Assembly: GCA_013151445.1 (NCBI GenBank)
Contig: JAADIG010000106.1
Location: 1-35,096, forward strand
Length of the DNA stretch: 35,096 nt
Source of the DNA: Actinomycetota bacterium
Lineage (GTDB): Bacteria > Actinomycetota > Acidimicrobiia > Spongiisociales > UBA5794
Direction: 5' to 3'
Notes under the pieces: generated by a model
Told to the model about the DNA's origin: nothing
Seen by the model: the letters and a program-made list of their open reading frames with translations, nothing else
The model's database searches: none
Translations under genes and position numbers: made by a program
Shown: positions 1 through 35,096 of the stretch, in pieces
How positions within the stretch are numbered: position 1 is the stretch's first letter
Layout of the letters: each line of letters begins with the position of its first letter

Positions 1-673
1 CGAGTGGAGGAATCCCAAGCGCAGCACCGATCTTGTTCAATCGAGCATGCAGTACATCGGTCTCTGCCATCTCATCTATCCACCTTCCCGTTTCGGCTCT
101 TTCGCGAATGAACGAGGTCCTTGCCCAGACGATCAGTGTCACGCCCCATGCCAACAGAGCACCTGCGAGCACGTCCCGCCAGGAGTCTGTGCCGAGGAGC
201 AGGACACCGCCGACACCAAGAGCCAATCCGATGAGGCCGGTGACGGTCCGACGAACAGCTTTGCGTCCAGACGCCGTCAGATCGTCGGCGTATATGAACT
301 CTGAAGGCATTGCTCTCGCGACAATAGGCACGCCGATACCAGCCAAAATTCTACGGTGAGCCCACCGTTGGACGCGATGCAGTGGATGTTTCTCATCCAT
401 GCCGAAACTCCGTTCGCTTGATCCGTTGCTGTCCATCATGGACCCCGCCCGCTCATTTGTCTCGAAGTATCGCTGCGAGAACGCGAACCAGCGGTCGTCG
501 CAGATCGGACGGCTGAGGTGCGACACAGTTGTGCCTGGCTCGTACTCACCTGTCGGCATCGTGGTACCCGCATCGAATTCGTGATCCGGAGGCCGGGTGG
601 GAGGTGTCACGACAGAGACGGTATCGGTGAGAACCTCGCGACAAGAGTCTTGAACGCGGTGAGTTGAGCGCAT
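1..673 (-). CDS. Partial membrane protein of unknown function, C-terminus off the left edge
   Basis: An uninterrupted minus-strand frame enters from position 673 and runs off the window, giving about 224 codons. The first ATG is at 673. In-frame ATGs at 559, 439/436, 400 and 310 are alternatives, and none has a decisive SD, so the start is uncertain. Counting from 673, the first 120 or so residues are polar, with an aromatic stretch WFAFSQRYF. A basic patch (GRKAVRR) then precedes two hydrophobic segments at about residues 144-161 and 167-183, followed by a charged tail. I recognise no family. It is divergent from the Tad operon, and nothing ties it functionally to that operon. Confidence 0.6.
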   Translation of the reverse strand, partial: MRSTHRVQDSCREVLTDTVSVVTPPTRPPDHEFDAGTTMPTGEYEPGTTVSHLSRPICDDRWFAFSQRYFETNERAGSMMDSNGSSERSFGMDEKHPLHRVQRWAHRRILAGIGVPIVARAMPSEFIYADDLTASGRKAVRRTVTGLIGLALGVGGVLLLGTDSWRDVLAGALLAWGVTLIVWARTSFIRERAETGRWIDEMAETDVLHARLNKIGAALGIPPL

Positions 674-738
674 AGGTTTGGGGATGTCGCTTCCCTGTTT
701 TTATCCGTCGTCCGAGTACGACTGGGAAAGGATTGACG

Positions 739-1281
739 ATGCGATCGTTGGCAGTGTTCTCGCCGGAGGACTACACGCTCGCGACGATCGGGGCACTTAC
801 GTTGGCGTCCACCCGTCCCACCGCTTTGATCGTTGACCTGGACTCCCGGCAGACACGTTGGTGTGAGGGTCGTTCGTTGCGCTATCTCGTGGACGAAGGT
901 CCGACCGGTGTTGACCTCAGTCCGGTGCGTTCGGGCATTGCTCTACTCGGCAACGGTGGAGTCGAACCACATGAGGCGGATGAGGTTCTCGACGCCTTGA
1001 TCGGCGGATGGGACAGCGTGGTGCTGGTACTGCCGGGCGACATCGATGTACCGGTGCCAGTGGTTCCGATACGACCCCACGCACATCCGAGTCTGCTGGT
1101 TCCTTTTACCCGGCCGGCGGTGTATGTCCGCGCGGGATGGGGTGGATCAACGGCAACACCCGGTCCCCTGGTTCGAGCCCCGAGTTCAGCCGCTGTGCAC
1201 CGCCTGATGAATGGCGGATTGCCAGCTCCCGGCCGGTGGGTTCGCGACTGGTCGGCGGTGTGGGATATTCCATGGCAGTAG
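739..1281 (+). CDS. CpaE/TadZ-like protein without a P-loop
   Basis: About 180 residues, first gene of the Tad operon. The ATG at 739 is preferred over the upstream TTG (733) because an AAAGGA SD lies about 7 nt before it. The N-terminus (LAVFSPEDYTLATIGALTLA, then LIVDLD) has the strand-helix-strand layout of MinD/CpaE-type ATPases. The Walker A position reads SPEDYTLAT instead of a GKGGxGKT-like loop, so nucleotide binding is doubtful. CpaE/TadZ proteins localise the Tad assembly platform, and actinobacterial Tad loci often carry such a gene before tadA. The assignment rests on position and the weak N-terminal pattern. Confidence 0.45.
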   Translation: MRSLAVFSPEDYTLATIGALTLASTRPTALIVDLDSRQTRWCEGRSLRYLVDEGPTGVDLSPVRSGIALLGNGGVEPHEADEVLDALIGGWDSVVLVLPGDIDVPVPVVPIRPHAHPSLLVPFTRPAVYVRAGWGGSTATPGPLVRAPSSAAVHRLMNGGLPAPGRWVRDWSAVWDIPWQ

Positions 1282-2342
1282 CTGACCGCATTGCGCGCGA
1301 ACTTGTCGACCGCGGTGTGAAGCTCACCCGGCCGGACCTGCGCCACGCAGCGAGACGTGTCGTGCCCGATGTGGCACCGCTCGCATCCCCCGGGGAAGTA
1401 GAAAGCGCGATTGATCTTCTCGTGGGGTTCGGAGTATTGGAACCCCTGATGCATGACGACGCTGTCACAGACATCTTCGTGAACGGGCCCGACGATATTT
1501 GGGTCGAGCGTCGTGGAACACTTCGGCGCAGCAGTATTACGTTCCCCTCGGACGAGGCGATCAGGGCGGCCGTCGAGCGAGTCATAGCACCGCTTGGGCT
1601 TCGGCTCGACCTGGCCTCTCCGGCCGTCGATGCGCGTTTCCCCGATGGCTCGCGTCTCCACGCGTTGATTCCGCCACTGTCACCACACGGAACGACCGTC
1701 GCGATCCGTCGGTTCGGTGCGCGCCTTGGAACCCTCGACGAGCTCGTCGGCGTTGGGTCACTCGACCGGACCGGTGCACGTTTCCTGTCCCAGGCGGTAG
1801 CGGCTCGCGAGAGCATCCTTGTGAGCGGTGGTACCGGCTCCGGCAAGACCACCATGCTCAACGTGTTGGCAAGCAGCGTCGATCAGTCTCAACGGATCGT
1901 TACCGTCGAGGACGCCGCGGAGTTGTCGATCACCGGACACGTAGTGAAGCTCGAATCGCGCCCCGCGAATAGTGAAGGCATCGGGGAGGTGACCCTCGGC
2001 GATCTGGTGCGCCACGCACTGCGACTCCGCCCGGACCGGATCATCGTCGGGGAGGTTCGTGGTCCCGAGGCACTTGATCTGATCTCCGCCATGAACACCG
2101 GGCATGACGGGTCGATGTCGACCGTCCACGCGAACGGTCCCGAAGAGGCCCTCTGGCGAGTTGAGACGCTGGCGCTGAGCGGGGACCGTCGCGTGCCTGC
2201 CGAGGCGGTTCGCCGCCAGTTGCGCTCGGCCATCGACACGGTCGTTCATCTTGCTCGCACCACCGCAGGCCGACGCGTCCTCTCGATCACGCGGATCGGT
2301 CGAGACGATATCGAGGAGGTGTGGGCATGCTCGCCGCGCTGA
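1272..2342 (+). CDS. tadA: TadA/CpaF family pilus secretion ATPase
   Basis: 356 residues from the ATG at 1272, overlapping the preceding stop by 10 bp. It contains the full type II/IV secretion ATPase signature: N-terminal domain with GVLEPLMHDDAVTDIFVNGP at about residues 54-73, Walker A GGTGSGKTT at 186-194, Asp box TVEDAAEL at 211-218, Walker B RIIVGEVRG at 256-264, and His box with TGHDGSMSTVHAN at 276-288. Proteins of this family form cytoplasmic hexamers that power assembly of Tad/Flp pili through TadB and TadC. The length is normal for CpaF. The reading frame stays open far upstream of 1272, but that part overlaps the CpaE-like gene and is not protein-like. Confidence 0.95.
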   Translation: MAVADRIARELVDRGVKLTRPDLRHAARRVVPDVAPLASPGEVESAIDLLVGFGVLEPLMHDDAVTDIFVNGPDDIWVERRGTLRRSSITFPSDEAIRAAVERVIAPLGLRLDLASPAVDARFPDGSRLHALIPPLSPHGTTVAIRRFGARLGTLDELVGVGSLDRTGARFLSQAVAARESILVSGGTGSGKTTMLNVLASSVDQSQRIVTVEDAAELSITGHVVKLESRPANSEGIGEVTLGDLVRHALRLRPDRIIVGEVRGPEALDLISAMNTGHDGSMSTVHANGPEEALWRVETLALSGDRRVPAEAVRRQLRSAIDTVVHLARTTAGRRVLSITRIGRDDIEEVWACSPR

Positions 2343-3001
2343 TCACGGCACTGCTCCTGGTGACTGATGGGCCATGGTGGTTGGGTGTTGTCCTTGGGGT
2401 TGGGATGATGTCACCGACGCTGGGGCTGCTCCTCGTCGGAGGCGCGGTCGCGGCTTCGCTGTTTCGCCGCACGAGGCGCCCGTCCGCAACCGTGCTCACC
2501 GGGTGTGTGGACATCATCGCCGCCGAGCTTCGGTCCGGGCAGAGCCTTCGCCAAGCAGTCGCCACTGGTGCGCGCCACAGCGGTGTGCCCGGGTGGGAGC
2601 AAGTCGAGGCCCGTTCGCTGGCGGGACTGCCGATGGCCGACGTGGGTGCGGGGCTCCGGGTTCCCGGAGCCGACGGTATCCGGTTGCGAGCCGTCCTTGC
2701 CATTGCGGACACTACCGGTGGGCAGGCAAGCGTGGTGTTTGATGCATTGGCCGACACGATGCGTCGACGCCAGTCGCTCGATCGTGAACGGAGGATGGCG
2801 ACCGCCCAGGCACGGTTTTCCGCAGGTGTTATTGCCGGGGGACCGCTGATCGCATTGTTGTGGCTTCTCATGACCGGGGCGCTCGGCCGAATGCTTACCG
2901 GCGGCGGCATCGGAGCCGTCATCGTCGTGGTTGGCACAATGCTTGAACTCGCCGGAGTCAGCCTCGTAGTTTGGATGATCGCCCGCGAGGAGGGTCGATG
3001 A
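2327..3001 (+). CDS. tadB: TadB-like inner-membrane platform protein (T2SSF domain)
   Basis: 224 residues from the ATG at 2327, which has a GAGGAGG SD 7 nt upstream. The GTG at 2321 lies on the SD itself and is rejected. It overlaps tadA by 16 bp. Two N-terminal hydrophobic segments precede the cytoplasmic T2SSF region (ELRSGQSLRQAVATGARHSG, later ADTTGGQASVVFDALADTMR), and two further hydrophobic segments end the protein (GVIAGGPLIALLWLLM; GAVIVVVGTMLELAGVSLVVW). This is the TadB/GspF arrangement. It would form the membrane platform with TadC and dock TadA. Confidence 0.85.
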   Translation: MLAALITALLLVTDGPWWLGVVLGVGMMSPTLGLLLVGGAVAASLFRRTRRPSATVLTGCVDIIAAELRSGQSLRQAVATGARHSGVPGWEQVEARSLAGLPMADVGAGLRVPGADGIRLRAVLAIADTTGGQASVVFDALADTMRRRQSLDRERRMATAQARFSAGVIAGGPLIALLWLLMTGALGRMLTGGGIGAVIVVVGTMLELAGVSLVVWMIAREEGR

Positions 3002-3606
3002 TTCCCGTAGCGCTTGTCGCGGCGAGCTGGGTTGGACCAGAGACACGTCAGCTTCGGCTGGCACTGTTGGCAGGAGCTGCGCTGTGGTTGGTCCATCCCG
3101 GTGTTGCGGTCGGTGTGGCACTCGGAGGAGGCTGGGTTTTCCTGTATCGGCGGTCTCGCCAACGCCGCATGATCGAGACTCCGGTGGATGACGTCGTGGC
3201 GTTCGGTGAGCTGGTGTCGTTGGCATTGTCATCGGGAGCGTCCCCGCTGGCGGCGTTGACCGCCGCCGGTCGTTACGGTCCGCCGAACATCGGTCCCGAG
3301 GTTCAGCGTGTGCTCCGCAAGGCCATCGCCGGTGGCGCCGCTGTTGCGTTGCGTGGATACACCGGCGCCGTCGAGCCGATCCTCCGACCAATCGGCCATG
3401 CTCTCGCAACCGGGGCACCGCTCGGGCTGCGGGTCGAGGCGGCCCTGGCGGATCTCCGTGCTGAGGTTCACGCCGCACGGATGGCCCGAGTCCGGAGGCT
3501 CCCGGTGCGGCTTCTTTTCCCGCTCACCCTGCTCATTCTCCCCGGATTCATGGTGCTGACGCTCGGACCGTCGCTCCTCGCTGCCCTTGATCGACTCCAG
3601 TTCTAG
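2998..3606 (+). CDS. tadC: TadC-like inner-membrane platform protein (T2SSF domain)
   Basis: 202 residues. The ATG at 2998 overlaps the tadB stop in ATGA, so translation is probably coupled. A hydrophobic N-terminus (LALLAGAALWLVHPGVAVGVAL) and a basic patch precede a T2SSF-like region (VVAFGELVSLALSSGASPLA, later ALATGAPLGLRVEAALADL). The terminal hydrophobic segment is LLFPLTLLILPGFMVLTLGP, the typical ending of TadC proteins. It is shorter than proteobacterial TadC, as is usual in actinobacteria. It pairs with TadB as the second platform subunit. Confidence 0.85.
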   Translation: MIPVALVAASWVGPETRQLRLALLAGAALWLVHPGVAVGVALGGGWVFLYRRSRQRRMIETPVDDVVAFGELVSLALSSGASPLAALTAAGRYGPPNIGPEVQRVLRKAIAGGAAVALRGYTGAVEPILRPIGHALATGAPLGLRVEAALADLRAEVHAARMARVRRLPVRLLFPLTLLILPGFMVLTLGPSLLAALDRLQF

Positions 3607-3650
3607 CTTCCTCCGCCCGGGTCGACGGCTTCGACCACGAAAGGAATATC

Positions 3651-3830
3651 GTGATTCGTAAACTACGCACACATGAATTCGGCCAGGCGACGGCAGAGTA
3701 CGCACTCGTCATTGTCGCTGCCGCCGGTATCGCCCTCGTCCTCATCGCATGGGCGACACAAAGTGGCTCCCTGCCGCGACTCTTTGATGCGGTGATTGAG
3801 CGAGTGATCGGCATGGTGCCCGGTGGGTGA
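3651..3830 (+). CDS. DUF4244/Flp-type minor pilin
   Basis: 59-residue gene starting at GTG 3651 with an AAGGA SD. A short basic N-terminus (MIRKLRTHEFG) is followed by QATAEYALVIVAAAGIALVL. Cleavage after Gly11 would put Glu at +5 of the mature protein, as in type IV and Flp prepilins, with a hydrophobic helix behind it. The ATAEYA motif is characteristic of the actinobacterial DUF4244 family, which sits between tadC and tadE in many Tad loci. It is the best candidate for the pilus subunit. No prepilin peptidase is encoded in the window. Confidence 0.8.
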   Translation: MIRKLRTHEFGQATAEYALVIVAAAGIALVLIAWATQSGSLPRLFDAVIERVIGMVPGG

Positions 3831-4179
3831 GCGTGGCAGTGCCACTGTCGAGATGGCACTGTTGTTGCCACTCTTCGTCGTGTTGCTCCTCTTTGTCGTC
3901 GAGGTCGCGGCGGTAGGGCGGATGCAGATGGAGGTCGTGCACGCAGCCCGCCAGGGTGCCCGCCAGGCCGCGGCGGATCCGGAGGTTGCGCTTGCCGCCG
4001 GTGCGGCGCGCCGGGCGCTACCCGGCTATCGAGACGTACAGGTGCGCGTGCGCAGGGACCACAAGGTGGGGGGCGATGCCAGCGTTGTTGTCTCCGTCAA
4101 ACATCGTGTGCAGCTTGCGTTTATCCGGGGGCCGACGCTGACGATACGTTCCAAATCGACGATGCGTGTCGAACAGTGA
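3823..4179 (+). CDS. tadE: TadE-like pseudopilin
   Basis: 118 residues from GTG 3823, overlapping the pilin gene by 8 bp. It begins GERGSATVEMALLLPLFVVL, the TadE signature: Gly then SATVEMA, with Glu in the +5 region and a single hydrophobic helix. Next comes a periplasmic domain with the usual heptad-like stretch (VVHAARQGARQAAADP) and a beta-rich tail. TadE proteins are minor pseudopilins of Tad pili. The start is inferred from the conserved N-terminus, since the SD is weak. Confidence 0.85.
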   Translation: MGERGSATVEMALLLPLFVVLLLFVVEVAAVGRMQMEVVHAARQGARQAAADPEVALAAGAARRALPGYRDVQVRVRRDHKVGGDASVVVSVKHRVQLAFIRGPTLTIRSKSTMRVEQ

Positions 4180-4637
4180 GCCAGGGCGAACGCGGGGTTC
4201 ACGATTCGGATTCGGCACATCTGAAGGCGCCCGAGCGTGGGGCGGCATCAGGGTTAGTTCTTACCATTGTTATCTGGGGGATCGTGATGGCCTGGATGGT
4301 CGCCGCGGTGGCGATTGCGGGCACGGCGAAGATGCGTGCCGAGTCGGCTGCCGATGGTGCGGCCCTTGCAGCCGCACCGGTAACGTTTCGACCGTTCGGT
4401 GCTCGCGGGAGTGCCACCGGAGAGGCCGCACGTTTCGCCCGCGCCAACGGTGCAGAGCTCTCGATGTGCACGTGTCGCCCCGACCCAAGCTGGAACGAGC
4501 GGACGGTCGAGGTACGAGTGGTGGTTTACGCCCGGGTGCCTGGTCTTGGTGCGATTCCGGTGCGTGCTCAATCGAGGGCCACGTTTGATCCGTTGGCGTT
4601 GTTGGACGAAGGCGCACCTGAACCGGCACCGCCGTGA
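4176..4637 (+). CDS. Second TadE/TadG-like protein (Rv3654c-type)
   Basis: 153 residues from GTG 4176, overlapping the tadE stop in GTGA. After a polar lead of about 20 residues comes ERGAASGLVLTIVIWGIVMA, a TadG/TadE-type membrane anchor. The motif KMRAESAADGAALAAA follows; it is shared with actinobacterial secretion-neighbourhood TadE-like proteins such as mycobacterial Rv3654c. A CTC cysteine pair and a Pro-rich C-terminus complete it. It is the last gene of the Tad operon and stops 22 bp before the convergent methyltransferase. Confidence 0.75.
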   Translation: MSQGERGVHDSDSAHLKAPERGAASGLVLTIVIWGIVMAWMVAAVAIAGTAKMRAESAADGAALAAAPVTFRPFGARGSATGEAARFARANGAELSMCTCRPDPSWNERTVEVRVVVYARVPGLGAIPVRAQSRATFDPLALLDEGAPEPAPP

Positions 4638-4659
4638 GCGACACCAGTAACCGCGGTGG

Positions 4660-5289
4660 CTAGCGGCGAGCTCGAATATGGAAGAAATGGAAATGCCGAG
4701 TTCGGTTCGCCGTGCCGTACGGGGCGTCGTATTGGCGTTCATCGATGTCGACGTGCGCAAAATCACGCAGGTTCTTCTCGACCCACAAGTGGTCGACAAC
4801 CACGGCACCTTCTTCCGCTACCCAGTCGTCGTGTGTGCCAAATAGCTGCCCTACGAATGCGCCTCCCTCGGTCACCGCCCCTAACGCAGCGCGAACCGAT
4901 TGCTCGAAGTGTTCTCCTGCGAACGGGAGCGAGAACTGTGCATAGACGAGGTCAGCGGGGACAAGCTTGACCTCGTGGAATGCCCCGATCGTGATCTCCA
5001 GGCGCGCTCGGCGCTCCGGGGAAAGTCCCGCGGTGAGGAGTCGTTCGCTTCCCGGTTCCGCATCCACGGCGAGGACTTTCCACCCACGTGCGAGCAGCGC
5101 ACGAGAGTCTGCTCCTCCTCCACATCCCAGATCAATCGCCTGGCGGCCCTTGGCGTCGTTGCCATCAACGTACTCCATGGCCGAATGAAAGTATTCGAGT
5201 GGGCCGCGCCCTGCGGTGGTGGCACCAAAAGTTGTCCACGGCCCATTTGGTGTGATGGTGTCATCGTGGAAGCGGAGTTCGTCACTCAT
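4660..5289 (-). CDS. Class I SAM-dependent methyltransferase
   Basis: 209 residues. SAM-binding motif I is AIDLGCGGGADSRALL at about residues 51-66, followed by the acidic motif VLAVDAEP and the motif IV region (PADLVYAQFSLPF). The N-terminus (TPNGPWTTFGATTAG) and the His-rich end (NRTRHFHFFHIRARR) do not point to a specific substrate. A TAGACT box lies 6 nt upstream of the ATG and there is no SD, so the mRNA is probably leaderless. It diverges from the GNAT gene with 71 bp between the starts. It is near the peptide array but not co-directional with it as an operon, so a tailoring role is speculative. Confidence 0.85.
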   Translation of the reverse strand: MSDELRFHDDTITPNGPWTTFGATTAGRGPLEYFHSAMEYVDGNDAKGRQAIDLGCGGGADSRALLARGWKVLAVDAEPGSERLLTAGLSPERRARLEITIGAFHEVKLVPADLVYAQFSLPFAGEHFEQSVRAALGAVTEGGAFVGQLFGTHDDWVAEEGAVVVDHLWVEKNLRDFAHVDIDERQYDAPYGTANRTRHFHFFHIRARR

Positions 5290-5295
5290 CTACAA

Positions 5296-5301
5296 AGTCT
5301 A
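5296..5301 (-). promoter_or_regulatory. -10 box of leaderless methyltransferase promoter
   Basis: TAGACT on the minus strand, with exactly 6 nt between its last base and the ATG at 5289. Transcription would start at or next to the ATG. No clear -35 is visible. Confidence 0.55.
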
Positions 5302-5348
5302 CCGACGCCCACAGCGCCTGGGCTACCGGGCGATCCATATTGTGCTCG

Positions 5349-5354
5349 TATACT
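5349..5354 (+). promoter_or_regulatory. -10 box of leaderless GNAT promoter
   Basis: TATACT with exactly 6 nt before the ATG at 5361 and no SD. This favours that ATG over the one at 5340, which lies upstream of the box and would not be on a transcript started here. No convincing -35 is seen. Confidence 0.6.
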
Positions 5355-5360
5355 TTGCCG

Positions 5361-6299
5361 ATGAGCACTTTCAGTATCGAACGGCTCCGCACCGCTCGCG
5401 AGGTTTTGCCGCTGGTTGAAGGTCGACTACCGGTGTCCATCGATATCGTCGACCGCGTCGGCCGGACTCCGCAGGGGAGCCATTGGAAAGCCCATGCAGT
5501 GCATCGTGCCGGGTCCCTCGTTGGTTTCTTCTTTCAGTATCGGCTCTGTCGAGGAAAGTGGGAGGCAATCCTGCTCCTTGACGAGCCGATAGCCGATGCC
5601 ACCTTTGAGCGCCTCGTCAACCGTGCCCAGGTATGGTCGATTGGTGGACCCGGCGACCATGTCGCGACGTTTCTGGAACGCCTCCCACGACTCACCCGAC
5701 TGACAAAGCTCGAGATGTTTCACGAACGCACCCCACCGGATTACTGGACAGCCATGCCGGGTGCCGTGTCTCTGGGGGTCGAGCATTCCGAGCGCCTCGT
5801 CAAGTTCTTCAGTCACCACGAGCGGTTCGGAATTCCGACTATGGCCGGCATCCGCGAGTTCGTGGGGCTTGCTCTGCAGCGTGGCCCCGCCGTCGTGGTT
5901 GAAGAGGATGGCGAAATCGTGGGTGGTGTGCTGCTCGGGGCCGCGACGCCTGATTGGATCTCACTTGATGGACTGACGGTGCGTCCGGATCGTCGCGGGG
6001 CCGGGTTGTCAACGGTCCTGCTGTCAGGTGGCGCTCGCATCTGGTCGAACGGTGCGGTAGGGATGTGTGGTGTCCGAGCCACGACCAACCCCGGGGGGTA
6101 CGGACTTCACGCGGGTCAGACCGATTGGTTCGCCGCGAATCTGCGTCCACCGAAGAGGTTCCGTGGACATCAGCGCCTCCGGGTCTTGGCACTCAAGTTC
6201 CAAGAGCGGAGCAAGCCATGGAACACGACGTACATCCGTCCCGAGTACCGCGGCGAGGATGGGCAGCTACGGAATCGTCCCGATGATGAACCGGGATAA
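5361..6299 (+). CDS. GNAT family N-acetyltransferase
   Basis: 312 residues from the ATG at 5361. The C-terminal half has the GNAT core: an acidic strand (VVEEDGEIVGGVLLGA), then LTVRPDRRGAGLSTVLLSGG, which matches the R/Q-x-x-G-x-G/A acetyl-CoA loop. The N-terminal half (about residues 1-140) is probably a divergent GNAT-like or substrate domain (SHWKAHAVHRAGSLVGFFFQ). The substrate is unknown. It converges on the peptide array, and a hairpin starting 10 nt after its stop separates the two. Confidence 0.8.
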   Translation: MSTFSIERLRTAREVLPLVEGRLPVSIDIVDRVGRTPQGSHWKAHAVHRAGSLVGFFFQYRLCRGKWEAILLLDEPIADATFERLVNRAQVWSIGGPGDHVATFLERLPRLTRLTKLEMFHERTPPDYWTAMPGAVSLGVEHSERLVKFFSHHERFGIPTMAGIREFVGLALQRGPAVVVEEDGEIVGGVLLGAATPDWISLDGLTVRPDRRGAGLSTVLLSGGARIWSNGAVGMCGVRATTNPGGYGLHAGQTDWFAANLRPPKRFRGHQRLRVLALKFQERSKPWNTTYIRPEYRGEDGQLRNRPDDEPG

Positions 6300-6308
6300 G
6301 ACGCGAAA

Positions 6309-6333
6309 GAGGGACTGACAGAGTCAGTCCCTC
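6309..6333. terminator. Bidirectional hairpin between GNAT gene and peptide array
   Basis: Perfect 11-bp stem GAGGGACTGAC / GTCAGTCCCTC with a 3-nt loop. It lies 10 nt after the GNAT stop and 20 nt after the stop of peptide 1 on the other strand. The minus strand continues TTTCGCG, a short T-run. Confidence 0.8.
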
Positions 6334-6353
6334 AACCGGCATCTTACGAGAAG

Positions 6354-6440
6354 TTACTTCTCGTCGTAGATCATCGAGCCGTCGTACTTGAGTGCTCCGA
6401 CGAGCTGAGTCTTGACCACTGCTGGTGCTGTGTAGATCAT
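6354..6440 (-). CDS. RiPP-type precursor peptide 1 (cysteine-free)
   Basis: 28 residues, the last cassette of the array. The leader starts MIYTAPAVVKTQLVGAL, matching the array consensus at Tyr3, Pro6, Lys10, Thr11, Leu13 and GAL. The core has YDGSMIYDEK: aromatic-D-G-S-M but no cysteine, unlike peptides 5-10. The SD GGGAGGT is about 4 nt from the ATG. It has its own candidate promoter (6486-6514) and its own hairpin terminator. The gene is real by homology to nine siblings. The RiPP interpretation is inferred from leader conservation, core variation and the nearby RRE protein. Confidence 0.8.
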   Translation of the reverse strand: MIYTAPAVVKTQLVGALKYDGSMIYDEK

Positions 6441-6485
6441 GCTGACCTCCCTACAAAGTAGATGAATGCATTCCTACGCCCTGTG

Positions 6486-6514
6486 ATACTACGCCACTTT
6501 GCGTGGTTGACCAA
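6486..6514 (-). promoter_or_regulatory. Candidate promoter of peptide 1
   Basis: Minus strand: TTGGTC (6509-6514), 17-nt spacer, TAGTAT (6486-6491). Predicted 5' UTR is about 40 nt, carrying the GGGAGGT SD. The surrounding DNA is AT-richer than the genes. Confidence 0.45.
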
Positions 6515-6604
6515 GGTTCTAACTAGGCGCTTCCAAACGGACTAGATAGGGCGGGTCCCTGTGGAGGGGTCGGGGCAGGAACGAGTTCTACCCGGGAGCG
6601 AGAA

Positions 6605-6631
6605 CGAGGGACGGGTGTTACCCGTCCCTCG
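6605..6631. terminator. Hairpin downstream of peptide 2
   Basis: Perfect 12-bp stem CGAGGGACGGGT / ACCCGTCCCTCG with a 3-nt loop, 24 nt after the stop of peptide 2 in its direction of transcription. Confidence 0.75.
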
Positions 6632-6655
6632 CATCAACTCTACGTATCCGAGCGG

Positions 6656-6754
6656 TTAGCCGGTGAAGACCATGGAGCCCTGATAGCCGTCATCGCTGGA
6701 ATCAAGTGCTCCGTCGAGCGGCGTCTTGGTCGCTTCTGGTGACGTGTACTGCAT
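6656..6754 (-). CDS. RiPP-type precursor peptide 2 (cysteine-free)
   Basis: 32 residues. The leader MQYTSPEATKTPLDGAL keeps Tyr3, Pro6, Lys10, Thr11, Leu13 and GAL. The linker is acidic and Ser-rich, and the core is YQGSMVFTG, again aromatic-x-G-S-M with no cysteine. The SD GGAGAGG is 6 nt upstream of the ATG. Upstream, at 6780-6850, is an AT-rich stretch containing a TATAGT box (6798-6803 on the minus strand) and an inverted repeat. It ends in its own hairpin, so it looks monocistronic. Confidence 0.8.
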   Translation of the reverse strand: MQYTSPEATKTPLDGALDSSDDGYQGSMVFTG

Positions 6755-6804
6755 TCGTAACCTCTCCGTTTGTCCATCGCTATTACTACTGAGAGTCACT
6801 ATAG

Positions 6805-6830
6805 ACCACTATGAGTATTTTTGTAGTGGT
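6805..6830. promoter_or_regulatory. Inverted repeat upstream of peptide 2, possible operator
   Basis: ACCACTA (6805-6811) and TAGTGGT (6824-6830) form a perfect 7-bp inverted repeat whose centres are 19 bp apart, about two helical turns. CACTAT also occurs twice 10 bp apart (6797 and 6807). It overlaps the likely promoter of peptide 2. A related palindrome occurs at 9075-9091. Confidence 0.3.
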
Positions 6831-6853
6831 GATATTTTGCAGTGCTAAAAGGA

Positions 6854-6881
6854 CGAGACCCCGTCCGAAGACGGGGTCTCG
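6854..6881 (-). terminator. Intrinsic terminator downstream of peptide 3
   Basis: Perfect 12-bp stem CGAGACCCCGTC / GACGGGGTCTCG with CGAA loop. The minus strand continues TCCTTTTAGC, giving a T-run. It lies 25 nt after the stop of peptide 3. Confidence 0.85.
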
Positions 6882-6906
6882 TTACCCTCATTACAAGGGG
6901 ATTGCC

Positions 6907-6987
6907 TTATCCGCAGTCCAAACTGCACACGTATAGCAAATCTCCGGTGAGAAGACTGCGGGCCATTACTGGCTTGGCGTAGATCAT
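6907..6987 (-). CDS. RiPP-type precursor peptide 3 (divergent)
   Basis: 26 residues, the shortest member. The N-terminus MIYAKPVMARSLLTGDL keeps Tyr3, Pro6, the basic residue at 10, Leu13 and Gly15. The core is only LYVCSLDCG, with two cysteines (CxxxC) and without the usual G-S motif. The SD GGAAGGAGGTG 3-4 nt from the ATG is the strongest in the array. A 205-nt untranslated stretch separates it from peptide 4. It ends in a clear intrinsic terminator. Confidence 0.7.
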   Translation of the reverse strand: MIYAKPVMARSLLTGDLLYVCSLDCG

Positions 6988-7192
6988 CGCACCTCCTTCC
7001 CATCCACGGACCCCCCGGACTGGGGACCCTGAGCGGCCCCGATTGGCCGTTGGACAAGGGTACACCGCGCGCCGTGCCTGCGCCAGGAAATTTCCGGATG
7101 CCGCTGCGGGGCAACGGGTTGTTGGATCGGGGGCGAGGAGGAAGTGCCTTGGGCACCATTCCGAGTAACGACGGTCGCGAACGTATCGATGT

Positions 7193-7300
7193 CTACCGCT
7201 CGGCTGGGGAATAGCACATCAATCCATCGATGGCGCAGTCACGGTCCTTGAGAACGCCGGCCGACGCGGTCTTGACAAACATTGGTGTCATTTCGTGCAT
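7193..7300 (-). CDS. RiPP-type precursor peptide 4 (divergent)
   Basis: 35 residues. The leader MHEMTPMFVKTASAGVL keeps T-P at 5-6, K-T at 10-11, and Gly15-x-Leu17, but has Glu at the Tyr3 position. The core holds CAIDGLMC, two cysteines around an I-D-G-L motif that parallels W-D-G-S of the siblings, with SPAER as tail. The SD GGAGGT lies 4 nt from the ATG. A 16-bp hairpin ends only 20 nt upstream, so there is no room for a separate promoter in between. Confidence 0.7.
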   Translation of the reverse strand: MHEMTPMFVKTASAGVLKDRDCAIDGLMCYSPAER

Positions 7301-7320
7301 GGATACCTCCACCCGGTATT

Positions 7321-7366
7321 GGTTGAAGGTCTGGTGAGCGGGTTGCTGCCCACCAGACCTTCAACC
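7321..7366. terminator. Long hairpin between peptides 5 and 4
   Basis: Perfect 16-bp stem GGTTGAAGGTCTGGTG (7321-7336) / CACCAGACCTTCAACC (7351-7366) with a 14-nt loop. It lies 14 nt after the stop of peptide 5 and 20 nt before the ATG of peptide 4. There is no T-run, so it could act as an attenuator, processing site or mRNA stabiliser rather than a full terminator. Confidence 0.75.
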
Positions 7367-7380
7367 GCACATGCTGCGTG

Positions 7381-7476
7381 CTAGCCGCAGTACATGATTG
7401 AACCGTCGTACTCGCACTTCTCTCCGAGTGCTCCCACCAAGGTTGTCTTGGCGAGTTTTGGTGTGGTGTAGCTCAT
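7381..7476 (-). CDS. RiPP-type precursor peptide 5
   Basis: 31 residues. Leader MSYTTPKLAKTTLVGAL; core with CEYDGSIMYCG, two cysteines spaced C-x8-C around Y-D-G-S-I. The SD GGAGGAGGAT precedes the ATG. It follows peptide 6 by 64 nt and probably shares its transcript, since no strong hairpin separates them. A 16-bp hairpin lies after its stop. Confidence 0.85.
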   Translation of the reverse strand: MSYTTPKLAKTTLVGALGEKCEYDGSIMYCG

Positions 7477-7540
7477 CTAATCCTCCTCCGGATGTGTTTG
7501 GTGTTGCAACGGTCTGACCTCGATCTGGCGAGATCTCGAC

Positions 7541-7636
7541 CTAGTTACATGCGTACATTGAGCCGCCCCAGCATTTCTCTTCGTCGAGTGCTCCGGACAG
7601 TGCGGTCTTGGTGACCGCTGGTGTCGTGTAATTCAT
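7541..7636 (-). CDS. RiPP-type precursor peptide 6
   Basis: 31 residues. Leader MNYTTPAVTKTALSGAL is identical to peptide 8 except at residue 2. Core CWGGSMYACN has cysteines spaced C-x7-C around W-G-G-S-M. The SD GAGAGGAG precedes the ATG at 7636. A much longer in-frame extension upstream (to 8095) exists but has no family resemblance and crosses the hairpin and cassette 7, so the short start is chosen. Confidence 0.85.
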   Translation of the reverse strand: MNYTTPAVTKTALSGALDEEKCWGGSMYACN

Positions 7637-7936
7637 GTACTTCTCCTCTCTGTTGCTTCGGGTGCCGGTTAGGCACACTGAGTCATTAACCACAGCCGTG
7701 TGTTGAGCCGCTGTGTCAATCAGGAATCGATGCTCCGGCGAGGGAGTCCTGGCGACGGCGGTGTCGCACCGTCCAAAGGGGCCTCCGGCATTGATCCGAA
7801 TCGTGCTGCCAGCGGGTCCGGTGTTCGTCACTGCGGACCTCGGTCGGCCGGTCATTGCTGTCCCGACTCGGAGAGTTCCCCTAACGGATGTCCTGATCGG
7901 CATCGTGGCTTCACGGCTTTGCTTTGGTGATCGTGC
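7637..7936. other. 300 bp without a convincing gene, inside the peptide array
   Basis: This is the largest gap between cassettes. On the minus strand it holds the SD of peptide 6 and a TTGACA hexamer without a well-spaced -10. On the plus strand one frame reads RIVLPAGPVFVTADLG and then VPLTDVLIGIVASRL, vaguely like a SAF-domain fragment. There is no SD and no partner gene, so this may be chance or a relic. Confidence 0.4.
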
Positions 7937-7974
7937 GTCAACTTGTCTGGGGTCGGAGCCCCGCAAAAGTTGAC
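7937..7974. terminator. Hairpin at the end of cassette 7
   Basis: Outer stem GTCAACTT (7937-7944) / AAGTTGAC (7967-7974) and inner GGGG/CCCC. It begins at the stop codon of the startless cassette 7 on the minus strand. Confidence 0.65.
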
Positions 7975-8075
7975 TACTCCCCGTCGGTGCAGGTGTAGAG
8001 CGAACCCTCCCAACAGTGTCCCCTGAGTGCTCCCTCCAAGGCTGTCTTGGCGAGTGCCGGTGTCGTGCGTGTCCG
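7974..8075 (-). pseudogene. Startless precursor cassette 7
   Basis: 33 codons homologous to the neighbouring precursors: TRTTPALAKTALEGAL aligns with the leader consensus, and the core HCWEGSLYTCTDGE has C-x7-C around W-E-G-S-L. The codon where the siblings have ATG is CGG, the Tyr3 codon is CGC (Arg), and no SD is present. The frame is open upstream, but only into the hairpin after peptide 8. It is most simply a precursor whose 5' end was lost or replaced. A rare start (ATT about 21 nt upstream) cannot be excluded. Confidence 0.65.
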
Positions 8076-8098
8076 GTCGGCTCTTTTCGTTTCAATCG

Positions 8099-8143
8099 TT
8101 CCTGGTCCCGGGAGGTGGAAGATCCGCCACCCAGGACCAGGAA
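8099..8143. terminator. Hairpin downstream of peptide 8
   Basis: Outer 10-bp stem TTCCTGGTCC (8099-8108) / GGACCAGGAA (8134-8143) and inner GGTGG/CCACC (8114-8118 / 8127-8131). It starts 9 nt after the stop of peptide 8. Confidence 0.75.
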
Positions 8144-8152
8144 TCAACGCTG

Positions 8153-8257
8153 CTACGAGTCGAGGACGCAGTAGTAGATTGAGCCGTCCCAGCATTGCTC
8201 TTCGCCGAGTGCTCCTGACAGTGCGGTCTTGGTGACCGCTGGTGTCGTGTACTTCAT
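8153..8257 (-). CDS. RiPP-type precursor peptide 8
   Basis: 34 residues. Leader MKYTTPAVTKTALSGAL, the best representative of the consensus. Core CWDGSIYYCVLDS has C-x7-C around W-D-G-S-I. The SD GAGAGGAGGTA lies about 3 nt from the ATG at 8257. Peptide 9 ends 50 nt upstream with no hairpin between, so the two probably form a bicistron. In-frame upstream ATGs exist, but only the 8257 start has an SD and gives the conserved N-terminus. Confidence 0.88.
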   Translation of the reverse strand: MKYTTPAVTKTALSGALGEEQCWDGSIYYCVLDS

Positions 8258-8307
8258 GTATACCTCCTCTCGGATGTGTCCGGGTTCGAAAATCCAATGC
8301 TCAATGG

Positions 8308-8403
8308 TTATTTGTCGCAGAGATACATTGAGCCGTCCCAACATTTATCTCTGAGCGCTCCCGCGAGCACTGTTCTGGTGACCGCTGGTGTTGTGTACTT
8401 CAT
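8308..8403 (-). CDS. RiPP-type precursor peptide 9
   Basis: 31 residues. Leader MKYTTPAVTRTVLAGAL; core CWDGSMYLCDK with C-x7-C around W-D-G-S-M. The SD GAGAGGAGG is 6 nt from the ATG at 8403. A strong hairpin ends 35 nt upstream of the start, leaving little room for its own promoter. Expression therefore needs read-through from cassette 10 or a promoter overlapping the hairpin. Confidence 0.88.
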   Translation of the reverse strand: MKYTTPAVTRTVLAGALRDKCWDGSMYLCDK

Positions 8404-8438
8404 GTGTTCCTCCTCTCGATGTATCCAGGTTGTGATTC

Positions 8439-8473
8439 CCACAGGGTGTTCCGCGAGTCGGAACCCCCTGTGG
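8439..8473. terminator. Hairpin between peptides 10 and 9
   Basis: CCACAGGG (8439-8446) / CCCTGTGG (8466-8473) plus inner GTTCC/GGAAC (8448-8452 / 8460-8464), with a 7-nt loop. No clear T-run follows on the minus strand. Confidence 0.75.
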
Positions 8474-8575
8474 TTCGTTGAGTCCTCAGGTTGTGCCATT
8501 GGAACGTGTTCGTCGATGTCTTGTTACCCCGGTCGGGTCGTCCGAGCATTCCCGCACACGATCTGCGGCCTGGTC

Positions 8576-8689
8576 CTACAGGTCTCTACAGCCCAGTAAG
8601 ACTGAACCGTCAAACTTGCAATGTTCGCGACTTATGTCGAGTTCGCCCGCCAGGTTTGTCCTGATGAGCACAGGTGTCGTGTAGTTCAT
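8576..8689 (-). CDS. RiPP-type precursor peptide 10
   Basis: 37 residues, the first cassette in transcription order and the longest. Leader MNYTTPVLIRTNLAGEL keeps YTTP, Arg10, Thr11, Leu13 and Gly15. Core CKFDGSVLLGCRDL has two cysteines spaced C-x9-C around F-D-G-S-V. The SD GGGAGGAGG is 5 nt from the ATG. A hairpin at 8439-8473 follows, and a terminator-like hairpin at 8785-8810 lies upstream, so its promoter should be in 8690-8784. Confidence 0.85.
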   Translation of the reverse strand: MNYTTPVLIRTNLAGELDISREHCKFDGSVLLGCRDL

Positions 8690-8784
8690 ATATGCCTCCT
8701 CCCTCTTCTGTCGTGTTGACACGTACGCCATGGTTGGCCACGGTCAATCGAAGTACCGGATCCCTTCGGAGCTCCAGAAATACA

Positions 8785-8810
8785 AAGAACGGGCGCGAAC
8801 GCCCGTTCTT
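8785..8810 (-). terminator. Intrinsic terminator upstream of the array
   Basis: Perfect 11-bp stem AAGAACGGGCG (8785-8795) / CGCCCGTTCTT (8800-8810) with CGAA loop. The minus strand continues TGTATTTC. It would insulate the array from upstream minus-strand transcription. Confidence 0.75.
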
Positions 8811-9453
8811 GATTGTGAATGTCACAGCCGATGCGACAGCGACTAGGGCGTGAGCGATCATCCGAAGATGTCTCCGCGCGGTTCCACGATGTCGTGGAAC
8901 CTTCCCTACCGTTCATCCCGCGCTCCTCGAGTCCTTGCCCTACCTCGCGCTAGGGGCCGGACGCCCGTGGCGAGTTTGTGGAACGAAAAGTGGGATCAAA
9001 ACGACTGGACACTGAATGTCCGTCGCGCCTCCTACCAGTTCACCCTCGCCTGCGTTAAGCCCTTAGCGCAGTAAAACCACTATAGGTGGTTGTTACGATA
9101 GGTGTAGGGAAAACTTTCCCCGACCGTGAAATGGCGATTTGTGGAACCGGGGTCCCCGGGTAGTTGGTGACAGTTTCTTGGTTCGTGATCGGGCCGCAGA
9201 TCGCCGGTCACCCCTCCGGCCCGCACCGGGGAAAACGGGCAGCGGGAGTGTATGGGTAGCCACAAAACGCCGTATCTATTGAAGTTTCGTTGATCTCGCT
9301 GCAGCTCTCGGCTGCGACCAACGAGCGGACCTTACGCTCGCCGTGCTCGCCGGGTTCACAGGCGAAACACTCGGCGATCGACAGTAGCTAGCCGCCCTCG
9401 CGCGAGTGTGTGTTCGAAAAATAGTTCGATCGACCTATAACCACCGAGGGTGT
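8811..9453. other. 640 bp without a convincing gene between the array and the S26 peptidase gene
   Basis: Frames here lack SDs, the precursor leader, or protein-like composition. Visible structure: a 10-bp inverted repeat GGTTCCACGA / TCGTGGAACC (8880-8901); a stem TGCGTTAAG / CTTAGCGCA (9051-9070); and AACCAC / GTGGTT (9075-9091), which reads on the minus strand as a hairpin followed by TTTTAC. It may hold a regulatory leader, a small RNA, or decayed cassettes. No tRNA fold was recognised. Confidence 0.5.
9075..9091 (-). terminator. Hairpin with T-run downstream of the S26 peptidase gene
   Basis: AACCAC (9075-9080) / GTGGTT (9086-9091). On the minus strand it is followed directly by TTTTAC. 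It is a plausible end for the pqqD-peptidase transcript, though 363 nt after the stop. Confidence 0.45.
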
Positions 9454-9876
9454 TTACGACGTCTTCCGAAGGTAACCGAGCACGCGACGGGGAACCCTGC
9501 GAAACCTGGCTGATGCCGTCCCCAACCATCGGCTACGCCATCCGTGTTTTGTTTGTTTGCCGCTTTGGACGTCTGCAACGACACGACCAATGAGGCGATC
9601 CGACGCGACGGGGCGGTCGCGCCACAGCTGACCATCCCCATGGAAACTGTGCATGCCCTCGACGGTGCCACGACACCGATGGACAACGATCGTGGATTCG
9701 TCATTCGTGAACGCCCAGATCTCACCCCATCGGGGCATGTCGGCAGCGATGACCCGAACCTTCGCCGGGGGACGAATCGTGTGACCCATCGAGGATCCAT
9801 CAACCGGGATCCAGATTGCATCTCGCACGAGACGTTTTCGCAGTGCCCCTGCTATCGCCGCCGGTTCGGTGTTCAT
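9454..9876 (-). CDS. S26-type (signal-peptidase-like) serine peptidase
   Basis: 140 residues from an ATG that overlaps the pqqD-like stop in ATGA, so the two are translationally coupled. Motifs follow the S24/S26 order: GSSMGHTIRPP (Ser29-Met30, the nucleophile box), RWGEIWAF (50-56), VVHRCRG with His66, HGDGQLWRDRPV (79-90), and LIGRVV. His in place of the bacterial Lys suggests the Ser-His type, as in SipW and archaeal or ER signal peptidases. No membrane anchor is evident, so it is probably cytosolic. Its pairing with an RRE protein suggests it removes the leader from the nearby precursors; this is an inference. Confidence 0.75.
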   Translation of the reverse strand: MNTEPAAIAGALRKRLVRDAIWIPVDGSSMGHTIRPPAKVRVIAADMPRWGEIWAFTNDESTIVVHRCRGTVEGMHSFHGDGQLWRDRPVASDRLIGRVVADVQSGKQTKHGWRSRWLGTASARFRRVPRRVLGYLRKTS

Positions 9877-10136
9877 GCCTCGACGACGAGACCTTCGGTC
9901 TTGAGTTGCTCGACGAATACCCGTAGATCGGCTGCCCATTGCTCTCGGGTGACACCTTCGAACAAGTCAAACAACTTGCCCTCAAGTGCTTCGATTGCGG
10001 TTGGTTCTTCGATATTCGTCCAGATCAGCGTGGCGACCGGATTGAGGGTCAACAGTTCTTCGTCGGAGTCACCCACGATGACCGCCTGGTCGTCGAACAT
10101 CTCAAATACTATGTCTGGGTTTCGTGCAATCTTCAT
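9873..10136 (-). CDS. PqqD-like RiPP recognition element protein
   Basis: 87 residues, the full size of a stand-alone PqqD domain. It shows the family pattern: NPDIVFEMFDDQAVIV, then ELLTLNPVATLIWTNI (LN at 31-32, Trp39), and a C-terminal helix ending FVEQLKTEGLVV. PqqD-like domains bind RiPP leader peptides as an added beta strand and present them to modifying enzymes or leader peptidases. In lasso systems the recognised leader carries YxxP, a motif also present in the nearby precursors. The S26-type peptidase starts within its stop codon. Confidence 0.88.
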   Translation of the reverse strand: MKIARNPDIVFEMFDDQAVIVGDSDEELLTLNPVATLIWTNIEEPTAIEALEGKLFDLFEGVTREQWAADLRVFVEQLKTEGLVVEA

Positions 10137-10224
10137 GGTTTCCCACCTCGTCGGTTATGAAGTCGTAGTGACTATCGGAGGTTCTACTCACTGACTGTAG
10201 GTCACTGCCGCTCGACATTGCTTT

Positions 10225-11448
10225 CTAGCTGTTCCCAAGGGTGCCGTCGGCGAGATCGGCAAAGATATCCGCCGCTTCGGGATCGAGAAACACGACACTT
10301 GCTGAACCTGCGCGGCCCACCGTTCCAGGAACGACCTGATTGACAAGGGCTTGGGATGGTGTCAAGTACGCCGCCGCGGCGAGGGTTAACAGATCTTCGG
10401 TTGTCAGGTCGGTCCAGGCATTTTGGAGAAGAAGGTCGACCATGAGTGGCAACGAGTCAATCCCCATCGGCTGGATCATGTCCATCGCGGCCTGCATGAT
10501 GCGGCCCTGGTTCAGCGACCGTGCAAAGTCTCCGCCCGGTAGCCCCTTGCGGATTCTGGCGAGTTGCAGCGCCCGAGTCGGGTTCAACTGCTGTTGTCCA
10601 GCCGGGAAATTGCTCCAGTTGTTCCCGCTCCTCATTGATGTGGGTAGGTTGATCGACAGCCCTCCCAACTGGGTGAGCAACGCGGTGTAACCCTTGAACC
10701 CCGTCACTATGTATCCCTCCAGGGGCAGACCGGTGAGGTCGGTTGCTGTTTCGAGCATGATCTCGGGACCCCGCCCCGCCATCAAGTTGGTGAACTTGAA
10801 GTCCCCTTCGCTAGTGGTCACGTAGGTGTCGCGGGGGATTCCGAGGATCGCACCGGTTTGCTGCTCGGGGACGAGACCGATGACATGAATGCTGTCGGCT
10901 CGAAAGCGGAGCTGGTTCTGGCCAACTCTGGCATCGGAACCGAGAACCAGGACGAGACGAGGCGAGTCACCGAGCCACGGGACCTGCCCCGCGGGTTGCC
11001 CCCCGACTATCCGCCACGAACCATCCACCTTGAGACCAAACCAAACAGTCTCGTCAACGTGGATCACTGCGATCGTGTCGCCTCCATCGCCGAGTGTGCG
11101 TACCGTCGAGGTGTAGGTGATGTCGGCAGCCGGTGCCGGGAGTGTTGCCAGGAATGCGGTGAGACCCGCGGGCGCATCGGGTGTCGGGTTGCGGGGGTCC
11201 AGCCAGTAGCTGTACAGATCACCGAGAGCTGCATCAAGTTCGGGATCGACGTCGCCCGTGACCATGACGGAAAGGATCGGTGCGGTCGTTGTCGTCAGTT
11301 TCGTGGATGTTGTCGCTTGTACGGCTGTCGTTGTCGTGACCAGCGATGTCGGAGCGGCAGTTGTTGCGACGGATTCTTCGGTACCCGAACATGCGCCGAG
11401 GACCAGAACGGCGAGCGTTAATGAGGAAAGGAAGGTGAACCGGCGCAC
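10225..11448 (-). CDS. LytR-CpsA-Psr (LCP) family lipoprotein
   Basis: 407 residues from GTG 11448. The signal peptide ends in lipobox LVLGAC (Cys20), followed by a Thr-rich linker. The middle region (about residues 45-160) is unassigned. The LCP domain starts near LVLVLGSDAR and has RADSIHVIG, GAILGIPRDTYV, GLPLEGYIVTGFKG, then FPAGQQQLNPTRALQLARIR and a GGDFARSLNQG motif, i.e. the Asp/Arg residues that bind the polyprenyl pyrophosphate. LCP enzymes transfer glycopolymers to the cell wall. A lipid anchor instead of a TM helix is less common. TACACT lies 8 nt before the GTG. It is co-directional with pqqD, 88 nt upstream of it; whether they share a transcript is unclear. Confidence 0.85.
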   Translation of the reverse strand: MRRFTFLSSLTLAVLVLGACSGTEESVATTAAPTSLVTTTTAVQATTSTKLTTTTAPILSVMVTGDVDPELDAALGDLYSYWLDPRNPTPDAPAGLTAFLATLPAPAADITYTSTVRTLGDGGDTIAVIHVDETVWFGLKVDGSWRIVGGQPAGQVPWLGDSPRLVLVLGSDARVGQNQLRFRADSIHVIGLVPEQQTGAILGIPRDTYVTTSEGDFKFTNLMAGRGPEIMLETATDLTGLPLEGYIVTGFKGYTALLTQLGGLSINLPTSMRSGNNWSNFPAGQQQLNPTRALQLARIRKGLPGGDFARSLNQGRIMQAAMDMIQPMGIDSLPLMVDLLLQNAWTDLTTEDLLTLAAAAYLTPSQALVNQVVPGTVGRAGSASVVFLDPEAADIFADLADGTLGNS

Positions 11449-11561
11449 GGGCGAAGAGTGTACTGGTCATAGTTGGGTATGCCCACCCGAGGCGCGTGAT
11501 ACTTAGGTGCTTCGTCCAGAATGCCGAAAAAGCGTAACATCGTTCCGAACAAGGAGACGAC

Positions 11562-12224
11562 GTGCGAGTTGTGATAGCTGGATGTGGACGGGTCGGGACG
11601 GACCTGGCGCGCTCGCTCGCCGACATGGGTCACGATGTATCGGTGATCGACGACCGCGCCGAGGTGTTCAAGAGACTCGGTTCGACATTCGACGGCACAA
11701 CCCACGTTGGCCGATCGTACGACGTTGGTGTGCTTCGTGACGCTGGCATTGAGGCCGCCGATGCGTTCATCGCGGTTACCAACTCGGACAACGCAAACCT
11801 GATGTCCGTACAGTTAGCGAAGAAGGTCTTCGGTGTCGATCGAACGATCGCTCGGCTCGACGATCCTTCCAGGGCGGACGCCTATCAGGCGCTTGATGTG
11901 CAATATGTCGCTGGTGCCAAGCTCACCTCGCGGGTCATTCTTGAGCAGGTTGTTGAGAATGAGTTCCATCATCATGTTTCTTTCCCCGATGGTGACGTCG
12001 AAATCGTTGACATCGTGCTCGCCGAGGGAGTTGTTGGCCTCACTGTGAACGACCTTGAGATCGAGGGTGCGTTGCGTGTCGCCGCCGTTCGGCGCAATGG
12101 CACAACGTCCATTCCCCATGATTCGTATGAGCTTCGTCCGCACGACCTGGTAGCGGTGGCGGCCAAGTCAGGTATCCGCAAACGAGTACGACGTTTCCTT
12201 AGAGAACGAGAGGCATCTCTATGA
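11562..12224 (+). CDS. trkA: TrkA-type K+ channel regulatory subunit (first copy)
   Basis: 220 residues from GTG 11562, with an AAGGAG SD at 11551-11556. RCK_N Rossmann domain: VVIAGCGRVGTDLARSL (GxGxxG) with acidic VIDD at the end of the second strand. The RCK_C/TrkA_C domain covers about residues 135-217. TrkA proteins bind NAD(H) or ATP/ADP on the cytoplasmic face of TrkH and gate K+ uptake. The downstream trkA copy starts inside its stop codon. Confidence 0.9.
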   Translation: MRVVIAGCGRVGTDLARSLADMGHDVSVIDDRAEVFKRLGSTFDGTTHVGRSYDVGVLRDAGIEAADAFIAVTNSDNANLMSVQLAKKVFGVDRTIARLDDPSRADAYQALDVQYVAGAKLTSRVILEQVVENEFHHHVSFPDGDVEIVDIVLAEGVVGLTVNDLEIEGALRVAAVRRNGTTSIPHDSYELRPHDLVAVAAKSGIRKRVRRFLREREASL

Positions 12225-12883
12225 GAGTCCTCATGATCGGAGGCGGGAAGGTCGGTTCTTACCTTGCCCGTAGCCTCAGCAAGGCGGGGCACGTGGTGAC
12301 TGTGATCGAGGACACGGAGCGACGGGCCCGCGGTATTTCCGAGTCCGCTGATGTTCTTGTTTTTCACGGCGATGGGACCGATGTCGAGATGCTGCGATCC
12401 GCAGATGTTCAGCGTGCGGACTGGGCTCTCGGTGTCACCGGTCTCGACGAGGTGAATCTCGTTGCCTGCCAGCTTGCCCAGACACTGGGGGCCAAACGCA
12501 CGATTGCCCGCCTCAACAACCCCGCAAACCGTCCAACTTTTGATGCCCTCGGTATCCCCGTTGTCGCGGTGACCGACCTCATGGTCAAGGTTATTGCCCA
12601 GGAAGTCGAGGTGCCGGATCTGAGCCGAATCGCCCTGATCGGTCAGGGGCAGTTGTCGCTGTGTGAGATCGAGATTCCCGAGGGCTTTCCCGATACACCG
12701 CTGTCGTCGCTGACGTTCCCCCAGCCGTCGATCTTTGTCACGGTTGTCTCGGATGGCAGGGTTTCAGTTCCTCGAGCAGACACCCGGCTTCGGCCCGGGG
12801 ACCGCATCACCGCGGTAACAAGTGTCTCGATGGAAAAGGACCTGCTCCGAGCGATCATGCATGCCGGTGAGACCGAGTCATGA
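12221..12883 (+). CDS. trkA: TrkA-type K+ channel regulatory subunit (second copy)
   Basis: 220 residues; the ATG overlaps the first trkA stop in ATGA. It has the same RCK_N plus TrkA_C architecture: VLMIGGGKVGSYLARSL, acidic VIEDTERRA, then HGDGTDVEMLRSADVQRADW. Two half-size TrkA genes in tandem replace the double-length TrkA of Escherichia coli and probably form a hetero-oligomeric gating ring under TrkH. Confidence 0.9.
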   Translation: MRVLMIGGGKVGSYLARSLSKAGHVVTVIEDTERRARGISESADVLVFHGDGTDVEMLRSADVQRADWALGVTGLDEVNLVACQLAQTLGAKRTIARLNNPANRPTFDALGIPVVAVTDLMVKVIAQEVEVPDLSRIALIGQGQLSLCEIEIPEGFPDTPLSSLTFPQPSIFVTVVSDGRVSVPRADTRLRPGDRITAVTSVSMEKDLLRAIMHAGETES

Positions 12884-13029
12884 GTGACGAAGACGACATC
12901 AGGAGACACCGGGGACTGCTCGACGATATACGCGGCGGGATCGCGGCTTTCGGAATCGAGCTTCTTGTCATGGTTGCTATCGGAGTCTTCGGGATGGCCG
13001 CAGCTGCGGTCATAATTGCCCTGACCTGA
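12880..13029 (+). CDS. 49-residue membrane peptide between trkA and trkH
   Basis: The ATG overlaps the second trkA stop in ATGA. The acidic/basic N-terminus MSDEDDIRRHRGLLDDIR is followed by a single hydrophobic helix (about residues 22-48, GIELLVMVAIGVFGMAAAAV) ending at the stop. Translational coupling to trkA and the clean N-in TM topology support a real gene. I know no family for it. A small accessory subunit of the Trk complex is a guess from position. Confidence 0.6.
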   Translation: MSDEDDIRRHRGLLDDIRGGIAAFGIELLVMVAIGVFGMAAAAVIIALT

Positions 13030-13072
13030 TGTCACACACGACCTCTCGGCACAGCCAGGCCATCACTTCACC

Positions 13073-14575
13073 ATGTTGATCAAACCGGTCAGGCGCGACT
13101 TCGAAGCCATCGGCCACAACCTTGGGCGAGTGTTCACGGTTGTCGGGGTAGCCGGATTTGCTCCGGCGATCTGGGCAGTGGTTTCAAGGGAGTGGCATCC
13201 ACTGTCCTCGTTCCTGTTGATGATCGGCGTGTTCCTCGTCCTGGGTCAGCTTGGTGTTCGGCTTCCGTATCGGGGTGAAGTGGATCGTCTGGCGTGGAGC
13301 CATGGCATGGTGGTAGTCGCGTTGACGTGGCTTCTTGTCCCGTTGATTGGTGCCATCCCCTTCATGCTCTCGGGTCACTATGCCTCACCGCTCGACTCGT
13401 ACTTTGATGCAATGTCCGGTTTGTCGACGACCGGGTTATCGCTCGTTCAGGACCTCGACCACCTCGCAACATCGCTCAACTTCTGGCGGCATCTCCTCCA
13501 TTTCCTCGGGGGACAGGGAATCATCATTGCGGCGTTGGTGCTCTTTGCCGGGAGGGGCAACCTCACCTTGTACTACGGGGAAGCACGCGAAGAGAAGATC
13601 CTGCCGTCGGTGAAATCTACGGCCAGGTTCATCTGGGCCGTGAGCCTTGTACACCTGGTCGCAGGTGTGGCCGCACTCGGATTCGTGGCCTGGCAAGTGC
13701 TCGGGTTCTCGCCGACTCGGTCTCTATTCCACGGACTCATGATCTTCTTTGCGGGGTTCGACACCGGTGGATTCACGCCACAGTCGACGAGCATCGCCTA
13801 CTACCACTCCGCAATTTTTGAGGCGACGACCGCCGTGCTGATGATCGCGGGAGCGATGTCCTTTGGTGTGCACTTTGCGCTGTGGCGCCGACGGGCGCGA
13901 TCGGTCATCGAGAACCTCGAAACCAGAACGATTCTGTCAACTCTCGGACTCACCATGATTCTCACCATGGCTGGACTCGCCGCAACGGGTGTGTATTCCA
14001 CAGTGTTCGGTTTGGGACGTCAGGGCATGTTCCAGGTCGTGTCTGCCCATTCCGGGACCGGTTTTGCCACCGTCAGTTCGGCCGAGTTGGGATCGTGGGG
14101 CGGGCTTGCGTTCGGTGGCATAGTGATTGCAATGGCGCTGGGAGGAATGGGCTCGTCGACCGCCGGTGGTGTCAAGGCGCTCCGTGTCGGCCTGACGGTT
14201 CGGGCCATCGGGAACCAGATCAAGCAGGTGCTTCTTGCGGAGGGTGCGGTGGCGCGCACGTCCTACATGCAGGGGAGTCGCAAACAGCTCACACCCGAAC
14301 TCGCTCAGTCCGCCATGTCAGTTTCGTTGTTGTACGTCGCCCTCTTCGGCCTCGGAACCGGAGTTGCCCTGATGTACGGCTACCCGCTGCAAACCGCCAT
14401 CTTTGAATCGGTATCTGCGGGCGCTTCGGTGGGGCTGTCGGCGGGTATCACCGACGTTTCGATGCCGGCGCTTCTCAAGGTCACCTACATCGTGCAAATG
14501 TGGCTGGGGCGTCTCGAGTTCGTTGCTATCTTTGCGCTCTTCGGGTTCATCATTTCATGGTTGCGAGGAAAATGA
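13073..14575 (+). CDS. trkH: TrkH/KtrB family K+ transporter
   Basis: 500 residues, hydrophobic throughout. The four pore loops with filter glycines are visible in order: MSGLSTTGLS, AGFDTGGFTPQST, SAHSGTGFATVSS and SAGASVGLSAG. It forms the K+-translocating subunit gated by the TrkA proteins encoded just upstream. The start at 13073 has only a weak SD, but the N-terminus fits the family. The next gene overlaps its stop. Confidence 0.93.
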   Translation: MLIKPVRRDFEAIGHNLGRVFTVVGVAGFAPAIWAVVSREWHPLSSFLLMIGVFLVLGQLGVRLPYRGEVDRLAWSHGMVVVALTWLLVPLIGAIPFMLSGHYASPLDSYFDAMSGLSTTGLSLVQDLDHLATSLNFWRHLLHFLGGQGIIIAALVLFAGRGNLTLYYGEAREEKILPSVKSTARFIWAVSLVHLVAGVAALGFVAWQVLGFSPTRSLFHGLMIFFAGFDTGGFTPQSTSIAYYHSAIFEATTAVLMIAGAMSFGVHFALWRRRARSVIENLETRTILSTLGLTMILTMAGLAATGVYSTVFGLGRQGMFQVVSAHSGTGFATVSSAELGSWGGLAFGGIVIAMALGGMGSSTAGGVKALRVGLTVRAIGNQIKQVLLAEGAVARTSYMQGSRKQLTPELAQSAMSVSLLYVALFGLGTGVALMYGYPLQTAIFESVSAGASVGLSAGITDVSMPALLKVTYIVQMWLGRLEFVAIFALFGFIISWLRGK

Positions 14576-15105
14576 TGCGTTCCATCGTCATTGCGCTTAT
14601 TTTGTTGTTTTCGACCGCGGGGGCGGCCTTCGGGGTAGGAGACGTGACGCGGGTTGTTGACATCATCAACGATTCGGAGGGTTACGCCGGAGCGGTCATC
14701 GTCGAGGGGGAACTCATTGGGGACTACGGACGCAGAAGCGACGGAACAGTATGGACTCAGCTCAACGACGATCCCTACGTGTACGCGCCAACGGTGCTTG
14801 GCAACCTCGGCGGGGCCAACATCGGTATCGGTGTCAGAATGCCAGCGGCGTTGTTGGAGGGGCTTGCAGACCCGGGGGGCTACCGGGAACGGGGCCCCGT
14901 AGTTCGTCTCGAGGGCATTTGGAAACATCACGATCCCGAGCGGGGAGGCGAGAGTTATCTCGAGGTTTCCAAGCTCACCCTGCTCGAACCAGCGATCGTA
15001 CTTGAGGAGAACACCGACCCGATTCCGGCTGGCATTGGCATCGTTCTGATCCTCATCGCGATCGGTCTGGGAGTGGTGCGTCGCCGCGGCGATGCGACAG
15101 GTTGA
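14575..15105 (+). CDS. Membrane-anchored extracytoplasmic protein, possibly OB-fold-like
   Basis: 176 residues. The ATG at 14575 is preferred over the one at 14572 because AGGA lies 5 nt before it. An N-terminal signal sequence (SIVIALILLFSTAGAAFG) precedes a domain with DIINDSEGYAGAVIVEGELI, WTQLNDDPYVY, NIGIGVRMP and GPVVRLEGIWK, which resembles small OB-fold domains. A C-terminal TM helix (GIGIVLILIAIGLGVV) ends in RRRGD. The topology is extracytoplasmic domain, cytoplasmic tail. Function is unknown. Its overlap with trkH suggests co-expression. Confidence 0.65.
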   Translation: MRSIVIALILLFSTAGAAFGVGDVTRVVDIINDSEGYAGAVIVEGELIGDYGRRSDGTVWTQLNDDPYVYAPTVLGNLGGANIGIGVRMPAALLEGLADPGGYRERGPVVRLEGIWKHHDPERGGESYLEVSKLTLLEPAIVLEENTDPIPAGIGIVLILIAIGLGVVRRRGDATG

Positions 15106-15219
15106 GATTCGTCATCTACGATTCCTTTCGAATGAGACACGGCTAGCACGGGAGCGTGCGTAGGAGCCGACTGAAATTCGTCTCTGAGCAATCTGTCTAT
15201 CCGTATTTGGGAGTGTTCT

Positions 15220-17298
15220 GTGGATCCGCTGATCTGGCTTTACATAGCCATGGCCGCTGGCGTAGGTGCTTTGGTGCTTGCTGGGATCTTTACCAAAGAG
15301 GTATACGCCGCAAATCCAGGTAATGACCGCATGGTCGAGCTGATGGAGGACATCCGCAACGGTGCCATGGCGTTCCTGCGCCGTGAGTACACCGCGGTGA
15401 CCGGCTTCGTCGGTGTCATGGCTGTCCTTATCTTTGTGTTACTTGACTGGGGGCGCCCGTGGGGTGCCATCGCCTACATCTTCGGGGCCGTGTTGTCCGC
15501 GCTTGCTGGGTTCATCGGCATGCGTGTCGCGACCGCGGCAAATGCCCGTACCGCACAGGCCGCGATGGAGGGAGGCATCAACAAGGCGTTGCCGCTGGCG
15601 TTCCGTGGTGGCGCAGTGATGGGCTTTACGGTGGCCGGTCTCGGTCTTCTTGGTCTCTCACTCGGCTATTTTTTCTTTGAGGTCGTTCTCGATCTCGAAG
15701 ATGCCTTCAGCGTCATTACCGCTATCGGCCTCGGCGCTTCGACGATCGCGCTCTTCTCTCGTGTTGGCGGGGGCATCTACACCAAGGCGGCAGACATCGG
15801 CGCTGACCTTGTTGGCAAGGTTGAGGCCGGCATCCCCGAGGATGACCCTCGCAACCCGGCCGTGATTGCTGACAACGTCGGCGACAATGTCGGCGACGTC
15901 GCCGGTATGGGGGCCGATCTCTTCGAATCGTACGTCGGGTCGCTCATAGCACCGATCGTCTTTGCATCGTTTGCGTTCTCAGCAGCTTCCGAGGGGTTCA
16001 GGCTTGCAACCTTTATGTACCCGCTACTCATTGCCGCTGTGGGGATGGGTGCGTCCATCATTGGGTCGTTCTTTGTGAAACCCGGTAAGGGAAGCCTTGC
16101 TACCGCTCTCCACAAGGGCACGTGGGTCGCTGCGGGTCTCACGGTTGTCATCGTGGCGATACTCACCCCGGCCATGTTCAGTGGACTCGACGGTGTGGAG
16201 AACGTGTGGGGACTCTTTGCTTCGGTCGTCACGGGTCTGGTTGTGGGACTCGCTATCGGGCAAATCTCCGAAGTGTTCACCTCTGACCACTACCGCATCG
16301 TCAAGCAGATCGCTGACCAGGCAGAGACCGGGCCAGCCACCGTGGCGCTTGCCGGTATCGCCGAGGGCATGCGGTCCGCCGCGTTCTCAGTCATCGTTGT
16401 GGCTGCCGGTATGGCCGGCGCGTACGCAGGTGGTCAGGCAGCCTTTTCGTTCGAAAACTCAGGGATCTACGGAATCGCTATCGCTGCCATAGGGGTGTTG
16501 GCAACTCTCGGGATCACCGTTGCGGTCGATGCCTACGGTCCGATCGCCGACAACGCCGGTGGAATTGCCGAGATGGCTGGGCTTCCGCCGGAGGTTCGCG
16601 AAACGACAGATGCTCTCGACGCGCTCGGCAACACCACGGCAGCCGTTGCAAAAGGGTTCGCCATCGCATCGGCGGCGGTCACCGCTCTTGCGCTGTTCTT
16701 CACCTTCCGCGAGGCCGTCGGGCGGGACAATCTTCCTGCGATCGACATCCTCGACATTGAGGTCATGGTCGGTCTGTTCCTTGGCGGCATGTTCCCATTC
16801 TTGTTTGCGTCGATGACGATCAAAGCCGTGGGACGGGCCGCCTTCGAAATGATCGAAGAGGTGCGTCGCCAGTTCCGCGAGATCCCAGGTCTACGCGAAG
16901 GGAAAGAGGGAGTCCGCCCCGACAGCGCCCGCTGTGTTGATATTTCCACGAAGGCTGCATTGCGGGAAATGCTGCTCCCTGGTTCACTTGCAGTTGCCCT
17001 GCCAATCGTGACCGGGTTCATTTCGGTCAAAGCGCTTGGGGGCCTCCTGGCCGGTGCATTGGTAACCGGATTCCTCCTCGCCATCTTCATGTCCAATGCG
17101 GGTGGTGCGTGGGACAATGCCAAGAAGTTCATTGAGGCCGGTGCCCACGGTGGCAAGGGCTCCGATGCCCACAAGGCGGCCGTCGTCGGTGACACCATCG
17201 GCGATCCGTTCAAGGACACGGCGGGTCCGGCCATGAACATTGTCATCAAGGTCATGACCATCGTGTCACTGATCTTCGCATCGGCGTTTGTGAGCTAG
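15220..17298 (+). CDS. hppA: Membrane-bound pyrophosphatase, K+-dependent sequence type
   Basis: 692 residues from GTG 15220. Family hallmarks: ADIGADLVGKVE at 191-202 and DNVGDNVGDVAGMGADLFES at about 218-237 (Mg-PPi site), with many TM helices and a matching C-terminal site (VVGDTIGDPFKDTAGPAMN). It hydrolyses PPi and pumps H+ and/or Na+. In GNTTAAVAKGF at 471-480 the diagnostic residue after GNTT is Ala474, where K+-independent enzymes have Lys. The sequence therefore predicts K+ dependence, and the transported ion cannot be fixed from this alone. Confidence 0.95.
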   Translation: MDPLIWLYIAMAAGVGALVLAGIFTKEVYAANPGNDRMVELMEDIRNGAMAFLRREYTAVTGFVGVMAVLIFVLLDWGRPWGAIAYIFGAVLSALAGFIGMRVATAANARTAQAAMEGGINKALPLAFRGGAVMGFTVAGLGLLGLSLGYFFFEVVLDLEDAFSVITAIGLGASTIALFSRVGGGIYTKAADIGADLVGKVEAGIPEDDPRNPAVIADNVGDNVGDVAGMGADLFESYVGSLIAPIVFASFAFSAASEGFRLATFMYPLLIAAVGMGASIIGSFFVKPGKGSLATALHKGTWVAAGLTVVIVAILTPAMFSGLDGVENVWGLFASVVTGLVVGLAIGQISEVFTSDHYRIVKQIADQAETGPATVALAGIAEGMRSAAFSVIVVAAGMAGAYAGGQAAFSFENSGIYGIAIAAIGVLATLGITVAVDAYGPIADNAGGIAEMAGLPPEVRETTDALDALGNTTAAVAKGFAIASAAVTALALFFTFREAVGRDNLPAIDILDIEVMVGLFLGGMFPFLFASMTIKAVGRAAFEMIEEVRRQFREIPGLREGKEGVRPDSARCVDISTKAALREMLLPGSLAVALPIVTGFISVKALGGLLAGALVTGFLLAIFMSNAGGAWDNAKKFIEAGAHGGKGSDAHKAAVVGDTIGDPFKDTAGPAMNIVIKVMTIVSLIFASAFVS

Positions 17299-17323
17299 CG
17301 GCCGATACTGATTCAGAGAACCT

Positions 17324-17349
17324 GAGGGTCACCCAGCGGGGTGGCCCTC
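17324..17349 (+). terminator. Terminator after the pyrophosphatase gene
   Basis: Stem GAGGGTCACC (17324-17333) / GGTGGCCCTC (17340-17349) with one G-T pair and a 6-nt loop, 25 nt after the stop. Confidence 0.65.
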
Positions 17350-17430
17350 AACCGTGGTGGGGTGGTTGCGCCGTCCGGAGCCACTGTTGTGCGAGTCGGC
17401 GGCATCGACTCCAGCGAGTGGTGAGGGTGG

Positions 17431-17637
17431 TTACTCGGAGCGCATATCCGGGTCGTTGAGGTGAGCGTTCTTTTCGCGTTCCTTGCGAGCCCAATACTGG
17501 GCATCGGCCTTCTTCTGCGTGCGTTGTAAAACGAAGAACAGGGCAAGGACCGTGGCGAGTCCGAAGGCCCACACGATTGCACCACCCACCGGGTCCGTGG
17601 AGGCTTGCTGTGATGATGGCAACAGGGCATACAACAT
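17431..17637 (-). CDS. Small single-TM membrane protein, unknown function
   Basis: 68 residues. A short extracytoplasmic N-terminus (MLYALLPSSQQASTDPVG), TM helix about residues 19-41 (GAIVWAFGLATVLALFFVLQ), and a charged tail rich in Lys, Arg and Glu (KKADAQYWARKEREKNAHLN). No SD; a TAGTAT box sits 6 nt upstream of the ATG, so it is probably leaderless. It diverges from the histidine phosphatase gene. Confidence 0.65.
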   Translation of the reverse strand: MLYALLPSSQQASTDPVGGAIVWAFGLATVLALFFVLQRTQKKADAQYWARKEREKNAHLNDPDMRSE

Positions 17638-17643
17638 GTGTCG

Positions 17644-17649
17644 ATACTA
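17644..17649 (-). promoter_or_regulatory. -10 box of leaderless small membrane protein gene
   Basis: TAGTAT on the minus strand, 6 nt before the ATG at 17637, the same geometry as at 5296, 5349 and 32846. Confidence 0.55.
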
Positions 17650-17735
17650 GCGGTGTCACGCCGTACCGGACATCGGATTACCCACGTTTCACCGTCCTGT
17701 AAAGTTGTGTTGGCGTTTCCAGTGGAAGGACCCAT

Positions 17736-18959
17736 GTGAGTGTTGAGATAGTGTTAGTACGGCACGCGGAAACCGAAGGAAACGCCGCCGGCCTCTGGCA
17801 AGGGAAGGCGAATTCGGACCTTTCCTCGATGGGCTTGGACCAGGTCACCCGTCTTCGAAAGTGGTTTGCTGGCGAACGGTTCGACCGTGTTGTGGTCTCG
17901 CCACTCGGGCGCACCCAGGAGACAGCACGAGGTGTCGTCGGCGACAATTTTGAAACAGATGAGCGCTGGCGTGAACCGAGCGTCGGCGAGTGGGAGGGTC
18001 TTTCCCACAAGGAGATCGCTGACCGCTTTCCCGAGAAATATGGCGCTCTCCTCGGAAGAGAGGATGTGCTGCTCGATGATGAATGGCTTAGCGACGTGGC
18101 GGTGCGCACCAACGAGGCTTTCACCGACCTGGTGAACACTGCGTCGGATGGTGACCGCATATTGGTGGTAAGCCACGGTCTTGCTCTGATGATGTTCACG
18201 TCACGAGCCATGGGGAATCCGCGGTCGGGGAGTATCCATCTTCAAACCAACACCGGGGTCACCCGCATCCGTGTTGATAACAAGAAGGTCGAGTTCGTGT
18301 CCTATAACGATACGTCCCACCTCGACCCGGTGGTCCGTCGGCCTCGGCCGGATGAGACCCAGATCATTCTTGTTCGTCACGGGGAAACCGTCTCAAACCT
18401 CACTGGAGAATGGGAGGGGCAGCAAGAGGGCCTGCTGTCGCCGAGGGGGCATGACCAGGCTCGCCTGCTGGGGGATATGGGACTGCCGGTCGGGGCGGTG
18501 TACACCTCGCCCCTGAAGCGGGCTCGCGACACTGGCAGCCAAATCGCCGGAAGGCTTGCGCAAGATCTAATACCGATTCGGGATGTCCAGGAGATGCACT
18601 TTGGCGAATGGGAAGGCATGCTTCCCATTGACATCGCCAAGCAATTCCCCGACGATTGGGCCGCGATCCGGGACCTCGACGAGGACCGACCTCGGGGTCG
18701 GACGGGGGAGACCTTCTCTATCGTCCAGAAACGGGTCACCACAGCGATCGATTCCTTGGCGTCACGACACACTGGTGACACGGTCGCAGTGGTCTCTCAC
18801 GGCGGTGCGTCGCGTGCGTTCGTTCTCGGTATTCTCGGGTTCGACTATCCGGACCGTAGGCGTCTCAGCATCCTTGGTAACACCGCGTTTGCCCGGGTCC
18901 TCTACACCCCCCGAGGTACCCAACTAGCCTCCTGGAACAGTGCCCCACATCTGAGGTAG
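17736..18959 (+). CDS. Tandem histidine phosphatase (two phosphoglycerate-mutase-like domains)
   Basis: 407 residues from GTG 17736 (SD AAGGA). Domain 1 begins VEIVLVRHAETEGN (catalytic His10) and has its second His in VVSHGLAL. Domain 2 begins about residue 207 with IILVRHGETVSN and closes with VVSHGGASR. Both have an acidic VGEWEG or FGEWEG motif. Each domain keeps its RH and second-His motifs, so both may be active. Substrates in this superfamily include phosphosugars and alpha-ribazole phosphate; none can be assigned. The glycosyltransferase follows after 6 nt, indicating an operon. Confidence 0.85.
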   Translation: MSVEIVLVRHAETEGNAAGLWQGKANSDLSSMGLDQVTRLRKWFAGERFDRVVVSPLGRTQETARGVVGDNFETDERWREPSVGEWEGLSHKEIADRFPEKYGALLGREDVLLDDEWLSDVAVRTNEAFTDLVNTASDGDRILVVSHGLALMMFTSRAMGNPRSGSIHLQTNTGVTRIRVDNKKVEFVSYNDTSHLDPVVRRPRPDETQIILVRHGETVSNLTGEWEGQQEGLLSPRGHDQARLLGDMGLPVGAVYTSPLKRARDTGSQIAGRLAQDLIPIRDVQEMHFGEWEGMLPIDIAKQFPDDWAAIRDLDEDRPRGRTGETFSIVQKRVTTAIDSLASRHTGDTVAVVSHGGASRAFVLGILGFDYPDRRRLSILGNTAFARVLYTPRGTQLASWNSAPHLR

Positions 18960-18965
18960 GCCACC

Positions 18966-20042
18966 ATGCGGCTACTTGTCGTTACCAATGATTATCCGCC
19001 AAAACCAGGCGGTATTCAGCAATATCTCCACAACCTCCTGCGGGTGCTGCCGGACGAAATTCGCGTGCTCGGACCGGCGGACAACGCTGCGGATGACGAA
19101 CACCGGGTCACCCGATCCGGGCGGGCGTTCATGTGGCCCACGCCAGCCAACAAACGTTGGATACTTGACGAGGCGAGGGCGTTCCAACCGGATCTCATTC
19201 TGTTCGGTGCTCCCCACCCTCTTGCATCGCTTGGGCCCGGTCTACGCACCAAACTCGGGGTTCCGTATGTCGTTTTGTGCCACGGCGCCGAGGTCACCAT
19301 CCCGGCGGCGTTTCCGGTTACCCGGCAGTTGTTGGCGCGGCCACTGAAATCCGCAGACGCACTGTTCGCAGTCTCCAGGTTCACCCAGCAGAGGTTGCAG
19401 CGTCTAACGGATCGATCGGTCACCTACGTCGGTGGTGGTGTCGATCCTGATCGTTTCGCCTTTGTTGAGCGGCCGATACCCAGCGGGCCGATCACGATCG
19501 GCTGCGTGTCTCGTTTTGTGCCGAGGAAGGGTCAGCTTCGGCTCATCAAGGCCGCCGAGGAACTGCATGCGGGTGGTGTTGCCGTCGAACTCCTCATCGT
19601 CGGTCGCGGGCGCCAGGAGGATGCGATTCGCAGGGCTGCCGCAAGGTCCCCGATTCGCGTTCGCATCGAAGTCGATGTCCCGTGGGAACAACTCCCCGGG
19701 TTGTACACGGAGATGGACGTGTTCTGCATGCCTTGCAAGAGCCGTTGGGGTGGTCTTGAGATAGAGGGACTCGGTCTGGTGTTCCTTGAAGCCGCCGCGA
19801 GTGGTCTCGCAGTCCTCGCCGGAGACTCGGGTGGTGCCGCCGAGACGGTTCGTCAGGGGCGTACCGGGTATGTGGTTGCGGACACACAGGACATCGTGGA
19901 TGCGGTCCGTCGACTCGACGCCGATCGAAGTTCGCTCGTGGCAATGGGTGTCGCTGGTCGTGCCATGGTGGAAGAGGAGTTCACCTGGGCGGCTACCGCC
20001 GCGCGGATGCGTAAGGACTTTGATCGGTTGACGGCCCGTTAG
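18966..20042 (+). CDS. GT4 glycosyltransferase, PimB'-like
   Basis: 358 residues with GT-B architecture. N-terminal acceptor domain: LLVVTNDYPPKPGGIQQYLH, with the GGI/Q nucleotide loop. C-terminal GDP-sugar domain: GCVSRFVPRKGQLRLIKA, LLIVGRGRQ, and the E-x7-E motif in EIEGLGLVFLEAAASG followed by GDSGGAAETV. The last stretch strongly resembles PimB' phosphatidyl-myo-inositol mannosyltransferases of actinobacteria. A role in membrane glycolipid synthesis is likely, but the exact acceptor is inferred. Confidence 0.8.
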   Translation: MRLLVVTNDYPPKPGGIQQYLHNLLRVLPDEIRVLGPADNAADDEHRVTRSGRAFMWPTPANKRWILDEARAFQPDLILFGAPHPLASLGPGLRTKLGVPYVVLCHGAEVTIPAAFPVTRQLLARPLKSADALFAVSRFTQQRLQRLTDRSVTYVGGGVDPDRFAFVERPIPSGPITIGCVSRFVPRKGQLRLIKAAEELHAGGVAVELLIVGRGRQEDAIRRAAARSPIRVRIEVDVPWEQLPGLYTEMDVFCMPCKSRWGGLEIEGLGLVFLEAAASGLAVLAGDSGGAAETVRQGRTGYVVADTQDIVDAVRRLDADRSSLVAMGVAGRAMVEEEFTWAATAARMRKDFDRLTAR

Positions 20043-20052
20043 CCATCCCAAC

Positions 20053-21177
20053 CTACCGTTGCGGCGTTTTGCGAACGAGGAGAGGAATATTCATCTCCTC
20101 AGGTGTCAGGCCACCGTGGTTTCCGATCATCCGATCATCGGCGTGGCGGTGGAGCAATAACCAACCGTCATCCGCAAAGAGAACGCCGTCCGGGGCACGG
20201 TCGACGAACGTGGGATGACGAGGTGCGGGGCCCCAGAGGTCGATCATCTCCGCGAGAGGAACCCAGGTGGCTGGTATCCGCCCTGCGAGTTCCGCTCCGT
20301 CACCCTTGACCATCAGGGCGCGGCCATCTCCGTAAAAGATTCTGTCCTTGTGGTCGTCCTTGGCGATTCTGAACTGACGGTCAGTGGGGAAGTCGACGTG
20401 TCCGTGGTCGGCCGTGCCAACCAGGACGGCTGTCGCCGGGAGACGCTCAACCAGGTTCGACCAGATTGCTGAAACGGTCCTGAGCGCGGCGAGGTACTTC
20501 GGGTGATGCTGACCATGGACGTGGGCTGCAAAATCAACATGCGGTACGTAGACCACGATGAGACGGCCCGGTTCGGCCGCAAGCTGTACGGTCGCATCGA
20601 CAAGTTCGTGTTCGGTGTGAGCCGGTTCGAAACGACAACCCCGGTAGAGAAGACGCGAGAGGCTTGATCCGGCGAAGTGCGCCGGCTGCACCGTGATCGC
20701 CTCCGCCCCACCGGCACGGAGCCGCTCCCAGGTGTTGGGTGCGGGCAGGAAGTCGTCGGTGGGGATATTCGTTGCCTGACCCCACAGTGTTGTCCATCGG
20801 ATCGTATTGACAACAACATCGTGGTCGGGCAGATGCATCGTGTAGCCGATCAAGCCGTGTTTGCTCGGTGGTTGGGCAGTTGCGATGCTGGCGAGGCTGA
20901 CGGTGGTCGTGGTCGGGAATGGGGCATCGATGGTATCCACGCGATGGGCAAGAAGGGTGTCGGCGCTTGGGTGTTCGAGCTGGCTTGCTCCGAGTCCATC
21001 CATCACGACCAGTACATACGTCTGTCCATCCGGAATCTGGCCTGCCAATGCTCTCTCGAGGACCGGATGTGGTGAACGGCCGACGACCCGTTCCTCGAGG
21101 GTCGCGATCAGGTTGGGCAACGATGCACCGTCATACCGTGGTCGGACGAGTTTGCTTGCAGTCGTGTTCGGGGACAT
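20053..21177 (-). CDS. Alkaline phosphatase superfamily (nucleotide pyrophosphatase/phosphodiesterase-like) protein
   Basis: 374 residues. Two-metal site residues are visible in family order: VLVVMDGLGAS (first Asp), PTTTTVS (nucleophile Thr), VDFAAHVHGQHH (Asp and His), GTADHGHVD (Asp-His), and GNHGGLTPEE (last His). No signal peptide is evident, so it is probably cytosolic. The substrate is unknown. It converges on the glycosyltransferase with 10 bp between stops. The start at 21177 has no clear SD. Confidence 0.8.
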   Translation of the reverse strand: MSPNTTASKLVRPRYDGASLPNLIATLEERVVGRSPHPVLERALAGQIPDGQTYVLVVMDGLGASQLEHPSADTLLAHRVDTIDAPFPTTTTVSLASIATAQPPSKHGLIGYTMHLPDHDVVVNTIRWTTLWGQATNIPTDDFLPAPNTWERLRAGGAEAITVQPAHFAGSSLSRLLYRGCRFEPAHTEHELVDATVQLAAEPGRLIVVYVPHVDFAAHVHGQHHPKYLAALRTVSAIWSNLVERLPATAVLVGTADHGHVDFPTDRQFRIAKDDHKDRIFYGDGRALMVKGDGAELAGRIPATWVPLAEMIDLWGPAPRHPTFVDRAPDGVLFADDGWLLLHRHADDRMIGNHGGLTPEEMNIPLLVRKTPQR

Positions 21178-21496
21178 ATGTCGTCGTTTCGCTGTACTAC
21201 TGATGATTGAGCGCGGGTATGTCCGCCACGGTAGTGGAGCAGGGGGCGGACGCGAGCCGCGTCGAAGCGCGAAATCTCCGCGAGTCCCGGTGTTGAGTGT
21301 GACCCGTGCGCAGCGACATCGACATGGGTAGCGGGGGCTTCGGCTGATGCGTGAGCGACGTCAACTGCCCAGGAACCCCATGCCATACTGACGCAAAGCG
21401 TTGCCAGCGACGCGGGTGCGCGGCTCTTCGGTTTGTGCCGCGCTTTACGCACGCCACAAGGGTCACTTGGTGTGGTCGGAAGATGTGAGGTTCGCC
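21178..21496. other. 319-bp divergent intergenic region, no gene seen
   Basis: It lies between the minus-strand phosphatase gene and the plus-strand reductase gene. Frames in both directions look like random GC-rich translation. It should hold both promoters; CATACT near 21394 is a weak -10 candidate on the plus strand. Confidence 0.4.
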
Positions 21497-22528
21497 ATGC
21501 AAGTAGCCGTTACCGGGGTCTCCGGGTTCGTTGGATCAGAAGTTGCTCGTGCATTGCTCGACCGGGGCTACATGGTGCACGGTACGGTGCGCGATCCTGA
21601 GAATGGAGCGAAGACAGACTCTCTGGTGTCCCTTGATGGGGCAGATAAGAGGCTGCGGCTGTTCGCCGCTGATCTCATGAAACCGGATGGGTTTGTCGAA
21701 GCGTTCACCGGGTGTGATGTCGTTATGCATGTGGCGAGCCCCTATGTCATAGACGTCGATGACGCGCAGCGGGACCTCGTCGATCCAGCGGTCACGGGGA
21801 CCCTCAATGTTCTGAATGCCGCGGATGCTGCGGGGGTGAAGCGTGTTGTTCAAACATCGTCGGTGGCTGCGATCAGTGACGAGTTCGAAGACCGGCCGTA
21901 CACCGAGGCCGACTGGAACGTACTGTCCTCCCTTGCTCGGAATCCATACTCCTACAGCAAGGTCCTGGCAGAACGTGCGGCGTGGGACCTGGTCGAGTCC
22001 CGTTCGCCATCCTTCGATCTTGTGGTCGTGAACCCCTCGGCGGTTTTCGGTCCGTCGCTGGTCCCCGGCCTCAATACGACCAACCGGATCGTTGCCGATC
22101 TTCTCACGGGCGGTGTTTATCCTGCGATAGTCGCTTTATCTTTCCCCTCGGTCGACGTACGCGACGTGGCGGAGGCACATGTCCGGGCCGCGGAAATGTC
22201 GTCAGCGACAGGGCGGTATATCTGTTCGGCGAGCACAATATCGATGGAACGCACGGTCGCAGTGCTCAAGGAGAACGGTTTCGACGGGTACAAACTTCCG
22301 AAACTGAAGCTTACGTCCTCGTTGGGTACGTTTGTCACGAGGCAGCTTGCCCGGTTCCAGCCTCCGGGCATGCGTTCATTGCTGGAAACCACGCTTGGTC
22401 GCACCATTCGCCTCGATACGTCGAAGATCAGGGCCGACCTTGGGATGGAGTTTCGTGCTATTGAGGACACGCTGGTCGAAACGGCCGAAGATGTTGTCCG
22501 CTGGGGCCATGTTGGCGCACAACCGTAA
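21497..22528 (+). CDS. NAD(P)-dependent extended SDR / dihydroflavonol-reductase-like protein
   Basis: 343 residues. The ATG at 21497 follows a GAGG SD and starts directly with the Rossmann motif AVTGVSGFVGSEVARALL. Other signs: ADLMKPD, VVMHVASPY, VQTSSVAA (catalytic Ser region), and NPYSYSKVLAE (YxxxK), then VNPSAVFGPSL and FPSVDVRDVAEAHVRA. This is the extended SDR layout of dihydroflavonol-4-reductase-like and 3-beta-HSD-like enzymes. The substrate is not predictable. Nothing links it to the nuo operon beyond position. Confidence 0.88.
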   Translation: MQVAVTGVSGFVGSEVARALLDRGYMVHGTVRDPENGAKTDSLVSLDGADKRLRLFAADLMKPDGFVEAFTGCDVVMHVASPYVIDVDDAQRDLVDPAVTGTLNVLNAADAAGVKRVVQTSSVAAISDEFEDRPYTEADWNVLSSLARNPYSYSKVLAERAAWDLVESRSPSFDLVVVNPSAVFGPSLVPGLNTTNRIVADLLTGGVYPAIVALSFPSVDVRDVAEAHVRAAEMSSATGRYICSASTISMERTVAVLKENGFDGYKLPKLKLTSSLGTFVTRQLARFQPPGMRSLLETTLGRTIRLDTSKIRADLGMEFRAIEDTLVETAEDVVRWGHVGAQP

Positions 22529-22643
22529 CTGGGGCCCGATGTCTGATCCGATGATTTTTTGTGGATGCCGATGTCGCGGCTCCGGCGATGGCTTCGTTGG
22601 ACGTGGGATACCGTCCTGACTTTGGGCCGCGTGTTTCGCTATC

Positions 22644-22649
22644 TATACT
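22644..22649 (+). promoter_or_regulatory. Candidate -10 box of the nuo operon
   Basis: TATACT, about 56 nt before the nuoA GTG. A weak TTTGGG lies 17 nt upstream as -35. An SD-bearing leader (GAGGG) follows. Confidence 0.45.
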
Positions 22650-22704
22650 CGCTGTTCGGAGAAGACCTTTCGACCGTGCCAACGCCGAACTGAGGGATAA
22701 GAGA

Positions 22705-23085
22705 GTGTCAAACTACTTCGGGGACTACGTCACCGTTGCAGTCTTTTTGCTAATAGGCGCTGTTGTTGTCGGCGGAGGGGTTATTGCTGCAAAAATGTTG
22801 CAGCCGAACAATCCAACCGCCCTCAAGAGTCAGGTCTACGAGTGCGGCATCGAACCAATCGGTTCGGGGTGGAGCCAGTCCCACGTGCGGTACTACATTT
22901 TTGCGTTGCTCTTTCTCATCTTTGATGTCGAAGCGATCTTCATTTTCCCGTGGGCTGTCAATCTCGAGACGTTCGCAAACGCAGGATTTGGCGTATTCAT
23001 TCTCGTTGAGATGTTTATCTTTATCGCCATCCTTGTGCTGGGTCTTGTCTATGCCGTGCGCAAGGGAGTCCTGACGTGGGAATAG
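22705..23085 (+). CDS. nuoA: NADH-quinone oxidoreductase subunit A
   Basis: 126 residues from GTG 22705 (GAGGG SD); the frame is open further upstream but without conservation. Three TM helices and the family signature [12 protein letters not shown] followed by [21 protein letters not shown] membrane-arm subunit at the Q-module junction of complex I. First gene of an 11-gene operon. nuoB overlaps its end by 10 bp. Confidence 0.95.
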
Positions 23086-23573
23086 TCGACAAGTTCGACA
23101 TGCCAAAACCCGTCTCATGGCTTCTCAACTGGTCCCGTGCGTACTCGCTCTATTTTTTCCAGTTTGGGCTGGCCTGTTGCGCCGTTGAGATGCTGGCGGC
23201 ATCGGCACCGCGCTACGACTTCATGCGCCTCGGAATCATTCCGTTGCCAGCGTCCCCGCGCCAGGCAGATCTCATGGTCGTGGCCGGGACCGTTACCGAC
23301 AAGATGGCTCCGGCTGTCCGCAGACTGTGGGAGCAAATGCCCGAGCCCAAGTATGTGATTTCCATGGGTTCGTGCTCGAACTGTGGTGGGCCGTATTGGG
23401 ACTCATACTCGGTCACCAAGGGTGTCGACCAGGTGATCCCGGTCGATGTGTACATCCCCGGTTGCCCACCTCGCCCGGAAGCTTTGATGGAAGGCATTGT
23501 CGTGTTGCAGGAGAAGATCCGCAACGAAAACATGCGTGAGAAGTGGAGTACGCGTGACCGACAGCCAGTCTGA
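23076..23573 (+). CDS. nuoB: NADH-quinone oxidoreductase subunit B
   Basis: 165 residues from GTG 23076 (SD AAGGGAG). It carries the ligands for the terminal [4Fe-4S] cluster N2: Cys34-Cys35 in [10 protein letters not shown], Cys100 in SMGSC, and Cys130 in IPGCPPRP. It also has the RYDFMRLG and GTVTDKMAP motifs. Cys103 in SNCGG is also family-typical. Peripheral-arm Q-module subunit next to NuoD. Confidence 0.97.
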
Positions 23574-24162
23574 GGCCGGGGTGGAGAGCACCAACGACAC
23601 GACACTTACCGACTACGCCACAGTGATGGCGACCACGGTCGGCGCCAGCAGTTGGACGGCGGACCACGGGACGATCCGGCTCCTTGTTGACCGTTCGAAC
23701 TGGGTGAGTGCAGTCGAAGCGGCATCCGCCAGTGGTTTGAAGTTCTTCTCGTTCCTCTCCGCAATCGACTGGGCCAATGAGGTAGAGGTCGGCGAGGGTG
23801 TTGCCGATGACGCTGTCGACGAACGATACGACTTGTTCTGCCGCCTCTCCAGCACGACGAGCGCCGACGCCGTTCATCTGGTTACCTCGGTGCCCAAGGA
23901 CGACGCCTCGATTGCAACCCTTACGGGTCTGTTTGCGGGAGCCGCATGGCATGAGCGTGAGACCGCTGAGATGTTCGGCATCGACTTCGTTGGCAACTCC
24001 AATCTCACGAAGCTGTATCTCCCCGATGAGTTCGAGGGCCACCCGCTGCGCAAGAGTTTCCCGCTCCTGGCTCGCGAGATCAAGCCGTGGCCCGGTACGG
24101 TCGACGTCGAGGACAAACCTTCAACCACGAATGTTGAAGCCGATGCCGGGGCGGGTGAATGA
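23554..24162 (+). CDS. nuoC: NADH-quinone oxidoreductase subunit C
   Basis: 202 residues from GTG 23554 (GGAG SD), overlapping nuoB by 20 bp. The N-terminal tail is low in conservation. The 30-kDa subunit core is clear: [29 protein letters not shown] and [18 protein letters not shown]. It is separate from NuoD, not fused as in Escherichia coli. Q-module subunit. Confidence 0.95.
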
Positions 24163-25352
24163 GCACACTCGACCAGTCGGGAACCGTCCATATATCCGAT
24201 GCATCCATCTCGGTGGAGCTCGAAACGCCGGGTATGACATTGAACATCGGCCCCCAGCACCCATCGACACACGGGGTGTTACGGCTTGTTGCTCAGGTCG
24301 ACGGCGAGCGGGTCAGCTCTCTTGAACCGATGATCGGGTACATGCACCGGGGTTACGAGAAGCTTGTCGAGGTTCGTAACTACGCCCAGATCATCACGCT
24401 GATAAATCGAATCGATTGGACCGCGGGTTACGCCAACGAGGTTCCCTTTGTTGTCGCCGTTGAACGCCTCACCGAGATCGAGGCACCGGACCGCGCCCAG
24501 TACATCCGAGTGATACTCACCGAGATGACTCGAATCTCGGCGCATCTGTTGTTCTTGTCGTCCTTCCCGTTGGAACTCGGTGCTTCGACTCCGCTCATGT
24601 ATGCGGTGCGGGACCGCGAGTATGTGCTCGAGCTGCTCGAAAGTGTGACCGGGGGCCGCTTCCATCCGAACTTCAACCGTGTCGGTGGTGTGAAACCCGT
24701 TGCGGGTGGAGGTAGCACCACAAAGAAGCAGAGCCAGGATCTCCCCGCTGGGTTTATCGCAGCCACGAATGCAATGGTGAAGCGGCTCCGTGGCACGTGC
24801 GTCACGTTTGATGGTTTGGTCACGGGTAATGAGGTGTTCCTTGCTCGCACCAAGGGTGTCGGCATCATCACGCCTGATCACGTTCATCAGTACGGGATAT
24901 CCGGTCCGAATGCCCGCGCTAGTGGTGTTGGGTTCGATGTCAGGAAACACGAGGCGTACCTGCCGTACGACAAGTTCGATTTTGCGATTCCAACCGAGAC
25001 CGACGGTGATTGTTTCTCGCGGTATGCGGTTCGCCTTGCCGAGATCCGTGAATCTCTGAAGATCATCGAGCAGGCGGTCAACGATCTCCCCGGCGGTCCG
25101 TTGCGCTCCAAAGTGCCGCGAATTCTTAAGGTTCCGGCGGGAGAAATCTATGTTCGAGGTGAGAACCCGAAGGGCGAGATGGGGTACTACATCGTATCCG
25201 AAGGGGGTCGGATCCCGTACCGCGTGAAGATTCGCACCGCATCGTATTCGAACCTCGCTGTTCTCCCCGAGCTGATGAATGGTGCGCTCCTGCCAGACCT
25301 TGTTGCCATCCTCGGGAGTCTTGATTTTGTACTCGGAGATGTGGACCGATGA
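24159..25352 (+). CDS. nuoD: NADH-quinone oxidoreductase subunit D
   Basis: 397 residues; the ATG overlaps the nuoC stop in ATGA. The 49-kDa subunit signature is NIGPQHPSTHGVLRL at 29-43. Arg84 lies in INRIDW, the position aligned by eye with Thermus Nqo4 Arg84 and the Arg of human NDUFS2 that NDUFAF7 dimethylates. It ends GELGYYIV-like (KGEMGYYIVSEGG) and [11 protein letters not shown]. It forms the quinone pocket with NuoB. The next gene is nuoH; nuoE, nuoF and nuoG are absent here. Confidence 0.97.
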   Translation: MSTLDQSGTVHISDASISVELETPGMTLNIGPQHPSTHGVLRLVAQVDGERVSSLEPMIGYMHRGYEKLVEVRNYAQIITLINRIDWTAGYANEVPFVVAVERLTEIEAPDRAQYIRVILTEMTRISAHLLFLSSFPLELGASTPLMYAVRDREYVLELLESVTGGRFHPNFNRVGGVKPVAGGGSTTKKQSQDLPAGFIAATNAMVKRLRGTCVTFDGLVTGNEVFLARTKGVGIITPDHVHQYGISGPNARASGVGFDVRKHEAYLPYDKFDFAIPTETDGDCFSRYAVRLAEIRESLKIIEQAVNDLPGGPLRSKVPRILKVPAGEIYVRGENPKGEMGYYIVSEGGRIPYRVKIRTASYSNLAVLPELMNGALLPDLVAILGSLDFVLGDVDR

Positions 25353-26359
25353 GCTTTGCTGTCCTCCTCACTGTGAAGGTACTCGCCGTCCTGGGATTGA
25401 TGCTGGGCGGGGCGCTCGTCGTGATCTACGCCGAGCTCAAGGTTGGCGCCCATATGCAGAACCGCATCGGTCCCTACTTCGCCGGAGGTCGTTTCGGTTG
25501 GGCCCAGCCCTTCGCCGATGCATTGAAATTCATGCAAAAGGAAGACCTCGTTCCCGACGGTGCCGATGACCGGGTGTACAAATTGGCGCCCTACGTCGTA
25601 CTGATGGGGACGATTGGCGTGTTCGTGGTTCTTCCACTTTCGCCGCGGTTTGTTGCACGTGACCTTGATCTCGGTGCGTTTTACGCCCTGGCAATCTCGT
25701 CACTCACGACGCTCGGTGTGTTGATGGCTGGCTGGTCATCCAACAACAAGTACTCCCTCATCGGCGGTTTACGAGCTGCGGCACAGCTGATCGCCTACGA
25801 ACTGCCCCTGGTGCTCGCCGTTGTAGCGGTTGCTATCCAGGCGGGCACACTCTCGATCTCTGGGATCATCGAAGCGCAGGCGGCACCGGCATTTTCGATC
25901 GGTGAACTCAATGTGGCACTGCCGTACATCCTCACGGGGCAGATCATTGGTTTTGCGATCTTCGTTGTCGCCTCGCTTGCTGAATTGAGCCGCATCCCGT
26001 TCGATATGCCGATTGCCGAGTCCGAGCTCACGATGGGTTTTGTTACCGAGTATTCGTCCATCCGGTTTGCGATGTTCTTCCTCGCCGAATACGCCGGCAT
26101 GGTGTCCATGAGTGCGCTTGCCACTGCGTTCTATCTCGGTGGTTATCAGCTTCCGGGCCTATCGGCCACCGCGGTCGAGGTGCTCGGGCCGGTGATCTTC
26201 ATCTCGAAGGTATTCCTCTTGTCCTTCCTGTTTATCTGGCTGCGTTGGACCTTGCCACGATTCCGTGAGGATCAACTCCAGTCGTTGGCGTGGCGTTGGT
26301 TGATCCCCGCCGCATTGCTCAACATCGCAATCACGGCGACGTTCAAGGTGGTGTTCTGA
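25349..26359 (+). CDS. nuoH: NADH-quinone oxidoreductase subunit H
   Basis: 336 residues; ATG overlaps the nuoD stop. ND1-type subunit with signature [16 protein letters not shown] and, in the charged loop, [20 protein letters not shown] and the following [18 protein letters not shown]. Eight or so TM helices. It forms the quinone entry and first proton path. The direct nuoD-nuoH junction shows that no NADH-module genes were interposed in this locus. Confidence 0.97.
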
Positions 26360-26835
26360 TGGCATCCACGAAACTCGGGTTCCCCTTGAAGGGGATTTTT
26401 AAGGGGATGGGGATCACACTGGTGACACTCTTCAAACCAACCCCGACCGTGAACTATCCCGTCGTCAAGGAACGCCCCACCGAGCGTGCCCGGGGAGTCA
26501 TCGCCCTCGACACTGACGCGTGCACAAGCTGCATGTTGTGCGCTCGCGAATGTCCGGACTGGTGCATCTACATCGAGGGTCACAAGGAAGAGATCCAACC
26601 CGACAAACCGGGTGGACGGGTGAAAACTCGGGCGAAACTCGATCGTTTCGATATCGACTTTGCGTTGTGTATGTATTGCGGCATTTGTGTCGAAGTGTGT
26701 CCCTTCGATGCACTGTTTTGGACCCCGGAGTATGAGTACTCAGAACACAAGATTTCCGACCTTCTCCACGACAAAGACAAGCTCACAGAATGGCTTGCCA
26801 CTGTGCCGACCCCTCCAGCATTGGAGGCTTCATGA
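26359..26835 (+). CDS. nuoI: NADH-quinone oxidoreductase subunit I (2x[4Fe-4S])
   Basis: 158 residues, ATG sharing one base with the nuoH stop. Two ferredoxin motifs: Cys55/58/61/65 ([12 protein letters not shown]) and Cys104/107/110/114 ([12 protein letters not shown]), binding clusters N6a and N6b. The N-terminal amphipathic part ([20 protein letters not shown]) is normal. In a complex lacking NuoEFG this subunit would be the likely electron entry. Confidence 0.96.
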
Positions 26836-27371
26836 GTTTCGGCGATTGGATTGGTCAGTTGGAAAACTGGATTTTTGCGATCCTTGCAGTTGGGACACTT
26901 AGCGGGGCCTTCCTGGTAGTGCACAGCCGCAACGTTATCCACTCTGCTCTCGGCCTCGTTCTCACTCTGGGATCTTCCGCTGGTCTCTTTCTGATGTTGG
27001 GCGCCGAGTTCGTGGCTTGGACCCTTGTGATGGTGTACATCGGTGCGGTGATTGTGCTGTTTCTCTTCGGCATCATGATCACGAGGGCACCCCTCGGCTA
27101 TGAGTCCGACCTCAGCCACCCGATGAGCGTCAAGGTCACCGCCGCAATCGTTTCCGGTTCGATGTTTGCCCTGATCGGTTGGGCATTTCTGGACGCCTTC
27201 GGGAGCGTCGAGTTCCCCGTTGCAGAGGGGCCAACGCGGACTGCCGATATCGGCATTTCGATGTTCACGAACTACGTGATCCCGTTCGAGGTCATGTCCT
27301 TCCTGCTGCTCGCCGCCCTCGTAGGTGGCATTGTTCTCGCTCGTCAGGATCCCGAGGAGGTAGACGAATGA
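26832..27371 (+). CDS. nuoJ: NADH-quinone oxidoreductase subunit J
   Basis: 179 residues from ATG 26832 (GGAGG SD), overlapping the nuoI stop in ATGA. About five TM helices. Family motifs are [20 protein letters not shown] and [20 protein letters not shown] (ND6-type, with the conserved YxGA in TM3). Membrane-arm subunit. Confidence 0.93.
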
Positions 27372-27673
27372 TTGTGAACCAGTTCCTCATGCTGGGAGCC
27401 GCATTGTTCGCAATGGGTGTCTACGGAGTGTTGTCACGGCGCAACGCCGTCATGGTGCTGCTGTCTGTCGAGCTTATGTTGGCCGCAGTAAACTTGAACC
27501 TGGTCGTGTTTGATCGAGCCTTCCGTGACGAGCTCGCTGCCGGCCAGATCTTCTCCTTGTTCATCATTGCGATCGCTGCCGCCGAGGTGGGTATAGGTCT
27601 CGCAATAATCCTTCTGATATTCCGAAACCGATCATCGGCGAACGTTGATGAACTCGATCTGATGAAGCTGTAA
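27368..27673 (+). CDS. nuoK: NADH-quinone oxidoreductase subunit K
   Basis: 101 residues from ATG 27368 (GAGGAGG SD), overlapping the nuoJ stop. Three TM helices with the two membrane glutamates of ND4L-type subunits: [16 protein letters not shown] and [14 protein letters not shown]. Normal length for NuoK. Confidence 0.95.
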
Positions 27674-29724
27674 TGCCGATGCTTGCCCTTCTTGCCACAA
27701 ACGCCAACCAGCTCATCCTTGCTACCGAGGAGCTGGGCGAAATCAATGACGGTGGTTTGCTGGCGTCGTTGGCATGGCTGATACCCGTGGTGCCGTTGCT
27801 GGCTGCGTTTGCGATCGTCTTCTTTGGGCGTCGCATGCGGTATAAGGGCTGGGAACTCGCCATGGGTGCCATGGGTTTCGTGGGGATCTACGGGATCGTG
27901 CTCGCTTTCGCCACCATGAATAGTGAAATCACCTACCAGGGCGCAATCACGATGGGCGAGTTCGGCCCTCTGGTCCTTGAGTGGGGGTGGATGGTCGACG
28001 GCCTTTCCTCAATGATGTACTTCGTGGTAGGTGTCGTCGGTTCGTTGGTGTTCATCTACGCCAAGTCCTACATGGCCGGGGATATCCGGTTCACCTGGTT
28101 CTTCGCGTCGTTTAGCCTGTTCGCCGGTGGGATGCTCGTTCTTGTTGCCGCGCCGAACCTGATCCAGCTCATTGTCGGATGGGAACTCGTCGGGGTCGCC
28201 TCGTATCTGCTTATCGGGCACTACTGGGAGGATCACGACAACTCCTCAGCGGCAATCAAGGCGTTCCTCGTCAACAAGGTTGCCGACGTCGGTCTGTTTA
28301 TTGGGGCCATCATCATTGGAACGACCGCCGGCACGTTCCGGTTCTCGGAGATCCTTAGCCAGGTAGCGGCGGGGGAGAACGACCTCCTCAAGAAGTTCGC
28401 CTTCCTCGGGGGGCTCGCACTCTTTATCGCCGCGATGGGGAAGTCGGCACAGTTCCCGCTTCATGTGTGGCTGCCGGACGCTATGGCTGGCCCGACCCCT
28501 GTCTCGGCCCTGATGCATGCCGCAACCATGGTGACAGCGGGGATCTATCTCCTCGGACGAATGTTCCCGCTGTACTTTGTCGAGGGTTACGCCGTCGACG
28601 TACGACCGATCATCATGATCATTGGGGCTCTGACCCTATTCCTCATGGGTCTCATCGCGCTCGTCCAGACCGACCTCAAGAAAGTATTGGCGTATTCCAC
28701 GTTGAGCCAGTTGGGTTACATGGTTGCCGCCATGGGCGCTGGTGCGTACACGGCCGCGTTGTTCCATCTGTTTACCCACGCTTTCTTCAAGTCGTTGTTA
28801 TTCCTTGGTGCGGGTTCGGTCATTCACTCGGTCCATTCCAACGAGATGACAGACATGGGCGGTCTCCGCAAATACATGCCGACGACGTTCAAGACATTCG
28901 TCATCGGGTCGTTGGCGCTCGCGGGGATTGTTCCCCTTGCTGGCTTCTGGTCGAAAGACGAGATTCTGGTTTCGTTTGGCGATGCGAGTGGCGGTGCGGC
29001 GAACTTTGCGCTGTATCTCTCCATCGCCGGTGCGTTCATCACCGCCTTGTACATGACGCGAGCCGTGTATCTCACCTTCTTTGGCGAGTACAAGGGTCAG
29101 GGAACTCCCCACGAGTCACCAAAGATGATGACGGTGCCGCTGGTTGTGCTGGCGGGTTTCTCGGTGGTCGCCGGGCTGATCAACATGCCGGGTATTACCG
29201 CCTGGTTCACCGAGCTCACGGCGGTTAGGTTTACGGTCATGGGTGACCATCACCCGACAGAGATCAACTTCGTCATGGCCGGTCTCGGTCTCACGGCTGC
29301 GTTGGCGGGAATCGTCATCGGTTATCTGCTGTGGTCCAAGGACGCGGAAACCCAACAAGCGCGCGATACCTTCCGCATCCCGGTGCTCTACCCGCTGTTG
29401 AAACGTAAGTACTACATCGATGACCTCTACATGGACGGTATCGTACGTCCGCTCCGTGGCCCGGTCGCACGCTCGGTCGACTGGTTCAACGGGCACGTCA
29501 TTGATCTGTTTGTCAACGGTGCGGGGGCGTTGGCAAAGTTCGTTGGAAAATATGTCTATAGATTTGATCAGAGCGGCCTCGATAGCGCGATTACCGCGTC
29601 GGCGGCTGCAACGGGAGCGGGCGGTAGTGTGCTGCGTCTTCTCCAGTCGGGTCGAGTGCAACAGTACGCAGTCATGATTTTTGCGGGGACTGTTGTCCTC
29701 GTTGCTGGATTCATCATCTTCTGA
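27673..29724 (+). CDS. nuoL: NADH-quinone oxidoreductase subunit L
   Basis: 683 residues; ATG shares one base with the nuoK stop. Antiporter-like ND5 subunit: IVGWELVGVASYLLIGHYWE (TM5 Glu), KSAQFPLHVWLPDAMAGPTP with the TM7 Lys, ALMHAATMVTAGIYLL, and DLKKVLAYSTLSQLGYM. A long C-terminal region corresponds to the lateral helix HL and terminal TM. Distal proton channel. Confidence 0.96.
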   Translation: MPMLALLATNANQLILATEELGEINDGGLLASLAWLIPVVPLLAAFAIVFFGRRMRYKGWELAMGAMGFVGIYGIVLAFATMNSEITYQGAITMGEFGPLVLEWGWMVDGLSSMMYFVVGVVGSLVFIYAKSYMAGDIRFTWFFASFSLFAGGMLVLVAAPNLIQLIVGWELVGVASYLLIGHYWEDHDNSSAAIKAFLVNKVADVGLFIGAIIIGTTAGTFRFSEILSQVAAGENDLLKKFAFLGGLALFIAAMGKSAQFPLHVWLPDAMAGPTPVSALMHAATMVTAGIYLLGRMFPLYFVEGYAVDVRPIIMIIGALTLFLMGLIALVQTDLKKVLAYSTLSQLGYMVAAMGAGAYTAALFHLFTHAFFKSLLFLGAGSVIHSVHSNEMTDMGGLRKYMPTTFKTFVIGSLALAGIVPLAGFWSKDEILVSFGDASGGAANFALYLSIAGAFITALYMTRAVYLTFFGEYKGQGTPHESPKMMTVPLVVLAGFSVVAGLINMPGITAWFTELTAVRFTVMGDHHPTEINFVMAGLGLTAALAGIVIGYLLWSKDAETQQARDTFRIPVLYPLLKRKYYIDDLYMDGIVRPLRGPVARSVDWFNGHVIDLFVNGAGALAKFVGKYVYRFDQSGLDSAITASAAATGAGGSVLRLLQSGRVQQYAVMIFAGTVVLVAGFIIF

Positions 29725-29741
29725 CAGGAGGAACGTAGAAC

Positions 29742-31316
29742 ATGGGTTGGTTTGAGAGCGGCTGGGGTATAAGCCTCATCGTCTTCTTGCCGCTAGTCGG
29801 CGCCGTTGTGGTTCTCGCTGTGCCAAAAGCACAAGAGGAGTTACAAAAGGCTGTTGCGCTGGTATTCGCCTTGGTCACGTTTGGCCTGTCAATCGTGTTG
29901 GCCATTCAGTTCGACTACGGCGCAAGTGAGAAGATCCAGTTTGGGACAAGTCGAGAGTGGATTTCGGCAATCGGATCGAACTACACGGTCGGTGTGGACG
30001 GCATATCGCTGCCCCTGATCGTGCTGTCCACGTTTATCACGGTGCTGGCGATTGTGTACTCATGGGACCATTGGCCCGAACCGCACAATCCGAAGATGTT
30101 CTTGATGCTGATCCTCGTCCTGGCGACGGGTATGGTCGGAACGTTCGTGGCGCTCGATCTGATCCTGTTCTTCGTGTTCTTCGAAGTCGTGTTGTTACCG
30201 ATGTACTTCATGATCGGCATCTGGGGAGACCGGACGGAGATACGGATCCCGGTGATCGGCAAGGTGACCGAGATGCGGCTCTACGCATCCATCAAGTTCT
30301 TCTTGTTCACACTCTTTGGGTCGGCTTTCATGCTGCTCGGCTTCATTGCCCTGTATTTCAGGTCCGGCCCTGCCGGTGATCGGACCTTCGACATGGTCGA
30401 GCTTGCCGCCCGCAGTGATCTGTTCACGGGATCGTTCGCATTCTGGGTGTTCGCCGCCCTGGCACTTGGGTTCGCCGTCAAGGTACCGATCTTTCCGTTC
30501 CACACGTGGCTCCCAGACGCCCACACCGCTGCCCCAACGGTCGGTTCGGTGTTGCTCGCCGCCGTGCTGCTGAAACTCGGTACGTATGCGTTTATCCGCA
30601 TCAGCATCCCCATTCTGCCCCAGGAGGCCCTGAACTGGGCCCCGGCAATAGGCATCCTTGCGGTCATCGGCATCATCTACGCATCGTTGGCCTGTCTTGC
30701 ACAAACCGATATGAAGCGCCTCATCGCCTTTTCGTCGGTTGGTCATATGGGGTTCGTGATGCTTGGTATCGCAACTATGACCAGCATCGGCCTCAACGCC
30801 GCAATCATCGGCATGGTTGCCCACGGTGTTATCACCGGTCTGATGTTCTTTATCGCCGGGTCGATGAGTCACCGCTACCACACGCGGGAAATGTCCCGCC
30901 TCGGTGGGAACCAGAAACTCATGCCGATCATGGGTGCCATGCTCGGACTATCGGCCATGGCGTCGCTTGGTCTGCCGGGACTCGCTGGATTCTGGGGCGA
31001 GTTCATGGCCCTGCTCGCGGCGTTCACGCCCAACGCCGCCCTCAACGCAGGTCTCTTCCGCACGCTGATGGTCATCGGTGCCGTCGGTACGGTGCTTACC
31101 GCCGGTTATCTGCTGTGGATGATGCAGAAAGTCAACTTCGGCGAGCCACGTGAGTCGTGGGACGGGGTCGACCTGCATGATGTCGACAAGTTCGAAATGA
31201 TGGCCTGGGTACCGCTCATCGTTTCCATCATCGCCATCGGTGTGTACCCACGAATTGTGACCGGGGCAACCAACGGTGCTGTTGTCGAGCTGATCAAGAA
31301 CGCCTTCGGAGGCTAG
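29742..31316 (+). CDS. nuoM: NADH-quinone oxidoreductase subunit M
   Basis: 524 residues, preceded by a strong SD (ACAGGAGGAA), 17 nt after nuoL. ND4-type antiporter-like subunit: ILFFVFFEVVLLPMYFMIGI (TM5 Glu), KVPIFPFHTWLPDAHTAAPT, and TDMKRLIAFSSVGHMGFVML. About 14 TM helices. Proton-pumping membrane subunit. Confidence 0.96.
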   Translation: MGWFESGWGISLIVFLPLVGAVVVLAVPKAQEELQKAVALVFALVTFGLSIVLAIQFDYGASEKIQFGTSREWISAIGSNYTVGVDGISLPLIVLSTFITVLAIVYSWDHWPEPHNPKMFLMLILVLATGMVGTFVALDLILFFVFFEVVLLPMYFMIGIWGDRTEIRIPVIGKVTEMRLYASIKFFLFTLFGSAFMLLGFIALYFRSGPAGDRTFDMVELAARSDLFTGSFAFWVFAALALGFAVKVPIFPFHTWLPDAHTAAPTVGSVLLAAVLLKLGTYAFIRISIPILPQEALNWAPAIGILAVIGIIYASLACLAQTDMKRLIAFSSVGHMGFVMLGIATMTSIGLNAAIIGMVAHGVITGLMFFIAGSMSHRYHTREMSRLGGNQKLMPIMGAMLGLSAMASLGLPGLAGFWGEFMALLAAFTPNAALNAGLFRTLMVIGAVGTVLTAGYLLWMMQKVNFGEPRESWDGVDLHDVDKFEMMAWVPLIVSIIAIGVYPRIVTGATNGAVVELIKNAFGG

Positions 31317-31320
31317 ACCA

Positions 31321-32832
31321 GTGAATTTCGACTACCACGCACTCCTCCCCGAGATCATCCTCGCCAGCACCGTCATGTTGGTGCTGGTCACCGATCTCCT
31401 CCCAGTGAAAAAGTACTGGGCTGCTGTGGTTGGAATCATCGGTACCTCGGCGGCGCTGGTCCCGCTGCTGACACTGACTTTCTGTGACTCGCTCGACTTT
31501 TGTGAAGCCACCGGAGCTCGCAGCATGTTCTCGGGGACGTATGTAGTCGACTCCTTCTCCCTGGTTCTCAAGGGGCTGTTCCTCGTGGTTGCGCTTGTTG
31601 TCCTGCTCATGTCCATCGGTTATCTCGAGGGCGGACGTTTCTGGCAGGGCGAGTACTACTTCTTGCTGCTCGCCTCCGTCCTTGGTGCTGTTGTGATGGC
31701 CTCCAGTCGGGACTTCATCTCAATGTTCGTGGGTCTCGAACTGGTTACTGGTCCGACATTCCTGATGGCTGGGTGGCGCAAGGGTGACGACCGTTCGAAC
31801 GAGGCCGCCCTGAAGTACTTCATCATTGGCGTAATCTCTGCGGCGATCTTGCTGTTCGGAATATCGTTGGTCTACGGGGTCACCGGTCAGCTACGGTTCG
31901 CCGACGTCGCTGCCGCCATCGCGGTCCGTGGCGAATCTCCACTGCTCACCATCGGTGTGATATTCACGATCCTCGGGTTCGCATTCAAGGTATCCGCGGC
32001 ACCGTTTCACTTCTGGACCCCCGACACGTATGAGGGGGCACCGACACCGGTCACGGCCTACCTCGCGGTTGGCTCGAAGGCCGCCGGATTTGTTGGTCTG
32101 TTGACCGTGGCATATGTCGCCTTCGGTTCGACCCGGGGACTGTGGGCCGGCCTTATCTGGGTGCTGGCGGCAACGTCAATGACTCTCGGCAACGTCGTTG
32201 CCCTCAAACAGACGAACATCGTTCGTATGTTGGGTTACTCGTCGATCGCTCAGGGAGGCTTCATGCTGGTGCCATTTGGAGCACTGGCCGGGGCGGATGT
32301 CACCCCCGACATGCTTCAGAAGGCATTCTTTGCAACCGTCACGTACGTACTGATTTATGCAGCGATGAACCTCGGTGCATTCGCCACCATCATTGCGATC
32401 TCGAACCGGATCAAGTCTGGTGAGATCCGAGCCCTCGCCGGACTTGGAGTGTATGCCCCGGGGTTGGCCGGGCTGCTGGCAATTTTCTTCTTCAGCCTTG
32501 CCGGTATTCCACCGGTCGCCGGCTGGTTCGCAAAACTCGCCATGTTCAACAGCGCAATCGGATCCGGTTCCGGTTGGGGTCTCGCACTGGCCATTATCGC
32601 TGCCCTGAATGCTGTTGTGGCATTCGCCTACTACGGCAAGATCGTGAAGAGTGCCTGGTTTGACGCTGTTCCGGATGATGTTTCTGATGCCATGAAGGCT
32701 GACACCAAGGTTGCCCCTTCGTTGATGCTTGCTCTGGGCATTACGTTCGTCGGGACAATTGCATTCGGCGTCTTCCCCTCGTTGGTAACCGGCCTTTCCG
32801 AGTTTGCGAGCAGTCTCTCAAGCGGGCTGTAG
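31321..32832 (+). CDS. nuoN: NADH-quinone oxidoreductase subunit N
   Basis: 503 residues from GTG 31321, 4 nt after the nuoM stop. ND2-type antiporter-like subunit: FISMFVGLELVTGPTFLMAG (TM5 Glu), FKVSAAPFHFWTPDTYEGAP, QTNIVRMLGYSSIAQGGFML, and FFFSLAGIPPVAGWFAK. It ends the nuoABCDHIJKLMN set. No E, F or G subunit is in the window. Confidence 0.96.
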   Translation: MNFDYHALLPEIILASTVMLVLVTDLLPVKKYWAAVVGIIGTSAALVPLLTLTFCDSLDFCEATGARSMFSGTYVVDSFSLVLKGLFLVVALVVLLMSIGYLEGGRFWQGEYYFLLLASVLGAVVMASSRDFISMFVGLELVTGPTFLMAGWRKGDDRSNEAALKYFIIGVISAAILLFGISLVYGVTGQLRFADVAAAIAVRGESPLLTIGVIFTILGFAFKVSAAPFHFWTPDTYEGAPTPVTAYLAVGSKAAGFVGLLTVAYVAFGSTRGLWAGLIWVLAATSMTLGNVVALKQTNIVRMLGYSSIAQGGFMLVPFGALAGADVTPDMLQKAFFATVTYVLIYAAMNLGAFATIIAISNRIKSGEIRALAGLGVYAPGLAGLLAIFFFSLAGIPPVAGWFAKLAMFNSAIGSGSGWGLALAIIAALNAVVAFAYYGKIVKSAWFDAVPDDVSDAMKADTKVAPSLMLALGITFVGTIAFGVFPSLVTGLSEFASSLSSGL

Positions 32833-32845
32833 TCCCCTGTTCGGA

Positions 32846-32851
32846 TAAGCT
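32846..32851 (+). promoter_or_regulatory. -10 box of leaderless small ORF / midA promoter
   Basis: TAAGCT with exactly 6 nt before the ATG at 32858, 13 nt after the nuoN stop. Same geometry as the other leaderless genes in the window. Confidence 0.5.
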
Positions 32852-32857
32852 GGGCGC

Positions 32858-33016
32858 ATGACTGTCCCCGCCGTTCGATCCGGATATCCCGTCGTCCTCG
32901 TTGCCGATGTTCCCCTTTGCGGCGGGACCCGTGACGTGCCCGAGCGCACCCCGGGTCTAGCTGATGTCGAGTACCCGACTACCCGTCCGCCGGCATCGTT
33001 CCGAGCCGAGAGATGA
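32858..33016 (+). CDS. 52-residue small ORF coupled to the MidA-like gene
   Basis: Starts at ATG 32858 right after the TAAGCT box and ends in an ATGA overlap with the next gene. The sequence (MTVPAVRSGYPVVLVADVPL, then CGGTRDVP) has no TM helix and no known domain. Leaderless start, exact coupling and filling of the whole intergenic space suggest it is translated, either as a small protein or as a leader ORF controlling the methyltransferase. Coding status is uncertain. Confidence 0.45.
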   Translation: MTVPAVRSGYPVVLVADVPLCGGTRDVPERTPGLADVEYPTTRPPASFRAER

Positions 33017-34071
33017 TCGATCTCAAGCAGCGGATTGTGGCTCGCATCGAGAGCGACGGACCTCTGCCCTTTGATACGTATCAGGCGATGTGTCTCTACG
33101 ATCCCGAAGAGGGATTCTTCAGCGCTGCCGACGATGTCCGGTCCTCCTACGGTGGTGACTTTGTCACCAGCCCCGAAGTCACCCCCCACTTTGGTGCCGC
33201 CGTCGGGCGCTTTGTCGCTGAGGAACTTGGCCGCACCGGGTCGGAGGGACAGGTCGTCGAGGTTGGTGCGGGGTCGGGATCGCTGGCTGTCGCGATGCGA
33301 TCGGAGATCGCTGGTGTCTCGCTCTATGCGGTCGAGAGCAGCGCAGCGGCGCGGCGACAGTTGCGTGGCGTACTCGGCGGCGATTGTGTCGTTGCAAGTC
33401 TGGCTGAGCTTCCGAGCGCCGAGAATCGAATCACCGTGGCGAACGAACTCGTCGACAACATCCCTGTCGCGCTCGTCGTTCGGGCAGACGTCGGCTGGGT
33501 CGAGCAGCGAGTCGGTTGGTCTGGCAGTGAGTTCGGTTTTGTCCACGAGGCCCCGCGACCCGATGTCCTAGAGTGGGTCGAGCGGCATGCTCGCTCGGTT
33601 CCGAGCGGAGCGCAGGTCGAGGTCCAACTCGGTGCCCGACTATGGCTGGCTGAACTCGTGAGTTCATCGGTGAACGGGTCGGCTCTCATTATCGACTACG
33701 GCGGCACGACCGAGGAACTCTCAACTCGGCGTACCACGGGGACACTCCGCACGTATCGAGGTCACCATCTCGGACCGCACCCTTTCGCCGAGCCCGGCAA
33801 GACCGATATCACCGTCGATGTAGATTTCTCGGCACTCGCTGATGAGGGGGTCAGCCTCGGAGCCGAAGTTGAGCTGCTCCGCCAGGATGATTTCCTAACG
33901 GAGTTCGGTCTGCGTGACGTTGTGTCCAGCCTGCGGCGTGCGGAACTAGACCTGGCTCGTAGCGGTGACGTGATGGCACAGATGCGGGTGCGCTCCGAAC
34001 GTGTTGATGTTGAGACGGTTCTGCACCCGCGAGGTCTTGGTGACTTCCGAGTGTTGATTCTTCGGTGGTAA
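33013..34071 (+). CDS. MidA/NDUFAF7-like class I methyltransferase
   Basis: 352 residues. MidA signature near the N-terminus: PLPFDTYQAMCLYDPEEGFF followed by GDFVTSPEVTPHFG at 48-61; SAM motif I is VVEVGAGSGSLA at 81-92; then ANELVDNIPV and a C-terminal half typical of the family. Human NDUFAF7 symmetrically dimethylates an Arg of NDUFS2 (the NuoD homologue) and is needed for complex I assembly. Direct placement after nuoN supports the same job here. The start overlaps the small upstream ORF. Confidence 0.85.
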   Translation: MIDLKQRIVARIESDGPLPFDTYQAMCLYDPEEGFFSAADDVRSSYGGDFVTSPEVTPHFGAAVGRFVAEELGRTGSEGQVVEVGAGSGSLAVAMRSEIAGVSLYAVESSAAARRQLRGVLGGDCVVASLAELPSAENRITVANELVDNIPVALVVRADVGWVEQRVGWSGSEFGFVHEAPRPDVLEWVERHARSVPSGAQVEVQLGARLWLAELVSSSVNGSALIIDYGGTTEELSTRRTTGTLRTYRGHHLGPHPFAEPGKTDITVDVDFSALADEGVSLGAEVELLRQDDFLTEFGLRDVVSSLRRAELDLARSGDVMAQMRVRSERVDVETVLHPRGLGDFRVLILRW

Positions 34072-34126
34072 GGAACTTCGCATTTCCCAACTTCGTCATA
34101 CCGTCGTGAGAACGAAAGGGCACAAC

Positions 34127-34615
34127 ATGATGAATCGGACCCTGGTACTCGGTGTGGGACTCATCCTCGTTGCGGCCGCCTGTGGCACGCCGGCCGCAAC
34201 CGACGGCGCTGTGAGTAGCTCGTTCACAGTACAGACGACAACAACGTGTGTTTCGGGTTCGGACACTTGTGATCCTGAGTTGGCGGTCCCCGTCGATGCC
34301 GGGGAGATTGTGCCGACTCCGGTACCGCTGAATCCTCCACCCGCACCGAGCCCCACGATGATTGCTCGCACGGACCTTGCTCTTCGGTTGGGTGTGCCGA
34401 TGGATCACATCGAGGTTATTTCGGTCGAGGAGGTTGTGTGGCGCGACGGAAATCTCGGTTGCGACACGGGAGCACCGGCAATTCAGGTGTTGACCGACGG
34501 GTATCGGATCGTGCTATCGGTGCACGACGTTGAGTATTCCTACCACGGCAAGACGGGTTCGGACCCCGTGTTCTGTGCAATACCCGACGAGCCGCTTCCA
34601 CCAGGGGATGTGTGA
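34127..34615 (+). CDS. Secreted lipoprotein with C-terminal LGC...FC domain
   Basis: 162 residues from ATG 34127 (AAAGGG SD). Signal peptide with lipobox LVAAAC (Cys19), then a Thr/Pro-rich linker. The C-terminal domain (about residues 85-155) has ALRLGVPMDHIEVISVEEVV, WRDGNLGCDTG, DGYRIVLSVHDVEYSYHG and DPVFC, with a cysteine pair likely to form a disulphide. I recall similar domains in actinobacterial and cyanobacterial lipoproteins of unknown function. Confidence 0.75.
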   Translation: MMNRTLVLGVGLILVAAACGTPAATDGAVSSSFTVQTTTTCVSGSDTCDPELAVPVDAGEIVPTPVPLNPPPAPSPTMIARTDLALRLGVPMDHIEVISVEEVVWRDGNLGCDTGAPAIQVLTDGYRIVLSVHDVEYSYHGKTGSDPVFCAIPDEPLPPGDV

Positions 34616-34696
34616 CGGGCGTTCGCGGTAGGGACGGGACCGACGCGGCCACGGACAGCTTGCGGAGCCACCCCGGGCGCGGTATCGGGGGTCCCT

Positions 34697-35096
34697 GTGA
34701 CTCCGGGAATGCCGTCATCCTCAGAAAAACCAGCAGACAAGCGGCTTGCCCTCGATGAGCTCGACGAGAAATTCGCCGCATTTCAGGCACTTCGCAAGAG
34801 CGACTCGGCTGCTGCGGATGAGATCCTGGCGGCGCTCGGAGCCTCCGATGAGGTTGACCGGGATATCGTGTTGGAGCTCTCTTCACGTCGCCCGCTTGCG
34901 TATCCGGGGCGGTTCGACGAGGCCCATCATCTTGTAGTTCGTTCCCTTGAGGTACTTGACCGCAATGGGAGTCGCCCCGTCTCGGTGCGCGGGCTCGGTC
35001 CACTAGGACCCATCGCGGCGTTTCTTATCCAACAAGTGGCACAGTTCATCGTAAGAACCCATCAAGCATCACTCGCTGATGCGATGAAAAACCTCT
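34697..35096 (+). CDS. Partial protein of unknown function, C-terminus off the right edge
   Basis: Open frame to the window end. GTG 34697 and ATG 34709 are both possible starts; GGGGG upstream slightly favours GTG. A charged N-terminal region (LALDELDEKFAAFQALRKSD) is followed by RDIVLELSSRRPLAYPGRFD and EAHHLVVRSLEVLDRNG, then LGPLGPIAAFLIQQVAQFIV, which may be a membrane-associated helix. No family recognised. Confidence 0.6.
   Translation, partial: MTPGMPSSSEKPADKRLALDELDEKFAAFQALRKSDSAAADEILAALGASDEVDRDIVLELSSRRPLAYPGRFDEAHHLVVRSLEVLDRNGSRPVSVRGLGPLGPIAAFLIQQVAQFIVRTHQASLADAMKNL

Follow-up and report, generated by a model that had tools for sequence, protein, structure and literature searches.

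What do ten very short ORFs, lined up on one strand of the genome of an uncultured actinobacterium (class Acidimicrobiia), encode? They lie in the window, i.e., the whole stretch of 35,096 nt that we analyzed (contig JAADIG010000106.1 of assembly GCA_013151445.1, 3.07 Mb in 159 contigs, genome G000 hereafter). A preliminary description had taken them for RiPP-like precursors read by a PqqD-like RRE and had pointed to lasso leaders as a lead. The first part of this reading was sustained by the conservation of the array, by synteny, and by relatives with a single precursor; the lasso lead was not. The array is real, conserved, and RiPP-like. We consider it likely that it consists of paralogous precursors of a system related to the Linear Polyphosphorylated Peptides (LPPs), relying on an RRE and a signal-peptidase-type protease, in which one precursor slot has been expanded to ten and no kinase is encoded at the locus.

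All ten ORFs, 26–37 codons long, were found on the minus strand between positions 6354 and 8689, as had been described. Cassette 1 (8576..8689, MNYTTPVLIRTNLAGELDISREHCKFDGSVLLGCRDL), which is syntenic with L028 1856–1960, is followed by cassette 2 (8308..8403, MKYTTPAVTRTVLAGALRDKCWDGSMYLCDK), cassette 3 (8153..8257, MKYTTPAVTKTALSGALGEEQCWDGSIYYCVLDS), and cassette 4 (about 7974..8075, RTRTTPALAKTALEGALRGHCWEGSLYTCTDGE). Then come cassette 5 (7541..7636, MNYTTPAVTKTALSGALDEEKCWGGSMYACN), cassette 6 (7381..7476, MSYTTPKLAKTTLVGALGEKCEYDGSIMYCG), the diverged cassette 7 (7193..7300, MHEMTPMFVKTASAGVLKDRDCAIDGLMCYSPAER), cassette 8 (6907..6987, MIYAKPVMARSLLTGDLLYVCSLDCG), cassette 9 (6656..6754, MQYTSPEATKTPLDGALDSSDDGYQGSMVFTG, orthologous to L029 3469–3567), and cassette 10 (6354..6440, MIYTAPAVVKTQLVGALKYDGSMIYDEK). 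Nine of the ten start with ATG behind a strong Shine-Dalgarno (SD) sequence, and the startless cassette 4 has neither an ATG, GTG, or TTG codon nor an SD, in line with the initial account. A weak nhmmer match (E 0.15) at 7730..7764, on the expected strand and at the expected place, may be the leader relic of a decayed cassette. A terminator-like hairpin (8785..8810, minus strand) separates the array from the RRE and protease genes. An integron cassette array was considered and rejected, as the attC motif (RYYYAAC...GTTRRRY) is unmatched anywhere in the array.

The ten cassettes share a 17-residue N-terminus, YxxPx(V/L)x(K/R)TxLxGAL. The consensus proposed earlier holds, with P6, G15, and L17 invariant and T11 and L13 nearly so, except that the Tyr of YxxP is lost in cassettes 4 and 7. 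A profile built solely from the peptides of two sister species (G001 and G002) recovered nine stretches of the window at 28–66 bits, against 12.5 bits for the best of 40 dinucleotide-shuffled windows. With this profile cassette 7, which has also lost the core Ser, scores 7.4 bits; it reaches 14.2 bits with a fuller profile from which it was excluded, where composition shuffles do not exceed 4.9. Cassette 8 stands apart: its 5.7 bits, with a profile devoid of its own orthologues, fall within the range of shuffles (up to 9.1), and its membership rests on its fit to the leader motif and on its place. Searched with two spacings over 211 kb in six frames, the motif gave 24 matches to cassettes or precursors and one stray. 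The pN/pS ratio of the leader codons is 0.58 over all pairs. No known non-RiPP family, such as the type I toxins that had been put forward as a possible match, was recovered: NCBIfam has no family for the six cassettes tested, and Pfam matched the one cassette tested at chance level only.

The small-ORF profile search suggested in the preliminary description found the leader conserved in both sister species. Syntenic arrays accompanied by homologous RRE and protease genes are present in the two other species of the genus examined, with about 10 and 3 cassettes, respectively. G002 (bacterium BMS3Bbin02, BDTL01000205.1) carries ten intact cassettes and a diverged one spread over two contigs, and G001 carries three. 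Among 99 relatives searched with the peptides, clear matches were restricted to genomes of the genus; one weak match in G089 (E 0.0098) lies within a 362-aa frame and was judged to be due to chance. Of 296 genomes drawn from the class, G000 and G001 were the sole matches and the other 294 have no such array. Nothing was found in viral contigs and plasmids. At the sequence level, the array is confined to one genus. G001 additionally contains, on a 3.2-kb contig with a transposase-like ORF (L031, C77), a variant copy of its array end with two cassettes, which reflects either strain variation or an assembly artefact.

The C-termini had been called hypervariable. This was overstated: most tails share the pattern C-(W or xY)-D-G-S-(I/M)-x-x-C, or at minimum an aromatic-x-G-S-hydrophobic segment. 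The cores hold two Cys or none, never one (P about 1e-5, and 5e-5 with orthologues removed), and in 24 of 25 cores I, M, L, or V comes directly after a Ser (shuffle maximum 16), figures that count paralogues as independent and therefore overstate the number of independent cases, because the peptides share descent. The Cys pairs and the conserved Ser point to a turn that is closed by a bridge and carries a functional Ser.

Two genes lie upstream of the array on its own strand. The first (9873..10136, minus) encodes a discrete PqqD-like RRE (PF05402, E 4e-10), which bears out the earlier mention of such a gene nearby. Its product is 91% and 82% identical to those of the sister species and is the sole PqqD-domain match in G000; G002 likewise has only one. 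A sequence search of the PDB with the RRE returned designed repeat proteins only, which we took as chance. The second gene (9454..9876, minus), whose start overlaps the RRE stop (ATGA), was overlooked in the preliminary description, as was the GNAT gene beyond the array. It encodes a serine protease of the S24/S26 type (LexA/signal peptidase fold), a candidate leader peptidase. The 140-residue protein has no meaningful Pfam match by its own sequence. In an alignment of ten members, including seven relatives from other genera, Ser30, His67, Asp82, and Asp88 (numbered as in the first row of alignment A8) are invariant, and nine of the ten match Peptidase_S24 (E up to 1, best 8.8e-6). The structure predicted from this alignment (pLDDT 84) matches the LexA C-terminal domain and Escherichia coli signal peptidase I at Z 10–11; an earlier model from three close sequences (pLDDT 39) was discarded.

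At the opposite end of the array, a GNAT acetyltransferase is encoded on the plus strand (5340..6299). It is related (E 4e-8 to 5e-10) to the GNATs found beside a precursor in three loci of other class members (L069, L073, and L075), and it is the only certain modification enzyme of the locus. No GNAT was found in G001 or in G002, the latter being 72% complete. The class I SAM methyltransferase adjoining the array (4660..5289, minus) is probably a bystander: it occurs without the array elsewhere in the family and order, and G001 keeps only remnants of it.

Four genomes of the class (G095, G123, G355, and G164) combine homologues of the protease and of the RRE with one short SD-bearing ORF, whose leader reads YESPRVVDREPLVGLL, YQRPQIVSREPLSGLL, YAAPKIESRAEVKGLM, or YSAPKIKTRSAVKGLM. 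The leader layout of these loci (L069, L070, L073, and L075), Y..P.(I/V)..R..(L/V).GL(L/M), matches that of the window and is one residue longer; by profile alone, the L070 and L073 leaders do not exceed shuffles. In L069, L073, and L075 the precursor adjoins the S26 gene, the GNAT gene, or both. The order S26, precursor, GNAT in L073 and L075 corresponds to S26, ten cassettes, GNAT in the window. Nothing argues more strongly than this common order for the array having taken the place of a single precursor, and with a single peptide gene at the equivalent spot in relatives, the locus looks like a one-peptide system grown into a library. Unlike the window, these loci have a single precursor with a Gly-rich or acidic core lacking the Cys pair, and they have a linked HprK-like kinase in all four cases and NTP_transf_5 in three (L069, L073, and L075). 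These three also have a GNAT, as does the window, whereas L070 has neither NTP_transf_5 nor a GNAT close by. Three further loci (L071, L072, and L074) have S26 relatives and no precursor matching the leader motif. In L072 (4832–7078, G132; similarly in G120), NTP_transf_5 and an S26-type protease share a single open frame, a possible natural fusion.

The closest described counterpart is the LPP system of Paenibacillus alginolyticus, lppA-K-B-S-D-N, reported as restricted to Bacillota (PMC13381572); descriptions of signal-peptidase-type leader proteases in RiPP biosynthesis date only from 2026. In this system, LppB, an RRE, binds a leader of the YxxP type (YxxPxVLxHQxIxFETxxS) and hands it to the SipW-like protease LppS, with catalytic S29/H68/D93, and an HprK-like kinase phosphorylates a core Ser (PMC13381572). 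Both systems have a discrete RRE, a YxxPxV leader, a signal-peptidase-like protease with Ser/His/Asp, precursors with a conserved N-terminus and a variable C-terminus, and links to polysaccharide loci; the proteases are likened by fold, by these residues, and by the published description. They differ in host (Acidimicrobiia versus Bacillota) and in precursors, ten of 26–37 aa in the array and one to three of 35–200 aa in LPP loci. The array leader has YxxPx(V/L), the rest of the LPP consensus being unmatched, and it ends in L-x-G-A-L instead of I-x-F-E-T. The locus also lacks the kinase, NTP transferase, and transporter of LPP clusters and has a GNAT. We did not file it as an LPP because it has no local kinase, no NTP transferase, and no FET leader end. 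The array probably works in the LPP manner. The pairing of RRE and protease across Acidimicrobiia with one leader layout would extend the LPP-like kind to another phylum. The array also recalls prochlorosins and other one-enzyme-many-precursor RiPPs, in which numerous paralogous precursors likewise share a leader and, it appears, a single processing machine; prochlorosins, however, are lanthipeptides made by a ProcM-type synthetase (PMC10783134), and the window has nothing comparable.

No HprK-like kinase is encoded in the window. Elsewhere in the genus we found a distant HprK-like match (E 6.6e-7 over the P-loop part; TIGR04352, E 9e-5) in an unlinked polysaccharide locus. The PF07475 search is uninformative on the kinase, because PF07475 misses the L069 kinase too. 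In G000, this locus (contig C87; L102 7955–11804) encodes the HprK-related kinase, a Wzc-like chain-length protein, and NTP_transf_5 (PF14907), whose only occurrence in the genome is there. The same gene set, without an RRE, is present in both sister species (L103–L106), and no second RRE was detected at the C87 locus itself. That the HprK-related and NTP_transf_5 proteins of C87 act on the array peptides would be a guess, and the HprK-like protein of the genus may be unrelated to the array.

We propose that the RRE would bind the YxxPx(V/L) segment of every leader and that the serine protease would cut near L-x-G-A-L, freeing a core of about 9–20 residues. Most cores would then close through their two Cys around the aromatic-x-G-S-hydrophobic turn. 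The core Ser appears to be the likeliest target of a modifying enzyme; an HprK-like kinase from another part of the genome might phosphorylate it, for example, and the GNAT may add an acyl group to the product. Repeated duplication would have filled the single slot beside protease and GNAT with cassettes, some newly born and others decaying, leaving a single processing machine to serve about ten products. Ten substrates, three species, one RRE, and one protease form a natural combinatorial set, in which leader recognition, the cleavage rule, and core tolerance are directly testable. A bolder version, possible in our view and rather doubtful, sees a new Acidimicrobiia RiPP family whose RRE and signal-peptidase-fold protease would act on a library of about ten short peptides, mostly with paired Cys, that is specific to the genus and turns over fast; tailoring enzymes of the polysaccharide locus would be shared in trans, and cassette 8 would at the same time be a conserved structured RNA.

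Alternatively, the peptides might be merely cut and exported, as signals or short toxic peptides, with the disulphide as their sole modification. The paired Cys would fit, and so would the linked genes, an RRE, a protease, and a GNAT in one species only. However, RREs ordinarily serve a modification step, the class relatives carry a kinase and mostly NTP_transf_5 by the equivalent genes, and the peptides lack the membrane-spanning hydrophobic stretch typical of type I toxins. We regard this explanation as unlikely.

Reading each unit as a small regulatory RNA or an attenuator leader, a hairpin-bearing transcript whose ORF is secondary, seems to us very unlikely to be right for the array as a whole, despite strong predicted structure 3′ of most cassettes (mean z −3.3, versus 0.05 in random windows), which makes each cassette look like a self-contained unit. 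Cassette 8 also speaks for such an idea. The surrounding stretch of about 130 nt hardly varies among the three species while the flanks diverge, and its silent differences amount to 0 of 17 and 1 of 17.5. A stem predicted within the ORF shows compensatory double changes, among four sequences only, two of them from one assembly. This block (6885–7010, minus), with its covarying stem, is a possible structured RNA, and cassette 8 may have an additional role at the RNA level. The other cassettes, by contrast, show mostly third-position differences that leave the motif and the SD in place, individual cassettes have no downstream gene to regulate, and the gene order is common with the single-precursor relatives. 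Rfam has no family in the window.

Finally, we hold it highly improbable that these are lasso precursors served by a standard B1/B2/C set whose B2 and C genes lie elsewhere. The leader, with its YxxPx(L/V), and the RRE, PqqD-like and weakly matched by lasso PqqD models, are lasso-like. In the three genomes of the genus, however, no Transglut_core3 (B2) gene exceeds the cut-off, the one weak match having three stops; the spacing from core Gly to Asp/Glu at ring positions 7–9 is not constant, and the gene overlapping the RRE gene encodes a serine-type protease instead. Within the window, no Asn-synthetase-like cyclase was seen. As a separate observation, in another genome of the same order (G064, L027 1477–3082) a PqqD-like gene has a gene resembling B2 and one for an HprK-like kinase as neighbors, probably forming a lasso-type or related cluster.
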